Origin: Rheinheimera aquimaris
GTDB taxonomy: Bacteria > Pseudomonadota > Gammaproteobacteria > Enterobacterales > Alteromonadaceae
Assembly: GCF_020531985.1 (NCBI RefSeq)
Contig: NZ_JAJAVQ010000001.1
Location: 496,001 to 560,000, forward strand
Direction: 5' to 3'
Length of the DNA: 64,000 bases
Below are positions 1 to 64,000 of the stretch, piece after piece. The notes beneath the pieces are model-generated. The model saw nothing but the letters and a program-made list of their open reading frames with translations, did not search any database and was not told the origin of the DNA. The translations under genes and the position numbers were made by a program. Position 1 is the stretch's first letter. Each line of letters starts with the position of its first letter.

Positions 1-230
1 CCGTACTGCTGCTGTAATGCTTCAAAATGCGGCATTTGTTCCATACAAGGCTTACACCAGGTTGCCCACATCTTCACGTACACAGGTTTATCTGCGGATA
101 AGCTCGCGAGAGTTACGCTATTGCCGCTACCAAATTGTTGCAAAGTGATCTGTCTGAAATCATCAGCCAACACTGCCGATGAAACAAACAGCATCGTTAT
201 TACCCCTGCCAACCACAAGCTCAATCGCAT
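1..230 (-). CDS. Secreted thioredoxin-like (TlpA/ResA family) protein, 3' end cut by window edge
   Basis: The reverse strand from 230 reads a signal peptide (MRLSLWLAGVITMLF...SSAVLA) followed by the start of a thioredoxin fold. The active-site stretch WATWCKPCMEQMPHFEAL contains a CxxC redox pair. The motif WATWC-x-PC is typical of TlpA/ResA-type periplasmic thiol oxidoreductases, which reduce or isomerise disulfides in exported proteins or help cytochrome c and oxidase assembly. Only about 76 residues lie inside the window, so the full length and any extra domain cannot be judged. The gene is divergent from fusA. A link with the nearby oxidase cluster is possible but not shown. Confidence 0.8.
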   Translation of the reverse strand, partial: MRLSLWLAGVITMLFVSSAVLADDFRQITLQQFGSGNSVTLASLSADKPVYVKMWATWCKPCMEQMPHFEALQQQY

Positions 231-539
231 AGAAACACCCAGTTAATTATCGGTTATGTCGTTATTGTACCGCGCAATCTATGTGAGGAAAGACACAAAA
301 ACCATAAAAAGAGGTAGGACATAAAGCTTATCTGTGCAGCTAAGTGCCCAGCGCCAAACGCTGCCAGCCTGCAGTGGTACAGTGTTAGCACACCTGTCTC
401 GCGGCCAAAACACGGTAGATTGTGCAAACAATTCGCTACAGAGACAAAAAATTCATCTGCCGCTGCTATTTTTTTTCGGGCAAATTGATTTTAAATCCTG
501 TATATTATCGCACTATTTTCAAACCCCCAGCTTATAGAG
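231..539. other. Intergenic region between divergent thioredoxin-like gene and fusA2
   Basis: This stretch of about 310 bases must contain the divergent promoters for the two flanking genes. An AT-rich stretch at about 481-510 (TTGATT, then TATATTAT) is promoter-like, but the spacing is wrong for a clear -35/-10 pair. A small open frame at 334-537 has no ribosome site or recognisable product. Nothing else stands out. Confidence 0.4.
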
Positions 540-2645
540 ATGACTATGGCAGCAGATTTATCGTTATACAGAAACATTGGTATCTTCGCTCACGTTGATG
601 CCGGTAAAACAACTACAACCGAACGTATTCTTAAACTGACCGGTAAAATCCATAAGTTAGGTGAAGTTCACGAAGGTGAATCAACAACTGACTTCATGGA
701 ACAGGAAGCAGAGCGTGGTATTACTATCCAGTCAGCTGCTGTAAGCTGTTTCTGGAAAGGTCACCGTTTCAACGTAATCGATACACCGGGCCACGTTGAC
801 TTCACTGTTGAAGTATACCGTTCACTGAAAGTTCTGGACGGCGGTATCGGCGTATTCTGTGGCTCTGGCGGTGTGGAACCTCAGTCAGAAACTAACTGGC
901 GCTATGCTAACGACGCAGAAGTATCACGTCTGATCTTCGTTAACAAACTGGACCGTATCGGTGCAGACTTTATCCGCGTTACTGAGCAGGTGAAAAAAGT
1001 TCTGGGTGCAAACCCATTGATCATGACACTACCTATCGGCCGTGAAGACACGTTCAAAGGTGTTGTTGACCTGTTAAGCAAGCAAGCTTACGTGTGGGAT
1101 GATTCTGGCCAGCCAGAAAACTACACTGTAACTGATATTCCAGCTGACATGGCTGATGACGTTGAAATGTACCGTCAACAACTGATCGAAACTGCTGTTG
1201 AGCAGGATGATGACCTGTTAATGGCGTACATGGAAGGTGAAGAGCCTTCAATCGAAGATATCAAGCGTTGTATCCGTAAAGGTTGCCGCGACCTGGCCTT
1301 CTTCCCTACTTACTGTGGTTCTGCCTTCAAAAACAAAGGTATGCAATTACTGTTAGACGCTGTTGTTGATTACCTGCCGTCACCAACTGAAGTTATTCCT
1401 CAGCCTCTGACTGACGAAGAAGGTAACGAAACCGGCGAATCAGCTATTGTTTCTCCAGATGAGCCGTTCCGCGCCTTAGCGTTCAAAATCATGGATGACC
1501 GTTTCGGCGCCCTGACGTTCGTACGTATCTACTCAGGTGTGCTGAACAAGGGTGATACCATCCTGAACTCTTACACCGGTAAAACTGAACGTGTTGGCCG
1601 TATGGTTGAAATGCACGCGAACGACCGTACTGACCTGACTACTGCTCAGGCCGGTGACATCATCGCTATCGTCGGTATGAAGAACAACACCCAGACTGGT
1701 CACACGCTGTGTGATCCTAAGCACCCATGTACTCTGGAACCAATGGTATTCCCAGAGCCGGTAATCTCTATCTCTGTAACACCAAAAGATAAAGGTTCAG
1801 TGGAAAAAATGGGTATCGCTATCGGTAAGATGGTTGCTGAAGATCCAACGTTCCGCGTTGAAACTGATATCGACTCAGGCGAAACCATTCTGAAAGGTAT
1901 GGGTGAATTACACCTGGATATCAAAGTCGACATCCTGAAACGTACTTACGGCGTTGAGCTGATTGTAGGTCAACCTCAGGTTGCTTACCGCGAAACCATT
2001 ACCCGTGAAATCGAAGACAGCTACACGCACAAGAAGCAGTCTGGTGGTTCTGGTCAGTACGGTAAAATCGACTACCGCATTCGTCCGGGCGAGCCAAACT
2101 CAGGCTTCAAGTTCGTGTCTACCGTTGTTGGTGGTAGCGTTCCAAAAGAATTCTTCCCGGCGATCGAGAAAGGCTTCGAGTCTATGATGTCTACTGGTCC
2201 TCTGGCTGGCTTCCCGGTACTGGACGTTGAAGTTGAACTGTTCGACGGTGGTTTCCATGCCGTTGACTCATCAGCTATCGCGTTCGAAATCGCCGCTAAA
2301 GGTGCGTTCCGTCAATCTATGCCAAAAGCTGGCGCGCAGATGCTGGAACCAATCATGAAAGTTGACGTGTTCACCCCAGAAGACCACGTTGGTGATGTTA
2401 TCGGTGACTTAAATCGTCGTCGCGGCATGATCTCTGGTCAGGAAGCTGGCGTAACAGGCGTACGTATCAAAGCAGACGTACCACTGTCAGAAATGTTCGG
2501 TTACATCTCTACCCTGCGTACTATGACGTCAGGCCGTGGTCAGTTCTCTATGGAGTTCTCTCACTACGCGCCGTGCCCTACTAACGTAGCGGACGCTGTA
2601 ATCGCGAAAGAGAAAGAAAAGAAAGCCGCAGCTGCTAAAAACTAA
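540..2645 (+). CDS. fusA2: Elongation factor G 2 (EF-G paralogue)
   Basis: This 701-residue translational GTPase has the full EF-G layout. The G domain carries the P-loop AHVDAGKTT near residue 17, DTPGH as G3 and NKLD as G4. Domains II-V follow, ending in the conserved [16 protein letters not shown] region. EF-G catalyses ribosome translocation, or ribosome recycling for some paralogues. The switch-I region reads [20 protein letters not shown] rather than the HDGAATMDWMEQE form of the main EF-G. There is no rpsL/rpsG/tuf neighbour. Both points fit the second, unlinked EF-G common in marine gammaproteobacteria. A start at the ATG six bases downstream (546) is also possible. The gene is monocistronic and ends in a strong terminator. 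Confidence 0.93.
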
Positions 2646-2660
2646 GCTGTAGCTGTTGAT

Positions 2661-2696
2661 AAAAGCCCCGCTGGTTCACTCCGCGGGGCTTTTTTA
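2661..2696. terminator. Bidirectional rho-independent terminator
   Basis: AAGCCCCGC pairs with GCGGGGCTT around an 11-13 base loop and is followed by TTTTTT on the plus strand. The mirror A-run serves the minus strand. It ends fusA2 and can also stop transcription of the converging oxidase cluster (ctaG). Confidence 0.9.
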
Positions 2697-2725
2697 TATC
2701 TGCGTAACCATCATTCTCATAGCCG

Positions 2726-3544
2726 TTATTCAAGCTCATCCCGCATATTAATTCCATTTAGCCAGCAGTAGCCTAACCAGGCCGCCGCTAATAAATACGG
2801 CATACCACCCGGTACCCACATTAACAGTCCCGCAAGTTGCTGATCGGCCAGCTCATGGGTCGGGTAGTACAGCAAGCTGCTTGCAAAGGTCAGAATAGCG
2901 CCGAGAAAGCCAGTATTCACCAGCGTAAACAGTAATGCCAGCAATGCCCATGGCCTGCTGCGTTCATTACAATGCAGTACAGCCCACCATAACAGTGCAG
3001 CAGTAAGCAAAAAGCAGCTGTGTTCAACCAGATGCCACCAGGGATTTTCCAGTGCCAGCACATAAAACGTCGGAATATGCCAGAACCAGATAACCAACAC
3101 ATGCAGGTAAGCCAGCCGCATTGGGAAACGGACCATTTTAAGCAGCGGCTGCCAGTAACGTTTGCCTCTGCTGCGCCAAAGTGCAGCAAACTGTGGCAAC
3201 GGCATGCAAATGGCCCACATGGGTGCTATTACCACGATAAACAGCATGTGTTGTACCATGTGTGCACTGGCGCTGACTTCTGCTTTTATATTAAGCGGCC
3301 CCAATACAGCATAAACCGTTAGCAGACAGGCACTGTGAAACATCAGCGCCTGCATAGGTGCAGGACGACGCCTTACACTGCCCCACAGATAGCACAACCA
3401 GAGCACCGCCAGTAGAGACGCCGCCAGCAGCTCAGCAACGAGGGTTTGCCCGCTAAGCGATAAAATGCTGTCAGCCCGCAACTCCATACTAACGCCTGCC
3501 AAAATCAGAGTTAGTGCGCCGGCGCACACCCATATCATACGCAA
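2726..3544 (-). CDS. ctaG: CtaG-type cytochrome c oxidase assembly membrane protein (caa3_CtaG family)
   Basis: This 272-residue polytopic inner-membrane protein has about seven hydrophobic segments. The conserved histidine-rich stretches of the Bacillus-type caa3_CtaG family are visible: HMVQHMLFIVVIAP, WHIPTFYVLALENPWWHLVEH, and LLMWVPGGMPYL near the C-terminus. Members of this family are needed for assembly of caa3/aa3 oxidases, probably at the copper centre. They are unrelated to the Cox11-type protein also called CtaG. The gene is the last of the cluster and overlaps the preceding gene by 10 bases, so the two are probably translationally coupled. Confidence 0.85.
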   Translation of the reverse strand: MRMIWVCAGALTLILAGVSMELRADSILSLSGQTLVAELLAASLLAVLWLCYLWGSVRRRPAPMQALMFHSACLLTVYAVLGPLNIKAEVSASAHMVQHMLFIVVIAPMWAICMPLPQFAALWRSRGKRYWQPLLKMVRFPMRLAYLHVLVIWFWHIPTFYVLALENPWWHLVEHSCFLLTAALLWWAVLHCNERSRPWALLALLFTLVNTGFLGAILTFASSLLYYPTHELADQQLAGLLMWVPGGMPYLLAAAWLGYCWLNGINMRDELE

Positions 3545-3927
3545 GGGCTTAGCACCAACACCGGCAAAGCGCCGGCCAGTGTTGCCAGCGCCGCTAACAA
3601 ATGCAATGCTAACCCGACACGGACAGTAAAGCGTTGCATGTGACTAAGGTTTTGGGCATGCCGGCTATACCGCCAGCTTCGTAGGGCTAAAACTGTAAAC
3701 AGCAACATTATCAGCAGTGTAAATAGCAGCAAAGTTGGTGTTATCAGGTTAAACACTGTTTCAGTAACAGGCGGGAAAAACCCGCAGCCTACTGACAAAG
3801 CGGCATACATCACCACAAACCATAAACTCCAGATTGCTAACCCCAGTACAAACTGCACCGGATGATCCGGCCTGAAGAAGCGTTTTATCCCCTGCTCTGC
3901 AGCCTGCCCGGTCATGTTGCAGACCAT
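3535..3927 (-). CDS. Small membrane protein of the oxidase cluster, function unknown
   Basis: This 130-residue protein has about three hydrophobic helices (residues ~26-50, ~58-82, ~105-126) and a short charged N-terminus. I do not recognise a family. It overlaps the subunit I/III gene upstream by 16 bases and ctaG downstream by 10 bases, so it is embedded in the operon and probably acts in oxidase assembly or as a minor subunit. A shorter start at Met5 is possible and would shrink the upstream overlap. The function is inferred only from context. Confidence 0.6.
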   Translation of the reverse strand: MVCNMTGQAAEQGIKRFFRPDHPVQFVLGLAIWSLWFVVMYAALSVGCGFFPPVTETVFNLITPTLLLFTLLIMLLFTVLALRSWRYSRHAQNLSHMQRFTVRVGLALHLLAALATLAGALPVLVLSPCV

Positions 3928-6422
3928 CCGAGCGGCAACAAAAAGAATAAGGCCGTGCTCAGCCAGTAAACGGCCAGATAGTATAGCCAGAGCGGTTTGA
4001 TGACTTGTGGCTCATAGGGTGCCGAGCGCCCGACGTAGCCAAGCCTGACTCTGATAGCTTGCAACAGTGTAAGTAGCACCGCCAGACAAGCGTGCCCCAG
4101 CAGGTACAGCAGCACCACAGTGATAACAGCATCATGCGCGCTGCCGGTGTACTGCAACGGCGTAACGACAAACACGCCGCCAAGCAGCGCGATATGAGTG
4201 ATACCTGTTGCGGCGCAGTAGCAAAGCCGGCGTAGTAAAGCGGTATCATCCCCGTTCGCCAACTGCCGGCAAACACGGTTAAACTGCCAGGCTGTAACAG
4301 TCAGTATCACGCCCCCAGCAACAAGTGCTGACACCGGCACAGGCCCCTGTTGTACCGACGACCACAGCGGCGCCGCAGTCCAAAGATAAAACCAGCCAAA
4401 TAACAAAGACATATAAAGTACAGCATTTGCCAGCAAACTGACGATCATGCCGATACGCCCGGGGCCGTCAGTTGTCTGGTAGTCAAAACGCAGCTCTGTA
4501 TTTTGCGTTATCACCGGCTTGTCACTGAGTAAACGGGCACCATTTTGCCAGCTCCAGCAAAGCAGTAAACCGACAGCAATAACTGCTGCCAGTGCCGCCA
4601 GCCCATATTGACGGCACAACAGACTGATGCAAACCACTGCCAACACCAGAGCGCAGCGCAGCGGCCACCACGAATTGCCTGGCAGACACAGTATTTTTGC
4701 CAGTCTGGCATTCAGCGGCGTGGTTCCCCAGTTTTCTCGAAGCCCTGAATAGCTGTGGCTGAACTCAGCTGCTGCCGCTGCAGCTTCGGCTACATCGGCC
4801 TGCTGCCATAATGGCTGGCGGCTATTTACTGTGGGCAGGCTGGCAAAATTATACTGTGGTGGCGGCAATGGCATGGCCCATTCCAACGTATCGGCTTGCC
4901 AGGGGTTAGCGGCAGAGTGTTTGCCAAATCGAAAATGCAGTAATAAATCCAGTAAGGTTATCGCAACGCCGGTAGCCATAATGAAGCCACCTATCGACGA
5001 TATAAAGTTTAGCCAGTCCCAGCCTAGCCCTGCTTCATAAGTGTAAATACGCCGCGGCATGCCCAGCAAACCGGTCAGATGCATCAGCAAAAACGTCAGA
5101 TTAAAACCAATGAAAGTCAGCCAGAATCCCCAGCGACCAATGCTGTCTGACGGCATACGGCCGGACACCAGCGGCAGCCAGTAGTACAGGCCCGCCATCA
5201 ACGGAAAAAACATGCCACCAACCAGCACATAGTGCATATGGGCCACCACAAAGTGAGTATCATGCACTTGCCAGTTAAAAGGTACTAACGCCAGCATCAC
5301 GCCTGTCAACCCGCCACAGACAAACACGACTAAAAAGCCGCATAACCAGAGCATCGGCAGGCGAAACACTACGTTACCCCGCCACAACGTCGCCAGCCAG
5401 GCGAATACCTGAATGGCGGTTGGCACTGCAACCAGCATACTGGCAACCGAAAAGAATGCCTGTGCCAGCTGTGGGATCCCCACTGTAAACATATGGTGTA
5501 CCCATAAACCAAAGCTGATAAAACCGGTTAGAATTACGCCGATAACAATCCAGCGATATCCGACAATAGGACGGCCAGAGAATACCGGGATCAGCGTAGA
5601 GACAATGCCCGCTGCCGGCAAAAAGATGATGTAGACCTCAGGATGGCCAAACAGCCAGAATAAATGTTGCCACAGCAAAGGATCACCGCCCCCCGCCACC
5701 GCGAAAAAGGGCATACCGGCAGCGCGTTCCAGCTCAAGCAGAATACTGGCCAGGATCAGAGGCGGAAAACCAAACACTATCATCATTGCCATCACCAGAA
5801 TATACCAACAAAAAAGTGGCATCCGGCTTAGTGTCATGCCTCTGGCACGACTGCTTAGTATTGATACCGTAAGCTCGACACCTGCCGCCAGTGCTGAAAT
5901 TTCGACAAAGGTAATGCCAAGCAACCAGAAATCTGAGCCGGGTCCGGGTGAAAATTCACTGCTGCTAAGCGGCGTATACATAAACCAGCCTGACGCCGGC
6001 GCTATACCCAATACCAGGCTGAATAAAATGATCAGCCCGCCAAATAGGTAACAAAAATAGCCAAAAGCACTCAAACGCGGAAATAACAAATCGCGGCTGC
6101 CAATCATTTTAGGGATCAGGTAGATAGCGATACCCTCCAGCACGGGTATCGCAAACAAAAACATCATTACACTGCCATGCATGCTAAACAGCTGGGCATA
6201 CACCTCGGCACTGACAATAGTTTGCTCAGCCAACGCCAGCTGGGTTCTGATCAGCATGGCCAGCACGCCACCAATCAGGAAAAACAGCATACCAGTGACA
6301 ATAAACCGCAATCCTATGGTACCGTGATTCACTGCGGCCAGGCTGCGCCAGCCGGGTAAATTAGCCCAGATCTGAGTCAGGTGTTGCTGATGCGCCGGTG
6401 CACTGTTGTGGTGTTCAGTCAT
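3912..6422 (-). CDS. ctaD: Cytochrome c oxidase, fused subunits I and III
   Basis: This 836-residue membrane protein joins a haem-copper oxidase subunit I (about residues 25-520) to a subunit III-like part (about 590-836). Subunit I ligands are visible: H82 for haem a, H260 and Y264 in GHPEVY, H309-H310 for CuB, and H395/H397 in the VVAHMHYV stretch for the two haems. E262 of the D-pathway is present. The K-pathway lysine position holds Gln338 (PTAIQVFAW instead of PTGIKVF), and the D-pathway Asn positions are altered. The start is the ATG that overlaps the coxB stop (ATGACTGA). A longer open frame back to 6572 lies wholly inside coxB and is rejected. I+III fusions are known in some caa3/aa3 oxidases. 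It acts in the inner membrane as a terminal oxidase and proton pump. Confidence 0.9.
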   Translation of the reverse strand: MTEHHNSAPAHQQHLTQIWANLPGWRSLAAVNHGTIGLRFIVTGMLFFLIGGVLAMLIRTQLALAEQTIVSAEVYAQLFSMHGSVMMFLFAIPVLEGIAIYLIPKMIGSRDLLFPRLSAFGYFCYLFGGLIILFSLVLGIAPASGWFMYTPLSSSEFSPGPGSDFWLLGITFVEISALAAGVELTVSILSSRARGMTLSRMPLFCWYILVMAMMIVFGFPPLILASILLELERAAGMPFFAVAGGGDPLLWQHLFWLFGHPEVYIIFLPAAGIVSTLIPVFSGRPIVGYRWIVIGVILTGFISFGLWVHHMFTVGIPQLAQAFFSVASMLVAVPTAIQVFAWLATLWRGNVVFRLPMLWLCGFLVVFVCGGLTGVMLALVPFNWQVHDTHFVVAHMHYVLVGGMFFPLMAGLYYWLPLVSGRMPSDSIGRWGFWLTFIGFNLTFLLMHLTGLLGMPRRIYTYEAGLGWDWLNFISSIGGFIMATGVAITLLDLLLHFRFGKHSAANPWQADTLEWAMPLPPPQYNFASLPTVNSRQPLWQQADVAEAAAAAAEFSHSYSGLRENWGTTPLNARLAKILCLPGNSWWPLRCALVLAVVCISLLCRQYGLAALAAVIAVGLLLCWSWQNGARLLSDKPVITQNTELRFDYQTTDGPGRIGMIVSLLANAVLYMSLLFGWFYLWTAAPLWSSVQQGPVPVSALVAGGVILTVTAWQFNRVCRQLANGDDTALLRRLCYCAATGITHIALLGGVFVVTPLQYTGSAHDAVITVVLLYLLGHACLAVLLTLLQAIRVRLGYVGRSAPYEPQVIKPLWLYYLAVYWLSTALFFLLPLGWSAT

Positions 6423-7206
6423 CTGCCCGCCGCTCCTCCCGCTGCTGCGCATTGAGCCACTGCAAAAACGCCTCTTTGTCGTAAGCCTTAACAGTAAACT
6501 GCATATGTGCATGCCCCAATCCGCAATACTCCGCACACTGGCCGCGATATACGCCGGCTTCTGACGCTTCAAGCTTTAACAGATTGGTGCGCCCCGGCAA
6601 CATGTCCAGTTTTACACCCAGCCGGGGAACCCAGAATGAGTGAATGACATCGGCGCTGCGCAAATTCAGGTAAACGGCTGTTGCAACCGGAATGTGTAGC
6701 TCGTTGGTCATCTCTATGGCGTAGCCGCGATACTTAACCTGCCAGTACCACTGATGGCCGGTGACATCAATTTGCAACGCATTACTGTCTGCAAAGGCTG
6801 CCATACGCTGGCCGGCAGGTATACCAAAAGCCAGCAATACCGTTATACATGCCAGCGGTAATGCTAAAGCGCCCCGCCACAACCAGCTATAAGATTCTGA
6901 TAATGCGTCGTTTTCTCGTGGGCGGCGTTTTATCGCATATAACCACAGCGCCACAACGCCCAGCAATACAAGTGTTGCTACTGCAAGCATCCCCCACCAT
7001 AGCAACGCGACGTCTGCCGCCGCTGGACCTTTCGGGTCAAGAGTAGAAAATGGACCAGAGCAGCCGCTGAGTCCCAGCAAAACCACGCCGCAGCCAACAG
7101 CTGCTAAACTAGGGCGTAAATGCAGTGCCTTATCTTTCTTTGAATAGTTCCGGAGCCCGCTATGTCGATGCAGCCTATCACCAGTCAGATCATTGTTTTT
7201 GGCCAT
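6415..7206 (-). CDS. coxB: Cytochrome c oxidase subunit II (lipoprotein, CuA)
   Basis: A lipobox ending LLGLSGC is followed by two transmembrane helices and a periplasmic cupredoxin domain. The complete CuA ligand set is visible in GQCAEYCGLGHAHMQF (C, E, C, H, M). No cytochrome c domain is attached, so the enzyme should take electrons from a separate cytochrome c or other donor. The 5' end is uncertain. The nearest in-frame ATG is at 7206, inside the divergent DUF2231 gene; the only nearer candidate starts are CTG codons (for example at 7125). The true signal peptide probably begins close to 7125. The 3' end overlaps ctaD by 8 bases, which implies coupled translation. Confidence 0.85.
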   Translation of the reverse strand: MAKNNDLTGDRLHRHSGLRNYSKKDKALHLRPSLAAVGCGVVLLGLSGCSGPFSTLDPKGPAAADVALLWWGMLAVATLVLLGVVALWLYAIKRRPRENDALSESYSWLWRGALALPLACITVLLAFGIPAGQRMAAFADSNALQIDVTGHQWYWQVKYRGYAIEMTNELHIPVATAVYLNLRSADVIHSFWVPRLGVKLDMLPGRTNLLKLEASEAGVYRGQCAEYCGLGHAHMQFTVKAYDKEAFLQWLNAQQREERRADD

Positions 7207-7641
7207 CCGCTGCACCCGGGGCTGATACATTTTCCCGTCGCAGCATTGGTTGGGCTTATCGCCACCGACGTCGCTTTTTTGTACAGCGACGATCCGTTCT
7301 GGGCCAGAGCCAGCCTGTGGCTTGCTGGCGTGGGTGCGATAGGTGGATGGGTCGCAGGATTGGCGGGCTTGTTCGATTTGCTGTTGGTAAGCCAGATCCG
7401 CCGGCTGATCACTGCCTGGTGTCATGCCATCCTGGCAGTCATGCTGTTGTCGCTGGCTACCCTTAACTGGCTGCAAAGGCTGCCTGATCCCGCCTTGGCT
7501 GTATTGCCACAAGGCATTTATTTGTCGGTGCTCAGTGGCCTGCTTATCACTGTTACCGGCTATCTCGGAGGCAGGCTGGTGTACGAGTATGCGGTTGGCG
7601 TCAATATCGACGACATGCTGCAACAAGATGCTAAATCGTGA
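7162..7641 (+). CDS. DUF2231 family membrane protein
   Basis: This 159-residue inner-membrane protein has four predicted helices. The N-terminal signature is FGHPLHPGLIHFPVAALVG, the hallmark of DUF2231 proteins, whose conserved histidines sit in the first helix. GGAG lies 7 bases before the ATG and supports this start. The family is often found near oxidase or cytochrome genes but has no established activity. It is divergent from coxB, and their 5' ends overlap if coxB starts at 7206. Confidence 0.75.
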   Translation: MSMQPITSQIIVFGHPLHPGLIHFPVAALVGLIATDVAFLYSDDPFWARASLWLAGVGAIGGWVAGLAGLFDLLLVSQIRRLITAWCHAILAVMLLSLATLNWLQRLPDPALAVLPQGIYLSVLSGLLITVTGYLGGRLVYEYAVGVNIDDMLQQDAKS

Positions 7642-7658
7642 AGCTCGTGCAGTAAACG

Positions 7659-8099
7659 TCAGAGAAACCATAGCAGTTGCTCCTCTGATGGTTTAAACAA
7701 CACTAATGCAATGATGCTGCACTCCAAGCTTAGGATGGTGCAAAGCAGTAGCCGGCACTTAACCACAACTCCTGTGGCATGCTCGCGTTTACTATACAAA
7801 ATCAGTAAACCGCCCAGTACATGGCATACAACCAACACCGTCACCAGCGTCAGCTTTACCAAAAGCCAGGCATCAATCTGCCGGCTGACAATAAAGATAA
7901 CGGTACCTGAACCTATTGCTAATAAGGCCACGGGGCTCGCAAGGTGCGTGAACCATAAACGGGCAATATCAGTACCATCCGGGCCACAGCTTGCCAGTTC
8001 ACTTACAGAGCGCGGAATAAGTACAGGAAGGATCAACAGTGCAGCCGACCAGGTTATCAAAGCGCACAGGTGCAGAAATAATAACCAGATCATCTGCAC
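7659..8099 (-). CDS. Four-helix HemJ/CopD-like membrane protein
   Basis: This 146-residue protein has four hydrophobic helices. His10 lies in the first (FLHLCALITWSAALLILPVL) and a Lys/His pair in the third (LVKLTLVTVLVVCHVLGGLL). This pattern, with one histidine in helix I and K...H in helix III, is that of the HemJ (protoporphyrinogen oxidase, UPF0093) and CopD superfamily, which bind haem or copper in the membrane. It converges on the DUF2231 gene and sits beside the oxidase cluster, so a haem or copper role is plausible. The exact family is not certain. Confidence 0.55.
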   Translation of the reverse strand: MQMIWLLFLHLCALITWSAALLILPVLIPRSVSELASCGPDGTDIARLWFTHLASPVALLAIGSGTVIFIVSRQIDAWLLVKLTLVTVLVVCHVLGGLLILYSKREHATGVVVKCRLLLCTILSLECSIIALVLFKPSEEQLLWFL

Positions 8100-8284
8100 C
8101 CATCATTTGTTGCGGGTAAGACAGACATAATCATAAGCAAATTGTTAACTAAGTAATTTATTAAAAAACAAAGTTAACAGTAGCAGACTATTACAGATCT
8201 GCAGGATGGAATGGCGTTATTTACACAGATCTGCACCGACATCAGTACGATGCAGAAATTTAGGTAACATCAGGCTTTACGCGA

Positions 8285-10090
8285 TCAGGGTTCTATTAAT
8301 ACCGGATATTTCAGATAGGCCTGATCATAGTAAGGCATTTTCTGATAAAACCAGTTATAGCGCTCCCGCGCGTTGTTGCGCAGCTTTTCATCCTGTGCCA
8401 GTGCCTGTTCAAACTGCACTTTAAGCTCGGGCTGCTGTGCCACCATACGCTGTATTAGCGGCTCTATAGCATAGGGTTCAAAATACTCGGTGCGCTCAAA
8501 CATGCCAGGGAAGAAGCCCCAGCTGAAAAAGGAGTCTGGTGCAGTTGGCTCCAGTAACGCCACAGCCAAACGGCCCAGAGCCTGATCGGTGCTGACTTTT
8601 ACCCAGCCCGGCGTCAGCGTGCGACTGATGCTCTGTTTAGTAAACCGGGCATCCTGCAGCATAAAATGTCCCTCAAACGGCTTTTCGGCAAAACGATGGC
8701 TCGCAACACTTAACTGCTGCAGCGAGACTTTTACCGGCTTATCCAGCGTTGTCATTTCAATACCATGCAACTTTAGCCGCCCGATAACGGTGTGTTGCTC
8801 TGGCGGTAACCAGTAGGCGGTGGGCACAGCGATTTCCTTATCTGCTACCTTGTCCCAGTACACCGGCAGCTTTTCGTACAATTTGGGCTCACCAGTCCAG
8901 TAAACATAGCTGTCGCCGCTGATGTCGGATGCCTTAAGCTGAAATGCCATACCTTTAAAGTCGGTAAACTCCGGCTGTTCACTGGCTTTATAGCTTAGCA
9001 CCATGCGTTTAGGTCTGGCCTGCATATCGGCCTGACGCGCCAGTATCAGCGCCTTGCCCTGCTCGTTAAGCAGTTTCAGGCTTTGCTCCAGCAAAACATA
9101 AGTACCCAGCACACGCTGGCGGTATGGTTTTAAGCTATGGTTCTCGACCAGCACCGTCGGTAAATGCCGCACATCGCCATAACCATTGGAGTAGCGCGGG
9201 CTGGCGGTCCAGCCACTAATCCCCTTACTGAAATCTTTACTGTCCACACCAAACACCAGCGGGCCTGGTATATGGCCGGCTTGTTCCAGAGCCCTGTTTA
9301 CTGCCGGGCGATATAATTTTGCCAGCCAACTGGCTGCATTGGGGCTGACTGCAGCGAAAGGCTCATTAAAACCGTAGGTAATGTCATATTGATAATCCTC
9401 GCCATCTGTTACATGCACATCAATGTAAAGATCAGGCTGATATTTGTTCAGTACCCCCAGTAAAGCCTGCATCTCCGGTGCATCAGCTTTGCTGTAATCG
9501 CGGTTCAGATTAAGGTTCTGTGCTGTTGCGCGCCAGCCCTGCATTAGCGGGCCGCGCTGGTTCATCCGGTTAGTGGCAGAGCGTCTTTCATGACCATCGG
9601 CTGAAAATACCGGAATAAACAGTAAATCGGCATTGGCCAACAGCCTGGCTTTGTCGCCATGAGCGATATCACGCAGCAGCATAAGGCCAGCGTCTTTGCC
9701 GTCAATTTCACCGCTGTGAATACCGGCCTGTACCAGCAGTAAGGGGCGTTGTGGGTTCTGTGCAATTTTATGCAATGCCGCACTGGCTTTGACCAAATAA
9801 AGTGGCCGCCCCTGCGCGCTGCTGCCGAATTGCTCCATTTCCAGTAAATCAGAACTGTCTACGAGCCGGCGCAGATAGCTAATGGTGCTGTTGTAATCCG
9901 GGCTTTCTGTTAATCCGCTAAGCTCTGCCGGGCTAATCCAGGGGTGAGTTTTAGCCTTAATCAAGGCCTCGCTGCTGCCCTGCCAGGCCGGTAAAGGTGG
10001 CAGCCAGTCTTCAGTCTGGGCAGCGTTTAGTGTCAGACACAGGCTACAGGTCAGTACCGAAATCAGATGCATTTTCATATCAGGCGTCAC
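8285..10090 (-). CDS. Exported M14-family zinc carboxypeptidase
   Basis: The 601-residue protein starts with a signal peptide (MKMHLISVLTCSLCLTLNA). M14 metal ligands are seen at H125 and E128 (AGIHSGEIDG) and H226 (LYIDVHVTDG), with the substrate-binding NLNRDY around R197. A glutamate in TVLVENHS is a candidate general base. About 250 residues of unassigned C-terminal sequence follow. The enzyme should cleave C-terminal residues from peptides in the periplasm or outside the cell. The gene overlaps the end of the RND pump gene, making it the third gene of that operon. A start at 10078 (Met5) is equally plausible; no Shine-Dalgarno site decides between them. Confidence 0.85.
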   Translation of the reverse strand: MTPDMKMHLISVLTCSLCLTLNAAQTEDWLPPLPAWQGSSEALIKAKTHPWISPAELSGLTESPDYNSTISYLRRLVDSSDLLEMEQFGSSAQGRPLYLVKASAALHKIAQNPQRPLLLVQAGIHSGEIDGKDAGLMLLRDIAHGDKARLLANADLLFIPVFSADGHERRSATNRMNQRGPLMQGWRATAQNLNLNRDYSKADAPEMQALLGVLNKYQPDLYIDVHVTDGEDYQYDITYGFNEPFAAVSPNAASWLAKLYRPAVNRALEQAGHIPGPLVFGVDSKDFSKGISGWTASPRYSNGYGDVRHLPTVLVENHSLKPYRQRVLGTYVLLEQSLKLLNEQGKALILARQADMQARPKRMVLSYKASEQPEFTDFKGMAFQLKASDISGDSYVYWTGEPKLYEKLPVYWDKVADKEIAVPTAYWLPPEQHTVIGRLKLHGIEMTTLDKPVKVSLQQLSVASHRFAEKPFEGHFMLQDARFTKQSISRTLTPGWVKVSTDQALGRLAVALLEPTAPDSFFSWGFFPGMFERTEYFEPYAIEPLIQRMVAQQPELKVQFEQALAQDEKLRNNARERYNWFYQKMPYYDQAYLKYPVLIEP

Positions 10091-13000
10091 TCGTTTTTAT
10101 TTTAAACACACTACAATACAGCACCGGCAGGAATATCAGCGTTAGCACTGTCGCAAAGCCTAAGCCAAACATGATAACTACCGCCATACTGGCGAAGAAA
10201 TCGTCTGCCAGTAGCGGGATCATGCCAAGAATAGTGGTAATAGCGGCCATCGCTACCGGCCGAACCCGGCTTACAGCGCTGTGAAACACGGCGTGATAAG
10301 CCTGTTTGCCTTCTTCCAGTTCCAGCTTAATTTGCTCAACCAGTACAATACCATTCTTAATCAGCATGCCTGATAAGCTGAGGAAACCCAACAGCGCCAT
10401 AAAACCAAAAGGTGCCCCCATCAGTTTTAAACCAAAACTGACACCGATGATGGCCAGCGGCACACAGGCCCAAATAACCAATGCAGAACGCATCGAGTTA
10501 AATAGCAGTACCGTGATAATAAACATGACCAGATACCCCATAGGTAAAGAACCAAACAGGGCTTTCTGTGCTTTTTGCTGCGCTTCAAACTCGCCGCCCC
10601 AGTTCAGGAAATAACCGGTCGGTAACGGTATTGCCTCTATCTGCGGTTTAACACGCTTGAGTAAATTAGCGGCGGTGTCATCACCGAGAATATCGTGATC
10701 AGCCATCACGGTAATAGTACGTTTACGGTCACGACGCTGAATTTGAGGGTCTTCCCATTGTAGCTCAAAGCCGTTAACTACCTGGGTTATCGGGATATAA
10801 CGCCCGAGTTTGCTGCTAAATACCTGTAAATCATACAACGCGTCTATATTGTCACGCTCACTCAGCGGCGAGCGCACTACTATCGGCAGTAAATGCGTGC
10901 CATCCCGATACACGCCCAGTGTCTTACCCGATAAGCTGGTCAGCAATACATCATCAATGTCTTGTTTACTGATCCCGGCGCGGCGTCCCATGGCTTCATT
11001 AAACAGTGGCCGGATAACCTTTTGTCTGCCCCGCCAGTTATCGCGAATATTGCGTGCGCCGGGGTCGGCTTTTAATATCTGCTGTGCCTGGGCAGAAAGC
11101 TGACGCAGTACATCAGGATCCGCGCCACTAAAACGCGCTTCAATTTTGGCCGGTGTTGACGGCCCGACCTCCAGCCGCATCAGCTTAGCGTCTATAGCGG
11201 GATAATGGCTGTAAATATGCTCCCTTACCTGCTTCATCAACGCCGGTAATTGCGCTTTGTCTTCCATCCGCACAATCAGCTGGCTGTAACTGCTATATAT
11301 TTTCTCCGGCTGGTACGTCAGCATAAAGCGCTCAGCCCCTCGTCCTGAGGTAGCTGTCACATTTGTAACACCATCCTGCTGTAGCAAATAAGTCATGATC
11401 TGCTTAGCCTGATCGGCAGAATAATGTATATCACTGCCAGCTGGCTGCCACAGATCCAGCAGAAATATCGGCGTGTTTGAAGGTGGGAAAAACACCTGCT
11501 TTACTTTGCCAAACACCAGCACACTGCTAACTAATAACAGTATCGTCAGGGCATAAGTAATAAAGCGGTGCCGCATTGCAGCTGTTAATACTGTGCGGTA
11601 AACATCAAATATTGCCCCGCGGTAAAGTGCCTCGTCATCTGCTGCTTGCTGGCTCTGTTGCAACTGCGATTTAAACAATAAACTGGCAAAGAACGGGGTT
11701 AATGTAATAGCCGTTACCCAGCTTAGCAACAAGGACACCAGCAGCACCCAAAACAGGCTGCCGGCAAACTCACCGGTCGCATCGCTCGATAGCCCTATCG
11801 GCGCAAAAGCCGTAATTGCTATCACAGTGGCACCAAGTAACGGCCATTGTGTTTGTTTTACAATCAAAGCTGCCGCATCAGCGAGCTTTAACCGCCGTTG
11901 TATACCAATGAGGATACCTTCGGTAATCACGATGGCGTTATCCACCAACATACCCAAAGCAATAATCAAGGCGCCAAGCGATACCCGCTGCAATTCAATT
12001 TGCATCTGCTGCATAAAAATAAAAGTGCCCAGCACGGTCAGGAGCAGGATCAAGCCGATTAAGATACCGCTACGCAGCCCCATAAATACCAGCAGCACAA
12101 TAATAACGATAGCCACTGCCTCAGCCAGATTGACAATAAAGCCGCTGACCGAATTGGCAACCTCGTCAGGCTGGTTATAGATAGTGTGTAACTCAATACC
12201 AACGGGGCGGTTATAGTTAAGCTGCTGCAAACGCTGCGCTATCTGCTCCCCTGCATCCACTACATTGACACCGGCACTAAAAGAAATACCCAACGTCAGC
12301 GCATTTTCACCGCCATGGCGAATAATCTGGCTTGGCATTTCCGTTGGCGCGCGGTACACCCTGGCGATATCCCCCAGATAGATAAGCTCACTGGCTGCCG
12401 GATTACTGATAATCAGGCTTTCCAACTCTGATACCTGCTGAAATTCGCCGGTAGGATGAATTCGTAATCTGTCGGCATCCACTCTGATAGAGCCCGCATT
12501 AGACACAACATTCTGACTTTGCAGCAAACTGGCCAACTGCGACGGTGAAATACCCAGTGCAGCCAGTCTGGAACGGGACATCTCGACAATAACCTGTTCC
12601 TGTTGTTCGCCCCCAACCGCTACTTTGCCAACTGCGGGCACTGTTACCAGTTCGCGGCGCAGAAAATCAACGTAATCACGCAGTTCGTCATCGCTGAAAC
12701 CTTCGCCGGTTACCGCATACAAAATACCGTACACATCTCCAAAGTCATCTTTAACCAGTGGTGTACCCACCCCAGGCGGCAACTTCCCCTGTAGGTCTGT
12801 AACTTTATGCCGTAGCTCATCCCAGATTTGTTTCAATTCACGGGCGCGGTAAATGTCTTTCATCTCTACCATGATCTGAGATAAACCCGCAGTAGATACT
12901 GACGTGACATGATAGACATAAGGTAATTGCTGAATCGCATTTTCCAGCGGGTAACTAACTTCTTCTTCTACCTGTTCCGGCGAGGCACCGGGATACTGTG

Positions 13001-13145
13001 TCACTATCATCGCTTGTTTCAGCGTAAACTGTGGGTCTTCCAATCTGCCAAGGCCGGTATAAGCGATAATACCGCCTATCAGTAAAATGGCTGCGAAGAG
13101 CCAGGATGAAGTACGGTTTGTGATGAAATAACTGGCTACACTCAT
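10080..13145 (-). CDS. RND-family efflux pump, inner-membrane transporter
   Basis: This 1021-residue protein is of the AcrB/HAE type, with a TM-porter-TM-porter layout. Helix 4 has LGMLVDNAIVITEG, with one proton-relay aspartate where AcrB has an adjacent pair. Helix 10 has SGMLIKNGIVLVEQIK with the relay lysine. The GASPEQVEEEV segment of the first porter domain is conserved. It would export hydrophobic compounds with its adaptor and a TolC-type channel encoded elsewhere. Its ATG follows the adaptor stop by 2 bases, and its 3' end overlaps the M14 peptidase gene. Confidence 0.92.
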   Translation of the reverse strand: MSVASYFITNRTSSWLFAAILLIGGIIAYTGLGRLEDPQFTLKQAMIVTQYPGASPEQVEEEVSYPLENAIQQLPYVYHVTSVSTAGLSQIMVEMKDIYRARELKQIWDELRHKVTDLQGKLPPGVGTPLVKDDFGDVYGILYAVTGEGFSDDELRDYVDFLRRELVTVPAVGKVAVGGEQQEQVIVEMSRSRLAALGISPSQLASLLQSQNVVSNAGSIRVDADRLRIHPTGEFQQVSELESLIISNPAASELIYLGDIARVYRAPTEMPSQIIRHGGENALTLGISFSAGVNVVDAGEQIAQRLQQLNYNRPVGIELHTIYNQPDEVANSVSGFIVNLAEAVAIVIIVLLVFMGLRSGILIGLILLLTVLGTFIFMQQMQIELQRVSLGALIIALGMLVDNAIVITEGILIGIQRRLKLADAAALIVKQTQWPLLGATVIAITAFAPIGLSSDATGEFAGSLFWVLLVSLLLSWVTAITLTPFFASLLFKSQLQQSQQAADDEALYRGAIFDVYRTVLTAAMRHRFITYALTILLLVSSVLVFGKVKQVFFPPSNTPIFLLDLWQPAGSDIHYSADQAKQIMTYLLQQDGVTNVTATSGRGAERFMLTYQPEKIYSSYSQLIVRMEDKAQLPALMKQVREHIYSHYPAIDAKLMRLEVGPSTPAKIEARFSGADPDVLRQLSAQAQQILKADPGARNIRDNWRGRQKVIRPLFNEAMGRRAGISKQDIDDVLLTSLSGKTLGVYRDGTHLLPIVVRSPLSERDNIDALYDLQVFSSKLGRYIPITQVVNGFELQWEDPQIQRRDRKRTITVMADHDILGDDTAANLLKRVKPQIEAIPLPTGYFLNWGGEFEAQQKAQKALFGSLPMGYLVMFIITVLLFNSMRSALVIWACVPLAIIGVSFGLKLMGAPFGFMALLGFLSLSGMLIKNGIVLVEQIKLELEEGKQAYHAVFHSAVSRVRPVAMAAITTILGMIPLLADDFFASMAVVIMFGLGFATVLTLIFLPVLYCSVFKIKTSDA

Positions 13146-13147
13146 GC

Positions 13148-14251
13148 TTACAGCCCCCGCTCCCGTTGCCAGGGCCTTACCTGCTGTCCTTCGCTAAGTT
13201 GCTGCACACCGGCGCTGACAACCTGTTCTCCGGCACTCAGACCTGACGTTACCGCAAGGCCGGCACTGCTTAACTCAGCGACCTGGATCTGGCGCTGGCT
13301 AACGGTACCCGTGTCGGGGTTGTACACCCAGACAAATTTGTCTTTACTGCTGACACTTTGCCCTGACGGGCTAAAAATGGCGCTGGGCGGAATATAACTG
13401 ACGTTATTTTCGTACCGGCTTATCTTATCCATTTCCGCAACAACGTTGGCTGTCATGCCCGACAGTAAATTAAAGTCCTGTGGTGTAGGCATGGTAAATA
13501 CAACCTTATAACTGTTTGTCGCCGGATCAGGCCGTGCATCCCACTCTTTAACTTTGGCGCGGTAGCGAAACTCTGGGTGCGAGTCAAAGATCACTTCTGG
13601 CTGGTAGTCGAGATCTTTCTTAACGTTAGAAATTACATCTTCAGGCACCTGAATAACGATATCAACATTATCGCGCAGCTGCAGTTCAAGCACAGGCTGC
13701 TGCGCTGCAACATTTTCATGGTTATCAACCAGTTGTCTGGAAATGATACCTGCAAAAGGCGCATGTAGTTCGGTATAACTTAATGACGCTTTACTGGTTT
13801 TTAAATCGGCGGCTGCTACCTGAAACTGTGCTTTTGCTTCATCAAATACTGACTGCGACACCAGCTTCTGATTAATCAGCTGCTCAGAGCGCTCAAACTG
13901 GGTTTTTGCCAGCTCATAGCGCGCGCTCGCCTGCTCTACAATCAGGGCAAAATCGGTTTCATCCAACTTAGCCAGTAGCTGGCCATCAGTAACGGTTTGT
14001 CCGGGCCGCACCAGAATTCGGGTCAGTTTGCCGCTTACCCGAAATCCCAGCCTGACATTTTCACTGGGCTCAACCACGGCCGGAAACTGCCTTATCACGC
14101 CAGCGCCGCCATTACCGACGGTATATAACTTAACCGGCCGTACTTCTTCAGCTGTGGCTTGCTCTGGCGCTGGTTCGCAGGCGTTTAACAATAATACTGA
14201 CGACATTAAAAAACAGGGTAACAAAATCGTAGAGGTATATTTGGCTGGCAT
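13148..14251 (-). CDS. RND efflux periplasmic adaptor lipoprotein (membrane fusion protein)
   Basis: This 367-residue lipoprotein has a signal peptide with lipobox LLLNAC. The biotinyl/lipoyl-like halves (VRPGQTVTDGQLLAKLDETD and LHAPFAGIISRQLVDNHENV) flank a helical hairpin, followed by the beta-barrel region. This is the usual HlyD/AcrA layout. The ATG at 14251 is preceded by GGGA at a suitable distance; a GTG 24 bases upstream is less likely. It links the RND pump to an outer-membrane channel. It is the first gene of a three-gene operon (adaptor, pump, M14 peptidase). No local regulator gene is seen. Confidence 0.9.
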   Translation of the reverse strand: MPAKYTSTILLPCFLMSSVLLLNACEPAPEQATAEEVRPVKLYTVGNGGAGVIRQFPAVVEPSENVRLGFRVSGKLTRILVRPGQTVTDGQLLAKLDETDFALIVEQASARYELAKTQFERSEQLINQKLVSQSVFDEAKAQFQVAAADLKTSKASLSYTELHAPFAGIISRQLVDNHENVAAQQPVLELQLRDNVDIVIQVPEDVISNVKKDLDYQPEVIFDSHPEFRYRAKVKEWDARPDPATNSYKVVFTMPTPQDFNLLSGMTANVVAEMDKISRYENNVSYIPPSAIFSPSGQSVSSKDKFVWVYNPDTGTVSQRQIQVAELSSAGLAVTSGLSAGEQVVSAGVQQLSEGQQVRPWQRERGL

Positions 14252-14351
14252 AATTAAATTCCCGCGAGGCAGCACGATAAATGTCGCATTTACAGCAACA
14301 TATGAAGTAACAGTTTGAAAAGTATAAACCTGTTACCGGCTTTCAGAAAGC

Positions 14352-14375
14352 AAAAACCCGCCATAAACGGCGGGT
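14352..14375 (-). terminator. Rho-independent terminator after the outer-membrane protein gene
   Basis: ACCCGCC and GGCGGGT form a stem around a six-base loop. On the minus strand the stem is followed by TTTTT. It lies about 30 bases past the stop of the 14403-15188 gene. Confidence 0.85.
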
Positions 14376-14402
14376 AAATTGAGGTAACTTGCGGCTAACT
14401 CC

Positions 14403-15188
14403 TCAGAAGCGGTACGTTACACCCAGCTGGTATAATTCTTCACTGGTATCCAGGTAGTCAAACACAACCGCCGCACTCAGTGCCAGCGTAGGTTGCAGAT
14501 ACCAGCTGCCACGCACCGTCACGCTGTCTTCGTCAGCATTAACCACATCATCTGATGTCCAGTCATACGCAACACCTAAAGCAATATTGCGGCCGAAGTA
14601 ATAATCTGCCGCTACGCCGAATTCAGATTCATCATCGCCTTTTACATCCATGTAATGCGCTTCAATGTTGATAAAGTTACCATTTTCCAGCGCAAGTAAC
14701 TTCTTGGTGCTGATGCCATATTCAGTTTCGCTGCCCGCACCATCCTCCCGGTAATGGCGGGCATCGAGTTTAACCAACCAGTCGCTCTGAATAAAATAGC
14801 CACCGCTTAGCAGCACAACCCGATCGTCAGTCCCATTTAATTCAATTAACTGCGCTGAAGCATAAAAGTTATGGCTGTTATCTTTATATTCGCCACCGAT
14901 GTTCCAGCCACTGATGCTGCCCTCAACCAAGCCGGTATCGATATTTAAATAGTTATAGCCAGCGTTAACACTGCTGCTACGGCTTAAAAAGCCCGCCTCG
15001 GCATAGGGAGCTTGGTTGCCTGTACTGACCGGCGCCAGATAAAAACGGTGTGACAACGTCCATTGTTGTAAATCACCATCAGAGGTATCAAGCCAGCCAA
15101 AGCTGGCATCGCTCTGATGCTGAAAAGTATTAGCGAAAGCGGAAACTGAGAAAGCTGCGATAAGTGTTGCCAGAAAAGTCTGCTTCAT
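14403..15188 (-). CDS. Putative outer-membrane beta-barrel protein (porin-like)
   Basis: This 261-residue protein begins with a clean signal peptide (MKQTFLATLIAAFSVSAFA). The rest is alternating polar and aromatic strands, ending in Phe (QLGVTYRF), which is the usual signal for BAM-mediated insertion. AAGGA lies 7 bases before the ATG at 15188, so a longer frame to 15227 is rejected. It is likely a small porin or pore-like barrel; the substrate is unknown. It is transcribed alone, with its own terminator. Confidence 0.75.
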   Translation of the reverse strand: MKQTFLATLIAAFSVSAFANTFQHQSDASFGWLDTSDGDLQQWTLSHRFYLAPVSTGNQAPYAEAGFLSRSSSVNAGYNYLNIDTGLVEGSISGWNIGGEYKDNSHNFYASAQLIELNGTDDRVVLLSGGYFIQSDWLVKLDARHYREDGAGSETEYGISTKKLLALENGNFINIEAHYMDVKGDDESEFGVAADYYFGRNIALGVAYDWTSDDVVNADEDSVTVRGSWYLQPTLALSAAVVFDYLDTSEELYQLGVTYRF

Positions 15189-15355
15189 AACTGTCCTTAA
15201 AAATACCAATGCTAAGGGCCTTTGCACCTTGCAAGGCCGCGCGCATCCTAGCAGTTATGTCTGAACAAACAATTAATTGATTGTACAAAAACAGCTTAAT
15301 TTGCAAGCAAATGCATCATTGTTACAAAGCGTGATAAAAAATCATCTGGCCTTGG

Positions 15356-17353
15356 CTAAATTTCAAGCAATGCCTGTTTCAGCAAGTGCACCTGATCACG
15401 CAATTTAGCAGCCTGTTCAAACTCAAGGTCTTTCGCATGTTGCAGCATTTTCTGCTCCAGTTGCTTAATATCGGCCTCAACCTGATAAGGTGTTTTGCCT
15501 TTAATCAGTCGCGCTTTCTCGGCAACCATAGGTAAGGCCGGTGCAGCATCCTGTCCCAGGTCCATCACATCAGCTACTTTCTTTTTGATGGCAGTAGGCG
15601 ATATGCCATGTTCAAGGTTGAACTGTTGCTGCTTAGCACGACGGCGCTCCGTTTCATCTATCGCTTTCTTCATCGAGCCGGTAATACGATCTGCATACAG
15701 GATAGCCCTGCCCTGCAAGTTACGCGCAGCACGGCCAATAGTCTGGATCAGTGAACGTTCAGAGCGTAAAAAGCCTTCTTTGTCGGCATCCAGAATCGCG
15801 ACCAGCGACACTTCTGGTATATCCAGGCCTTCCCGGAGCAGGTTAATACCGACCAAAACGTCGAATACGCCAAGGCGCAGATCGCGGATAATTTCCATCC
15901 GCTCAACGGTATCAATATCCGAATGCAAATAGCGCACTTTTACGCCATGTTCATTCAGATACTCGGTTAAATCTTCCGCCATTTTTTTCGTCAGCGTGGT
16001 GACCAGCACCCGCTCCTGGCGCTGGGCGCGGATAAAAGCTTCTGATAACAAATCATCCACCTGAGTAGCAACAGGCCGGATCTCTATTTCCGGATCCACT
16101 AAGCCGGTAGGTCGCACCACCTGCTCAACGACTTCGCCTGCAGAATGCTCCAGTTCATAAGCCGCCGGCGTGGCAGAAACGTAAATCCGCTGCGGTGCTA
16201 TTGCTTCAAACTCATCAAATTTCAGCGGCCTGTTATCCAGCGCCGACGGCAAACGGAAGCCATAGTTAACCAGATTCTCTTTACGTGAACGGTCTCCTTT
16301 ATACATTGCACCTATCTGGGAAATAGTAACGTGAGACTCATCAATAAACATCAGGCCATCTGACGGGAAATAATCCAGCAACGTTGGCGGCGGCTCACCA
16401 TTAGCGCGGCCGGATAAATAACGTGAGTAGTTTTCAATGCCAGAACAATATCCCAGCTCAACCATCATTTCGATATCAAACAAGGTTCGCTGGCTTAGTC
16501 GCTGCTCTTCCACCAGTTTGTTATTTTGCAATAACTCATCTCGGCGCTGTTTTAACTCAAGCTTGATTTCATCGACAGCGGCCAGAATTTTTTCCCGCGG
16601 CGTAACATAGTGTGTTTTGGGGTATACCGTATAGCGGGTAACAACCTTCTCCACGGCACCGGTTAGCGGGTCAAAAATGCTTATCCGCTCAATCTCTTCA
16701 TCAAATAATTCGACCCTGACCGCAACATCATCTGATTCGGCAGGAAAGATATCTATCACATCACCACGCACCCTGTAGGTTGCACGCTGAAAATCAATGT
16801 CATTACGGCTGTATTGCAACTCGGCCAGGCGGCGCAGAATAAAACGCTGATCGACAATGTCTCCCACTTTCAGATGCAGCAGCATTTTCATATAGGACTC
16901 AGGATCACCCAGACCATAAATCGCCGACACCGAGGCAATAATGACCACGTCACGCCGCTCCATCAGTGCCTTAGTCGCCGATAACCTCATCTGCTCGATG
17001 TGTTCATTTATCGATGCATCTTTTTCAATAAAAGTATCGGTTGAGGGCACATAAGCTTCTGGCTGATAATAATCGTAATACGACACAAAGTACTCTACGG
17101 CGTTGTGGGGGAAAAACTCTTTCATTTCACCATACAGCTGCGCCGCCAGCGTTTTGTTGTGCGCCATAATCAGCGTTGGTCTGTCAACGCTTGCGATGAC
17201 ATTGGCCATCGTGAATGTCTTTCCTGAGCCGGTTACGCCCAGCAGTGTCTGATGAGCAAGCCCCGCTTCCAGGCCCTCTACCAGCTTGCTGATCGCCTGC
17301 GGCTGATCTCCGGCAGGCTTATATTGTGAAACCAGTTCAAATGCGCGTGTCAT
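15356..17353 (-). CDS. uvrB: Excinuclease ABC subunit B
   Basis: This 665-residue protein is the DNA-damage-recognition helicase of nucleotide excision repair. Walker A (GVTGSGKT, residues 39-46) is followed by the beta-hairpin region with [12 protein letters not shown], the helicase motif [22 protein letters not shown]-type segment, QTIGRAARN, and a C-terminal UVR domain ([20 protein letters not shown]) that contacts UvrC. The length is close to other UvrB proteins. Its ATG overlaps the stop of the MATE gene (ATGA), so both are probably on one transcript. Any LexA site would have to lie upstream of the MATE gene; none was recognised there. Confidence 0.97.
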
Positions 17354-18708
17354 GCAGTAACCTCCTGTAAATTGCGTACTACAGCGCGGTTAAACCAGCG
17401 CCAGGCCAGCGTTGCGGTAAATGCATTCGCCAGCACACAGCCGATAAATAAACCGGTTATGCCATAAAGCTTGCCCCCAAGCCAGGCAAAAGGCACATAA
17501 AACACGAACAACCTGATCAGGCTTAATACCAGAGCACTGCCGGGCAAATGCAACGCATTGAAAGAAGAATTCGTTAAAATAGTAATGCCCTGCAAGCCAT
17601 AGGCCAGCGGTACTATCCAAATAAACTGGCATAAAATCCTAATCACTTCAGGCTCATCACTAAACAGTGTGGCAACCGGATAGGCCAGCACGGCCAGCAG
17701 CAAATAGATACCAAACTGCCATAGCATGACAAACCGGGCACATAACCGGTATGCCTGCTGTACCCGTGACATTAAACCCGCACCGTAATTCTGACTGACA
17801 AAAGGCGGTAATGTCATTGAAAGAGCCAGCACCACCAGGCAGGCAATGCTCTCCAGCCTGGCACCTACACCAAATGCCGCTACCGCAGCCGCGCCATAAC
17901 TGGCCATGATGGCTGTTAGTATGCCCATCGCCAGTGGTGTCAGCATATTTGCCCCGGCCGCAGGCAAACCAATACGCAAAATTTTGCGGCAAATACTCAA
18001 TAGCAATATCGGTTTAATCCAATTGGTTGTTATTAACCCGCGTTTCACCAGTAAATACAGTATGAGTGCAGAACCAAATACCCAGGAGATAACAGTCGCA
18101 ATGGCAGCACCGTGCATTCCCATTGCGGGGAGTGGCCCCAAACCGAAGATCAATATCGGGTCAAGTACAGCATTCACCAGGCCGGAGCATGCCATAATAA
18201 TACTCGGCGTTTTCGTATCGCCCGAGGCCCGCAGTACAGCATTGCCCACCATAGGCAGCACCAGCAATACCGCACCGCAAAACCAGATATCCATATATTG
18301 GCGGATGTAACTTAGCGTGTCGGTATCAGCACCTAATGCGGTAAACAACGGCACGGTAAAAACATAACCCAGCACTGCCAGCACGGCAACAAGCAGCGCC
18401 GACAAACACAAAGCGACCTGACCATCAGTTCTTGCCTCTGTCAGACTACCCGCCCCCAATGCTTTTGCAATAACGGCTGAGGTACCGATACTTAAACCAA
18501 TCGATAAACTGATCAGCGTAAAAGACACCGGAAAGGTAAAACTGATTGCCGCAAGCTGCACAGTTCCGAGCATACTGATAAAAAAAGTGTCAACCAGATT
18601 GAATGTCATTAAGGTGATCATACCAACCAGCATGGGCAGTGTCATCGCGACCAATGTTGGCTGAATGTCATCTTTTGTCAGTGAATATGAGGTTTTTTTA
18701 GTGGTCAT
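17350..18708 (-). CDS. MATE-family multidrug/Na+ antiporter
   Basis: This 452-residue protein has twelve hydrophobic helices in two similar halves. It contains typical MATE segments: [21 protein letters not shown] at the N-terminus, [17 protein letters not shown], and [17 protein letters not shown] near the mid-region. It exports cationic drugs or metabolites in exchange for Na+ or H+. A start at 18756 would add 16 residues; 18708 matches the usual family N-terminus better, but neither has a strong ribosome site. It is the first gene of an overlapping pair with uvrB, which is an unusual partner. Confidence 0.88.
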
Positions 18709-19181
18709 AAATTCAGGCTGGAGTATTGGTAGTGCTATTGTAGAGAAAAGCGCCATGGCAAACCATGCTGTTTTGTCCTGATTTTCCGCCTTCCGGCAGT
18801 ATTTAGCTTAATTAGCAAGTTGGAAAATAGTTCACAATTCCGCCGCCACTGACTTTTATCTGTCATAAGCCGTAGGAACGACAAACAATAAAAACATAAG
18901 CCTTTGTTTTAAAATACAATTAATTTTCATCGCAACTTGCTTGACGACCAGCAAAGCCAGCAGAATCAAGACATGCAAACGCTACCTCGCATATCATTCA
19001 CAGAGTTATCCACAGAAACTGTGGGTAACTCGCTATAGTCCTTATAATCTGTGGTAAATTCTGAAGCAACTAGTATCCGCCAGCTAGCCGTTTTAACAGC
19101 AAAGTTAAAAGCGCTAATCAGGGGCTTTGTTCAAACATTACGCAAGTAATCCAAGTTCGTGAAAATCAGTGATTCAAAGTG
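18709..19181. other. Intergenic region between MATE-uvrB and the tRNA-Asn cluster
   Basis: These roughly 470 bases have no credible gene. They hold the divergent promoters, an inverted pair of DnaA-box-like 9-mers at 19003-19031, and a third weaker TGTGGTAAA-type sequence near 19049. The segment around 18890-18930 is AT-rich. Confidence 0.5.
19003..19031. promoter_or_regulatory. Inverted pair of DnaA-box-like sites
   Basis: GAGTTATCCACAG and CTGTGGGTAACTC form 13-base inverted arms with one mismatch around AAA. The first arm contains a perfect TTATCCACA DnaA box (19006-19014). The second contains TTACCCACA on the opposite strand, one base off. The pair lies about 150 bases upstream of the tRNA promoter. 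It could bind DnaA or form a hairpin; function is not shown. Confidence 0.5.
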
Positions 19182-19210
19182 TTGACAGGGGGTATAGCTG
19201 GCATTAGTAT
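19182..19210 (+). promoter_or_regulatory. Strong sigma-70 promoter of the tRNA-Asn cluster
   Basis: TTGACA (19182-19187), a 17-base spacer and TAGTAT (19205-19210) are followed by a GC-rich discriminator (TGCGCCCC). This discriminator type is characteristic of stringently controlled stable-RNA promoters. The first tRNA begins at 19231. Confidence 0.85.
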
Positions 19211-19230
19211 TGCGCCCCGTTGAATGCTGT

Positions 19231-19307
19231 TCCCTAGTAGCTCAGTTGGTTAGAGCGGCGGACTGTTAATCCGTAGGTCACTGGTTCGAGTCCAGTCTGG
19301 GGAGCCA
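19231..19307 (+). tRNA. tRNA-Asn (GUU), copy 1
   Basis: This 77-nt cloverleaf has acceptor TCCCTAG pairing with CTGGGGA, anticodon loop CTGTTAA (GUU), a TTCGAGTCC T-loop region and encoded CCA. It is the first of three identical copies behind the promoter at 19182. Confidence 0.98.
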
Positions 19308-19338
19308 ACAGCATAATAACAAAGAGTAGTTTTACCCT

Positions 19339-19415
19339 TCCCTAGTAGCTCAGTTGGTTAGAGCGGCGGACTGTTAATCCGTAGGTCACTGGTTCGAGTC
19401 CAGTCTGGGGAGCCA
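19339..19415 (+). tRNA. tRNA-Asn (GUU), copy 2
   Basis: Its sequence is identical to the copy at 19231, including the encoded CCA. It is separated from copy 1 by a 31-base spacer with no promoter-like sequence and is therefore probably processed from the same precursor. Confidence 0.98.
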
Positions 19416-19436
19416 TCTAAATATGTAATCTTCAAT

Positions 19437-19513
19437 TCCCTAGTAGCTCAGTTGGTTAGAGCGGCGGACTGTTAATCCGTAGGTCACTGGTTCGAGTCCA
19501 GTCTGGGGAGCCA
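19437..19513 (+). tRNA. tRNA-Asn (GUU), copy 3
   Basis: This is the third identical copy, after a 21-base spacer. No clear terminator is visible before the following gene. Confidence 0.98.
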
Positions 19514-19654
19514 TTTATACCGTCTGTATTTTCCCCCTGCTTGTCGTAATTTGTATATTTATCACTATTTTTTTGATTTAATTAGCTTTCTATTGCAGCT
19601 GCCTAAAACTATATTATGCATTAGGACAAGGAAGCTGGTTATATCTGGTGGTCA

Positions 19655-21586
19655 ATGCTTATGAGAATATTGCGAACTTTACTTATCAGTCAATTACTGT
19701 CAGCGCTTGTGCTTGCCGGTGCGGCGATGGTTGTTTTGGTCAAATACACCCAACAGCAGCTAAACAGTTCTGAGGATAATATCCGAATCGCGATTGAGCA
19801 AATTCTGAATCATCATATTACCGGTGACGGTAAGGTACTGAGCCGTCAGTTAGATCGCAGTTTTAATCTTAAGAAACTGCGCATCAGTCAACTGGATGAC
19901 ACTGTTTTGCATGAGCAGAATAGCAATACAGATGGGGCGCCAGTTGCCACACTGCTGCTGCAACTTTTTGGCACTGAGTTTAAACAACAGACGCTGCGCA
20001 ATCAGGAGCAGAATATTCAGCTCAGTTACCAGTTGGATTTCACGGCACGCCTGCAACAATTTCAAATTATGCTGTTAATACTGGTACTCCTGCCATTTTT
20101 GTTAGGCTGGATACCTGTGCTGTTAAGCAAAAGCAGTATTAGCCGCAGTTACCGGCGTACTACATCGGCAGTTAATGAGTTAATCGACCGCTTTATTAAG
20201 GATCCACAAAAAGCTGAGCCAGATTGGCAAAAGATCCCCGCCGAATTTTCAGATATCAATACCGCATTGCAAAAATTGGCACACTATACCCGTAGCCAGT
20301 TTAACGAAATGACCGCCAATGCACAGCATATTGCGGAAGAAGCCTACAAAGATCCGGTAACCGGTTTGCCGAACCGTAATCGTTTTGTGCAATATTACGA
20401 AGAAAACATCCGCCAGAACGAAAACAACGATTTCGGCATTTTTGGCATTACACGGTGTACCGAATTACAGACGCTGAATCAAACCCGTGGCTTTCAGGAA
20501 GGTGACACTTATGTACGCGAAGTGGCCGAGCTGATTAAAAAGCTGTGCGGCTCTTACAAAGATCACCGGGTCTATCGCCTCAACAGTTCAGATTTCGGCA
20601 TTTTGTTACCACGGGTAACGCCAAAAGAAGCTGAGAACTTTGCACTGCAGCTGCAAAGCAGGCTAAATGAGTACCAAAAAAACGCAGAGCTTGATTCAGT
20701 TGCCTATACCGGCCTGGTCAGCTATGAAGCCGGTAAGGCTTTAGGTGAATTACTGGCCATTGCCGATACGTCAATCAGTTTGGCTCAGACGAAACAACCT
20801 AACGCCTGGCACTTGCAAAAAGAATCTGCCGCGATGGAAATGTCCAGTGGCGGCTACGGTAACCAAAACTGGCGCAATGTAATTGACGATGTGCTGACTA
20901 ACCATCGCATCAGCTTACTGACGCAATTAATACAGCCATCCAACCGCTCTGCCAAGGCCTATTCTGAAATTCTGGTAAGGTTCAAAACGCAGGAAGGTCA
21001 GATATTACCTACAGCATCATTCTTGGCGATGGCTGAAAAACTTGATCGGATAGTGGCTGTTGACCGGCTGATCATTGAAACCGCCCTCACGACGATTAAA
21101 AATAAAAATCTGCAGGATCAGTATTTTGGTTTGAACCTATCTGCCCGTTGTCTGCATGATGATCAGTTTATTATCTGGCTGGAACGCCGTTTGTTAAAAG
21201 ATGCACATATTGCTGCCAAGCTGGTTTTCGAAGTAACTGAATTTGGCATGCAGCAAAACCTGAAAACCAGTAAACGCTTTATCGATATGGCTCACCGTGC
21301 CGGTTCCCGGGTCACGGTAGAGAAATTTGGCGTTGGTATTACATCATTCAAGTTTTTCCGCGATTTAAAACCCGACTACGTGAAAATGGACGGCAGTTAC
21401 ACCCGCCATATTAATGAAGACAAGAACAATCAGTACTTTATGCGCCTGATGATAGACCTCGCTCACCGTATCGGTGTGGGTGTTTTTGCCGAGAGTGTAG
21501 AAACACAGGAAGAAAAGCATATGCTGGAGTCTTTGTTTATTGATGGCAATCAGGGCTATTACGTCGGGAAGCCGGCTGCGCTGTAG
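19655..21586 (+). CDS. csrD: CsrD-like protein with degenerate GGDEF and EAL domains
   Basis: This 643-residue inner-membrane protein has TM helices at about 10-30 and 135-160, then a GGDEF-type and an EAL-type domain. Both catalytic signatures are broken. The GGDEF site reads NSSDF (near residue 310) and the EAL site reads EIL. The later DDFG loop is EKFGVG. This matches Escherichia coli CsrD (646 residues, HRSDF and ELM), which does not make or cleave c-di-GMP but directs CsrB/CsrC small RNAs to RNase E. Length, topology and the double degeneracy support the call. A start at 19661 is possible. No operon partner is evident. Confidence 0.8.
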   Translation: MLMRILRTLLISQLLSALVLAGAAMVVLVKYTQQQLNSSEDNIRIAIEQILNHHITGDGKVLSRQLDRSFNLKKLRISQLDDTVLHEQNSNTDGAPVATLLLQLFGTEFKQQTLRNQEQNIQLSYQLDFTARLQQFQIMLLILVLLPFLLGWIPVLLSKSSISRSYRRTTSAVNELIDRFIKDPQKAEPDWQKIPAEFSDINTALQKLAHYTRSQFNEMTANAQHIAEEAYKDPVTGLPNRNRFVQYYEENIRQNENNDFGIFGITRCTELQTLNQTRGFQEGDTYVREVAELIKKLCGSYKDHRVYRLNSSDFGILLPRVTPKEAENFALQLQSRLNEYQKNAELDSVAYTGLVSYEAGKALGELLAIADTSISLAQTKQPNAWHLQKESAAMEMSSGGYGNQNWRNVIDDVLTNHRISLLTQLIQPSNRSAKAYSEILVRFKTQEGQILPTASFLAMAEKLDRIVAVDRLIIETALTTIKNKNLQDQYFGLNLSARCLHDDQFIIWLERRLLKDAHIAAKLVFEVTEFGMQQNLKTSKRFIDMAHRAGSRVTVEKFGVGITSFKFFRDLKPDYVKMDGSYTRHINEDKNNQYFMRLMIDLAHRIGVGVFAESVETQEEKHMLESLFIDGNQGYYVGKPAAL

Positions 21587-21699
21587 CGAAAAAATGCAGC
21601 TGTCATTCCGCTACAGCTGCAACAACCCTACGATTTATCAGGTTGTGTCGCTGTTAGCTTAATAGCATAATATGGCCCTCATTTTTCCCGAGCGATACG

Positions 21700-22281
21700 A
21701 TGACTGAATTTCTGTTGTTGTTAATCAGTACCGTACTGGTGAACAATTTTGTGCTGGTAAAATTCCTCGGCCTCTGCCCTTTTATGGGCGTGTCAGGCAA
21801 GCTGGAAACGGCTATCGGCATGTCACTGGCTACTACCTTCGTTTTGACACTGGCGTCTCTGTGCAGTTATTTGGTGGATTATTACCTGCTGGCACCACTG
21901 GACCTGCTTTACCTGCGTACGCTGGCGTTTATTCTGGTTATCGCTGTAGTAGTGCAATTTACTGAAATGGTGGTGCATAAAACCAGCCCGACGCTGTATC
22001 GGTTGCTGGGCATTTTTCTGCCCCTTATCACGACAAACTGTGCCGTATTGGGTGTTGCACTGTTGAACGTAAACGCCCGGCACAACTTTGTAAATTCGGT
22101 AGTGTATGGTTTTGGTGCTGCTGTTGGCTTCTCTTTGGTGCTGATCCTGTTTGCTGCCATGCGTGAAAGATTGGCGGCTGCTGATGTACCGGTACCTTTT
22201 AAAGGTGCGGCCATTGCCATGGTAACAGCTGGCCTGATGTCATTGGCCTTTATGGGCTTTACCGGATTGGTGAAAGCCTGA
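21700..22281 (+). CDS. rsxA: Electron transport complex subunit RsxA
   Basis: This 193-residue, six-helix inner-membrane protein is of the RnfA/NqrE family. It contains the conserved [13 protein letters not shown] segment in helix 1 and [17 protein letters not shown] in the middle, whose cysteines (with those of RsxE) hold an intramembrane iron-sulfur centre in Rnf/Nqr complexes. The Rsx complex uses reduced cofactor to re-reduce SoxR in enterobacteria; in other bacteria the same proteins form Rnf. It is the first gene of the rsxABCDGE-nth operon, and its TGA shares a base with the rsxB ATG. Confidence 0.96.
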
Positions 22282-22832
22282 TGACATTGCTTACTGCTCT
22301 CATTGCTATAGGTCTACTAGCACTGCTGTTTGGTGCTGTGCTCGGGTACGCGGCTATCCGCTTTAAAGTAGACAGCGATCCTTTGGTTGACCAGATAGAT
22401 GACATACTGCCTCAGACACAGTGTGGCCAGTGCGGCTATCCGGGATGCAAACCCTATGCTCAGGCTATTGCTGACGGCGATGACATTAATAAGTGCCCGC
22501 CAGGTGGCGAAGCGACCATCCGTAAACTGGCCGATTTACTCGGCGTTGAAGCCAAACCACTTAACGCCGCCCAAACCGAAAACGTAAAGCGCGTAGCCTA
22601 TATCCGCGAAGATGAATGTATAGGTTGCACTAAATGTATTCAGGCCTGTCCGGTCGATGCCATAGTGGGCGCATCCAAACTAATGCACACGGTATTGGTC
22701 GACGAATGCACCGGCTGCGATCTCTGTGTCGAGCCTTGCCCGGTAGATTGTATTGATATGATCCCACTCGCCAGTACACCAGAGCGTTGGAAATGGGATT
22801 TAGCAGCCATTCCGGTTCGGATGGTGGAGTAA
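22281..22832 (+). CDS. rsxB: Electron transport complex ferredoxin subunit RsxB
   Basis: The protein has 183 residues. An N-terminal membrane anchor ([20 protein letters not shown]) is followed by the 4Fe-4S motif [16 protein letters not shown] and two ferredoxin clusters, [12 protein letters not shown] and [12 protein letters not shown]. It passes electrons between RsxC and the membrane subunits. The sequence is intact and close to the usual family length. Confidence 0.96.
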
Positions 22833-22836
22833 CGCC

Positions 22837-25059
22837 ATGCCCAGTTTATTTAAGCAAATTCAGGCGGGTACCATCTGGGATTTCCACGGTGGCATACACC
22901 CGCCATCACGTAAGCAAAGCACCAGCCAAAAACCCGCTGCAGTGATGCCACTGCCCGACAGATTATATATTCCGTTACGCCAGCATATCGGCGTCGCCGG
23001 CCAGTTATTAGTAAAAACCGGTGAGCGGGTGTTAAAAGGTCAGCCATTAACCAGCGCTGATAACTCTATGACGGTGCCGGTACATGCCCCAACGTCGGGT
23101 ACCGTACTGCAAATCACACCGCATACCAGCCCTCACCCATCCGCGTTACCTGAACTAACGTTGGTGCTTGAGCCAGACGGCCTGGATGAGTGGCGTGAGC
23201 GTGAGCCGCTGAACTTTGCCAGTAGCGACAAAATGCAATTGTTGAACCGGATCCAGGAAAGCGGTATCGCCGGTATGGGCGGCGCTGGCTTTCCTACCCA
23301 CTTAAAAACCGGCGTTAACCAGCCGGTAGACTATCTGATCATCAATGCCGTTGAGTGCGAGCCCTATATTACCGCAGATGACTTACTGATCCAGGAAGCC
23401 GCTACCACTATCGTCAAAGGTATTGATATCCTGTGCCGCCTGCTCAATCCCAAAGCGGTGCTGATTGGTATTGAAGATGATAAGCCTATCGCAGCAGCGG
23501 CTATGATGGCCGCCTGCAGTCAGCGCGAACATTATTATGTTCGCGAGGTACCAACCAAATACCCGTCAGGCGGTGAGAAACAACTGATCCAGCTGCTGAC
23601 CAATAAAGAAGTACCCAATGGCCGCCGTCCACTCGATATCGGTATTGTGATGCAAAACGTCGGCACGGCGTTTGCCATTGCGCAGGCGGTTCTGGATGAC
23701 CATCCTCTGATTTCACGCATTGTTACAGTAACCGGAGACACGCTAAGCCAGCCGCAAAACGTTATAGCGTTGCTTGGCACGCCGGTATCAGATTTATTGC
23801 AGTACTGTGGCTTCCAGCCCGAGCCGGTGCAACGGGTTATCATGGGTGGCCCGATGATGGGTTTTACACTGCCGGATTTAAGTGTGCCGGTCGTTAAAAC
23901 CACCAACTGTATACTGGCGCCAACGGCAAAAGAGATGCCAGCCCCCGCGCAAGAGATGGACTGCATACGCTGCAGTGCCTGCGCAGATGCCTGCCCTGCC
24001 AGCCTGCTACCACAGCAGTTACTCTGGTACAGCAAAGCCAAAGATACTGACAAGTTAAAAGAATATAATCTGGCAGACTGCATTGAATGTGGTGCCTGCG
24101 CCTACGTCTGCCCCAGTGAAATACCGCTGGTGCAATATTACCGTGTTGCCAAGGCCGAACTTCGCGAGCAGCAGCGCGAAGCGTTAAAAGCAGAACAAGC
24201 CAAAGCCAGATTTGAAGCGCGTAATGCCCGGCTGGAACGTGAAAAACAAGAGCGGTTAGAGCGTAACCAGCAACTTGCAGCAGCACGCCAGCAACAACAG
24301 CAAGCATCAGGCGCTAATACAGCTGTTGTGGATGCGCTGGCCCGTATTAAAGCAAAACAAACACAAGCAGCAGCGTCGGAAGACGAGCGAAGCAAAGCTC
24401 AGCTGCAAGCCGAGCGCGAGCTGAAAAAACAGCAAGCACGCGAGTACCAGCAACAAAAGGCAAAGGCAGCCCAGCAACAAGCTGATGCTGAGCCATCATC
24501 TGTACAACAGCCCTCTGCTACTGCAGCTGTATCGGATAAAGCCTCTGCTGTGGCAGCAGCCATAGCACGCGCTAAAGCGAAAAAGGCAGCGCAGCAGACT
24601 GAGCCAGCGGATACTGATAACACTGCTGCGAAAAGCACTGACAATGCGGATGCGCAACACCAGACCGATCCGCGTAAAGCGGCCATTGCAGCCGCCATCG
24701 CCCGGGCAAAAGCCAAACAGCAGACACAACAAGTGCAGGACGCCACTGCTGATAACAACGCTGAACCGGCTGGCGAGGTTGCTTCACCACCGCCGGCTAC
24801 TGAATCCGACCCGCGTAAAGCGGCCGTTGCGGCAGCACTGGCCCGGGCCAAAGCTAAGAAAGCTCAGGATAGCGCAAAGGGTAATGAGCAGACTGAACAA
24901 GTTACCTCAGCGCAACCAGCCGAGCCCGATGAAGCTGGCAAGAGTATTACCGGTGCATCTGAGCCGACAGATAAAGATACAGATCCACGTAAAGCCGCGA
25001 TAGCTGCGGCTATTGCACGGGCTAAAGCCCGTAAACAAGCCGACAGTGAGAAGTCATGA
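22837..25059 (+). CDS. rsxC: Electron transport complex subunit RsxC with long Ala/Lys repeat tail
   Basis: This 740-residue protein is the peripheral NADH/FMN-binding subunit. Residues ~1-360 contain the core with [15 protein letters not shown] and [14 protein letters not shown]. Two ferredoxin motifs follow at ~377-420 ([12 protein letters not shown] and [12 protein letters not shown]). A predicted coiled-coil rich in Glu, Arg and Gln spans ~430-480. The C-terminal ~270 residues carry about five repeats of the type [17 protein letters not shown] separated by acidic/polar linkers. Repeat-bearing tails of variable length are known in RsxC of enterobacteria and Vibrio. The tail probably forms amphipathic helices; its role is not established. 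Confidence 0.95.
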
Positions 25060-26123
25060 GTTTTAAAATAGCCAGTTCACCGCACCAGCACAGTCAGCGC
25101 AGCACATCGCAGCTTATGCGTTTGGTTGTACTGGCCTGCATACCGGGCATAGCCGTGCAGGCGGTGCTATTTGGTTACGGTGTGTTAATTCAGCTATTAC
25201 TTGCGGTGATCACAGCCTGGCTCAGTGAAGCTTTAGTGTTAATGCTACGCCGTAAAGCCGTATTTATCAGGTTAAAGGACAACAGTGCCATGCTGACTGC
25301 GGTGCTGCTGGCTGTGGCTATTCCACCTTATGCGCCCTGGTGGATAATTGTCATCGGTACGGCTTTTGCCATCATTATGGTAAAGCAGCTATATGGCGGC
25401 CTGGGTAACAACCTGTTTAACCCGGCGATGGCGGCCTATGTGCTGCTATTGGTGTCTTTTCCGCTGCAAATGACGCAGTGGTTACCCCCGCTTTCATTAC
25501 AGAGCGTGACGCTAACGCCACTTGATGCCGTGTGCAGTATTTTTACGCAGTACAGTTGCAGCGGTTTTAGCCTTGCACAACTGCAAGCCAACGTTGATGG
25601 CGTAACGATGGCGACACCACTGGATACTTTAAGAACCGGGCTCAGCCGAGGCCTGACACTGGACGAAAGCCTGCAAAACCCGGTGTTCTTCGCCTTTGCC
25701 GGTGCAGGCTGGCTGTGGGTGAATCTGGCCTATCTGGTCGGTGGTTTAGTCTTAATTCAGCAAAAAGCTATTGGTTGGCGTATTCCTGTCGCGGTTCTGG
25801 CCAGTTTGTTTGTGTTATCGGCTGTTGCAAGCCTTGCAGCCCCCGACAGCATCGCAGGGCCAATGTTTCACTTATTCAGTGGCGGCACCATGCTGGCGGC
25901 CTTTTTTATCGCGACCGATCCGGTATCCGCTTCAACCACTAACAAGGGCCGGCTGATATACGGCGCGCTGATTGGTTTATTAGTGTTTCTTATCCGCAGT
26001 TTTGGTGGTTATCCGGATGCGTATGCCTTTGCAGTATTGCTGGCCAACATGACGGTACCATTGATTGACTACTATACCCGGCCACGAACCTACGGCCATA
26101 GGCAAAGGAGCGAGCTGAAATGA
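25056..26123 (+). CDS. rsxD: Electron transport complex subunit RsxD
   Basis: This 355-residue membrane protein is of the RnfD/NqrB family. The covalent-FMN threonine is present as Thr187 in [12 protein letters not shown], matching the position reported for RnfD. Its start overlaps the rsxC stop (ATGA) and its stop overlaps rsxG. It forms part of the ion- and electron-conducting core. Confidence 0.96.
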
Positions 26124-26746
26124 TAAAGGCAATCAGCAAAAACGCTCTGGCGCTGGCTGGTGCAGCAGCATTTTGTGTCGCGATACTGGGCATGGTAAAC
26201 CAGCAAACCGCCCCGCGTATTGAAGAGCAGCGTCAGGCCAGCAAAATGGCAATACTGACTGAAGTGCTGCCAGGCATTAAAGTGACCTCTTCGCTGTTGC
26301 AGGACTGCGTGCTGGTGCAGGATGAACAGCTTTTAGGTCGGCCTGGTACGCAGCAGCTATATCGCTGGCGTGACGGTAACGAACTGCACGCCTACATTAT
26401 TGAAACCACTGCGCCCGATGGCTACAGCGGCAATATCGATTTAATTGTCGCGCTTCAGCCTGATGGCACGGTATTGGGCACCCGGGTGCTAAACCATCAG
26501 GAAACACCGGGGCTGGGTGATAAAATTGAAGCGCGTCGCTCGCCATGGATTTTTAGTTTTAGCGGCAAAGTAGTAACAGCAGACAACGCCGGCAAATGGG
26601 CAGTACGCAAAGACGGCGGTGACTTTGACCAGTTCACCGGCGCCACCATTACCCCGCGAGCCGTTGTTAAAGCCGTGCGCAATGCCGTACTCTATGTGCA
26701 GCAACATGCCGAGCTGGCCACTCAGGCTGCCAACTGTTCGCAATAA
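26120..26746 (+). CDS. rsxG: Electron transport complex subunit RsxG
   Basis: This 208-residue protein has one N-terminal helix and a periplasmic FMN-binding domain. The flavinylation motif is FTGAT, with Thr176 as the likely FMN ester site, preceded by GLGDKIE, which is also conserved. The ATG overlaps the rsxD stop by 4 bases. The ApbE-type flavin transferase needed for modification is not in this window. Confidence 0.96.
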
Positions 26747-26763
26747 CAAGGTAGAGTAACAAT

Positions 26764-27459
26764 ATGAGTCAATTTAAAGAGCTGACAATACAAGGGCTGT
26801 GGAAAAACAACCCCGGCCTCGTTCAGCTACTGGGTCTGTGTCCTCTGCTGGCCGTAACGGCGACCGTAACCAATGCACTGGGTTTGGGCGTCGCAACCTT
26901 GCTGGTGCTGGTTGGCTCAAACGTCACGGTATCGCTGGTACGCAATCATGTTGCCAGCGAGATCCGCATTCCGGTGTTTGTACTGATTATCGCCAGCTTA
27001 GTGACGGTGGTACAGCTGTTGATGAATGCTTATACCTTTGGCTTGTATCAGTCGCTGGGCATTTTTATCCCATTAATCGTCACTAACTGCGCCATTATTG
27101 GACGGGCTGAAGCTTTTGCATCAAAAAATGCTCCGCTCCCCTCGGCGTTAGACGGTTTTATGATGGGTCTGGGCTTTATGCTGGTACTGCTGGTACTCGG
27201 AGCTATGCGCGAACTGCTTGGCCAGGGCACCTTATTCGATGGTGCCGATTTATTGCTTGGTGATTGGGCTAAAATGCTTCGCATCGAGGTTTTTGCAGTC
27301 GACAGTCATTTTCTATTAGCCATGCTGCCACCCGGTGCCTTTCTGGGCATGGGCTTATTAATCGCGCTGAAAAACGTTATTGATAATAAACTTAAGCAAA
27401 AACAAACCATTGAAAAAGGCAGCATTGCCCGCGCCCGTGTAACCGGCGCTGCGCAGTAA
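26764..27459 (+). CDS. rsxE: Electron transport complex subunit RsxE
   Basis: This 231-residue membrane protein is homologous to RsxA in inverted topology. The motifs [14 protein letters not shown] and [19 protein letters not shown] carry the paired cysteines. GGTAGAGTAAC, with a purine-rich site, precedes the ATG. It is followed 15 bases later by nth, as in many gammaproteobacteria. Confidence 0.96.
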
Positions 27460-27474
27460 ACTGCCGGATAAAAA

Positions 27475-28110
27475 ATGAACAAACAAAAACGTATAGAAAT
27501 ATTAAGCCGGCTGCGCGAAGCAAACCCGGAGCCTACGACAGAGCTTGAATACAGCTCGCCTTTTGAATTGCTGATTGCGGTTTTACTGTCAGCACAAGCC
27601 ACAGATGTCGGAGTCAATAAAGCCACCAGACACCTGTTTCCGGCAGCCAGAACGCCACAGGCTATGCTGGATTTAGGCGTGGACGGCGTTAAACATTATA
27701 TTAAAACCATTGGCTTATTTAATACCAAAGCCGAAAACGTCATTAAAACCTGCCGTATTCTGGTAGAGCAGCATGGTGGTGAGGTTCCCGAGAACCGCGA
27801 AGCTTTAGAGGCCCTACCGGGCGTTGGCCGTAAAACGGCTAACGTGGTGCTCAATACCGCGTTTCGCTGGCCTACCATAGCAGTCGATACACACATTTTC
27901 CGTGTATCTAACCGCACCAAACTGGCACCGGGCAAAAACGTCGATGAAGTCGAGCAGAAGTTGCTTAAAGTGGTACCAAGTGAGTTTAAACTCGACGTTC
28001 ACCACTGGCTTATACTGCACGGCCGCTATACCTGCGTGGCACGCAAGCCACGCTGCGGCAGCTGTATTATTGAAGACTTGTGTGAGTTTAAAGAAAAGAC
28101 TGAAGACTAA
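27475..28110 (+). CDS. nth: Endonuclease III (DNA glycosylase/AP lyase)
   Basis: This 211-residue base-excision repair enzyme removes oxidised pyrimidines. The helix-hairpin-helix LPGVGRKTAN contains catalytic Lys120. Asp138 is in VDTH. The C-terminal 4Fe-4S cluster is C-x6-C-x2-C-x5-C (CVARKPRCGSCIIEDLC). The length equals the E. coli enzyme. It is the last gene of the rsx operon. A diverged second copy of its last ~78 codons lies 5.7 kb downstream (33840-34082), on the far side of an AT-richer block, so its 3' end appears to have been a site of insertion or replacement. Confidence 0.97.
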   Translation: MNKQKRIEILSRLREANPEPTTELEYSSPFELLIAVLLSAQATDVGVNKATRHLFPAARTPQAMLDLGVDGVKHYIKTIGLFNTKAENVIKTCRILVEQHGGEVPENREALEALPGVGRKTANVVLNTAFRWPTIAVDTHIFRVSNRTKLAPGKNVDEVEQKLLKVVPSEFKLDVHHWLILHGRYTCVARKPRCGSCIIEDLCEFKEKTED

Positions 28111-28116
28111 AGACTA

Positions 28117-28632
28117 ATGGCAGAAATGGACTTAAATGTTGCTGATGAAAGCTCATTACTAAAAGAAACGAAAAGCTTGTTACGCTCATTTCGATCCCCT
28201 TTATTTATATCCGGTGTGATTTTGGGCGCTGGATCCACATGGAGCATAACTCATTTAATTATGAACATACTCCATGAAGCTTCGCTTTCTGAATTCAGAA
28301 CAAAATACGAGATTTCAATGTCAGAATTTAACGTAGAGGTCATGAGTAAAGACGAGGAGCTAAAAAGACAAAAATGGGAATACTCCAAACTCACATCAGA
28401 TTTCGAAGGGTTGAATAAGTCTTTCAATGAGCTTAGCAACAAATACAAAAGCGCTCTGGATTTTCATTACAACTACTGTAAAGAACAAGTAAGAAGCGTT
28501 AAGCTTTCACACTCTGCATATCAGAGCATGAAGCAAGCTATTCAATTTGACACACCTCAATCGCCGATTGAACATGCTCTTTACAATGTTTATACCTTAG
28601 CTGAAAAATGTGTGAACCGATTCGAAAATTAA
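28117..28632 (+). CDS. One-TM coiled-coil protein, function unknown
   Basis: This 171-residue protein has a charged N-terminus (1-26), one hydrophobic helix (~28-52), a long Glu/Lys/Ser-rich helix with coiled-coil character (~58-112) and a short C-terminal domain. I recognise no family. The ATG lies 6 bases after the nth stop, so it can be read from the rsx-nth transcript. The sequence is much more AT-rich than nth and uses A-ending codons, in line with foreign origin. A start at Met4 (28126) is possible. It ends in a perfect hairpin facing the convergent NACHT gene. It may be an accessory of that gene or a bystander. Confidence 0.6.
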   Translation: MAEMDLNVADESSLLKETKSLLRSFRSPLFISGVILGAGSTWSITHLIMNILHEASLSEFRTKYEISMSEFNVEVMSKDEELKRQKWEYSKLTSDFEGLNKSFNELSNKYKSALDFHYNYCKEQVRSVKLSHSAYQSMKQAIQFDTPQSPIEHALYNVYTLAEKCVNRFEN

Positions 28633-28665
28633 TACTTTGATACTTGCCCACCAAAGTATTAATTT
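28626..28665. terminator. Hairpin between convergent genes of the inserted block
   Basis: AAATTAATACTTTG and CAAAGTATTAATTT are perfect 14-base inverted arms around a 12-base loop. They include the stop codon of the upstream gene. Although AT-rich and lacking a long T-run, the hairpin sits exactly between two convergent genes, so a bidirectional terminator is the likeliest role. Confidence 0.6.
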
Positions 28666-28711
28666 AACCACATTGTATGCATCCCTTATAAGATTCCTTA
28701 ACCATCGTACG

Positions 28712-31700
28712 CTAATGAATTGGTCCTGCTAGAACATCAAACAGAGAGTGAACCACCGGTCTTACAAAGTCGGATACTGCATCATATGCACTGGCCGGAA
28801 TAACATTAGTAATGTTCCTCTCGTTAAGTAAATGCTGGCAGAGTTTCTGTGTTTGTTCATCAAGTTTACCGGTAGATGCTAAATAGCGGGAGAAACTCGA
28901 AATCTCACTTTCAGTCGGGTTTGATGCTAAACACATTCTAATCAGATCGACAAAATCTCCGTCACTCCCGAGTCGAGATTTGAGGGCAAAGTTAATCCTA
29001 TCCTGAAAATCCCACAACGAATGACTGGAACGATTTATCATTTTTCTAACAAGAACTTCTAACTCACTGCTATCAAAGCGCGATGCAGCTAGAATAATAG
29101 ACGGAGCATAATTTTCCGATGTGTTCGCTTCGCTTAGAATCTGTTCGACGACTTTATCCAGACATGCATTTTGCGGATCATAGACTGCCATTGCCACAAC
29201 ACCATGTCGGAAATTACTATCCTTTAGCACCTTCTGAAGCTTATTTGATAACTCCACATCACCGCCGAATTGCTCGCTTAAAATATAAGATGCTTCAAAA
29301 TAGCTTTGATAGGCTGATAATGAGCCACGGCTCCGTTGATCCTCAAAGTTAGTGACACCTAATAAGCAATGCTGTAAGAGCAAATCACTTTTTGGAAGTT
29401 CTTTGGCAAGTGCTTTCAACTCTTGCATTTCTAGGCATCTCGTAGTGCTTGCACAGTTTTCAATAAATCTGTTTCGTAATGAAGGACTAACGGAAATATA
29501 TGGAGATACCTTGGCCCAGAAATTAGTGTCTGAATCCAAATGATTTAATCTGGAAATGAGTTGCCCATCAAAGTTTTTATCAAGCTCTTCCCAGTGCTCA
29601 ACCACCAGCCTAAGCAGAGCTTGAGAAGTTCGATCATAACCTCCTAAGGAAATATTTAAAGGCTTATTATTCCATTCAAGAGGCACGAATTGTTTTGTAG
29701 CACCATAAGTTATCAACCCCGCAAAAGCTGCAGCTCGGCGTTCTTGATTATCATGCCCTACTGCATTTGCATCTAGAAGTAATTCATTTATCACTTTTTC
29801 ACGTTCATTATCAGTAGGATATAGTGCCTGATAATTTTTTATAGCACCTTGAACTTTTAGTGGACCATCAACTTCATTATCATATCTTCCTAGAATTTCC
29901 TTCGCTGTATCATTTCGATCAAACTCATTTGATGCAGCATCAATGATTTGCTGCCGCATAGTTGCTGTTAGTGAACCAACTTGTTCAGCAATTTTGCTCA
30001 GGATATTTTGGTCATCGCGATATACAGAGGCTATTAAAGCAAGAGGTGGATTGCGTTTGGCGAGCTTAGACAAAGCATAATCTTTTATTAAAGGCTCATC
30101 AGGGCTTAGTGTAATCAGGCCATTCGAGCCAGAGAATCCACTCTCTGTTTCAGAAAGCACTTTATCTAGTAACACACCAACAATGCTTTTGTCTGCGATG
30201 ATGTTCAACTGGGCGAATGCGGAGATCAGAAGATCGTTTCTGACTTTTATATTGTCTTTTATTATAGTCTGAAGTTCCTCAATACATTCTTCAGGGCCAA
30301 GCATTTTAGGGTACAGGCTAACTAAATGTTGCTTTCGTTCATTAGGCCATTTAAGAACCTCTTGAACTAGCTCGCTTACCTCTGGATCACCAGTCGTCCA
30401 ACTGTTTAGCAATGGTGCTAAGCACCAGAAACTCGTAAAATCTTTGGAATTCCTCACTTTATCGAGAAGATGCTGTTTGATGCGAGGATCTTTGATTTTA
30501 CTGTAGACAGATTGCAATAAATATTCATAGTGATCCATCTTACCCGATATCAAAGTGAGAATAATTTTCTCACGAACTTCTTTGTTAACTTCAGCAAATT
30601 TTAACAACCATTCCCAATGCATTCCAAACATCATGATGAATGGATAATCTGACTCGAACTCCCGTAAAATCCAATCAAAGAAAACAGGATTGTTAATATC
30701 ACTATTTATCAAATAATTAATGGCGACTGCCTCTTCAATTTGGTCGTCATCAGCAACAGTTTTATTTAAAACATCAAGACATTTATTTATGATATAAGCA
30801 TTATTCTTCCATCCCTGCACAAAGCACTCACTAAGCAAATCTCTCAGTTTGTAATTTACTCCGCTATGCCTACTCGCAAATCTGAGCAGAGTTTCCAGAT
30901 CTGTATCTAAGTGAAGGCCTAGTTGTACCTTGCACCAAATACTGCTTAACTGAATTGCTTTGTCCTTTGAAGCTAAAGCACTGTTTATAAAATCTACTAA
31001 TAAGGGATTATTCGACCAACCGACTGTCAGTGTCTCTAAAGTTATGCCAACAACAAGCAAATCCGAATCACCTCGAAGTAAAGATATCAACCATCTTTCA
31101 ACTCCAGGATCTCCTTTGTACACAATCGCGAGAGTGCGAGCAGCAGCACGAGAGTTAAGAACATTATCATCCTTCATACCATGCTTTAAAATATTGAGCA
31201 GTATTTCTGAACGAGACCAATTCGATAACGCTCTATAAAAGTCCTGTAAGTATTCTGCACTTCTAATTCCCCAGCGACTGATATTATCGGACGTCTTATT
31301 TCTGAGGGTAGGATTATAAACCCCTTCCAGAGCCGCAGCTAAGTGTGCATTTCGTTCACCAATCCAGCCAGCACCGGCAATTATTTCAAAACTACGTTCA
31401 GCAAGTTTACTGGCTGTCGGTTTATTTATTTCAGCGCCACTAAACACCACATCCGCTAGAAGTAAACGCCTCTGCAGAGCTCCAACAGCGTCAGTTTCTG
31501 GCTCGTCAATAACTCTAACAATTTGTTCGGCTTCGGACCTTCTATTATTTCTAGCAATCAAATCTCCGAATACACTTCTCCAACGATGGTTGCTCGCATT
31601 TGTTCGCACAAACTCTAAAATACGCTCTAACGGCCAGCCATGAATATGAACCGAAGCCAAATATTCTTCCAGACTTGCATGCACAAACCCTATCTCTTCG

Positions 31701-33613
31701 CGTCCTTTCTCTACAAGTAACCCCATCGTCTCTGAATTAACGGCGAGAATTTCGTTAGCTACTTCAGCTGCTTCCCTAGGGGTGTAGCAGAACCCCTCCG
31801 GATCAGTGAGAAAAGACTTTATACATTTCCGGGCTGATTGGATGGGATATCCTGCATCAGCCCCTTTGGTGCGGATCTCATAAGCAAGCGCCGCCAGCGC
31901 TTCACGGCGAACATCAGTTGACGCTGCTGAAGAAAATCGAGGGACCACATCGCCAGCTGCAGTTGCCCTGCTAGAAGGATGAAGTTCTAACAAAAGCTCC
32001 GTTAATTGGCTCAGAGCTTGTACTTTATTTATTGGCAAAACTAGCTGACGGACAGCTAGTGCAATCAGCCCTAATAACAAAAGCGGCGTTTCCGCTAATG
32101 TTGCCAACCCCCTTCCTTTATTCAGCTCTTGAAAAAATCGATTTGTCTGCCAGAGCACAGAATCTTCATGAGCAGCCAGATCATTGTGTCGACCAACATT
32201 TCGCGAGAACCAAATGGTTGCTATTTCTCTTTGCTGCATTTTCGATAAAGGAGCTAATTGACCCACTACCCAATCGTCAGGGATACCTCCGATTTTCGCA
32301 AGTCCACCAGGGCGAGCACTAACAACAACTGGAATACTATGTGCAGATACTATAGTCAACATTGTCTGCAAAGTGGTTCGCGCCGCCTGTTCATTAGCCC
32401 ACTCGTCAAGCCCATCAACAAACAGTACCACACGTGACTCATCAATAGCTTGATCTATCAAAGTTACCAAATCTGTAGTTAGCTGCTGCTGCCATGTCGC
32501 TCGAAGTAAATCTTTAATGCCTACCGCTTCTGCACTGGCCTCAGTAAGCCGTACCCATTTGGCAAATGAGATAAATAAAGGTAAGTGACGGCCCCATTTT
32601 TTGGCAACGTCAGTAAACCGCTGCTGTTGACCCAGTAGATCAAGCGCCAGGCACCTGAGTACGGTGCTTTTGCCAGTCCCAGCATGACCAATTACTGCAA
32701 TTTGATCAGATTCAGCTAGCCAGTTTAAGATCGAGGTTCGGCGATACTGCTCAGTTTGGCGACTTTCTTCATTTTTAATCTGTGAGAGTATTTCGGCCCG
32801 TTGAGGTTCATGCGTAGATGCACTTAACCCAATTTCTTGTTTTTTCGTTAGATGATTTACTACGCTTTCTTTCAGCAAAACATCTGGAGCAGAAAAACGC
32901 TTTAACAGAGAAATAGGCTCATGACGCTGATCGGAAAATGGTGTTGGCGCGTTTACGGGCATTTTATCAAGAAGTTCAAATCCAGCTTGATAAACTCGTT
33001 GCAACTGCGCTCTAACCTTTTGGAACTCGGCTCCATCCAATTTTAGAAGAAGGTCTTTACTTACCGTATCCCCAAAAAACTGTTGCGCACATTCTCGTCC
33101 AAAAAATTCTAAAACAATGTCAGGATGACTGCGCAAGACAGTGCATAAATCATGGCCTCCAAGTACCCTTAGAACTAGGCCTTGGGCCCTAAAAACCTTT
33201 GCTTGCTCTTCAATTTCATTCTGTAAGTGGACATCATCTACAGGACATTGCACTACAATGAAAAACTCGTCTGTTTTATGTACCCACTCCCCTAATAGAA
33301 AAGTCGAGCAAGCTTTTTTCAGGTCAGTTTCGGAGTACTTTTTATAACACTTCGCTTGCCAAGTGTTGTACCTGCTGTTGCGCTTTCTAGCAAAAATATC
33401 TATTCCCTGTTGAGCTTGCCCGGATCTGCCATACAAACTATGGAATTCAACATCAGCATCTTTGCCAGCTATTCGATAACACAGTTTTTCAAAGTTCTCC
33501 CAGCGCAACTCATGGAAAGGCAATGACTGCAAAACTGTTTGAACCGGGACGAAAGGTGGTACATGATTTACTGGCGAAGTAATCGCTGTTTCTATCGTAT
33601 TTACCGAATCCAT
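28712..33613 (-). CDS. Nuclease-NACHT STAND protein, putative antiphage (Avs/bNACHT-like)
   Basis: This protein has 1633 residues. Residues ~32-175 form an Mrr-like PD-(D/E)xK nuclease: the WENFEKLC helix, then GID (Asp72) and WQAK (Gln86-Lys88). Residues ~300-520 form a NACHT ATPase: Walker A GHAGTGKST (309-317), Walker B LFVDGLDE (Asp400, Glu404), VVVSARPGG (~430) and LAETPLLLLGLIAL (~505-519). The stretch FVHASLEEYLA (643-653) is the usual end marker of NACHT modules. The remaining ~950 residues are helical, HEAT/TPR-like repeats that could sense a trigger. In Avs proteins a bound phage protein drives oligomerisation and activates the N-terminal nuclease. AGGAG lies 12 bases before the ATG; the ~225 bases upstream hold its promoter. 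The architecture is seen; the antiphage role is inferred. Confidence 0.85.
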   Translation of the reverse strand: MDSVNTIETAITSPVNHVPPFVPVQTVLQSLPFHELRWENFEKLCYRIAGKDADVEFHSLYGRSGQAQQGIDIFARKRNSRYNTWQAKCYKKYSETDLKKACSTFLLGEWVHKTDEFFIVVQCPVDDVHLQNEIEEQAKVFRAQGLVLRVLGGHDLCTVLRSHPDIVLEFFGRECAQQFFGDTVSKDLLLKLDGAEFQKVRAQLQRVYQAGFELLDKMPVNAPTPFSDQRHEPISLLKRFSAPDVLLKESVVNHLTKKQEIGLSASTHEPQRAEILSQIKNEESRQTEQYRRTSILNWLAESDQIAVIGHAGTGKSTVLRCLALDLLGQQQRFTDVAKKWGRHLPLFISFAKWVRLTEASAEAVGIKDLLRATWQQQLTTDLVTLIDQAIDESRVVLFVDGLDEWANEQAARTTLQTMLTIVSAHSIPVVVSARPGGLAKIGGIPDDWVVGQLAPLSKMQQREIATIWFSRNVGRHNDLAAHEDSVLWQTNRFFQELNKGRGLATLAETPLLLLGLIALAVRQLVLPINKVQALSQLTELLLELHPSSRATAAGDVVPRFSSAASTDVRREALAALAYEIRTKGADAGYPIQSARKCIKSFLTDPEGFCYTPREAAEVANEILAVNSETMGLLVEKGREEIGFVHASLEEYLASVHIHGWPLERILEFVRTNASNHRWRSVFGDLIARNNRRSEAEQIVRVIDEPETDAVGALQRRLLLADVVFSGAEINKPTASKLAERSFEIIAGAGWIGERNAHLAAALEGVYNPTLRNKTSDNISRWGIRSAEYLQDFYRALSNWSRSEILLNILKHGMKDDNVLNSRAAARTLAIVYKGDPGVERWLISLLRGDSDLLVVGITLETLTVGWSNNPLLVDFINSALASKDKAIQLSSIWCKVQLGLHLDTDLETLLRFASRHSGVNYKLRDLLSECFVQGWKNNAYIINKCLDVLNKTVADDDQIEEAVAINYLINSDINNPVFFDWILREFESDYPFIMMFGMHWEWLLKFAEVNKEVREKIILTLISGKMDHYEYLLQSVYSKIKDPRIKQHLLDKVRNSKDFTSFWCLAPLLNSWTTGDPEVSELVQEVLKWPNERKQHLVSLYPKMLGPEECIEELQTIIKDNIKVRNDLLISAFAQLNIIADKSIVGVLLDKVLSETESGFSGSNGLITLSPDEPLIKDYALSKLAKRNPPLALIASVYRDDQNILSKIAEQVGSLTATMRQQIIDAASNEFDRNDTAKEILGRYDNEVDGPLKVQGAIKNYQALYPTDNEREKVINELLLDANAVGHDNQERRAAAFAGLITYGATKQFVPLEWNNKPLNISLGGYDRTSQALLRLVVEHWEELDKNFDGQLISRLNHLDSDTNFWAKVSPYISVSPSLRNRFIENCASTTRCLEMQELKALAKELPKSDLLLQHCLLGVTNFEDQRSRGSLSAYQSYFEASYILSEQFGGDVELSNKLQKVLKDSNFRHGVVAMAVYDPQNACLDKVVEQILSEANTSENYAPSIILAASRFDSSELEVLVRKMINRSSHSLWDFQDRINFALKSRLGSDGDFVDLIRMCLASNPTESEISSFSRYLASTGKLDEQTQKLCQHLLNERNITNVIPASAYDAVSDFVRPVVHSLFDVLAGPIH

Positions 33614-33839
33614 AATTGGGTGTAGCTCCTGTTACAACGATTCATCATTCGAGTAGTCCAAGGGGGCAATGCCATTTTGTGATAATACAATAGCGAATTT
33701 GAATCGCCTCTGCTATTACAAACATATTTGGCAACATTTGGAGCAATTACAGGGTTGAATTATGAACGCCCGCTATAGTGGTTAAAAGCCGTCTTTCTGG
33801 CGCAACATATGTTAACACCTGCTACCGCACTGCGATATT

Positions 33840-34082
33840 TTGGGGCCCACTATTACTGTGGATACGCAGATCTTTAGCGTGTCAAACCGTACCAAACTGG
33901 CACCGGGTAAAAACGTTGATGAAGTCGAGCAAAAGCTGCTAAAAGTGGTCCCAAGCGAGTTTAAACTCGACGTACATCACTGGCTGATACTGCACGGCCG
34001 CTATACCTGCGTGGCACGTAAGCCCAAATGCGGCTCTTGTATTATTGAAGATCTGTGCGAGTTTAAAGACAAAACTGAATAG
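33840..34082 (+). pseudogene. Truncated second copy of the nth 3' end
   Basis: The frame from PTITVDTQIFSVSNRTKLAP to the stop aligns without gaps to residues ~133-210 of the intact nth. By hand count there are about 38 differences in roughly 234 bases, mostly third positions. All four cluster cysteines remain, but the VDTH motif is VDTQ, and the HhH motif and catalytic lysine are absent. No start codon or ribosome site is evident; the frame opens with TTG. Degraded homology may extend some 30 bases further upstream with a frameshift. It marks the right edge of the inserted block and is not expected to be functional. Confidence 0.85.
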
Positions 34083-34089
34083 CCTGTCA

Positions 34090-34116
34090 ACTTAGCGCCT
34101 TAAACAGGCGCTAAGT
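34090..34116. terminator. Hairpin after nth remnant, convergent with DUF808 gene
   Basis: ACTTAGCGCCT and AGGCGCTAAGT form perfect 11-base arms around TAAAC, just past the nth remnant stop and before the DUF808 stop. It is GC-containing but lacks a T-run. It may be the original bidirectional terminator of the native nth gene. Confidence 0.55.
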
Positions 34117-34127
34117 GCAGATAATAG

Positions 34128-35042
34128 CTAATGGTTGCGCCAGCGAAGCACCAACGCCGCTAATGCCACAATAATCATACCGGCAACCAAACCGGTAATA
34201 CCGTCAACCAGCAACGATGTGATCACTGCAAAAGCCGGAGCCGCCTGTTGCACCATCAACGACAGATGATGAAGCACATCAATGTTGTGCGACAGTATAC
34301 CGCCGCCAACCAAAAACATGGCAATGGTGCCGATAACCCCAAGCGCTTTCATTAATATAGGCGCCGCGATTAACAACCCGCGTCCCAAAGCACGTTGCAG
34401 ATTATTCCACTTACCGCTGACTGCTTTTCTAAGCATATATAAGCCGGCGTCATCCATTTTTACGATTGCCGCCACCAGGCCATAAACCCCGATGGTAATA
34501 GCAATACAAACTACGCTTAACACACCCAGTTGCGTAATTAAATCAGCCGCTTTTACGCTACCAAGTACTATCACCACTATTTCTGCGGAAAGAATAAAGT
34601 CAGTTCGGATAGCGCCTTTTATTTTCTTTTTCTCTAATGCCACTATATCAACGCTGTCATCTGCCAACGCCTTTAGCCTGGCTTGCCGCTCAGCTGGCGG
34701 CGCGTGCAGAAAAAAGCGATGTACAACTTTCTCTGCGCCCTCATAACACAGATATAAACCGCCCAGAATAAGTAACAGTGTAATGAGCACCGGTATAAAA
34801 GCACTGATTAACAATGCGGCAGGAATTAAAATGAGTTTATTGACAAAGGAGCCTTTTGCTACCGCCCAAACCACCGGAATTTCCCGTTCTGGTTTAACAC
34901 CCGTTACCTGATCAGCATTGAGTGCCAGATCATCACCCAGCACACCTGCTGTTTTCTTCACTGCGACCTTCGACAACACAGCAACATCATCAAGCAAGGT
35001 GGCGATATCATCAATAAGGGCCAGTAGATTAGCTGCAGCCAC
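34128..35042 (-). CDS. DUF808 family inner-membrane protein (YedI-like)
   Basis: This 304-residue protein has about six to eight hydrophobic helices. The N-terminal signature (LLALIDDIATLLDDVAVLSKVAVKKTAGVLGDDLA in outline, residues ~6-40) and GLYLCYEGAEKVVH are characteristic of DUF808/YedI proteins. The function is not established. The gene converges on the nth remnant and belongs to the native flank. Confidence 0.85.
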   Translation of the reverse strand: MAAANLLALIDDIATLLDDVAVLSKVAVKKTAGVLGDDLALNADQVTGVKPEREIPVVWAVAKGSFVNKLILIPAALLISAFIPVLITLLLILGGLYLCYEGAEKVVHRFFLHAPPAERQARLKALADDSVDIVALEKKKIKGAIRTDFILSAEIVVIVLGSVKAADLITQLGVLSVVCIAITIGVYGLVAAIVKMDDAGLYMLRKAVSGKWNNLQRALGRGLLIAAPILMKALGVIGTIAMFLVGGGILSHNIDVLHHLSLMVQQAAPAFAVITSLLVDGITGLVAGMIIVALAALVLRWRNH

Positions 35043-35309
35043 AAACCATCCTTTCGTTATTTATAAAAATCTCAGCATACTGGTGTCAGATAAATTTGTA
35101 CATGCCGTGCATGCACTGTTGCAATTCCGCGCCTGCAACCCGGTTATCTTGTTTAAGCATGTCATATGTTAAGCGACAGAAAACGGCCTGATATGGTAAC
35201 ATCTGCCGCTGTACTGCCAATGCTGGCCAGGCAACAAAGCTATTAAGGCCGGCATTTTGGTATCTAATTGCTTTGCAAGTCCCGCAACAAAACTGACGAG
35301 GAGCACGTT

Positions 35310-35711
35310 ATGAGAATGCTGCACACTATGCTGCGCGTAGGTGATCTGGACAAATCTATTGCTTTTTACACTGAAGTGCTGGGTATGAAACTACTGCGTC
35401 AGTCTGAAAACACTGAATACAAATATACGCTAGCTTTCGTAGGTTACGGCGACGAGAGCGAGAATACTGTACTGGAGCTGACGTACAACTGGGGCACCGA
35501 CAGCTACGACTTAGGTAATGCTTTTGGCCATATTGCACTGGAAGTTGAAAACGTTTACGACGCTTGCGATAAGATACGTGCCAAAGGTGGTGTAATAAGC
35601 CGTGAACCTGGCCCGGTAAAAGGCGGTACTACAGAAATAGCCTTTGTGCGTGATCCTGATAACTATGCGATAGAGCTGATCCAGAAAAAAGACCGTTACG
35701 ACACATTGTAA
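35310..35711 (+). CDS. gloA: Lactoylglutathione lyase (glyoxalase I)
   Basis: This 133-residue metalloenzyme isomerises the methylglyoxal-glutathione hemithioacetal to S-lactoylglutathione. All four metal ligands fall at the E. coli positions: His5, Glu56, His74 and Glu122. GAGGAG lies 8 bases before the ATG at 35310, so the longer frame from 35268 is rejected. It is transcribed alone, with a terminator immediately downstream. Confidence 0.96.
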
Positions 35712-35718
35712 TGTTAAA

Positions 35719-35754
35719 TGAGCCTGCATATGCACTACAGCAGGCTCAGCTTTT
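35719..35754 (+). terminator. Rho-independent terminator of gloA
   Basis: TGAGCCTGC pairs with GCAGGCTCA around a 12-base loop. A short spacer and TTTT follow. Confidence 0.8.
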
Positions 35755-35776
35755 ATCGCTGCCTTTCAGCAAAACG

Positions 35777-36592
35777 TCAGCGCTTTACCGCAGCAGCAAA
35801 TTGTTCTAAACGGCTAATCAGCGCATCGCTGTACACAGGCTGATATAAGCTACGCATAGTGCCATCAAGATAACTCTGCTCCAATGCCTGTTGCCAGCTG
35901 GCAATGCGCTCATCTTCAACATCTGTGCTAAATGCGAGGTATCGCTTACGTTTTGTTAAAACTTTAAGCTCTACCAGTTCGTAGCCCGCAGCCGCAACCC
36001 TTTGACGAAACTCGGGCAGTGCATACTCGGTAACTGCAATCAGATCGATCCGCTCAAACAGTAACATGTCCAGACAATCACCCGATTTGCTGGTAAGCAG
36101 CAAGTTCTTACCATCTTTAAAGCCAAGCTCGGCCAGGTTCTGCGCTGTTATCGAGTTGACATAGTTACAGGCGATATATTTTCCGGGTAACGCCCAGTCT
36201 GCAGGATCGTCACCTATCCTATGCTTTAAACCATACAACGAAATGTTGTACAGCATTACCGGACCAACCCACTTAAACCAGGCTTCACGTTCTGGCGTGC
36301 GCACTGTTTCAAACAGCATGATGCTATTGCCAGTACGTGCAATGTTAAGGGCCCGCCCCCAGGGCATCAGTTCAATATCGGCCGGCTCATTTAACCGTTT
36401 CTGCAACAACCTTACCAGCTCAACGGTTACGCCTGTCACCCTGCCAGTATCATCCACATATTCCGCTGGCGGATTGTGTTCTGTCAAAATACGCAGTGGT
36501 TCAACTGATTTTGCAGCTACCTGCAAACTGAACAAGACGACACCTAACACCAACCATTTTTGCAGCACAGGTGGCATAACTGCATTACCCAT
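35777..36592 (-). CDS. Periplasmic amino-acid-type solute-binding protein (SBP_bac_3 family)
   Basis: This 271-residue protein has a signal peptide (to about residue 28) and a single type-II periplasmic binding domain. Recognisable parts are LRILTEHNPPAEYVDDTGRV at the N-terminus, GVTVELVRLLQKRLN and MPWGRALNIARTG. No permease or ATPase gene is adjacent, so it may be an orphan binding protein or a sensor. Such short orphans are common in Alteromonadales. A start at Met6 (36577) is an alternative. Confidence 0.8.
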   Translation of the reverse strand: MGNAVMPPVLQKWLVLGVVLFSLQVAAKSVEPLRILTEHNPPAEYVDDTGRVTGVTVELVRLLQKRLNEPADIELMPWGRALNIARTGNSIMLFETVRTPEREAWFKWVGPVMLYNISLYGLKHRIGDDPADWALPGKYIACNYVNSITAQNLAELGFKDGKNLLLTSKSGDCLDMLLFERIDLIAVTEYALPEFRQRVAAAGYELVELKVLTKRKRYLAFSTDVEDERIASWQQALEQSYLDGTMRSLYQPVYSDALISRLEQFAAAVKR

Positions 36593-36666
36593 ATAAAAAA
36601 CTGTTCTTCATCCCAAGGTTAATAACATGGTAAAACAGAGAATAAAACAACAGTTTATATCTATGT

Positions 36667-37557
36667 TCAATCTAATGTAATTATCACTTTTTCATTAAGT
36701 GACATCGCCAGGTTGTTGTCATAATACGCCGCTTCGTTGATAAAGGTCGGGTACACCGTCACGTCGCCGTCATAATAAATTTCTGTACCGTCAAACAATG
36801 TGAAAATAGGATCGCCGGGATTGATCGGCTGATAGTCGTTATCCTGCACATTCTTATGCACCATGCCAATACGCTCGCCCTTGTCATTCATCGGCAGCTT
36901 AAGACTGTGCAAATAGCGAAAGGCTTCGGTTTGTTTAGGCAGCTCAGGTAATTTGTCGTTGTTGTATAACTCAACAAAATCGAGAATATGGCCGGTCATG
37001 GTATCCATCAGCTCCAGTACATCCTGACGTAGCACTGATTGAGGCTGCGGGCCAACCTCCACCAATACACCGTAACGGCCAAGGGTGCACATCAATGCAT
37101 GGTCTTGCGCAGCGAAATGATCTTCATCACGCGAAATTATTGCTTCCGGCATCACCATTTTAACGTAAGCCGCAAGCTGGTTATAAAACGGCCCGGCCTG
37201 AGTCAGAATTAAACAAGCGCCCATATTGCTGGTGGTGTTATGTAAATCAATTAACAGATCAGTTCTGGCATTACCCTTGGGGCCCAGCTGAGCATTTAGC
37301 ACCTTCGCCCTGCTTTGCTCGTAGTTGCTAAGTTCTGGGTTCGCCAGATCGGTATTTTTAAACTGTCGGTTCAGATCACTGTGTAAATAACGCTTATTAG
37401 CATAATGCGCTTCGGGGTTTGCCCACACCAGCTCAGTACTAAAGCTGGGGCGAGTTACCTGCTCTGGTTTGGCCTGATACTGTCTGACCAAATAAATACC
37501 GGAGAATTCGTTACCGTGTACACCGCCGACAATGGCGACTTGTTTAATGTGATCCAT
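36667..37557 (-). CDS. Aspartoacylase-type zinc deacylase
   Basis: This 296-residue protein is of the AspA/AstE family. Zinc ligands are in GGVHGNEFSG (His, Glu) and DLHNTTSNMG (His). DLNRQF contains the substrate-binding Asn-Arg pair. The length and sequence style are closer to aspartoacylase (N-acetylaspartate or N-acyl amino acid hydrolysis) than to AstE, and no ast genes are nearby. GACGAG 8 bases upstream supports the ATG at 37557 over the one at 37572. The physiological substrate is uncertain. Confidence 0.82.
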   Translation of the reverse strand: MDHIKQVAIVGGVHGNEFSGIYLVRQYQAKPEQVTRPSFSTELVWANPEAHYANKRYLHSDLNRQFKNTDLANPELSNYEQSRAKVLNAQLGPKGNARTDLLIDLHNTTSNMGACLILTQAGPFYNQLAAYVKMVMPEAIISRDEDHFAAQDHALMCTLGRYGVLVEVGPQPQSVLRQDVLELMDTMTGHILDFVELYNNDKLPELPKQTEAFRYLHSLKLPMNDKGERIGMVHKNVQDNDYQPINPGDPIFTLFDGTEIYYDGDVTVYPTFINEAAYYDNNLAMSLNEKVIITLD

Positions 37558-37681
37558 AAATACGCTCGTCAATGCTGTAATACAGGCTTAGCCTAATGCA
37601 AGAGCGATATTATGACCAGAACAGAAAGGAAAAAGAATAGATTAAGAATTTAAATTCTTTAAATATGAATATAAATTCAAA

Positions 37682-37888
37682 TTACGCAGCTGGTTGTGCC
37701 AAATCCATTGCGCTATCAGAAATACGCACTAACTCATTATGCAATATTTGTTGTGCCTGGCAGGTGCATTTACCACACTGACTACCCACACCGGTACACA
37801 TTTTCAGTTCACGCATCGTTGATACCCCTTCAGCCACTTTCTGCTTAATGGTTTTATCAGTCACTGCTTTACATAAACATACGTACAT
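37682..37888 (-). CDS. bfd: Bacterioferritin-associated ferredoxin
   Basis: This 68-residue [2Fe-2S] protein has CLC near the N-terminus and CGKC in the middle, the Bfd cluster pattern. It reduces bacterioferritin-bound iron for release when iron is scarce. No bfr gene is adjacent. A Fur-like sequence lies about 45 bases upstream, fitting iron-repressed expression. It is transcribed alone. Confidence 0.9.
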   Translation of the reverse strand: MYVCLCKAVTDKTIKQKVAEGVSTMRELKMCTGVGSQCGKCTCQAQQILHNELVRISDSAMDLAQPAA

Positions 37889-37930
37889 CTGGGCACCTCT
37901 GGGCTAAGACAAAGGCATTTTAATATTATT

Positions 37931-37949
37931 AAGAACTATTATCAATAGT
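37931..37949 (-). promoter_or_regulatory. Candidate Fur box upstream of bfd
   Basis: On the minus strand the 19-mer ACTATTGATAATAGTTCTT matches about 12 of 19 positions of the Fur consensus, including the central TGATAAT. Its location before bfd makes it credible. Confidence 0.5.
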
Positions 37950-37969
37950 ATTTGCGCGCCAGCCAAACG

Positions 37970-37998
37970 AAAATACGCCAGCAGCTAGCCGGCGTATT
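37970..37998 (-). terminator. Terminator of the ABC exporter operon
   Basis: AATACGCC and GGCGTATT form a stem around an 11-base loop. On the minus strand TTTT follows. It lies about 25 bases after the natB-like stop. Confidence 0.75.
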
Positions 37999-38022
37999 GA
38001 GCGTTAAACATTGCCCCTGGGC

Positions 38023-39225
38023 TTAGCGGAATAACACCTTTTCCTGCTGGAACCAATGCACACAAAAGCCAATCGCAGCGGCGGCCAGCAGCAGTGTTGA
38101 GCCAAAAATCAGGGCTAACATCATATAATCGGCCGTGCCCTTTATCAGCTCTTTTATCGCCAGCGCCACATTCATTACCGGTACTAAAGCCGTTTTCGCA
38201 TTTAGCTCAACACCCGGCATCATAGCAGCCACTAAGGGTACAAAGATCAACACTGATAACGGACTGATATAGTTTTGTGCCTCTTTGAAGGTTCTGGCAT
38301 AAATAGATATTGCCAGCAGCAGTGCAGCAAAAACCGCGGATATTGGCAATAACAGCGAGAAAATCAGGATAAGCTCTGTGATAGCTATAGCTGACATCGC
38401 CTCTTGCACCACAGCCATACCGGCGAAAGAGCCGATAATAGCGCCCCAGATGCCAAAGCTGCCCACCGTAATCATCGCGCCCACAAGACCGGTCGTCAGC
38501 ACAGTTAAAAATTTCCCCAGCACGATGCTGATGCGGCTGATTGGGCATATTAATAATGTCTCAAGTGTACCCCGTTCTTTCTCACCAGCTCCCATGTCAA
38601 TGGCGGGATAAGAAGCGCCGAGCAGGCAAAGCGGCACCAGAATATAGGCAATCACTGCACCAAATTTTTCACCGATATTTTCACGTTTATCTGCGGTATC
38701 TACTTTTTTCGCATCCACTGGCTTGATAATGGCCGCCAGCTTTTGTGGGTCGACATTCAGCTGATTAAGTGTCTCGCGTTGCAGCTGTTCATTGTAGGTT
38801 GCCAGCATGTCGGTAAAGTAGCGATACATAAAATCAAATTGTGATGACTGGTTATAAATAATCTGCCATTGCACCTGCTCCACGGCCTGACGTTTTACTG
38901 AAAAATCTGCCGGGATAATAATTGCCACATCAAACTCATCATTACGAATAGCCGCTACAAGATCAGCTTCTGCGGTTTTCTCTGTTTGCACCTGTTTAAA
39001 GTTTTTATGGTAGAACATGGCATCACGAAACTCAGGCGCTTGTTCAGCATTGACAATCACGTAACGGTGCTCTTCCTGCATCGCTTTACTGGTGGTACTC
39101 GATAACACCAGCCCCATCACGCCAAAAATAACCGGAAAGATAAAAATCGGCAGCAAAATAACAAAAATCAGTGTCTTCCTGTCCCGCATCAGCTCAGTCA
39201 GCTCTTTAAAATAGACCTGCCACAT
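38023..39225 (-). CDS. natB: ABC-2 type transporter permease (NatB-like)
   Basis: This 400-residue protein has an N-terminal helix (LIFVILLPIFIFPVIFGVMG), a ~150-residue extracytoplasmic domain, and five or six C-terminal helices with DMGAGEKERGTLETLL, the ABC-2 permease signature. The topology matches NatB of the Bacillus Na+ exporter and related pumps. The ATG directly follows the stop of the ATPase gene. The Na+ specificity is inferred from similarity of layout only. Confidence 0.8.
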   Translation of the reverse strand: MWQVYFKELTELMRDRKTLIFVILLPIFIFPVIFGVMGLVLSSTTSKAMQEEHRYVIVNAEQAPEFRDAMFYHKNFKQVQTEKTAEADLVAAIRNDEFDVAIIIPADFSVKRQAVEQVQWQIIYNQSSQFDFMYRYFTDMLATYNEQLQRETLNQLNVDPQKLAAIIKPVDAKKVDTADKRENIGEKFGAVIAYILVPLCLLGASYPAIDMGAGEKERGTLETLLICPISRISIVLGKFLTVLTTGLVGAMITVGSFGIWGAIIGSFAGMAVVQEAMSAIAITELILIFSLLLPISAVFAALLLAISIYARTFKEAQNYISPLSVLIFVPLVAAMMPGVELNAKTALVPVMNVALAIKELIKGTADYMMLALIFGSTLLLAAAAIGFCVHWFQQEKVLFR

Positions 39226-40032
39226 TTATGCCACTCCTTGCTGTTGTGTACCGGCACTGCCCTGCAATACCGACAAAAATGCTTCACGTAAATCGCCCTC
39301 AGCCGATAGGGCTTTAAACTGGGTAATGTCACCGGAAAAAGCACTGACGCCCTTATCAATTACCACAACGCGGTCGCATAGCGTTGCTACTTCATCTAAA
39401 TGGTGGGTAGAAAAAATAACCGGCGTACCGGCAGCTTTTAAGCTCTTAATAAAATCCAGTACTGTCTGTACGGTCATAATATCAAGCCCCGTTGTGGGTT
39501 CATCCAGAATAACGACCTTAGGGCTATGTACCACTGCACGTGCTATAGCGGTTTTCTGTTTCATACCGGTAGACATGTTATCAGCACGGCGGTTAGCAAA
39601 ATCGTGCATATTCAGCAACGTAAATAACTCATCGATACGCTGCTTTAATGCCTTTTCATCCATACCATGTAAACGGCCGAAATAGGCAACGTTTTCATAC
39701 GCTGTCAGCTTGCCGTACAGGCCCGTATCTGCCGACAAAAAGCCGATCTGCTGCCGGGCTTTTACCGGTTGTTTTAACACATCAACACCATTTAGCAGCA
39801 CAGTACCACTGTCAGGCTTTAACGCCGTGGATAGCATGCGTAGGGTAGTTGTTTTACCGGCACCGTTTGGGCCAAGTAACCCCAATACTTCGCCACTGCC
39901 GCAGTTAAAACTGACCTTTCTTACTGAGTGAAACGCCTCTTTGCTGTATCGCACATCCTGCTTTTCAGTGTCAGATAGCTTGTTGTTTTTCCCAAGCGCA
40001 AACGCTTTTGCTAATTCCTGAATATCTATCAT
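39226..40032 (-). CDS. natA: ABC transporter ATP-binding protein (NatA-like)
   Basis: The protein has 268 residues. Walker A GPNGAGKTT, signature MSTGMKQKTAIARAV and Walker B VVILDEPTTGLD with the H-loop STHHLDE are all present. The ST-G-M-K-Q signature is typical of NatA-type exporters. It powers the adjacent permease, with no gap between the genes. Confidence 0.87.
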   Translation of the reverse strand: MIDIQELAKAFALGKNNKLSDTEKQDVRYSKEAFHSVRKVSFNCGSGEVLGLLGPNGAGKTTTLRMLSTALKPDSGTVLLNGVDVLKQPVKARQQIGFLSADTGLYGKLTAYENVAYFGRLHGMDEKALKQRIDELFTLLNMHDFANRRADNMSTGMKQKTAIARAVVHSPKVVILDEPTTGLDIMTVQTVLDFIKSLKAAGTPVIFSTHHLDEVATLCDRVVVIDKGVSAFSGDITQFKALSAEGDLREAFLSVLQGSAGTQQQGVA

Positions 40033-40056
40033 GCAACCATCCTGATTGTTGTACCG

Positions 40057-40875
40057 CTAACGCTGTCGCTGCGGTCGGAAATAGTCTGTGTTGTCGTAAA
40101 ACCCGGGGTTATTATTTTCGTCGTGCCAACCGGGTACACCCAGCACAGGCAAAGGTGTTAGCTGTTGATTATCAAGAAGTACTGCGCCGTTAGCAATTTG
40201 TTCATGTAGTTTACGGTCAAGAAAACTGTAAGCAGCTGTTAAAGGCCATTGGCTAAACCCAACCGGCACCTCCACAAATAGCGTTTTTGCCGTTAAACCA
40301 ATAAAAGGCGCTGTGGCCATTTCATAAATAGCATGGCCAAAAATGACCGGCCTCAGTTGTTGCCACCATTCAGCGCGCTGCTGCACGAAGCTATGCTGCC
40401 ATTGATGGGCTCGCAGCCAGTCCAGATGATGTTGTGCAGCCGGCTCAACACAGAGTATTAGGCCGCACTCATCGAACAACGTCAGCTTGTTGCGCAGCTT
40501 ACTGCGCTGTTTCTGTCCATGCAGATTAATTTCAGCGATGTGCAAACGGTTAAGTAGCTTTTTGGTATGAGGGAATAAACACCAAATCATCGCGCCAAAT
40601 AAATCGTGCCAGTTTTCACCGCGCGTCGGGATCTGGGCTGTGGCATAAATAAACTCTTCATAGTATCTGCCATCCTGCTCCAGCACTGCATTGTCAACAA
40701 AGCTGAATGTCTTATCACTGCGACAGTTATTTAGTGCAGACACTGAAGGCCAGTCGCTGAATCGGCCTGGATCAAAGCGCTGGCACAGATCTGAGAATAT
40801 CGGGTGAGCAGTCAGTATATGGCTCTGCCATTCTGCCGGTGCTGAGAAACGGTTTTTACCTGGGATTCTTTGCAT
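40057..40875 (-). CDS. DUF3025 family protein
   Basis: This 272-residue cytoplasmic protein has the segment PTRGENWHDLFGAMIWCLFP near residue 83, characteristic of DUF3025. No catalytic motif or membrane helix is seen and the function is unknown. It ends 24 bases before the natA start and is possibly co-transcribed with it. Confidence 0.75.
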   Translation of the reverse strand: MQRIPGKNRFSAPAEWQSHILTAHPIFSDLCQRFDPGRFSDWPSVSALNNCRSDKTFSFVDNAVLEQDGRYYEEFIYATAQIPTRGENWHDLFGAMIWCLFPHTKKLLNRLHIAEINLHGQKQRSKLRNKLTLFDECGLILCVEPAAQHHLDWLRAHQWQHSFVQQRAEWWQQLRPVIFGHAIYEMATAPFIGLTAKTLFVEVPVGFSQWPLTAAYSFLDRKLHEQIANGAVLLDNQQLTPLPVLGVPGWHDENNNPGFYDNTDYFRPQRQR

Positions 40876-41057
40876 AACATCAAATTCTGTTGCCGTAGCT
40901 GAAATTAGCCACCGTTAATTACTTTTTAAAAGCGATAAAAAGCGCTTGCTTTTTTGCCGTGGCATGGCACATTCAGGTAGTGCGTTTAGACGTACATACT
41001 GCCAAACAATGTGTTTAAACCTTAGGGTTTATCCGAAATTAATTAATAGAGGTTATC

Positions 41058-42722
41058 ATGTGTTCGATATTCGGGGTGCTTGACATCAAAACTGATGTTA
41101 AAGCTTTGCGCCAGCAGGCGCTACAGTTATCCAAGTTATTACGTCATCGCGGGCCAGACTGGTCTGGCGTATGGAATAACGACAATGCCATTTTAGTGCA
41201 CGAGCGCCTGGCGATTGTAGATACTGAAAACGGCGCCCAGCCCCTGATTAATGATAATCGAAATCACATTCTGGCAGTGAATGGTGAGATCTATAATCAT
41301 AAACAGCTCGAAAAAGAGCTGGCGGCACCTTATCCATTCAAAACCAAGTCAGACTGTGAAGTGATATTACCGTTATATCTGGAGCATGGCACTGAATTTA
41401 TTGACAAATTACAGGGCATGTTTGCCTTTATTTTGTACGATGCAGAGCAAAACCGTTACCTTATCGCCCGCGATCACATTGGCATTATTCCACTGTATTA
41501 CGGTTACGATGAGCACGGCCAGTTGTTCGTCGCATCAGAGTTAAAAGCGCTGGTACCGGTGTGCAAGCAGATTAAAGAGTTCCCGCCGGGACACTACTTT
41601 GACAGTAAAATAGGTGAGCTGCGAAAGTACTACAAGCGTGACTGGATGAGCTACGATGCAGTGAAAGACAACCCGGCCAGCCTGACAGAACTTAAAGCGG
41701 CGCTGGAGCATAGCGTAAAAAGCCATTTAATGTCGGATGTGCCTTATGGCGTATTGTTATCTGGCGGTCTGGATTCATCACTAACATCGGTTATTGCGCA
41801 GCAGTTTGCCAAACGTCGGGTTGAAGATAATGACCAAAGCGAGGCCTGGTGGCCACGTCTGCACTCTTTCGCTGTCGGCCTTGCAGGTTCGCCGGATCTG
41901 GTTGCAGCACAGAAAGTCGCTGACGCTATTGGCACCGTGCACCATACCGTGCATTTTACCGTGCAAGAAGGCTTGGACTCGCTGCGCGATGTTATCTATT
42001 TTCTGGAAACCTATGATGTCACGACTATCAGGGCCTCAACACCAATGTACCTGATGGCGCGTAAAATTAAAGCCATGGGCATCAAGATGGTGCTGTCTGG
42101 TGAAGGCTCTGATGAGTTGTTCGGTGGCTACCTGTATTTCCACAAAGCGCCAAATGCGAAGGAGTTTCATGAAGAAACGCTGCGCAAACTTGACCGTCTG
42201 CATATGTTTGACTGTAACCGTGCCAACAAAGCGATGTCAGCCTGGGGTATTGAAGCGCGGGTGCCTTTCCTCGATAAAGAGTTTATGGATGTGGCGATGC
42301 GCTTAAACCCACAAGCTAAGATGTGTGGTGGCGGGAAAATGGAAAAGCATATTCTGCGTCAGGCGTTTGATGGCGTGTTGCCGGATGAGATCTTGTGGCG
42401 GCAGAAAGAGCAGTTCTCAGACGGTGTTGGCTACAGCTGGATTGACAGCTTAAAAGCCCATGCTGAAAAAGAAGTGACAGATCAACAAATGGCGACAGCC
42501 AGCTTCCGCTTTCCGGTCAACACCCCTGATAGCAAAGAAGCCTATTACTATCGGGTTATTTTTGAAGAGCACTTCCCACATGCCGGCGCCATCGCCTGTG
42601 TACCGGGTGGCAAATCTGTTGCCTGCTCTACACCTGAAGCCTTAGCCTGGGATGCCAAAATGGCACAGCTGACCGACCCGTCCGGCCGTGCCGTTCGCGA
42701 TGTGCATACGCAAGGCTACTAA
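41058..42722 (+). CDS. asnB: Asparagine synthetase B (glutamine-hydrolysing)
   Basis: This 554-residue protein has the N-terminal glutaminase nucleophile Cys2 (MCSIFGVLD) with RHRGPDWSG. A synthetase domain follows, with the PPi loop SGGLDSS near residue 236 and EGSDELFGGYLYFH. It converts aspartate to asparagine using glutamine and ATP. AGAGG precedes the ATG. It matches the E. coli AsnB length. It is monocistronic, with a strong terminator. Confidence 0.97.
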   Translation: MCSIFGVLDIKTDVKALRQQALQLSKLLRHRGPDWSGVWNNDNAILVHERLAIVDTENGAQPLINDNRNHILAVNGEIYNHKQLEKELAAPYPFKTKSDCEVILPLYLEHGTEFIDKLQGMFAFILYDAEQNRYLIARDHIGIIPLYYGYDEHGQLFVASELKALVPVCKQIKEFPPGHYFDSKIGELRKYYKRDWMSYDAVKDNPASLTELKAALEHSVKSHLMSDVPYGVLLSGGLDSSLTSVIAQQFAKRRVEDNDQSEAWWPRLHSFAVGLAGSPDLVAAQKVADAIGTVHHTVHFTVQEGLDSLRDVIYFLETYDVTTIRASTPMYLMARKIKAMGIKMVLSGEGSDELFGGYLYFHKAPNAKEFHEETLRKLDRLHMFDCNRANKAMSAWGIEARVPFLDKEFMDVAMRLNPQAKMCGGGKMEKHILRQAFDGVLPDEILWRQKEQFSDGVGYSWIDSLKAHAEKEVTDQQMATASFRFPVNTPDSKEAYYYRVIFEEHFPHAGAIACVPGGKSVACSTPEALAWDAKMAQLTDPSGRAVRDVHTQGY

Positions 42723-42736
42723 AACACACCGACAAA

Positions 42737-42764
42737 AAAAGGCCACGCATTTGCGTGGCCTTTT
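42737..42764. terminator. Bidirectional terminator between asnB and the RND operon
   Basis: AAAAGGCCACGC and GCGTGGCCTTTT form 12-base arms around ATTT, with runs of A and T on either side. Confidence 0.95.
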
Positions 42765-42778
42765 GCTTTAACAAAGTC

Positions 42779-45700
42779 TTACTCCGATACTACTTTACCG
42801 ATCCGGGTATCCTGTTTGTTCTGCTTACTGCGGAACAGGTTTTTCACATCTTCCAGTATCACGTACAGCGCAGGTATCAGTACCAGCGTAATAATAGTGG
42901 CGAACAGGATACCAAATGCCAGTGATACCGCCATCGGCACGACAATTTTAGCCTGCAGGCTGCGCTCCAGCACGATAGGTGCAAGCCCTACGAAGGTCGT
43001 CAGAGAAGTCAGTAATATAGCCCTGAAGCGCTGTGCGCCGGCCTGAGATACGGCGTCACGTACTGATAAGCCCTCCTCCCGCGCCCGGTTAACAAAATCA
43101 ACCATGACCAGTGAATCGTTTACCACTACCCCTGCCAGTGCGACCAGGCCAAATATCGACATAATACTCATACTCAGCCCCAGCACCATATGGCCCACGA
43201 CGGCACCAACCAGACCAAACGGGATCACGCTCATGATAATCAGTGGCTGGCTGTACGAGCGCAGTGGAACAGCCATCAGCGCATAAATACAGAACAGCGC
43301 AAACACCCCGGCTTTCATCAGGTCTACCTGAGCATCCATTTCATCCTGGCTGGCTCCATCAAGCTCCCCGGTTACGCCTTCGTATTTATCGGTGATTTCT
43401 TTTATCACCGTATTTCTCATCTCCCCAACAACCTTGCCAGGTTCCACCGTGGCTTTATCAGCCGCAGCAGTAATGGTCACTGCCCGCTCACCATTCACAC
43501 GGTTGATAGCACTGAAGCTTGGCTGCAGCGTATACGTAGCGACCTGAGCAAACGGAATTTCACCACCATCTGCGGTGCGGATACGCATATTCTCCAAACT
43601 GCCTATGGAGCTACGCTCGTCTCTGGGGTAACGTACCATCACTTTGACTTCTTCACCATCACGCTGCACCCGCTGCGCTTCTGCACCATAAAAGCCATAA
43701 CGTACCTGGCGCGCAACATCAGCCAGTGTCAGTCCCAAAATATAGGCTTCTGGCTTAAGTTGCAGTACTATCTCATCATTACCACCAAGCAGGTTGTCTT
43801 CGATGTCGTAGACACCGGCATACTCTGCCAGACGGCTTTTCAGCTCTTCGGTTGCCAGTTTCAGGTTATCAAGGTTAGTCCCCCGCAGCTGCAGCGCGAT
43901 GTCTGCACCGCCGCCACCGCCGGTCGAAGCATTAATTTTGAAGGCTTTTAAGCCCGGGATCTCTGGCATTTCTTCACGCCAGCGGTTAGCTATCTCAAAA
44001 CCATCGATCTCACGGCCTTCACTTTTTTCCAGCTCTACCACCAATTGGCCGCCAGTATCGCTCTCAAGGAACATCAGCCGGTGTTTGACGATATCTTCAT
44101 TGTATTCAGCATTGAGCTTGTCATTGGCACGCACCAGTGCAGCTTCAGCTTCGCGCAGTGCATTAACCGTGGCCTGATTAGATGAGCCTTCCTGCATGGT
44201 CAGATTGGCATTGATAAAGTCGCTTGGAATATTCGGAAAGAACACCCAGCGCACCAAACCACCACCTAACACACCAAACATCAGGATCAACATCGCCAAA
44301 AAGCCCGCCATAGTGACATAACGGTGTTTGATACAACGCTCAACGAAAGGCTGATAAGTGTTGTCAACAAAGCGGTTCATTGCAGACGCAACGCTCAGAC
44401 GCACCGCTTTTAAAACGTTACTGCAAGCCCGGCCAATACCATAAAAAATACCTTTGCGATCAGGATCCCATGGCTTGGTGTCCATTTTGACGATATGTGC
44501 CGGCAGAATCATTTTTGATTCCACCAGCGAGAAGATCAGACATAACACTACAACCCAGGCGATAGAGCCCCAAATAGGCGCCTGGGCACCGCCTACCATC
44601 AGCATTGGCGCAAAGGCCGCAATAGTTGTCAGAACGCCGAACGTAGCTGGCATTGCGACTTTTTTCGCGCCGGCGATGACCGCTTCAGCAGATTTGCCCC
44701 GCTTTTCTATCTCGCTGTAGGCGCTTTCACCTATGATAATCGCATCATCTACCACTATGCCCAGCACCAGAATAAAACCAAATAAACTGATCATATTGAT
44801 AGAAACATCAAACAGCGGCAGAGGTAACATTGCCATGGCGCCGAGGAAACACACCGGTATCCCCACCATAACCCAAAACGCAATGCGGAACTCCAGGAAC
44901 AACGTCAATGCCAGCAGCACCAGAAAGGCCCCCATCACCAGGTTATTGCTCATCAGATCTAACCGGCCTTGCAGGTAATAACTGGAGTCGCCCCAGTGCG
45001 CTATCGATACGGACGATGGCAGCTCTCTTTGCTTACGCTCAACATAGTTTTTAACCGTTTCAGCGATTTTCAGCGTATTATCATCGCCCACCGCGCCAAC
45101 ACGGATAGATACCGAATTTTTGCCATCAAAGGTTGATAAGTCTTCTCGCTCAATAAAGCCATCATTAATGGTTGCGATATCTTTTAGTGCCAGGCGGGTA
45201 CCGTCAGCAAACTTCAGCAATACGATATCTTCAAAATCCTGCGCGAAATAAGCCTGACCTTTGGTACGCAGTAAAATATTACCGCTTTCAGATTTTATCG
45301 AGCCGCCGGGTAAATCGACCGAACTACCACGAATAGCATTAACAACCTGCTCAAAGGTTAAGCCGTATTCTTTTAGTTTCAGCTCAGACAGCTCTATGGC
45401 GACTTCGTACTCACGATCACCGACAACATCAACCTTGCTGATACCTGGCAACTTTTTCAGCTCATCACGCACGTCTTTCGCCAGCTCTTTTAGCGTACGC
45501 TCAGTCGCATCACCGTATAAAGACAGCCACATCACGTCTGCCTGAAACCGAACCCGATACACTACCGGCTTTTCAGTTTGCTCAGGCAATGATGAAATAG
45601 CTGACACCTGAGTCTTTATTTCATCCATCACTTCCTGAATGTCGTAGTTGTTGGCAATCTCGGCGCGAACCGTAGCCAGCCCCTCTACGGCTGTAGAGCG

Positions 45701-45952
45701 GATGCGCTTAATGCCGTTAACACCACGCAGACTTTCTTCAATTTTTTCAATAACGCCACTTTCGACTTCTTGTGGCGCGGCGCCAAGATAAGGCACACGA
45801 ATATTGACCTGCTCCAGTACAATTTCAGGAAAAATCTGCTTTTTTATGGTAAACAGTGAAAACACGCCAGCAACCAGAATAATTGCCATCAGTAGATTGG
45901 CCGCAACACTGTTGCGGGCGAACCAGGCTATTAACCCCTTGTTGGTATCCAT
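42779..45952 (-). CDS. RND-family efflux pump, inner-membrane transporter (second system)
   Basis: The 1057-residue protein has the twelve-helix RND layout. Helix 4 has LGIVVDDAIIIGES with the Asp-Asp pair. Helix 10 has AGVVVNDSLVMVDFVN, with Asn instead of the AcrB-type lysine, as in a subfamily of RND pumps widespread in marine gammaproteobacteria. Its segment GAAPQEVESGVIEKIEESL is the usual porter motif. The start lies 4 bases past the adaptor stop. The substrate is unknown. Confidence 0.9.
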   Translation of the reverse strand: MDTNKGLIAWFARNSVAANLLMAIILVAGVFSLFTIKKQIFPEIVLEQVNIRVPYLGAAPQEVESGVIEKIEESLRGVNGIKRIRSTAVEGLATVRAEIANNYDIQEVMDEIKTQVSAISSLPEQTEKPVVYRVRFQADVMWLSLYGDATERTLKELAKDVRDELKKLPGISKVDVVGDREYEVAIELSELKLKEYGLTFEQVVNAIRGSSVDLPGGSIKSESGNILLRTKGQAYFAQDFEDIVLLKFADGTRLALKDIATINDGFIEREDLSTFDGKNSVSIRVGAVGDDNTLKIAETVKNYVERKQRELPSSVSIAHWGDSSYYLQGRLDLMSNNLVMGAFLVLLALTLFLEFRIAFWVMVGIPVCFLGAMAMLPLPLFDVSINMISLFGFILVLGIVVDDAIIIGESAYSEIEKRGKSAEAVIAGAKKVAMPATFGVLTTIAAFAPMLMVGGAQAPIWGSIAWVVVLCLIFSLVESKMILPAHIVKMDTKPWDPDRKGIFYGIGRACSNVLKAVRLSVASAMNRFVDNTYQPFVERCIKHRYVTMAGFLAMLILMFGVLGGGLVRWVFFPNIPSDFINANLTMQEGSSNQATVNALREAEAALVRANDKLNAEYNEDIVKHRLMFLESDTGGQLVVELEKSEGREIDGFEIANRWREEMPEIPGLKAFKINASTGGGGGADIALQLRGTNLDNLKLATEELKSRLAEYAGVYDIEDNLLGGNDEIVLQLKPEAYILGLTLADVARQVRYGFYGAEAQRVQRDGEEVKVMVRYPRDERSSIGSLENMRIRTADGGEIPFAQVATYTLQPSFSAINRVNGERAVTITAAADKATVEPGKVVGEMRNTVIKEITDKYEGVTGELDGASQDEMDAQVDLMKAGVFALFCIYALMAVPLRSYSQPLIIMSVIPFGLVGAVVGHMVLGLSMSIMSIFGLVALAGVVVNDSLVMVDFVNRAREEGLSVRDAVSQAGAQRFRAILLTSLTTFVGLAPIVLERSLQAKIVVPMAVSLAFGILFATIITLVLIPALYVILEDVKNLFRSKQNKQDTRIGKVVSE

Positions 45953-45956
45953 TGGC

Positions 45957-47180
45957 TTACTCCTGCACCTGAGACGTCAGTGCCGATTTATCATCAGCGC
46001 CGCTCTTGTCGGCGACCTGCTCCGTTTGCTCTGATGCTACCCGCACTAAAGTACCTGCCAATGGGTTAGCAATCGCCGATGTTGCCAGACGATCCCCGTC
46101 AGCAAAACCGCTGCGGACATAAGCAAAGCGGTCATCTGTGCGCTCAAGTTGCACAGTACGAAATTGCAGCTGGTTATCTTTATCTACTACCAGAATTTGC
46201 TGCTGAGCCAGCAATAGATGCCGAGGTACAACAACCACCTGAGACGTTGCATCGCCCAGAACTTCAGCCTGAACGAAACGACCGAAGCGCAACGGAGCTT
46301 TATCGCTATTACCGTCGCGCTGATAGGGGTCAACAATCTGTGCCACGGCATAAATGACCCGGCTTCGCTCATCCAGCACACCTTCCGTACGTACCAGTTT
46401 TGCCGGCCATTGCATGACTTCACCACCTACAACCGCTGTCAGCACCACTTCAGGTTTGATGTCATCATCGGTAAAGTCAGGCAGCTGAACAAAAGCGGAA
46501 TCGTTGTCTGTAATTGGCAGCCTGACCTCAGCGATATCGGTTCCATAGATCGTGCCAATTTGGTTACCACGGCTGATAAACTGCCCCAGATTAACTGAAC
46601 GGCTTTTTACCATACCGGCAAAAGGCGCCCGAATTTCAGTCCTTTTCAGGTCTCTTTGTGCCCGTTCCAGCTCAGCCTCAGCTGAACGCACATTCGCCAG
46701 CGCACCTGCTAGCTGAGGACGGCGCAAACCAAGCTCCGGCGCTTTACCATCGGTAAAAGAGCGCCACTCTTCTTCTGCGACACGGCCACGGGCTTTTTCT
46801 TCTTCCAATGCTGACTGCGCATTTGCCAGACTGGCCTCAGCCGCTTTTACGTTAGTTTGATAATCAGCCTGCTCTACCCGAACCAACAGATCACCTTTAT
46901 TGAAAAAACCGCCTTCAATAAAATTATCCGCCACTTCGACAATACGGCCATTAACTTCAGAGCTTAAATTCGTCTCCAACTTAGGTTTAACGGTGCCCTG
47001 AGAGCGGATACGATAAACCAGATCCTCTGCCTGCACCGGCTGAGCCGTAATGAGCACAGCAGGACGTTGTTCATCCTTTTTCTCAGGTGGCTTGCGCATA
47101 CTCATTAACCCACCCGCCAGAACGACGGCCACGGCAATAACACCGACCGGAATCAAAACTTTTATAATTTTTGCTGCCAT
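45957..47180 (-). CDS. RND efflux periplasmic adaptor (second system)
   Basis: This 407-residue protein has an N-terminal signal anchor (IIKVLIPVGVIAVAVVLAGGLM), lipoyl-like halves and a helical hairpin (residues ~110-175). The segment LKRTEIRAPFAGMVKSRSVNLGQF is typical of HlyD/AcrA adaptors. GGAA upstream supports the ATG at 47180; the GTG at 47192 is rejected. It is the first gene of a two-gene operon with the pump. It differs from the first system in lacking a lipobox. Confidence 0.88.
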   Translation of the reverse strand: MAAKIIKVLIPVGVIAVAVVLAGGLMSMRKPPEKKDEQRPAVLITAQPVQAEDLVYRIRSQGTVKPKLETNLSSEVNGRIVEVADNFIEGGFFNKGDLLVRVEQADYQTNVKAAEASLANAQSALEEEKARGRVAEEEWRSFTDGKAPELGLRRPQLAGALANVRSAEAELERAQRDLKRTEIRAPFAGMVKSRSVNLGQFISRGNQIGTIYGTDIAEVRLPITDNDSAFVQLPDFTDDDIKPEVVLTAVVGGEVMQWPAKLVRTEGVLDERSRVIYAVAQIVDPYQRDGNSDKAPLRFGRFVQAEVLGDATSQVVVVPRHLLLAQQQILVVDKDNQLQFRTVQLERTDDRFAYVRSGFADGDRLATSAIANPLAGTLVRVASEQTEQVADKSGADDKSALTSQVQE

Positions 47181-47644
47181 GTTGATTTCCACAATGCTGT
47201 TTTACTGACGCTATACTAAAACGCCACGCCGAGATTGTAACGCTGTGAATGTTACGCTTTGTATCAGTGTAGGTGTGGCAGACAATAATAGCGTTATTGG
47301 ATAGCGAAAAAGGCAACATCAGGCCTTGCTAATAAACTGCGTATTTAACTGCTTGAGCACACTTTCGTGCTCAATGCTGATTACCACTAGTCGTCTTCAG
47401 CACCTGTATTAACAACTAATATTTGTAATATCCTGTTACAACTAAACTTTATCAGCCAGACAGCCAATCGTTGCTATTTTGTTATATCGACCTTGAAAAC
47501 GGTTATTTGCGTAGCGAAATAAAATTTCTTAAGGTGTTGAAGACAGCGGTGTGTTCATAATTACATCATATAAAGGCCGCACTATATTTATGACAGGTAT
47601 TTAATGACGTATTCGACTTAAATCAATGTATTGAGGGAACCGCT
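47181..47644. other. Intergenic region between RND operon and CBM48 gene
   Basis: These 464 bases hold no gene I can support. A perfect 8-base hairpin (TTGAGCAC/GTGCTCAA, 47353-47374) lies in the middle. The last 150 bases are AT-rich and presumably contain the promoter of the downstream gene. No clean -35/-10 pair was found. Confidence 0.4.
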
Positions 47645-47953
47645 ATGAGTATCAGTAAACAATATCTGAAAACAAAACCACTGTGTAAAGTTACCTTCAC
47701 TTTGCCGGCAAACAGCCTGGACAGTATTGAACAGGCCGCACTGCTGGGCGAGTTTAATGATTGGGATCCGGTGGCGTTACCGATGAAAAAAAGCAAAAGT
47801 GGTGACTTTACTGCCACATTGAATCTGGAAAAAGACAAAGAATACCAGTTTCGCTATCTGGTTAACGGCGGTACCTGGCTAAATGATGAAGCCGCAGACA
47901 GCTATCAACCCTCGCCAGTGTCCTATGATCATAATTCAGTAATTAGGGTATAG
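47645..47953 (+). CDS. Stand-alone glycogen-binding (CBM48/AMPK-type) domain protein
   Basis: The 102-residue protein is a single isoamylase early-set/CBM48 fold: VTFTLPANS...QAALLGEFNDWDPVALPM, then KDKEYQFRYLVNGGTWLNDEAAD. The GEFNDWD and FRYLVNG motifs are those that bind branched alpha-glucans. It lacks a catalytic domain. GAGGG before the ATG fixes the start. A role in glycogen metabolism or energy sensing is inferred; no glg gene is nearby. Confidence 0.85.
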   Translation: MSISKQYLKTKPLCKVTFTLPANSLDSIEQAALLGEFNDWDPVALPMKKSKSGDFTATLNLEKDKEYQFRYLVNGGTWLNDEAADSYQPSPVSYDHNSVIRV

Positions 47954-47959
47954 CGTAAA

Positions 47960-47987
47960 AAAAACAGGGCTTAGTAGCCCTGTTTTT
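47960..47987. terminator. Bidirectional terminator
   Basis: AAACAGGGCT and AGCCCTGTTT form a stem around a four-base loop, with A and T runs on both sides. It serves the CBM48 gene and the convergent FabH-like gene. Confidence 0.92.
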
Positions 47988-48003
47988 CGTTCCATTCCAT
48001 CCT

Positions 48004-49119
48004 TTAGCATTTTTGCAGCACTAAACAACCCACTGAATAACCGGCTCCGAATGAGCATAAAATTGCATGGTCACCAGATTGCAACCCTTGCTTATATTTA
48101 TGAAATGCAATGACGGAGCCTGCGGAGGCGGTATTCGCATAAGAATCCAGCACCAACGGTGCTTCTTCCGGTAAAGGGTCGCGGCCAAGTATTTTCTTCG
48201 CAGCAAAGATATTCATATTGATGTTTGCCTGATGCAGCCACAGCCGCTTCAGTTGCTCGGGCGCAACCTGCTGCACCGCCATCTCAGTTAAAATCACATC
48301 GGCAACGATCGGCAGCAGTTCCTTAAACACCTTGCGGCCCTGCTGTTTGAAAAACGGCACTAACGGGTCTGGTGTCAGGCAATGCTCGGTGTAGCCTACA
48401 TCGCAGCGGATATTGTTAGAGAATTCCGTTTTCAACCGCATACCGTTAATACGCCAGGCATTGTCACTGCTACATGTATCTTCTGCCTCGATAATAGTTG
48501 CAGTACATACGTCGCCAAAAATAAAGTGGCTATCACGGCTACGATAATTCACTTGCGGCGACGCAAATTCAGGATTCACCACCAACACTACCCGGGCCGT
48601 ACCACCTCTGATTGCATTCACTGCATTGCTGATAGCAAAAGTGGCAGATGAGCAGGCAACGTTCATGTCAAAAGCATAACCGTGGGCGCCCAATTGTTGC
48701 TGCAGTTCAATAGATAGTGCCGGGTAAGGCCGTTGCATATTCGACGCCGCGCAAATAATTAAGTCTATATCGGCTGCGGTTTTACCGGCCTGTGTCATTG
48801 CTTCGCGGGCGGCACTGAGCGCCATTTCAACCATTTCCGGCATCTGCTCTTCTGATCTGCGCTCAAACACCGGGCGCATAATGGCCGGGTCCAAAATGCC
48901 TTTTTTATACAGCACATGTCTGGATTTTATGCCCGATGCTTTTTCAATAAACTCACAGCTTGAATGTTCCAGCTTATCCACAGTACCTGCAGCTATCGCA
49001 TCGGCATGCTCAGCATTGAAGTTGTCTACATACTGGTTATAGCTGGCCACCAGCTCTTCATTGCTGATTGTTTCTTCAGGCGTAAACAGACCTGAGCCGC
49101 TTATCACAACATTTTTCAT
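48004..49119 (-). CDS. 3-oxoacyl-ACP synthase III-like enzyme (FabH family)
   Basis: This 371-residue thiolase-fold enzyme has nucleophile Cys156 in DMNVACSSATFA, His in LWLHQANINM and Asn in SYANTASAG. This is the Cys-His-Asn triad of KAS III, so it should condense an acyl-CoA with malonyl-ACP. It is about 50 residues longer than housekeeping FabH (~317), with insertions near the N-terminus. Together with the lack of fab neighbours, this suggests a secondary paralogue of the FabH2 kind. The true acyl substrate is unknown. Confidence 0.82.
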   Translation of the reverse strand: MKNVVISGSGLFTPEETISNEELVASYNQYVDNFNAEHADAIAAGTVDKLEHSSCEFIEKASGIKSRHVLYKKGILDPAIMRPVFERRSEEQMPEMVEMALSAAREAMTQAGKTAADIDLIICAASNMQRPYPALSIELQQQLGAHGYAFDMNVACSSATFAISNAVNAIRGGTARVVLVVNPEFASPQVNYRSRDSHFIFGDVCTATIIEAEDTCSSDNAWRINGMRLKTEFSNNIRCDVGYTEHCLTPDPLVPFFKQQGRKVFKELLPIVADVILTEMAVQQVAPEQLKRLWLHQANINMNIFAAKKILGRDPLPEEAPLVLDSYANTASAGSVIAFHKYKQGLQSGDHAILCSFGAGYSVGCLVLQKC

Positions 49120-49331
49120 TTCTATGCCTTGTCCTGCAATGGTTTTGCCACCACCTGTTTAGTGTGGCCAGTATAACTGAATTTCCTCCATGATATAAAT
49201 GCGTATGCCTTGATTTGCATTGCTGTTCAGGGCCGATTTATGCTGGCCGGTGTACAGTAGCATGTGGTCTGAGCCATAATAGAGCCGTTTTCTAATTTCT
49301 TATTTCGTTTTGTCAGGACACCGCATTACTC

Positions 49332-51062
49332 ATGTCTATCCCCCGGCTGCTCAACAGCTTGGCACTGTTTGCCATGTTAACAACCAGTTTTACGCTTTGT
49401 GCGCAATCAAAGCTAAAGTTACAGGTGACTGGGGTTAAAGGTGCCTTAAAAGACAACGTAGACATTTACCTGCAAAAGTTTCGTGAAGATGACGCCATAC
49501 CAGGCCTGAGCTTTCATTCTGAGCTGGAGCGTGAAGTAAGGACTGCCCTTGAAGCCCTAGGCTACTACCACAGTGAAGTTCTGATAGAGGCCTCAGCCGA
49601 CCAACCGCACACTATTACGCTGCATGTAAATGCGGGCGAACCGGTCAGAATTGACACCGCAGATATTCAGCTGCTGGGTGATGCCGCAAATGATGAAGAG
49701 TTCCTGGCACTGCGGCAACAGCAAGCACCCGCTGTCGGAAAAGTTCTGCATCAGGGCCAGTATGATGGCTTCAAACAGGCGCTGCGTCACCTTGCTCTGC
49801 GTAAAGGCTATTTTGACGCCCGCTTTACTGAAAGCCGTCTTGAAGTTGCTGCTGAATTAAATAAGGCGTTCGTTCATCTGCATTTTGATAGCGGCACACG
49901 TTATAAGTTTGGCGAGGTCAGTTTTCACGGTAATCAGATAGAAACTGAACGGCTTTACTCCATGCTGCCCTTTGCCCCAGAGGATCCCTATCATGTGAAT
50001 AAACTGGGCGAGTTAAACCAGACGCTGGCCGCAAGTGGCTGGTTCAGTTCGATACTGGTAGAGGGCGACGTTGAAAACATCAACCAGTACCACTTACCGA
50101 TAGAGGTAAACCTTGAGCCTGAACGACGCAATATTATTGAGACCGGTATCGGCTACTCAACGGATATCGGCCCACGGTTAAAATTGAATTGGCACAAACC
50201 GTGGCTGAATAAAGCAGGCCACAGTTTGCGCTCTGATATGGCAATATCCGAAATTGAGCAAAGTGTTGAAGCGGCATACAAGTTACCGCTGACGACTGCA
50301 GCGACTGATTTTTATCAGGTGCAGCTTGGTTTTCGTAACCGCGATAATGAAGACACTGCCAGCCGTGAATCTAACTTATTACTTGAGCGTTACTGGCTGT
50401 TAAGCGATGAATGGTACCGCACTGTCTCGGTGCGCTGGCTGTATGAGGACTTCGTGCAGGCAGATCAGCGCGACAACATCAGCCTGATTATGCCGGGGGT
50501 CAGCTACAACCGTACCAGACAAAAAGGCGGCACCATGCCCTACTGGGCTAACCGCCTATCGCTAAGAGTTGAAGTATCGGATGAAGCCTGGGGCTCTGAT
50601 GCCAGTTTTGTCAGACTGCGCGGCAGAGCTGGCTGGATTGGCAGCGCCGGCGATAATCACCGTTTTGTGACCCGGGTAGACGGCGGCGCCATTTTGATGG
50701 AAACATTACGTAGCTTGCCGCCTTCTTTGCGGTTTTTTGCCGGAGGTGACAATAGTATCCGTGGTTACAGTTATGAAACCGTTGGCCCCCGTAACGATGA
50801 CGGAGAACTCACCGGCGGGCGCTATATGCTAACCGGCAGCCTTGAATACCAATATCGTGTCAGTGGCAACTGGTGGCTGGCAACCTTTACTGACTACGGC
50901 AGCGCCTGGGACGATACACCCGACTGGGTACAGGGCGTTGGCGTGGGGGTGCGCTGGGCATCACCGGTAGGCCCGGTGCGGCTAGACTTTGCCTTTGGTT
51001 TGGATCAACCCGGCGGCGGCAGTGGCTTCCAGTTGCATTTTTCATTGGGGCCTGAACTATGA
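49332..51062 (+). CDS. tamA: Translocation and assembly module subunit TamA
   Basis: This 576-residue outer-membrane protein has a signal peptide (cut near Ala24), three POTRA-like domains (~25-260) and a 16-strand BamA-type barrel. The lid-lock motif FFAGGDNSIRGYSYETVGP (~455) is visible. It assists insertion of autotransporters and other barrel proteins and works with TamB in phospholipid transport. Its stop overlaps the tamB ATG by 4 bases. Confidence 0.93.
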   Translation: MSIPRLLNSLALFAMLTTSFTLCAQSKLKLQVTGVKGALKDNVDIYLQKFREDDAIPGLSFHSELEREVRTALEALGYYHSEVLIEASADQPHTITLHVNAGEPVRIDTADIQLLGDAANDEEFLALRQQQAPAVGKVLHQGQYDGFKQALRHLALRKGYFDARFTESRLEVAAELNKAFVHLHFDSGTRYKFGEVSFHGNQIETERLYSMLPFAPEDPYHVNKLGELNQTLAASGWFSSILVEGDVENINQYHLPIEVNLEPERRNIIETGIGYSTDIGPRLKLNWHKPWLNKAGHSLRSDMAISEIEQSVEAAYKLPLTTAATDFYQVQLGFRNRDNEDTASRESNLLLERYWLLSDEWYRTVSVRWLYEDFVQADQRDNISLIMPGVSYNRTRQKGGTMPYWANRLSLRVEVSDEAWGSDASFVRLRGRAGWIGSAGDNHRFVTRVDGGAILMETLRSLPPSLRFFAGGDNSIRGYSYETVGPRNDDGELTGGRYMLTGSLEYQYRVSGNWWLATFTDYGSAWDDTPDWVQGVGVGVRWASPVGPVRLDFAFGLDQPGGGSGFQLHFSLGPEL

Positions 51063-54000
51063 GCTGGCACCGCAGCAAACGTATCGCAAAACACAGCCTG
51101 AAATGGTTGAACCTGACAATACTATTGCCGTCAGTTTGCCTGATACTGGCAATAGTGATGTTACTGTACACAGCGCCGGGGCTGCATTTGTCGCTGTGGC
51201 TGGCACAGAAATCGTTACCTGGCTTACAGATAACACATAGCCAAGGTAGTGTGCTGGGCGGAAACTCTCTGCACGGTATTAGTTATCAACAGGGAAATGT
51301 GCAGCTCAGCGTTAAGCAGGCAGAGCTGCAAGTCAATAATAATTGTTTTTTTAACCTGAGTGTCTGTGCCGACAAGCTATTGTTACAGGGCGTAACGCTT
51401 GAACTGTCTCAATCGGATGCGGCCAGCGGTGACACAAATAATACCAGTGCGGCGCCAATCTGGCTGCCATTTCCCCTAACGGTCAGCCAGTTGGCAATTA
51501 ACGATGCCACCGTGAGTGTCGCCGGTACAAAGCTGGAGTGGGAAAGTTTTAGCACCGGTGTTGAAGCCTGGGGCAGTAAAGTACAGCTGAACGAGCCAAC
51601 CTGGCAGCAGGTTACCCTGCTGATGCCAGATAACAACGAGGCTGCTGCACCTGTAGCCGGGGCGGCCTTTAGCTATCAGCCCCCTGAGCTTACCGATTTC
51701 AGTTTCCCCCTTAGCCTGTTTGTTGACCGTTTTACACTGACTGATTTTACGCTGAAGCAACAAGACACCGAACAGCAGTTAAATGCATTGCATTTCTCAC
51801 TGCAGTGGCAAAAGCAGCAACTTGAAATACTTCAACTTGAAGCCAACCATTCACAGCTTAGCGTGCAAGGCAGTGCTCAGCTCACCACCGGGCATGCATA
51901 TCCGCTGCAGGCCGAATTGCAGATACAACTGACAGATGGCGAGTTTAGCGGACAACACCTGCAGCTAAACGTGTCAGGCGATTTGTCGGCTATACAGTTA
52001 CAGGCCGATGCATCAGGCCAGGTAAACGCATCACTTAACGCGGCCGCAAATCTGTTACAGCCTGCTCTGCCACACCGGTTGCAACTACAAAGCGAACAGC
52101 TGCAGTGGCCAGCGACAACAGAGCAGCCGCGACTGCGGCTGTCCCGCACTAATTTGGTACTCGAAGGCGATCTGGCGCGCAGCCATTTCAACGGCCATAC
52201 CAGTATCAAAGCCACCGATATGCCTGATACCGCCGCAGAGTTCAGTGGCACTGTTGGTCTGAGCGGTGCAGTACTGGAACGCTTGCTATTGGATACGCTG
52301 GGTGGTCAGCTGGCTCTTCATGCCGCGCTGGACTGGCAAGATACATTTAACTGGAGCGGACAGATAAAGCTGCGTGATATTCAGCCTGGTACTTTCTGGC
52401 CTGAATACAGCGGCAAACTAAACGGTGTGCTGCAACACCAAGGGCAGATGAGCGCAGAGCAAGGCTGGCTGGTTGATATAACTGACATAGCGCTACAGGG
52501 AAGCTTACGTGACTACGCGCTGGATATTAATGGCGCGCTAACCCTTGCGGACAAGACCGGTGATGGTGATTACCGGATCAGCACAGAAAACCTGAGCATC
52601 AAACATGCGGATAATTCGGTGTCAGTGAAAGGTTCGCTGCAGCAAGACTGGAACCTGACATTAGCGGCAGACATTCCTGCACTGGCACAATCGGTGCCGG
52701 GCGCTAAAGGCAGCATGAAAGGTGAATTTCGTATTACCGGCTCACAACAGCAACCTGAACTGAAAGGCGATATCAGCGCGACGAAGATTCGCTGGCAGGA
52801 CCTGCGACTTGAACAGCTAACAGCCAAAACTGCGGCTTGGCTGGATAGCAAACAGGTACTCAATGCCAGTGTCGGAATTGAAGCCAGCAACATTATTTAC
52901 CAGAAGCAGCAGCTGCAAAAAGTGCAGATTAATCTTGACGGTAATGAACAACAGCACCAACTGCGGCTAAGCCTCGACAGTAAGCAACATCAGGCTGAGC
53001 TGCAACTGAGTGGAGCTCTGTCGCAGCAGCGACAACTGTGGCAAGGAGAGATACAAAAAGCACAGCTAAGCAGTGTGCTCGGCAGCTGGCAATTGCGCCA
53101 GAGTGTTAATATGCAGTTTAAACCCGCTGCCAAACAATTTGACATGGCAGCACACTGCTGGCAACAACAGGCCAGTAGTATTTGCTTTAACAAACCACTA
53201 CAGCTGAGCAATAACAAGCTTAGTGCCGCCCTGCAAATTGAGCAGTTTGATTTGGCAGCCCTTACACCGTTGATGCCAAATCAACTTGTCCTATCAGGCA
53301 TGGCTAACGCCCAGTTAAACGCTGACTGGCAGAAAGGACAACTACCTCAGGCGAAGCTAAGTATTAGCAGCGATAACGGTGAGCTTACACAACAAACTGA
53401 ACTGCCGCTCGCTGTGACCTGGCAGCAACTTAACCTCAACAGCACTCTTGCTGACGACACATTGCAAAGCAATTTGACCTTAGCACTGACTGATGAAACC
53501 CGCTTAGATGCGACTGCCAATATCCGTCAGCTGCAAAGTGATAACAGGTTACTTGAGGGTAATATCAAATTGACCCGCTTTGCTCTGAGCTTACTGCAGC
53601 CTTTACTGGGTGAGTTCAGTGAGTTGCAGGGAGAACTGTCAAGCGAGCTGGATCTCGCCGGCAGTCTTGATCAGCCATTGCTGAATGGCCAGATTGATAT
53701 CAGCAATATCAGAGTAAAAGGTAAGCAAGCACCGGTTGATATAGACGACGCAGATATTAAGCTGAGCTTGTCTGGTCAGCAAGCCAGTTTACAAGGGCTG
53801 GTCACCACAACCCGGGGTGAGATAAAACTGTCCGGGGATGCCAGCTGGCAACAACTTTCTGACTGGCAGGCCCAGGTTAATATTACCGGCGATGAGCTGC
53901 GGCTGCAGGTACCGCAAGCACGCTTGCTGGTTGCTCCGGATCTGGTCCTTAAAGCCACGCCGGCACTTACCCGCTTAAGTGGCACTGTCACGATCCCACA

Positions 54001-54829
54001 GGCCAATATCAATATCGACAGCCTGCCGCAAAATGCGATCGAGCTATCTAACGATTTGATATTACTGGACGAGAAACTACAACCTATTCCGCAACAGGAA
54101 AAATCAGTATTTATTTTTGAAACAGATATCAATGTTCTATTGGGTAACCGGGTGCGGTTATCAGCCTTCGGCCTGAAAACGCTGCTGAATGGTAAACTGC
54201 GGGTACGTCAGCAACCGGGTCGTCCGCTGCTGTTGAATGGCGATGTCAGTCTGCGGGATGGGACTTTCCGCGCCTATGGCCAGGACTTACTGATCCGTAA
54301 AGGCAAAATGAACTTCAATGGCCCTGCCGATCAGCCATTTTTGAATATCGAAGCGATACGCAATCCGGACAATATGGAAGATGATGTTATTGCCGGGATC
54401 CGGGTAACCGGCCCGGCAGATGAGCCACAAGTCAGTATTTTCTCTGAACCGGCAAAAGCACAGGCCAATGCCTTGTCTTATCTGATTATGGGACGCGATT
54501 TAGACAGCGGCAGTGGCAACACCGGTAATGCGGTAACCACCAGCTTACTTGGCATGACATTGGCTTCCAGCAGTAAGGCTGTTGGTGAAATCGGCGAAGC
54601 CTTTGGTTTACAAGACCTGACACTGGATACCGCCGGCAGCGGTGATAACTCTCAGGTGACAGTCAGTGGCTACCTGTCACGTGATCTGCAGCTAAAATAC
54701 GGCTACGGAATTTTCAATGCGGTTGGCGAATTTACGCTGCGTTACCGCCTGATGCGCCGTTTGTATCTGGAAGCCGTTTCCGGATTGGATAACGCGGTAG
54801 ACCTGCTTTACAAATTTGAGTTTGATTAA
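51059..54829 (+). CDS. tamB: Translocation and assembly module subunit TamB
   Basis: This 1256-residue protein is a giant periplasm-spanning beta-taco protein. One N-terminal helix (~17-40) anchors it in the inner membrane. Long repetitive beta-strand sequence rich in Gln and Leu follows, and the conserved C-terminal DUF490 domain ends in YKFEFD. It partners TamA and acts with YhdP/YdbH-type proteins in lipid transport to the outer membrane. Its stop overlaps the convergent cmoM stop by 4 bases. Confidence 0.93.
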   Translation: MSWHRSKRIAKHSLKWLNLTILLPSVCLILAIVMLLYTAPGLHLSLWLAQKSLPGLQITHSQGSVLGGNSLHGISYQQGNVQLSVKQAELQVNNNCFFNLSVCADKLLLQGVTLELSQSDAASGDTNNTSAAPIWLPFPLTVSQLAINDATVSVAGTKLEWESFSTGVEAWGSKVQLNEPTWQQVTLLMPDNNEAAAPVAGAAFSYQPPELTDFSFPLSLFVDRFTLTDFTLKQQDTEQQLNALHFSLQWQKQQLEILQLEANHSQLSVQGSAQLTTGHAYPLQAELQIQLTDGEFSGQHLQLNVSGDLSAIQLQADASGQVNASLNAAANLLQPALPHRLQLQSEQLQWPATTEQPRLRLSRTNLVLEGDLARSHFNGHTSIKATDMPDTAAEFSGTVGLSGAVLERLLLDTLGGQLALHAALDWQDTFNWSGQIKLRDIQPGTFWPEYSGKLNGVLQHQGQMSAEQGWLVDITDIALQGSLRDYALDINGALTLADKTGDGDYRISTENLSIKHADNSVSVKGSLQQDWNLTLAADIPALAQSVPGAKGSMKGEFRITGSQQQPELKGDISATKIRWQDLRLEQLTAKTAAWLDSKQVLNASVGIEASNIIYQKQQLQKVQINLDGNEQQHQLRLSLDSKQHQAELQLSGALSQQRQLWQGEIQKAQLSSVLGSWQLRQSVNMQFKPAAKQFDMAAHCWQQQASSICFNKPLQLSNNKLSAALQIEQFDLAALTPLMPNQLVLSGMANAQLNADWQKGQLPQAKLSISSDNGELTQQTELPLAVTWQQLNLNSTLADDTLQSNLTLALTDETRLDATANIRQLQSDNRLLEGNIKLTRFALSLLQPLLGEFSELQGELSSELDLAGSLDQPLLNGQIDISNIRVKGKQAPVDIDDADIKLSLSGQQASLQGLVTTTRGEIKLSGDASWQQLSDWQAQVNITGDELRLQVPQARLLVAPDLVLKATPALTRLSGTVTIPQANINIDSLPQNAIELSNDLILLDEKLQPIPQQEKSVFIFETDINVLLGNRVRLSAFGLKTLLNGKLRVRQQPGRPLLLNGDVSLRDGTFRAYGQDLLIRKGKMNFNGPADQPFLNIEAIRNPDNMEDDVIAGIRVTGPADEPQVSIFSEPAKAQANALSYLIMGRDLDSGSGNTGNAVTTSLLGMTLASSSKAVGEIGEAFGLQDLTLDTAGSGDNSQVTVSGYLSRDLQLKYGYGIFNAVGEFTLRYRLMRRLYLEAVSGLDNAVDLLYKFEFD

Positions 54830-55596
54830 GCATCAACCATAAGTAATAAGTGCTGATACCGTCCTAGCGATGCATAAGGCTCCATGCGGTTATATTGCAG
54901 CTCAAGCGCCAGTAACTGGTCAAAATGGCTTTGTTGCAACGCTCTGTCGCGCAGATAATCATGAAAACAACGAACGCCGGTTTTTTGCAACAGTCTAAAA
55001 CTGGCCTGTTTACACCACTTTTCGACATCCGTCGGAACGAGTGGCTGTTGCGGATTCAGACTGACTTTCTTTTTAACCTGGAAATCGGCTGCGACATAAT
55101 CAAAGTTACCAAACAAAATATTACCAAAGCGTTTGGCGTCTTTGTTATAGAACATCAGTGATAATATCCCACCAGGTGCCAGCAACCGTTTTAGTTGCAA
55201 AATGGCCTGCTCTGGCTCTGCCAGCCACTCCAACATGGCATGGCACAGTATCAGTGGATAACGCTTTTGGTGTGAGCTGGAAAGCTCAGCCAGGCCAATC
55301 TGCTCAAAACTAACATTAGCCAACTGTTGCTGCTGTGCTTGCTGCTGGGCTATCTGCAACATATCGGCGGAAATATCAGTCAGATGCACACTGTGGCCCT
55401 GTGCAGCCAGTGCCAGCGACAGCTGCCCCTGCCCCGCGCCGACATCCAGTATCTGTGTTGGTTGGCGTAAAATATCTAATTCAGCCAAATCACGCAGCAG
55501 TACGGCTTGCCTCACTTTACCTTTGGTACTGTTATAAATATTGTGCTGAAACTTTGCCGCTATGCCGTCGAAACTGCGATCTGATTTTGTTTTCAT
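54826..55596 (-). CDS. cmoM: tRNA 5-carboxymethoxyuridine methyltransferase
   Basis: This 256-residue SAM-dependent enzyme (formerly SmtA) has the motif ILDVGAGQGQLSLALA for SAM binding. The family-specific stretches DRSFDGIAAKFQHNIYNSTKG, MFYNKDAKRFGNILFGNFDYV and KTGVRCFHDYLRD are also present. It methylates cmo5U34 to mcmo5U in tRNAs. Its ATG overlaps the stop of the Nif3-like gene, so the two are coupled. Confidence 0.93.
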   Translation of the reverse strand: MKTKSDRSFDGIAAKFQHNIYNSTKGKVRQAVLLRDLAELDILRQPTQILDVGAGQGQLSLALAAQGHSVHLTDISADMLQIAQQQAQQQQLANVSFEQIGLAELSSSHQKRYPLILCHAMLEWLAEPEQAILQLKRLLAPGGILSLMFYNKDAKRFGNILFGNFDYVAADFQVKKKVSLNPQQPLVPTDVEKWCKQASFRLLQKTGVRCFHDYLRDRALQQSHFDQLLALELQYNRMEPYASLGRYQHLLLMVDA

Positions 55597-56351
55597 GCCG
55601 GGTTATCAATATCTATAAATTGGACATCTACATCAAAGTTGCTGGCGATATACTCGCCCAGCGCTTTCACGCCATAGCGCTCCGTCGCGTGATGGCCGGC
55701 TGCGATAAAATGAATACCAAGCTCGCGCGACAAATGGATAGTTTGCTCTGACACCTCACCACTGATAAACAGCTGAGCGCCGGCTTCAGCTGCCTGCTCA
55801 ATGTACCCCTGACCGCCGCCGGTACACCAGGCCACAGTAGTAACATCGCCGACTGCTGCATCATGCACCAGCACATCACGACCCAGCGTCTGTTTTAATT
55901 TAACGGCAATATCGTCAAGTGAAATAGGCTGTTTAAACTGCCCCTGCATCAGTATCCCCAGCGGTTCGGCCGAGGGTACGGCAGAGATATTCTCAGCACC
56001 CAGCAAAGCGCCAAGGCGGGCGTTATTGCCTAGTCTGGGGTGTACATCCAAGGGTAAATGGTACGCCAGCAGGTTGATATCGTTGCGTAGCAAAGTTTGT
56101 AGCCGTGCTTTTTTAATCCCGGTTATCGATGCTGGTTCGTTTTTCCAGAAATAACCATGATGCACTAACACTGTGTCGGCGCCTGCTGCAACAGCGGCAT
56201 CGAGCAAAGCCTGGCTGGCTGTTACCCCGGTAACGATTTTATGGACAGTGTTTGTTCCTTCGACCTGCAACCCGTTCGGGCAATAGTCACGAATTTTATC
56301 ACTCTGGAGCTCTGCATTGAGAAAACTGACTAACTGCGAGCGTTCGATCAT
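55593..56351 (-). CDS. Nif3-like dinuclear metal-centre protein (YbgI/GTP cyclohydrolase I type 2 family)
   Basis: The 252-residue protein has the Nif3 metal-binding motifs LVHHGYFWKNE, LAYHLPLDVHP and GHHATERYGVKALGEY. The E. coli homologue YbgI forms hexameric rings with a two-metal site. Its physiological role is not settled, and the GTP cyclohydrolase label is tentative. It is the first gene of a pair with cmoM. Confidence 0.9.
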   Translation of the reverse strand: MIERSQLVSFLNAELQSDKIRDYCPNGLQVEGTNTVHKIVTGVTASQALLDAAVAAGADTVLVHHGYFWKNEPASITGIKKARLQTLLRNDINLLAYHLPLDVHPRLGNNARLGALLGAENISAVPSAEPLGILMQGQFKQPISLDDIAVKLKQTLGRDVLVHDAAVGDVTTVAWCTGGGQGYIEQAAEAGAQLFISGEVSEQTIHLSRELGIHFIAAGHHATERYGVKALGEYIASNFDVDVQFIDIDNPA

Positions 56352-56488
56352 TCTTCTGTATTCCTGTTAGCGTTATTGCCGGTTATTGTACTGCAACAGA
56401 CAAAAAAACAAGCATATTTGTCTAATCACGGCAAAATGTTGTATAAATAGCGAGCTACATGCACAAATAATGTCTGTTAAGGATCCGT

Positions 56489-56845
56489 ATGACTAAATTG
56501 GATAAAGATCAGGTTGTTGCCGATTTTACAGCAGCCTACAAAGCCGCTTTTGGCAAGGCACCGCAACTGGAGCAAAAACCAGGCTGGTTCAGCGTAGACG
56601 GCGGTAAAAATATCCGCCTGGCGGAATTAGCAGAACTGGGCGCCAGTTACAGTACCGACAAAGCTAAACCTGCTGCTGAGAAGAAAGCTGCCGCCCCTAA
56701 AGCACCAGCCAAAACGGCAGAAAAGCCAGCTGCCAAACCGGCTAAGAAGACCAAAAAAGCCGCATCTGGCAGTGGTCAGTCAGCTGCAGCCCTTTGGAAC
56801 CAGCGTATCGGTGCAGGCCAGCGCCCACCAAGAGGCACTCGCTGA
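56489..56845 (+). CDS. Small basic protein with Lys/Ala/Pro-rich tail, function unknown
   Basis: The protein has 118 residues. The N-terminal ~55 residues look folded (ADFTAAYKAAFGKAPQLEQK, then GWFSVDGGKNIRLAELAEL). Residues ~60-95 are low-complexity KPAAEKKAAAPKAP-type repeats like those of histone H1-like proteins. A short Gly/Arg end (RIGAGQRPPRGTR) follows. AAGGATCC precedes the ATG. The basic tail suggests nucleic-acid binding; this is inference. The family is not recognised. Confidence 0.7.
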   Translation: MTKLDKDQVVADFTAAYKAAFGKAPQLEQKPGWFSVDGGKNIRLAELAELGASYSTDKAKPAAEKKAAAPKAPAKTAEKPAAKPAKKTKKAASGSGQSAAALWNQRIGAGQRPPRGTR

Positions 56846-56852
56846 TAAAACG

Positions 56853-58112
56853 TCAGTCTGGCTGTGTTAACGCAGCCAGACGCGTTTTTGCCTCAATCCA
56901 CTGCCCCATAAACTTGGTACTGCGAAAAGCATGATGTTTTAACATCAAGCCGGTGAAGTTATGCTGCCGGTGCTCAGCTAACCCCTGCTTAATACTGCTC
57001 AGCTGTTGCCATATTCTCGTTTCATGCGTTGTCAGACTAAACCTGGCATCAAGCGTAGTATAACCAAGCTGTTGCGCCAGCTGCCAGCATTCAGGCTGTT
57101 GGTATAGCGCTACCGCTGCCTCTGCGATGGCTTCACTGTTGTTGGCTATCATTCCCGGCCAACCATTCTGTGTCGCCATCCCTTCTGCACCAATATCAGT
57201 AGTCACACTGGGCGTGCCAAAGCGCATGGCATCCAAAAGCTTGCCTTTCAAGCCGGCACCAAAAGCCAATGGTGCCAAACACACTCTGGCCTGTTGCATC
57301 ACATCAGCAACATCTGCCGCCCAGCCTTTAATCAAAAATCCTTGCCGGGTATTGTGCAATGCTGTTGCTTTGGGCGGCGGATAAGCACCATAAATATGCA
57401 GCTCAGCATCCGGTAGTTTGTGCCGGATCTTTGGCCAGATATCCTGTTGCAGCCACAATACTGCATGCCAGTTTGGCGCATGGCGAAAGTTGCCAATGGT
57501 AATAAAATGCTGACGCTGATTAAAATCCGGCGAAGTGCCAGGCTGGGTGTCTGACAATAAAAACGGGCAGTAGCAGAGCAACATGGCCGGTACGGCATAA
57601 TGCTGTTGCAACAGCTGCATTTCATATTCAGAGATAACAAAAGTAAGATCGCAGCGGTAAATCGCGGCGACTTCCCGCACGGCCAGCGCTGAATTTAAGG
57701 CCTGAGCATCGACAGCAACACCGCGCTGAAAACTGCTTTGACGTGCCTCACGCAGCGCATGGCAATCCTCCATGTCCAAAATACGTAAGGCTGCAGGGCA
57801 TGCCTGCTCTACCCGCCAACCAAACTGCTCTTCCAACATAAAGCGATCAAATATAACTGCGTCAGGGGCCTGCTCTGAAATCCACTGGTCAAAGCTACTG
57901 TCATTCAGACTGATAAGGTGTTCGCCCACCCCTATGGTACTTAGCATAAAACGGTGCGGACTAAGCTCTGCCGCGCTGGCAAAGATCACCTGCCAGCCCT
58001 TTGCAATAAAAAGCTGAATTAAACTCAACATACGATAACCGGCGGCAGATGAGTTTGGCTCAGGCCACACATAACCGACAATGATAAGCAGCGGTTGTTT
58101 GGATGACGACAT
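56853..58112 (-). CDS. Glycosyltransferase (GT4/GT1, GT-B fold)
   Basis: The protein has 419 residues. A Rossmann N-terminal half begins LLIIVGYVWPEPNSSAAGYRM. The second half has GNFRHAPNWHAV, ELHIYGAYPP and the donor-binding stretch LAPLAFGAGLKGKLLDAMRF followed by SVTTDIGAEGM. This fits GT-B sugar transferases acting on a polysaccharide, lipid or small molecule. It is a solitary gene with no capsule or LPS neighbours; the acceptor is unknown. Confidence 0.85.
   Translation of the reverse strand: MSSSKQPLLIIVGYVWPEPNSSAAGYRMLSLIQLFIAKGWQVIFASAAELSPHRFMLSTIGVGEHLISLNDSSFDQWISEQAPDAVIFDRFMLEEQFGWRVEQACPAALRILDMEDCHALREARQSSFQRGVAVDAQALNSALAVREVAAIYRCDLTFVISEYEMQLLQQHYAVPAMLLCYCPFLLSDTQPGTSPDFNQRQHFITIGNFRHAPNWHAVLWLQQDIWPKIRHKLPDAELHIYGAYPPPKATALHNTRQGFLIKGWAADVADVMQQARVCLAPLAFGAGLKGKLLDAMRFGTPSVTTDIGAEGMATQNGWPGMIANNSEAIAEAAVALYQQPECWQLAQQLGYTTLDARFSLTTHETRIWQQLSSIKQGLAEHRQHNFTGLMLKHHAFRSTKFMGQWIEAKTRLAALTQPD
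56856..56889 (+). terminator. Terminator embedded in the 3' end of the convergent glycosyltransferase gene
   Basis: GTCTGGCTG and CAGCCAGAC pair around an 8-base loop, followed by GCGTTTTT. The hairpin also encodes the last residues of the glycosyltransferase on the other strand. Confidence 0.8.
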
Positions 58113-58222
58113 ATCAACTCCGGAAAAAAGTGCATTCTAACCACTAATTGCCTGTAGTGACAGCTTGGTAATTCAGCCTGCCATGCTAAGATAACCGCTA
58201 CACAGACTCTGACGGAACGATA

Positions 58223-58861
58223 ATGACTGCGACACCTTACTCACCGCTCGAAGAACTTTGTCATGCTTTAAGTCACGGTATCGGTGCCATTCTGAGTGTT
58301 GTCGGCCTTATCCTGATGTTACAGCTGGCGCTGCCCAGTGATGACAGCAGGTATTTCATCAGTAGTCTTGTTTACGGCTGTAGCCTGATCCTGCTCTATA
58401 GCAGCTCGACTCTTTATCATGCGGTTTCGCATCTTGGCGTCAAACATAAACTGCGACAGTTAGATCACGCGGCGATCTTCATTCTTATAGCAGGTACTTA
58501 TACCCCTTTTACCTTGATTAACTTACGTGATAGCTGGGGTTTACCATTATTTATTCTGATTTGGACTATTGCTCTGACAGGGGTATTTATCGAACTGGCG
58601 ACGAACCTGAAACATAAAAAGTTATCGCTGGCGTTATATCTGGGCATGGGCTGGCTGGTGATAGTCGCTATTCAACCTATGTTAAATAACGTGGCAACCG
58701 GTGGCTTATTATTGTTACTCGCAGGCGGGTTAAGCTACTCTTTCGGCGTGATTTTTTATATCTGGAAACGATTATTCCTGCATCATGCTATCTGGCATCT
58801 GTTTGTACTGGCAGGCAGTATATGCCATTTTCTTTCTGTGTATTTTTACGTGCTCAGTTAA
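58223..58861 (+). CDS. Haemolysin III family / TrhA-type membrane protein
   Basis: This 212-residue protein has seven helices and the PAQR-like metal motif: EELCHALSHGIGA at the N-terminus, SSSTLYHAVSH in the middle, DHAAIFILIAGTYTPF, and HHAIWHLFVLAGSICHF near the C-terminus. It corresponds to YqfA/TrhA of E. coli, linked to membrane homeostasis; haemolytic activity is not implied. The start is consistent with the family N-terminus. Confidence 0.92.
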   Translation: MTATPYSPLEELCHALSHGIGAILSVVGLILMLQLALPSDDSRYFISSLVYGCSLILLYSSSTLYHAVSHLGVKHKLRQLDHAAIFILIAGTYTPFTLINLRDSWGLPLFILIWTIALTGVFIELATNLKHKKLSLALYLGMGWLVIVAIQPMLNNVATGGLLLLLAGGLSYSFGVIFYIWKRLFLHHAIWHLFVLAGSICHFLSVYFYVLS

Positions 58862-58862
58862 T

Positions 58863-58887
58863 AAAAAGGCCGGACAATGCCGGCCTT
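58863..58887 (-). terminator. Terminator of the subtilase gene
   Basis: AAGGCCGG and CCGGCCTT pair around ACAATG; on the minus strand TTTTTAT follows. It probably also slows the convergent haemolysin III transcript. Confidence 0.88.
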
Positions 58888-58892
58888 CTCAG

Positions 58893-60479
58893 TTAGTACT
58901 GATAACTGAACGTTACACCGCTGAACGCGGAATATGCACGGATACCAACATGCCAGGTTCCCGATTGCGGATTATTAATAGTACACACCTCGTTATTACC
59001 TTCCAGGTATGGCCGGCAATCATAAGCAGTGGTACTTGGCTGACTGCCATAGCGGACATATAAATCTGCGTCACCGGAGCCGCCTGAGATCTGGAATGTT
59101 ACTGACGATACACCTGATGGGATCTGATAGCTGCCTCTTAACCACTGGCCAGTGCTTGCTGACAGATTAGGGAAAGATGCACCACCGTCTGGGGGAGTAC
59201 CACCGTCCCCGCCAGAGCCATCGCAACCATTGTTGGTTAAATAATCATGAGCCGCTTTAGCTTTAACAATACCCCAGCCATATGACGTATCACGGCCTGC
59301 AGAACCACGATCTTCTGCCGTTGCATTTAATGCACTGCGGATTTGGGCAGCTGTACACTGTGGGTGATTACTCCATACCAAAGCTGCAACGCCCGCGACA
59401 TGAGGTGATGCCATCGAGGTACCACTGATACTGTTATAGCCACCGTTATTCCAGGTAGAGTTGACACTGACACCCGGTCCTGCAATTTCAACCTGTGAGT
59501 TACGCTGCGAAAAGCTGGCTAAAGAGCCGCTTGAATTCACTGCTGCAACGGAAACCACCGAATTATATGACGCTGGATAGGAGAAGCTAGTGTTGCCGTC
59601 ATTACCCGCGGCCGCAACCAACAGCATGCCACCATTATAAAAGTTAGTCATCGCATTGTTTTCTGTCTGGTTAGACGACCCACCACCGAGACTCATATTA
59701 ACGACTTTAGCACCGGCATCTTTACATGACTGAATTGCCGTAATTAAATTAGATGCAGTGGTCCAGTTACCTGAGTTGTTGAAGATTTTAACAATATGCA
59801 CGCCTGCCTGGCCTGAACCGATAACACCGACCACACCGGTATTATTGTTTAACGCCACCATAGTACCGGCAACATGAGTACCATGACCATTACCATCTGT
59901 ATACCAGGTTCCATGGCCGGAGAATGCGTAGCCGGTGACACCTGAGCCTTGTAAATCCTCATGATCGGCATCAAAACCGGTATCAATTACACACACTTTT
60001 GTGTTGCCCGCACTGCTGTCACTAACCTGATCAGCCTGAACCATGCTAATACCATAAGGTGTTGTCTGAGCCATTGGCGTAATAACATCCATGATATAAC
60101 GTTTAGAATCTTCTTCTACATAAGCAACCGTAGGGTCGCTTTCCAGCGCTTTGCGCTGTTTAGGTGTTAACTCCGCCACACTGGCGTTGATAAAGTCCAG
60201 ATGAGACAAAGCGGTAACATTGGCTTTTTGTAATGCTTGCTGCGCCCGGGCAACTGAAAAAGCAGCGACAACAGCGCTATTACTGTCTGCAGACAAGGCA
60301 ACCTGATCTTTATATTTAATGATGTAACGGTTGGTTGTATCGTCAGACAACGCAGATAAACTCTGCGCGGGTTCTGCTTTTTGTATTCCTGCCGCTACAG
60401 CAACTGAAGTAAGGCTTAACGTAAAACAACCCACAGACAGAGCTGTCAGCATCTTTGTAGTAGTGATTTTTTTCATCAT
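58893..60479 (-). CDS. Secreted subtilisin-like serine protease (S8) with PPC domain
   Basis: The protein has 528 residues: a signal peptide (~1-30), an I9-type propeptide (~48-130) and a peptidase S8 domain. Catalytic residues are Asp166 (VIDTGFD), His199 (GHGTHVAGT) and Ser355 (GTSMASPHVAG), with oxyanion Asn293. A Gly/Asp/Pro linker (~420-436) leads to a C-terminal PPC domain (GDADLYVRYGSQPS) that is often removed after secretion. This is the layout of extracellular proteases of marine Alteromonadales. The start may be Met1 or Met2. It is transcribed alone. Confidence 0.95.
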   Translation of the reverse strand: MMKKITTTKMLTALSVGCFTLSLTSVAVAAGIQKAEPAQSLSALSDDTTNRYIIKYKDQVALSADSNSAVVAAFSVARAQQALQKANVTALSHLDFINASVAELTPKQRKALESDPTVAYVEEDSKRYIMDVITPMAQTTPYGISMVQADQVSDSSAGNTKVCVIDTGFDADHEDLQGSGVTGYAFSGHGTWYTDGNGHGTHVAGTMVALNNNTGVVGVIGSGQAGVHIVKIFNNSGNWTTASNLITAIQSCKDAGAKVVNMSLGGGSSNQTENNAMTNFYNGGMLLVAAAGNDGNTSFSYPASYNSVVSVAAVNSSGSLASFSQRNSQVEIAGPGVSVNSTWNNGGYNSISGTSMASPHVAGVAALVWSNHPQCTAAQIRSALNATAEDRGSAGRDTSYGWGIVKAKAAHDYLTNNGCDGSGGDGGTPPDGGASFPNLSASTGQWLRGSYQIPSGVSSVTFQISGGSGDADLYVRYGSQPSTTAYDCRPYLEGNNEVCTINNPQSGTWHVGIRAYSAFSGVTFSYQY

Positions 60480-60717
60480 AGTACCCTTGGTTAATTATTT
60501 AGGTCCCTGTTGTACATGACGCATCCTGGCGCCGAAAAAATAACCAACCGCAGAGCATACATCCATTACAAATATATTATAAATGCGTTACAAATGTATG
60601 AGATTGTCAAAAGCTGATAATTAAATATAACTATCAGAAACAAAATAGGTTTTTCAGGTACAAGGCAAAGTGAAGGTAACGAATAATTACTGGTGTTAAT
60701 ATGTGAAATGCTAACTG

Positions 60718-63700
60718 TCAGGCACGTTGCAGTTTGAACCAAAAAGTAGTGCCCTGTCCCACAGCTGAGGTAAAACCGATATCGCCATAATGATTTTCAA
60801 TAATTTTTTTGCAGATTGCCAACCCCAACCCCGTCCCCTCCCGGGTTCTGCTATCTGAACTATCTGCCTGGGAAAATTTTTCGAAGATATGAGACTGAAA
60901 CAACTCAGGAATACCACAACCATGATCTTCGACCTCAAGCAGCACGTCTTTATCTGTAGTGCTTAAACGGACAATCACCATAGCCCCTGCAGGTGAGAAC
61001 TTGATTGCGTTAGAAACCAGATTATCGATAACCTGCCGTAAGCGTAACGCATCAGCGTTTACGCTATAACTTTCGGGGCTGACGGCATCCAGAGTCAATT
61101 CGACCTGAAACCGCTTGGCATAAGGCTGCATCACCTGAACTGCCTGATGTGCCAACTCCAATAAATCCAACTTATTCATGCTTAAAGTAAAAGTACCGGC
61201 AGCAAATTTCTGCAGATCGAGCAAATCATTAATCAGATGCGCCAATCTTTCACTGTTTGCCTGAGCAGTATGCAGCATTTCGCTATACACCGGATTACCC
61301 GGCGTCACTACGTTTTGTGCCAATAAGCCTACCGCACCCCGAATAGCCGTCAAAGGCGTTCTGAGTTCATGGCTTACCGTTGCAATGAATTCGTCTTTTA
61401 GTTTATCCAGACGCTTTAACTCTTTGTTAACCCGGGCTTGCTCTTCGAGACTACGCTCTAATTGCTTGGTGCGCAGAGACAATGTCACGGAGCTCTCCTC
61501 CAACGCCCGGGTGCGCTCGGCAACACGAGTTTCCAAAACCAGTTGAGCTTTAGCTTTGCTGTCGACCGCAGACTGCAGCAGGCGGTTAACCTGCCTGATA
61601 TGCCTCAGCCGGTAGATATGCATCAACCACAAAAATAAACTGGCAATAGCAATAGCTGAGTACTGTACCCAACTCTGTTGCCACCAATGCGGCAATATCT
61701 GCAGTGTAGCAACAACCCGGGGCTCACTGAAAACACCATGATTGTTAGATGCCTTCAGCAATAGCGGATAACTGCCAACCGGTAAATTCGCATAGAATGC
61801 GCTGTTTCTGGCTCCAGCGAGCACCCATTCTGAGTTGATACCTTCCAATTTATAATGAAACTGATTGCGCTGCGGATCCTGATAATCCAAAGCACTGAAT
61901 TCGAAATTAACAGTATGGTTCTCAGGTGACAACTTAATCACGCCCCAAGGCTGACCATGTGGTTTAAGTTGCTGTTCCTTATGATCAATAACAACTGCAG
62001 ACAAGGTTGGTCCCGGTATATAAACGTTTGCTTTTAATAATTCAGGTTCAACAACAACCAGCCCCCCCATGGAGCCAAAGAGTATTTGATTGTCGTCTGC
62101 ATAAACCGAATTGGTATTAAGTTCGGTGCTGACCATACCATCCCGGCTATTATAGTTAGAAAAGCGTTGCTGCTCAGATAGCCGGTGCGCCAGCCCTTTT
62201 GCCGTCATAACCCAGAGTTGCTGTTTTTGCTGCAAAACCCCCAGCACTATTTCAGAAGGCAACCCGTTTTCACGTCCCAGCAGTTTCTGTTCGGTAGTAA
62301 TGCGATTATAGAGTATCAGGCCGTCTCTGCTGCAGATCGCAAGTATGCCAGCCTGTTCACTGACACATTGCACATTATTGTGTTGCAGCGTTATTGCCGA
62401 GTTTGCTGCTGTGCTGTATTGCTGTATTTTTCCGCTGGGTAGGTCAATTTGAAATAAACCGCTGTAACGGGTTGCAACCCATAGCTGGCGATCAGTGCCG
62501 ACAAACACTTGCTGTACCGCATTACCGACCGACGTCTGTGACAACTCTGCTAACCAATGCTGCACCCGATGTTCTGTTGGCTGCCAGGCTATAACACCTT
62601 CGCCCCACATTCCCAGATATAAAGTGTCTGTTGCATCGATATATAAATCACGTACATTTCGGTTTGATACATTCGTCAGATCAAAAGGCATGTCTATTTT
62701 TTCTGTAGTGCCGTCGGTAAAACGATACAAGCCTGTATCTGTTGCAATATAAACCTGACCACTTTTATCGGCAGCTATAGCATTAACCCGGGTATTAAGG
62801 GCCTGCCGTGTAAATTGACCATCGCTGAGCTGTATACGATAAAGTGCATCAGTACTGCCCAGCCACACTGTATCTTGTCGCTTTAAAATTGCTGTTACGG
62901 AGAAAGGTTCTTGTTCAGACAGCCCGGGAGAGATACTGCCGATATCAGAAAAAGCCTCGCTGGAGACAACATTACGATACAGTCCGCTCTCGCGTGAACC
63001 GAGCCACAATACGCCTGACCGGTCCCGCATTATGCTTCTTACGTTAACATGTGACAGCTGTTGCTTGACATCAATCATATCCACAGAGGCAGGTATTAGC
63101 CTGTGTAAACCATTGTAACTGCCGATCAGTAACTGATGCTCACTGTTGTCGGCAAATAACACATTAACAAGCGGTTCAGCCTGAGCAAGCGGCTGGGCGA
63201 TAAATTGCTGCTCTTCGGGTTCATAACGAAACAGACCTTGCCGGCTGCCGACCCAGAGCTTATTCTGCCAAACGGCCAAAGCCCTGATCTCATTCTTTCT
63301 GCTCAGGCTGTCTGCGTCGTTTACCAGCTCAATAACCGGGCCTAAACCACGATCTTCACGCCAACTGTGTAACCCGGCCGATGTTCCAATCCAAACGGTG
63401 CCATCGTCTGTCTGCGCCAGGCTCCAGATCCGCTGATCGGCAAGAGCAGTCTGTTCAGTGCCACTACCAACATTATCAATACTATCATCAGCATTAATCC
63501 GGCTTAAACCGGAAGTGGTTCCGACCCACAAACGATGCTGAGCGTCCAGCATCAAGGCCTGAATTTGATTACCGGCCAGGCCATGGGCTTCAGTATATCG
63601 ATGCAAAGTTTGCGTTCCGGCATCGAGCCTTGATAGACCCAGCCCCCAGGTACCCGCCCAAATATTGTCATGCTTATCAATCAGCACCGCTCCGACATCA

Positions 63701-63966
63701 GGTGTCTGATTCTGCTGCAACTCTGCTGCGGTTAATACCGCAAATTCGTCAAAACGATAACCATCAAATCGCAACAAACCTGAGTTGGTTGACCCCAGCC
63801 ATAAATACCCTGATTTGTCCTGCTGAACACTGTAAATGGTAGCGTTTGGCAGACCGTCGTCAACGCCAAGGCGGTTAAAACGTTCTTCAGCGCTAACACA
63901 GGTGCAAAACACCAGTAAAAGAATAAAGCGTACCGTGAAAACCATCCTTATCTTCAGGTAGAGCAA
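60718..63966 (-). CDS. Two-component-propeller histidine kinase (orphan sensor)
   Basis: The protein has 1082 residues. A signal peptide is followed by periplasmic Reg_prop beta-propeller repeats (~30-680; units like GYLWLGSTNSGLLRFDG and NIWAGTWGLGLSRLD), a Y_Y_Y domain (~690-765), one TM helix (~780), a coiled coil, a HisKA domain (VSHELRTPLTAIRGA, His near residue 870) and HATPase_c (NLVSNAIKFSPAG, DHGCGIP, GTGLGLAI). There is no receiver or DNA-binding domain and no regulator gene beside it. GAGG 5 bases before TTG at 63966 supports that unusual start; the ATG at 63945 has only an adjacent purine run. The signal sensed is unknown; relatives often sense polysaccharides. Confidence 0.92.
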   Translation of the reverse strand: MLYLKIRMVFTVRFILLLVFCTCVSAEERFNRLGVDDGLPNATIYSVQQDKSGYLWLGSTNSGLLRFDGYRFDEFAVLTAAELQQNQTPDVGAVLIDKHDNIWAGTWGLGLSRLDAGTQTLHRYTEAHGLAGNQIQALMLDAQHRLWVGTTSGLSRINADDSIDNVGSGTEQTALADQRIWSLAQTDDGTVWIGTSAGLHSWREDRGLGPVIELVNDADSLSRKNEIRALAVWQNKLWVGSRQGLFRYEPEEQQFIAQPLAQAEPLVNVLFADNSEHQLLIGSYNGLHRLIPASVDMIDVKQQLSHVNVRSIMRDRSGVLWLGSRESGLYRNVVSSEAFSDIGSISPGLSEQEPFSVTAILKRQDTVWLGSTDALYRIQLSDGQFTRQALNTRVNAIAADKSGQVYIATDTGLYRFTDGTTEKIDMPFDLTNVSNRNVRDLYIDATDTLYLGMWGEGVIAWQPTEHRVQHWLAELSQTSVGNAVQQVFVGTDRQLWVATRYSGLFQIDLPSGKIQQYSTAANSAITLQHNNVQCVSEQAGILAICSRDGLILYNRITTEQKLLGRENGLPSEIVLGVLQQKQQLWVMTAKGLAHRLSEQQRFSNYNSRDGMVSTELNTNSVYADDNQILFGSMGGLVVVEPELLKANVYIPGPTLSAVVIDHKEQQLKPHGQPWGVIKLSPENHTVNFEFSALDYQDPQRNQFHYKLEGINSEWVLAGARNSAFYANLPVGSYPLLLKASNNHGVFSEPRVVATLQILPHWWQQSWVQYSAIAIASLFLWLMHIYRLRHIRQVNRLLQSAVDSKAKAQLVLETRVAERTRALEESSVTLSLRTKQLERSLEEQARVNKELKRLDKLKDEFIATVSHELRTPLTAIRGAVGLLAQNVVTPGNPVYSEMLHTAQANSERLAHLINDLLDLQKFAAGTFTLSMNKLDLLELAHQAVQVMQPYAKRFQVELTLDAVSPESYSVNADALRLRQVIDNLVSNAIKFSPAGAMVIVRLSTTDKDVLLEVEDHGCGIPELFQSHIFEKFSQADSSDSRTREGTGLGLAICKKIIENHYGDIGFTSAVGQGTTFWFKLQRA

Positions 63967-64000
63967 AACAACCTCGTCATAAAAAAGTCGTTGGAATTGA

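Follow-up and report, generated by a model that had tools for sequence, protein, structure and literature searches.

The window analysed here, 64,000 nucleotides of the Rheinheimera aquimaris genome, carries between nth and gloA one very long gene (28712..33613, minus strand), and the question it raises is what a bacterium does with a protein of this size and how the gene came to lie where it does. An earlier note had read the product as an Mrr-like nuclease, a NACHT ATPase and a long helical repeat sensor, in that order, and this order is confirmed by Pfam and alignment, and for the NACHT and repeat parts by structural models. The open reading frame starts with ATG, is intact, and encodes 1633 amino acids with the overall build of an Mrr-type nuclease, a NACHT module and a HEAT-type solenoid (ORF reading, Pfam and alignment); K88, K315, D400 and E404, singled out in that note, all stand at the positions given for them in the translated frame. 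This is a tripartite effector-NACHT-sensor build, with the sensor role presumed for the C-terminus. Judged from sequence, the protein appears to be an intact bacterial relative of the immune sensors known as NLRs in animals, its N-terminus presumably cutting DNA and its long tail made of repeats. Besides the window protein we recovered ten full-length homologues, five close and five distant. In an alignment of ten full-length proteins including that of the window, with identities down to 23%, D72, Q86, K88, G314, K315, S316, D400 and E404 show no variation (10/10); a homologue from an IMG/VR contig was aligned separately with five others.

The central part is the most readily assigned. The nucleotide-binding part of the NACHT module spans residues 282-470 (32204..32770, minus strand) and matches PF05729 with E 1.2e-10 and 41.9 bits against a cut-off of 26.7, and all ten aligned members match NACHT at E <= 0.1. 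Within it, residue-level inspection places the Walker A motif at residues 309-317 (32663-32689, minus strand) and the Walker B motif at residues 397-405 (32399-32425, minus strand). A helical and winged-helix part follows at residues 471-720 (31454..32203, minus strand), in the place of the WHD/HD2 region of NLRs. The model of the ATPase is NLR-like, its closest counterparts among the solved structures listed being animal NLRs, and on these features the protein belongs with the bacterial NACHT proteins (bNACHT, NLR-related), broadly defined. A sequence search of solved structures at E <= 1 returned no relative of the whole protein, its seven weak matches being ABC transporters and a synthase; a profile search of solved structures brought up chiefly P-loop ATPases and alphaRep HEAT designs, and for the NACHT part weak matches to NOD2 and NLRC4. 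The same genome may hold further NACHT-related candidates: a 461-codon frame (C1:857239-857652) matches NACHT over the cut-off, and a 910-codon open frame (C1:950416-950679) matches NA-iREase1 over the cut-off.

The N-terminal domain (residues 31-190; 33044..33523, minus strand) is a putative nuclease of the Mrr/PD-(D/E)xK type, with E42, D72, Q86 and K88 invariant in the ten aligned proteins. The GxD...QxK motif described earlier is thereby upheld, D72 completing it; D72 and K88 are also kept in all 14 sequences of a wider nuclease set, in which two proteins outside the family (L086 and L087) have SxK in place of QxK. Profile scores are low: Mrr_cat_2 matches the window protein below its cut-off (E 0.017, 15.5 bits against 22) and reaches E <= 0.1 in three of the ten members, Mrr_cat is just over its cut-off in the full-length IMG/VR homologue (L050), and one member (L015) has no Mrr match at E <= 0.001. 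A nuclease profile compared with solved enzymes gave a weak match, to LlaBIII (E 0.084), and in the structure predicted from 7 sequences core residues 52-91 fall below pLDDT 50. A related N-terminal nuclease, detected by tblastn or profile, also heads other large proteins in Rhodococcus opacus (L116:5920-9162), R. ruber (L117:261-3413) and Pseudomonas luteola (L118:5944-7929), as well as the two frames of more than 2000 codons, L086 and L087. Mrr_cat is over its cut-off in both Rhodococcus proteins. Since Pfam finds no NACHT at E <= 0.001 in the Rhodococcus and P. luteola proteins (L086 and L087 were scanned in part only), the nuclease looks like a module common to different proteins.

The remainder of the protein, residues 721-1633 (28715..31453, minus strand), is a HEAT-type alpha-solenoid and the presumed sensor. 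What had been described as a helical repeat region of about 950 residues is resolved into HEAT-type repeats by the model, by the alphaRep HEAT profile matches and by HEAT_2 in relatives: the model of residues 690-1633 has 56 helices, with a median every-second-helix spacing of 33 residues, and HEAT_2 is matched at E <= 0.1 in six of the ten members (best 7.5e-7; below cut-off in the window protein). Among the close homologues the solenoid is the least conserved domain (0.57, against about 0.85 in the NACHT parts), a quicker divergence that can also reflect weaker constraint.

The family is scattered. Scanning genome contigs recovered full-length homologues with 64-73% identity in Aeromonas bestiarum, Dickeya oryzae, Pseudomonas sp. 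Irchel 3H7 and Edaphovirga cremea, one with 28% identity in Candidatus Thiosymbion oneisti, and a C-terminal match of 145 residues in Buttiauxella. Plasmid records added a homologue with 67% identity on an IncHI2A conjugative plasmid of Enterobacter hormaechei, distant ones (~25% identity) in Pantoea, Streptomyces and Deinococcus, and a Lysinibacillus match scattered across many short ORFs. The five close homologues keep their 64-73% identity to the window protein over the whole length. The Deinococcus homologue is annotated as two ORFs; in D. aetherius (L013:7920-12787) the first is labelled a restriction endonuclease and the second, which is in another frame, NACHT. The first departs from the family alignment partway, which suggests a broken copy. 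The IMG/VR homologue has 1630 residues, and because loci L050 and L051 share length, coordinates and match we count them once. At this locus (L050:9774-16016) the NACHT homologue is directly followed by a 439-residue leucine-rich-repeat protein; animal NLRs carry such repeats in cis.

A NACHT tree of 18 sequences separates eleven family proteins from seven other NACHT proteins with branch support 100/99, the outsiders being the seven found in this analysis rather than bNACHT-clade or Avs references, and with the 461-codon frame of the own genome (L002) left out. The IMG/VR sequence forms a long branch, and the copy from the Enterobacter plasmid groups with that of Aeromonas at 91/91, which falls short of the star threshold set by the tree tool. 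The tree of the close group is discordant with host classification, a pattern expected from inter-host transfer. Within the genus the gene occurs in one of 31 genomes. Wider counts, which are lower bounds because the two best first-look candidates were scored per genome, are: 1) at E <= 1e-40, 3 of 394 genomes of the order, namely the own genome, one with the coordinates of the known Aeromonas copy, and one in which a 4.3-kb contig bears a partial relative; 2) at E <= 1e-40, 1 of 398 genomes of the phylum, again the own genome; 3) at E <= 1e-20, 6 of 369 genomes of the class, where, besides the own genome, three match the NACHT part only and two the nuclease part only. A tblastn search with the protein (E <= 1e-5) through 50,697 phage records found no match, two further scans returned no relative, and a 4-kb piece of the Enterobacter gene had no match in 5,426 E. 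coli genomes at blastn sensitivity.

The insertion site is informative about how the gene arrived. At the left border nth (27475-28110, plus strand) is intact, and its 3' end (27869..28104) is duplicated: a second, partial copy, 84% identical over 236 nt, lies beyond the inserted cargo (33844..34079, plus strand), followed by gloA (35268-35711). Of 31 genomes in the genus, 10 have nth next to gloA, 18 including the window have the two genes 0.4 to 11.5 kb apart, and 3 gave no measurable distance; the order rnfE-nth is retained in the compared loci that have a full nth. At the window's locus and at six more, the second copy of the nth 3' end starts at nth position 388-396 every time; among 16 cargo-bearing loci besides the window's, a count that leaves out L079 (0.4 kb), 6 have this long nth copy, 4 short or degenerate pieces and 6 none. 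The cargo itself varies, with genes common to L059 and L070 and to L057 and L055, the last having no nth copy. Related stretches precede the nth copy in five of the seven loci (window, L056, L057, L061 and L062; pairwise 34-85 nt, in one case 317 nt), and L059 and L070 share a different one. An 18-nt sequence, the core of these related stretches, stands just before the partial nth copy in the window (33822..33839, plus strand) and, exactly or with 1-2 mismatches, in three other genomes (G016, G030 and G009). Allowing up to 2 mismatches it occurs at 18 places in the genus. Four of these lie at nth copies; of the 14 that do not, one has 1 mismatch and 13 have 2. A reversed control gives 8 places, so the sequence is not specific at 2 mismatches; at 0-1 mismatches three of its four places are at nth copies.

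The nth-gloA loci show no integrase-like gene, and six integrase-like proteins of the own genome gave no tblastn match there at E <= 1e-3; the Phage_integrase matches of that genome are located away from nth-gloA, and a more distant integrase may be responsible. These observations fit a history in which foreign DNA entered nth repeatedly at the same point, every time bringing its own nth 3' end, with the seven nth-copy cases not proven to be seven independent events. The NACHT gene has a GC content of 41.9%, against 48.4% for the window, and appears to have been acquired from elsewhere. A title search of the literature found no paper on an nth insertion hotspot, and the nth-gloA interval, an insertion hotspot in this genus, would be a place to seek more exchangeable genes. 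One three-gene cargo recurs in three of these loci (L056:2190-5967, L068:8299-11967 and L065:6935-10645); by eye its middle gene starts with a KaiC-like P-loop.

Two other genes lie beside the NACHT gene in the window. The first, a 171-aa ORF (28117..28632, plus strand), belongs to the same insertion; it begins 6 nt past the nth stop, has by eye a hydrophobic N-terminal stretch, and gives coiled-coil-type Pfam matches below cut-off. A two-gene system with this ORF was set aside, as it is convergent with the NACHT gene and matches no family over cut-off; it had no tblastn match at E <= 1e-3 at the compared loci other than the window's own. The second, a DUF808 gene (34128-35042), was rejected as a partner, being present at four loci (L066, L069, L070 and L072) where the NACHT gene has no match.

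Gene neighborhoods of the close homologues offer a different kind of evidence. The Aeromonas locus has rdrA and rdrB of RADAR ~4-9 kb downstream, with transposase-like ORFs (by eye) in between. The Enterobacter plasmid encodes four TIR-annotated proteins and a CBASS-type phospholipase ~6-11 kb upstream, with IS transposases in between, and PADLOC, run on the phospholipase and on two of these TIR proteins, matches them to its ThsB and phospholipase-effector models. RADAR, ThsB-type TIR proteins and CBASS-type effectors are antiphage systems. Elsewhere, Dickeya has an integrase-like ORF 4.3 kb upstream (by eye) and an ATPase best matched by HEC-04 (1e-31), Pseudomonas a phage integrase ~5 kb upstream, and Edaphovirga an adjoining transposase and, farther off, a helicase with restriction-type matches, its other tested genes being of transport or metabolism. 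Overall, PADLOC at E <= 0.001 matched 10 of 20 neighbor proteins at the five loci (Enterobacter 4/4, Aeromonas 3/4, Dickeya 2/4, Edaphovirga 1/4, Pseudomonas 0/4), some of these being merely general ATPase or helicase matches; as the proteins were hand-picked and mostly larger ORFs, this proportion is not an unbiased enrichment. Neither adjoining protein of the window has a PADLOC match. The candidate antiphage STAND status proposed in the earlier note thus draws support from the neighbors of two of the five close homologues, together with patchy distribution and mobility.

Taking these lines together, we consider it highly probable that the gene encodes a single-gene, NLR-type phage-defence protein, which would most likely stop phages by killing infected cells. 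We know of no phage phenotype for any family member; for the window protein we infer that it cleaves DNA, oligomerises and causes abortive infection in response to a phage-linked trigger, with bNACHT25 and bNACHT32 as the direct precedent for the architecture. At rest, the solenoid would keep the NACHT module inactive, probably in an ADP-bound form. The signal would be a phage protein, or a host process that phage has disturbed, binding to the solenoid or acting on it; the NACHT module would then exchange its nucleotide and oligomerise. The oligomer would bring the N-terminal nucleases together, these would cut the DNA of host and phage alike, and the infected cell would cease to produce phage. 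What weighs against phage defence is the low-confidence nuclease core with its weak profile matches, and the mixed results for neighbors at the five loci, with none for the window's own.

An improbable alternative is that the NACHT protein senses plasmids or other mobile DNA, or host stress, instead of phage, and that its nuclease degrades the plasmid or kills the cell. Several homologues are indeed plasmid-borne (Enterobacter, Pantoea and Streptomyces), where excluding competitors would pay, and the indirect sensing of bNACHT25 through DnaJ (PMC12169576) makes a guarded host process a real option. Yet the named systems near two homologues, RADAR in one case and the ThsB-type TIR and CBASS-type effector in the other, are antiphage ones. 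Less likely still is a STAND regulator whose nuclease-like domain has no activity or serves just to bind nucleic acid, the output being something else: the weak nuclease score and poorly modelled core of the window protein would suit it, but not the invariance of D72, Q86 and K88 across such divergent proteins, nor the retention of D72 and K88 in the wider set. A decaying passenger gene, functionless in this strain, is the least credible reading, for although the insertion is present in one genome of the genus and both a Buttiauxella remnant and a two-ORF Deinococcus relative exist, all 1633 codons are intact here with every conserved catalytic residue retained.

Beyond the phage-defence reading, we suggest tentatively, and with more doubt than belief, that this is an undescribed nuclease-NLR family with a fast-diverging HEAT-solenoid sensor and a trigger other than terminase, portal, coat protein or DnaJ, spreading between distant bacteria as cargo exchanged at insertion hotspots, one of them at the nth 3' end. 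A search of open-licence literature found no description of a nuclease-NACHT-HEAT family, which is weak evidence. If the protein does protect against phage, the antiphage repertoire gains a nuclease-NLR family with a HEAT-type sensor, and the close homologues are a good set for mapping how specificity changes in the solenoid.

Among known systems, the bNACHT clades reportedly go back to Kibby et al. 2023. The nearest in design is clade 6, whose members bNACHT25 and bNACHT32 are likewise single proteins with a PD-(D/E)XK nuclease, a central NACHT and a helical C-terminus; once activated they degrade DNA, and mutating the nuclease removes their protection (PMC12169576). The window protein appears to differ from them at the C-terminus, which is NCH1 there and a HEAT-type solenoid of ~910-950 residues here. 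NCH1 is absent from the 18 Pfam matches (E <= 1) of the window protein and from the 25 families listed of 27 matched by the ten members, in a Pfam copy that includes NA-iREase1 and NCAB2 models and may lack NCH1; those 18 matches hold no NACHT-associated C-terminal model of any kind. As far as sequence can tell, the protein probably works like the nuclease-NLRs with a sensor that matched no curated NACHT-associated C-terminal family in this Pfam copy. Among the AVAST proteins, Avs4 has an Mrr-like nuclease. As a group, Avs1-Avs4 share the nuclease-STAND-repeat order and the presumed DNA-cutting output, recognising phage proteins and then cleaving phage and host genomes (PMC12931631); the ATPase here differs in being NACHT-type. 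The earlier failure to match the C-terminus to Avs agrees with PADLOC 2.0.0, a model set that may not cover every Avs type and at whose profile level we reject Avs membership: its only Avs match at E <= 1, to Avs2 (E 6.6e-4, residues 35-104), is weak and lies in the nuclease stretch, with none over the ATPase or sensor. Member L009 has a similar Avs2-type pattern (E 1.1e-5, residues 49-143), L014, L015 and L050 have no Avs match at E <= 0.1, and the 50 entries listed in each of three fold searches include no Avs title, which does not exclude Avs likeness. Systems newly validated by DefensePredictor also include NACHT or PD-(D/E)XK domains (PMC13092281). Finally, the animal NLRs NLRC4, NOD2 and NLRP3, with ~15% identity over the aligned part, have a CARD or PYD where this protein has a nuclease effector, and leucine-rich repeats where it has HEAT-type ones.
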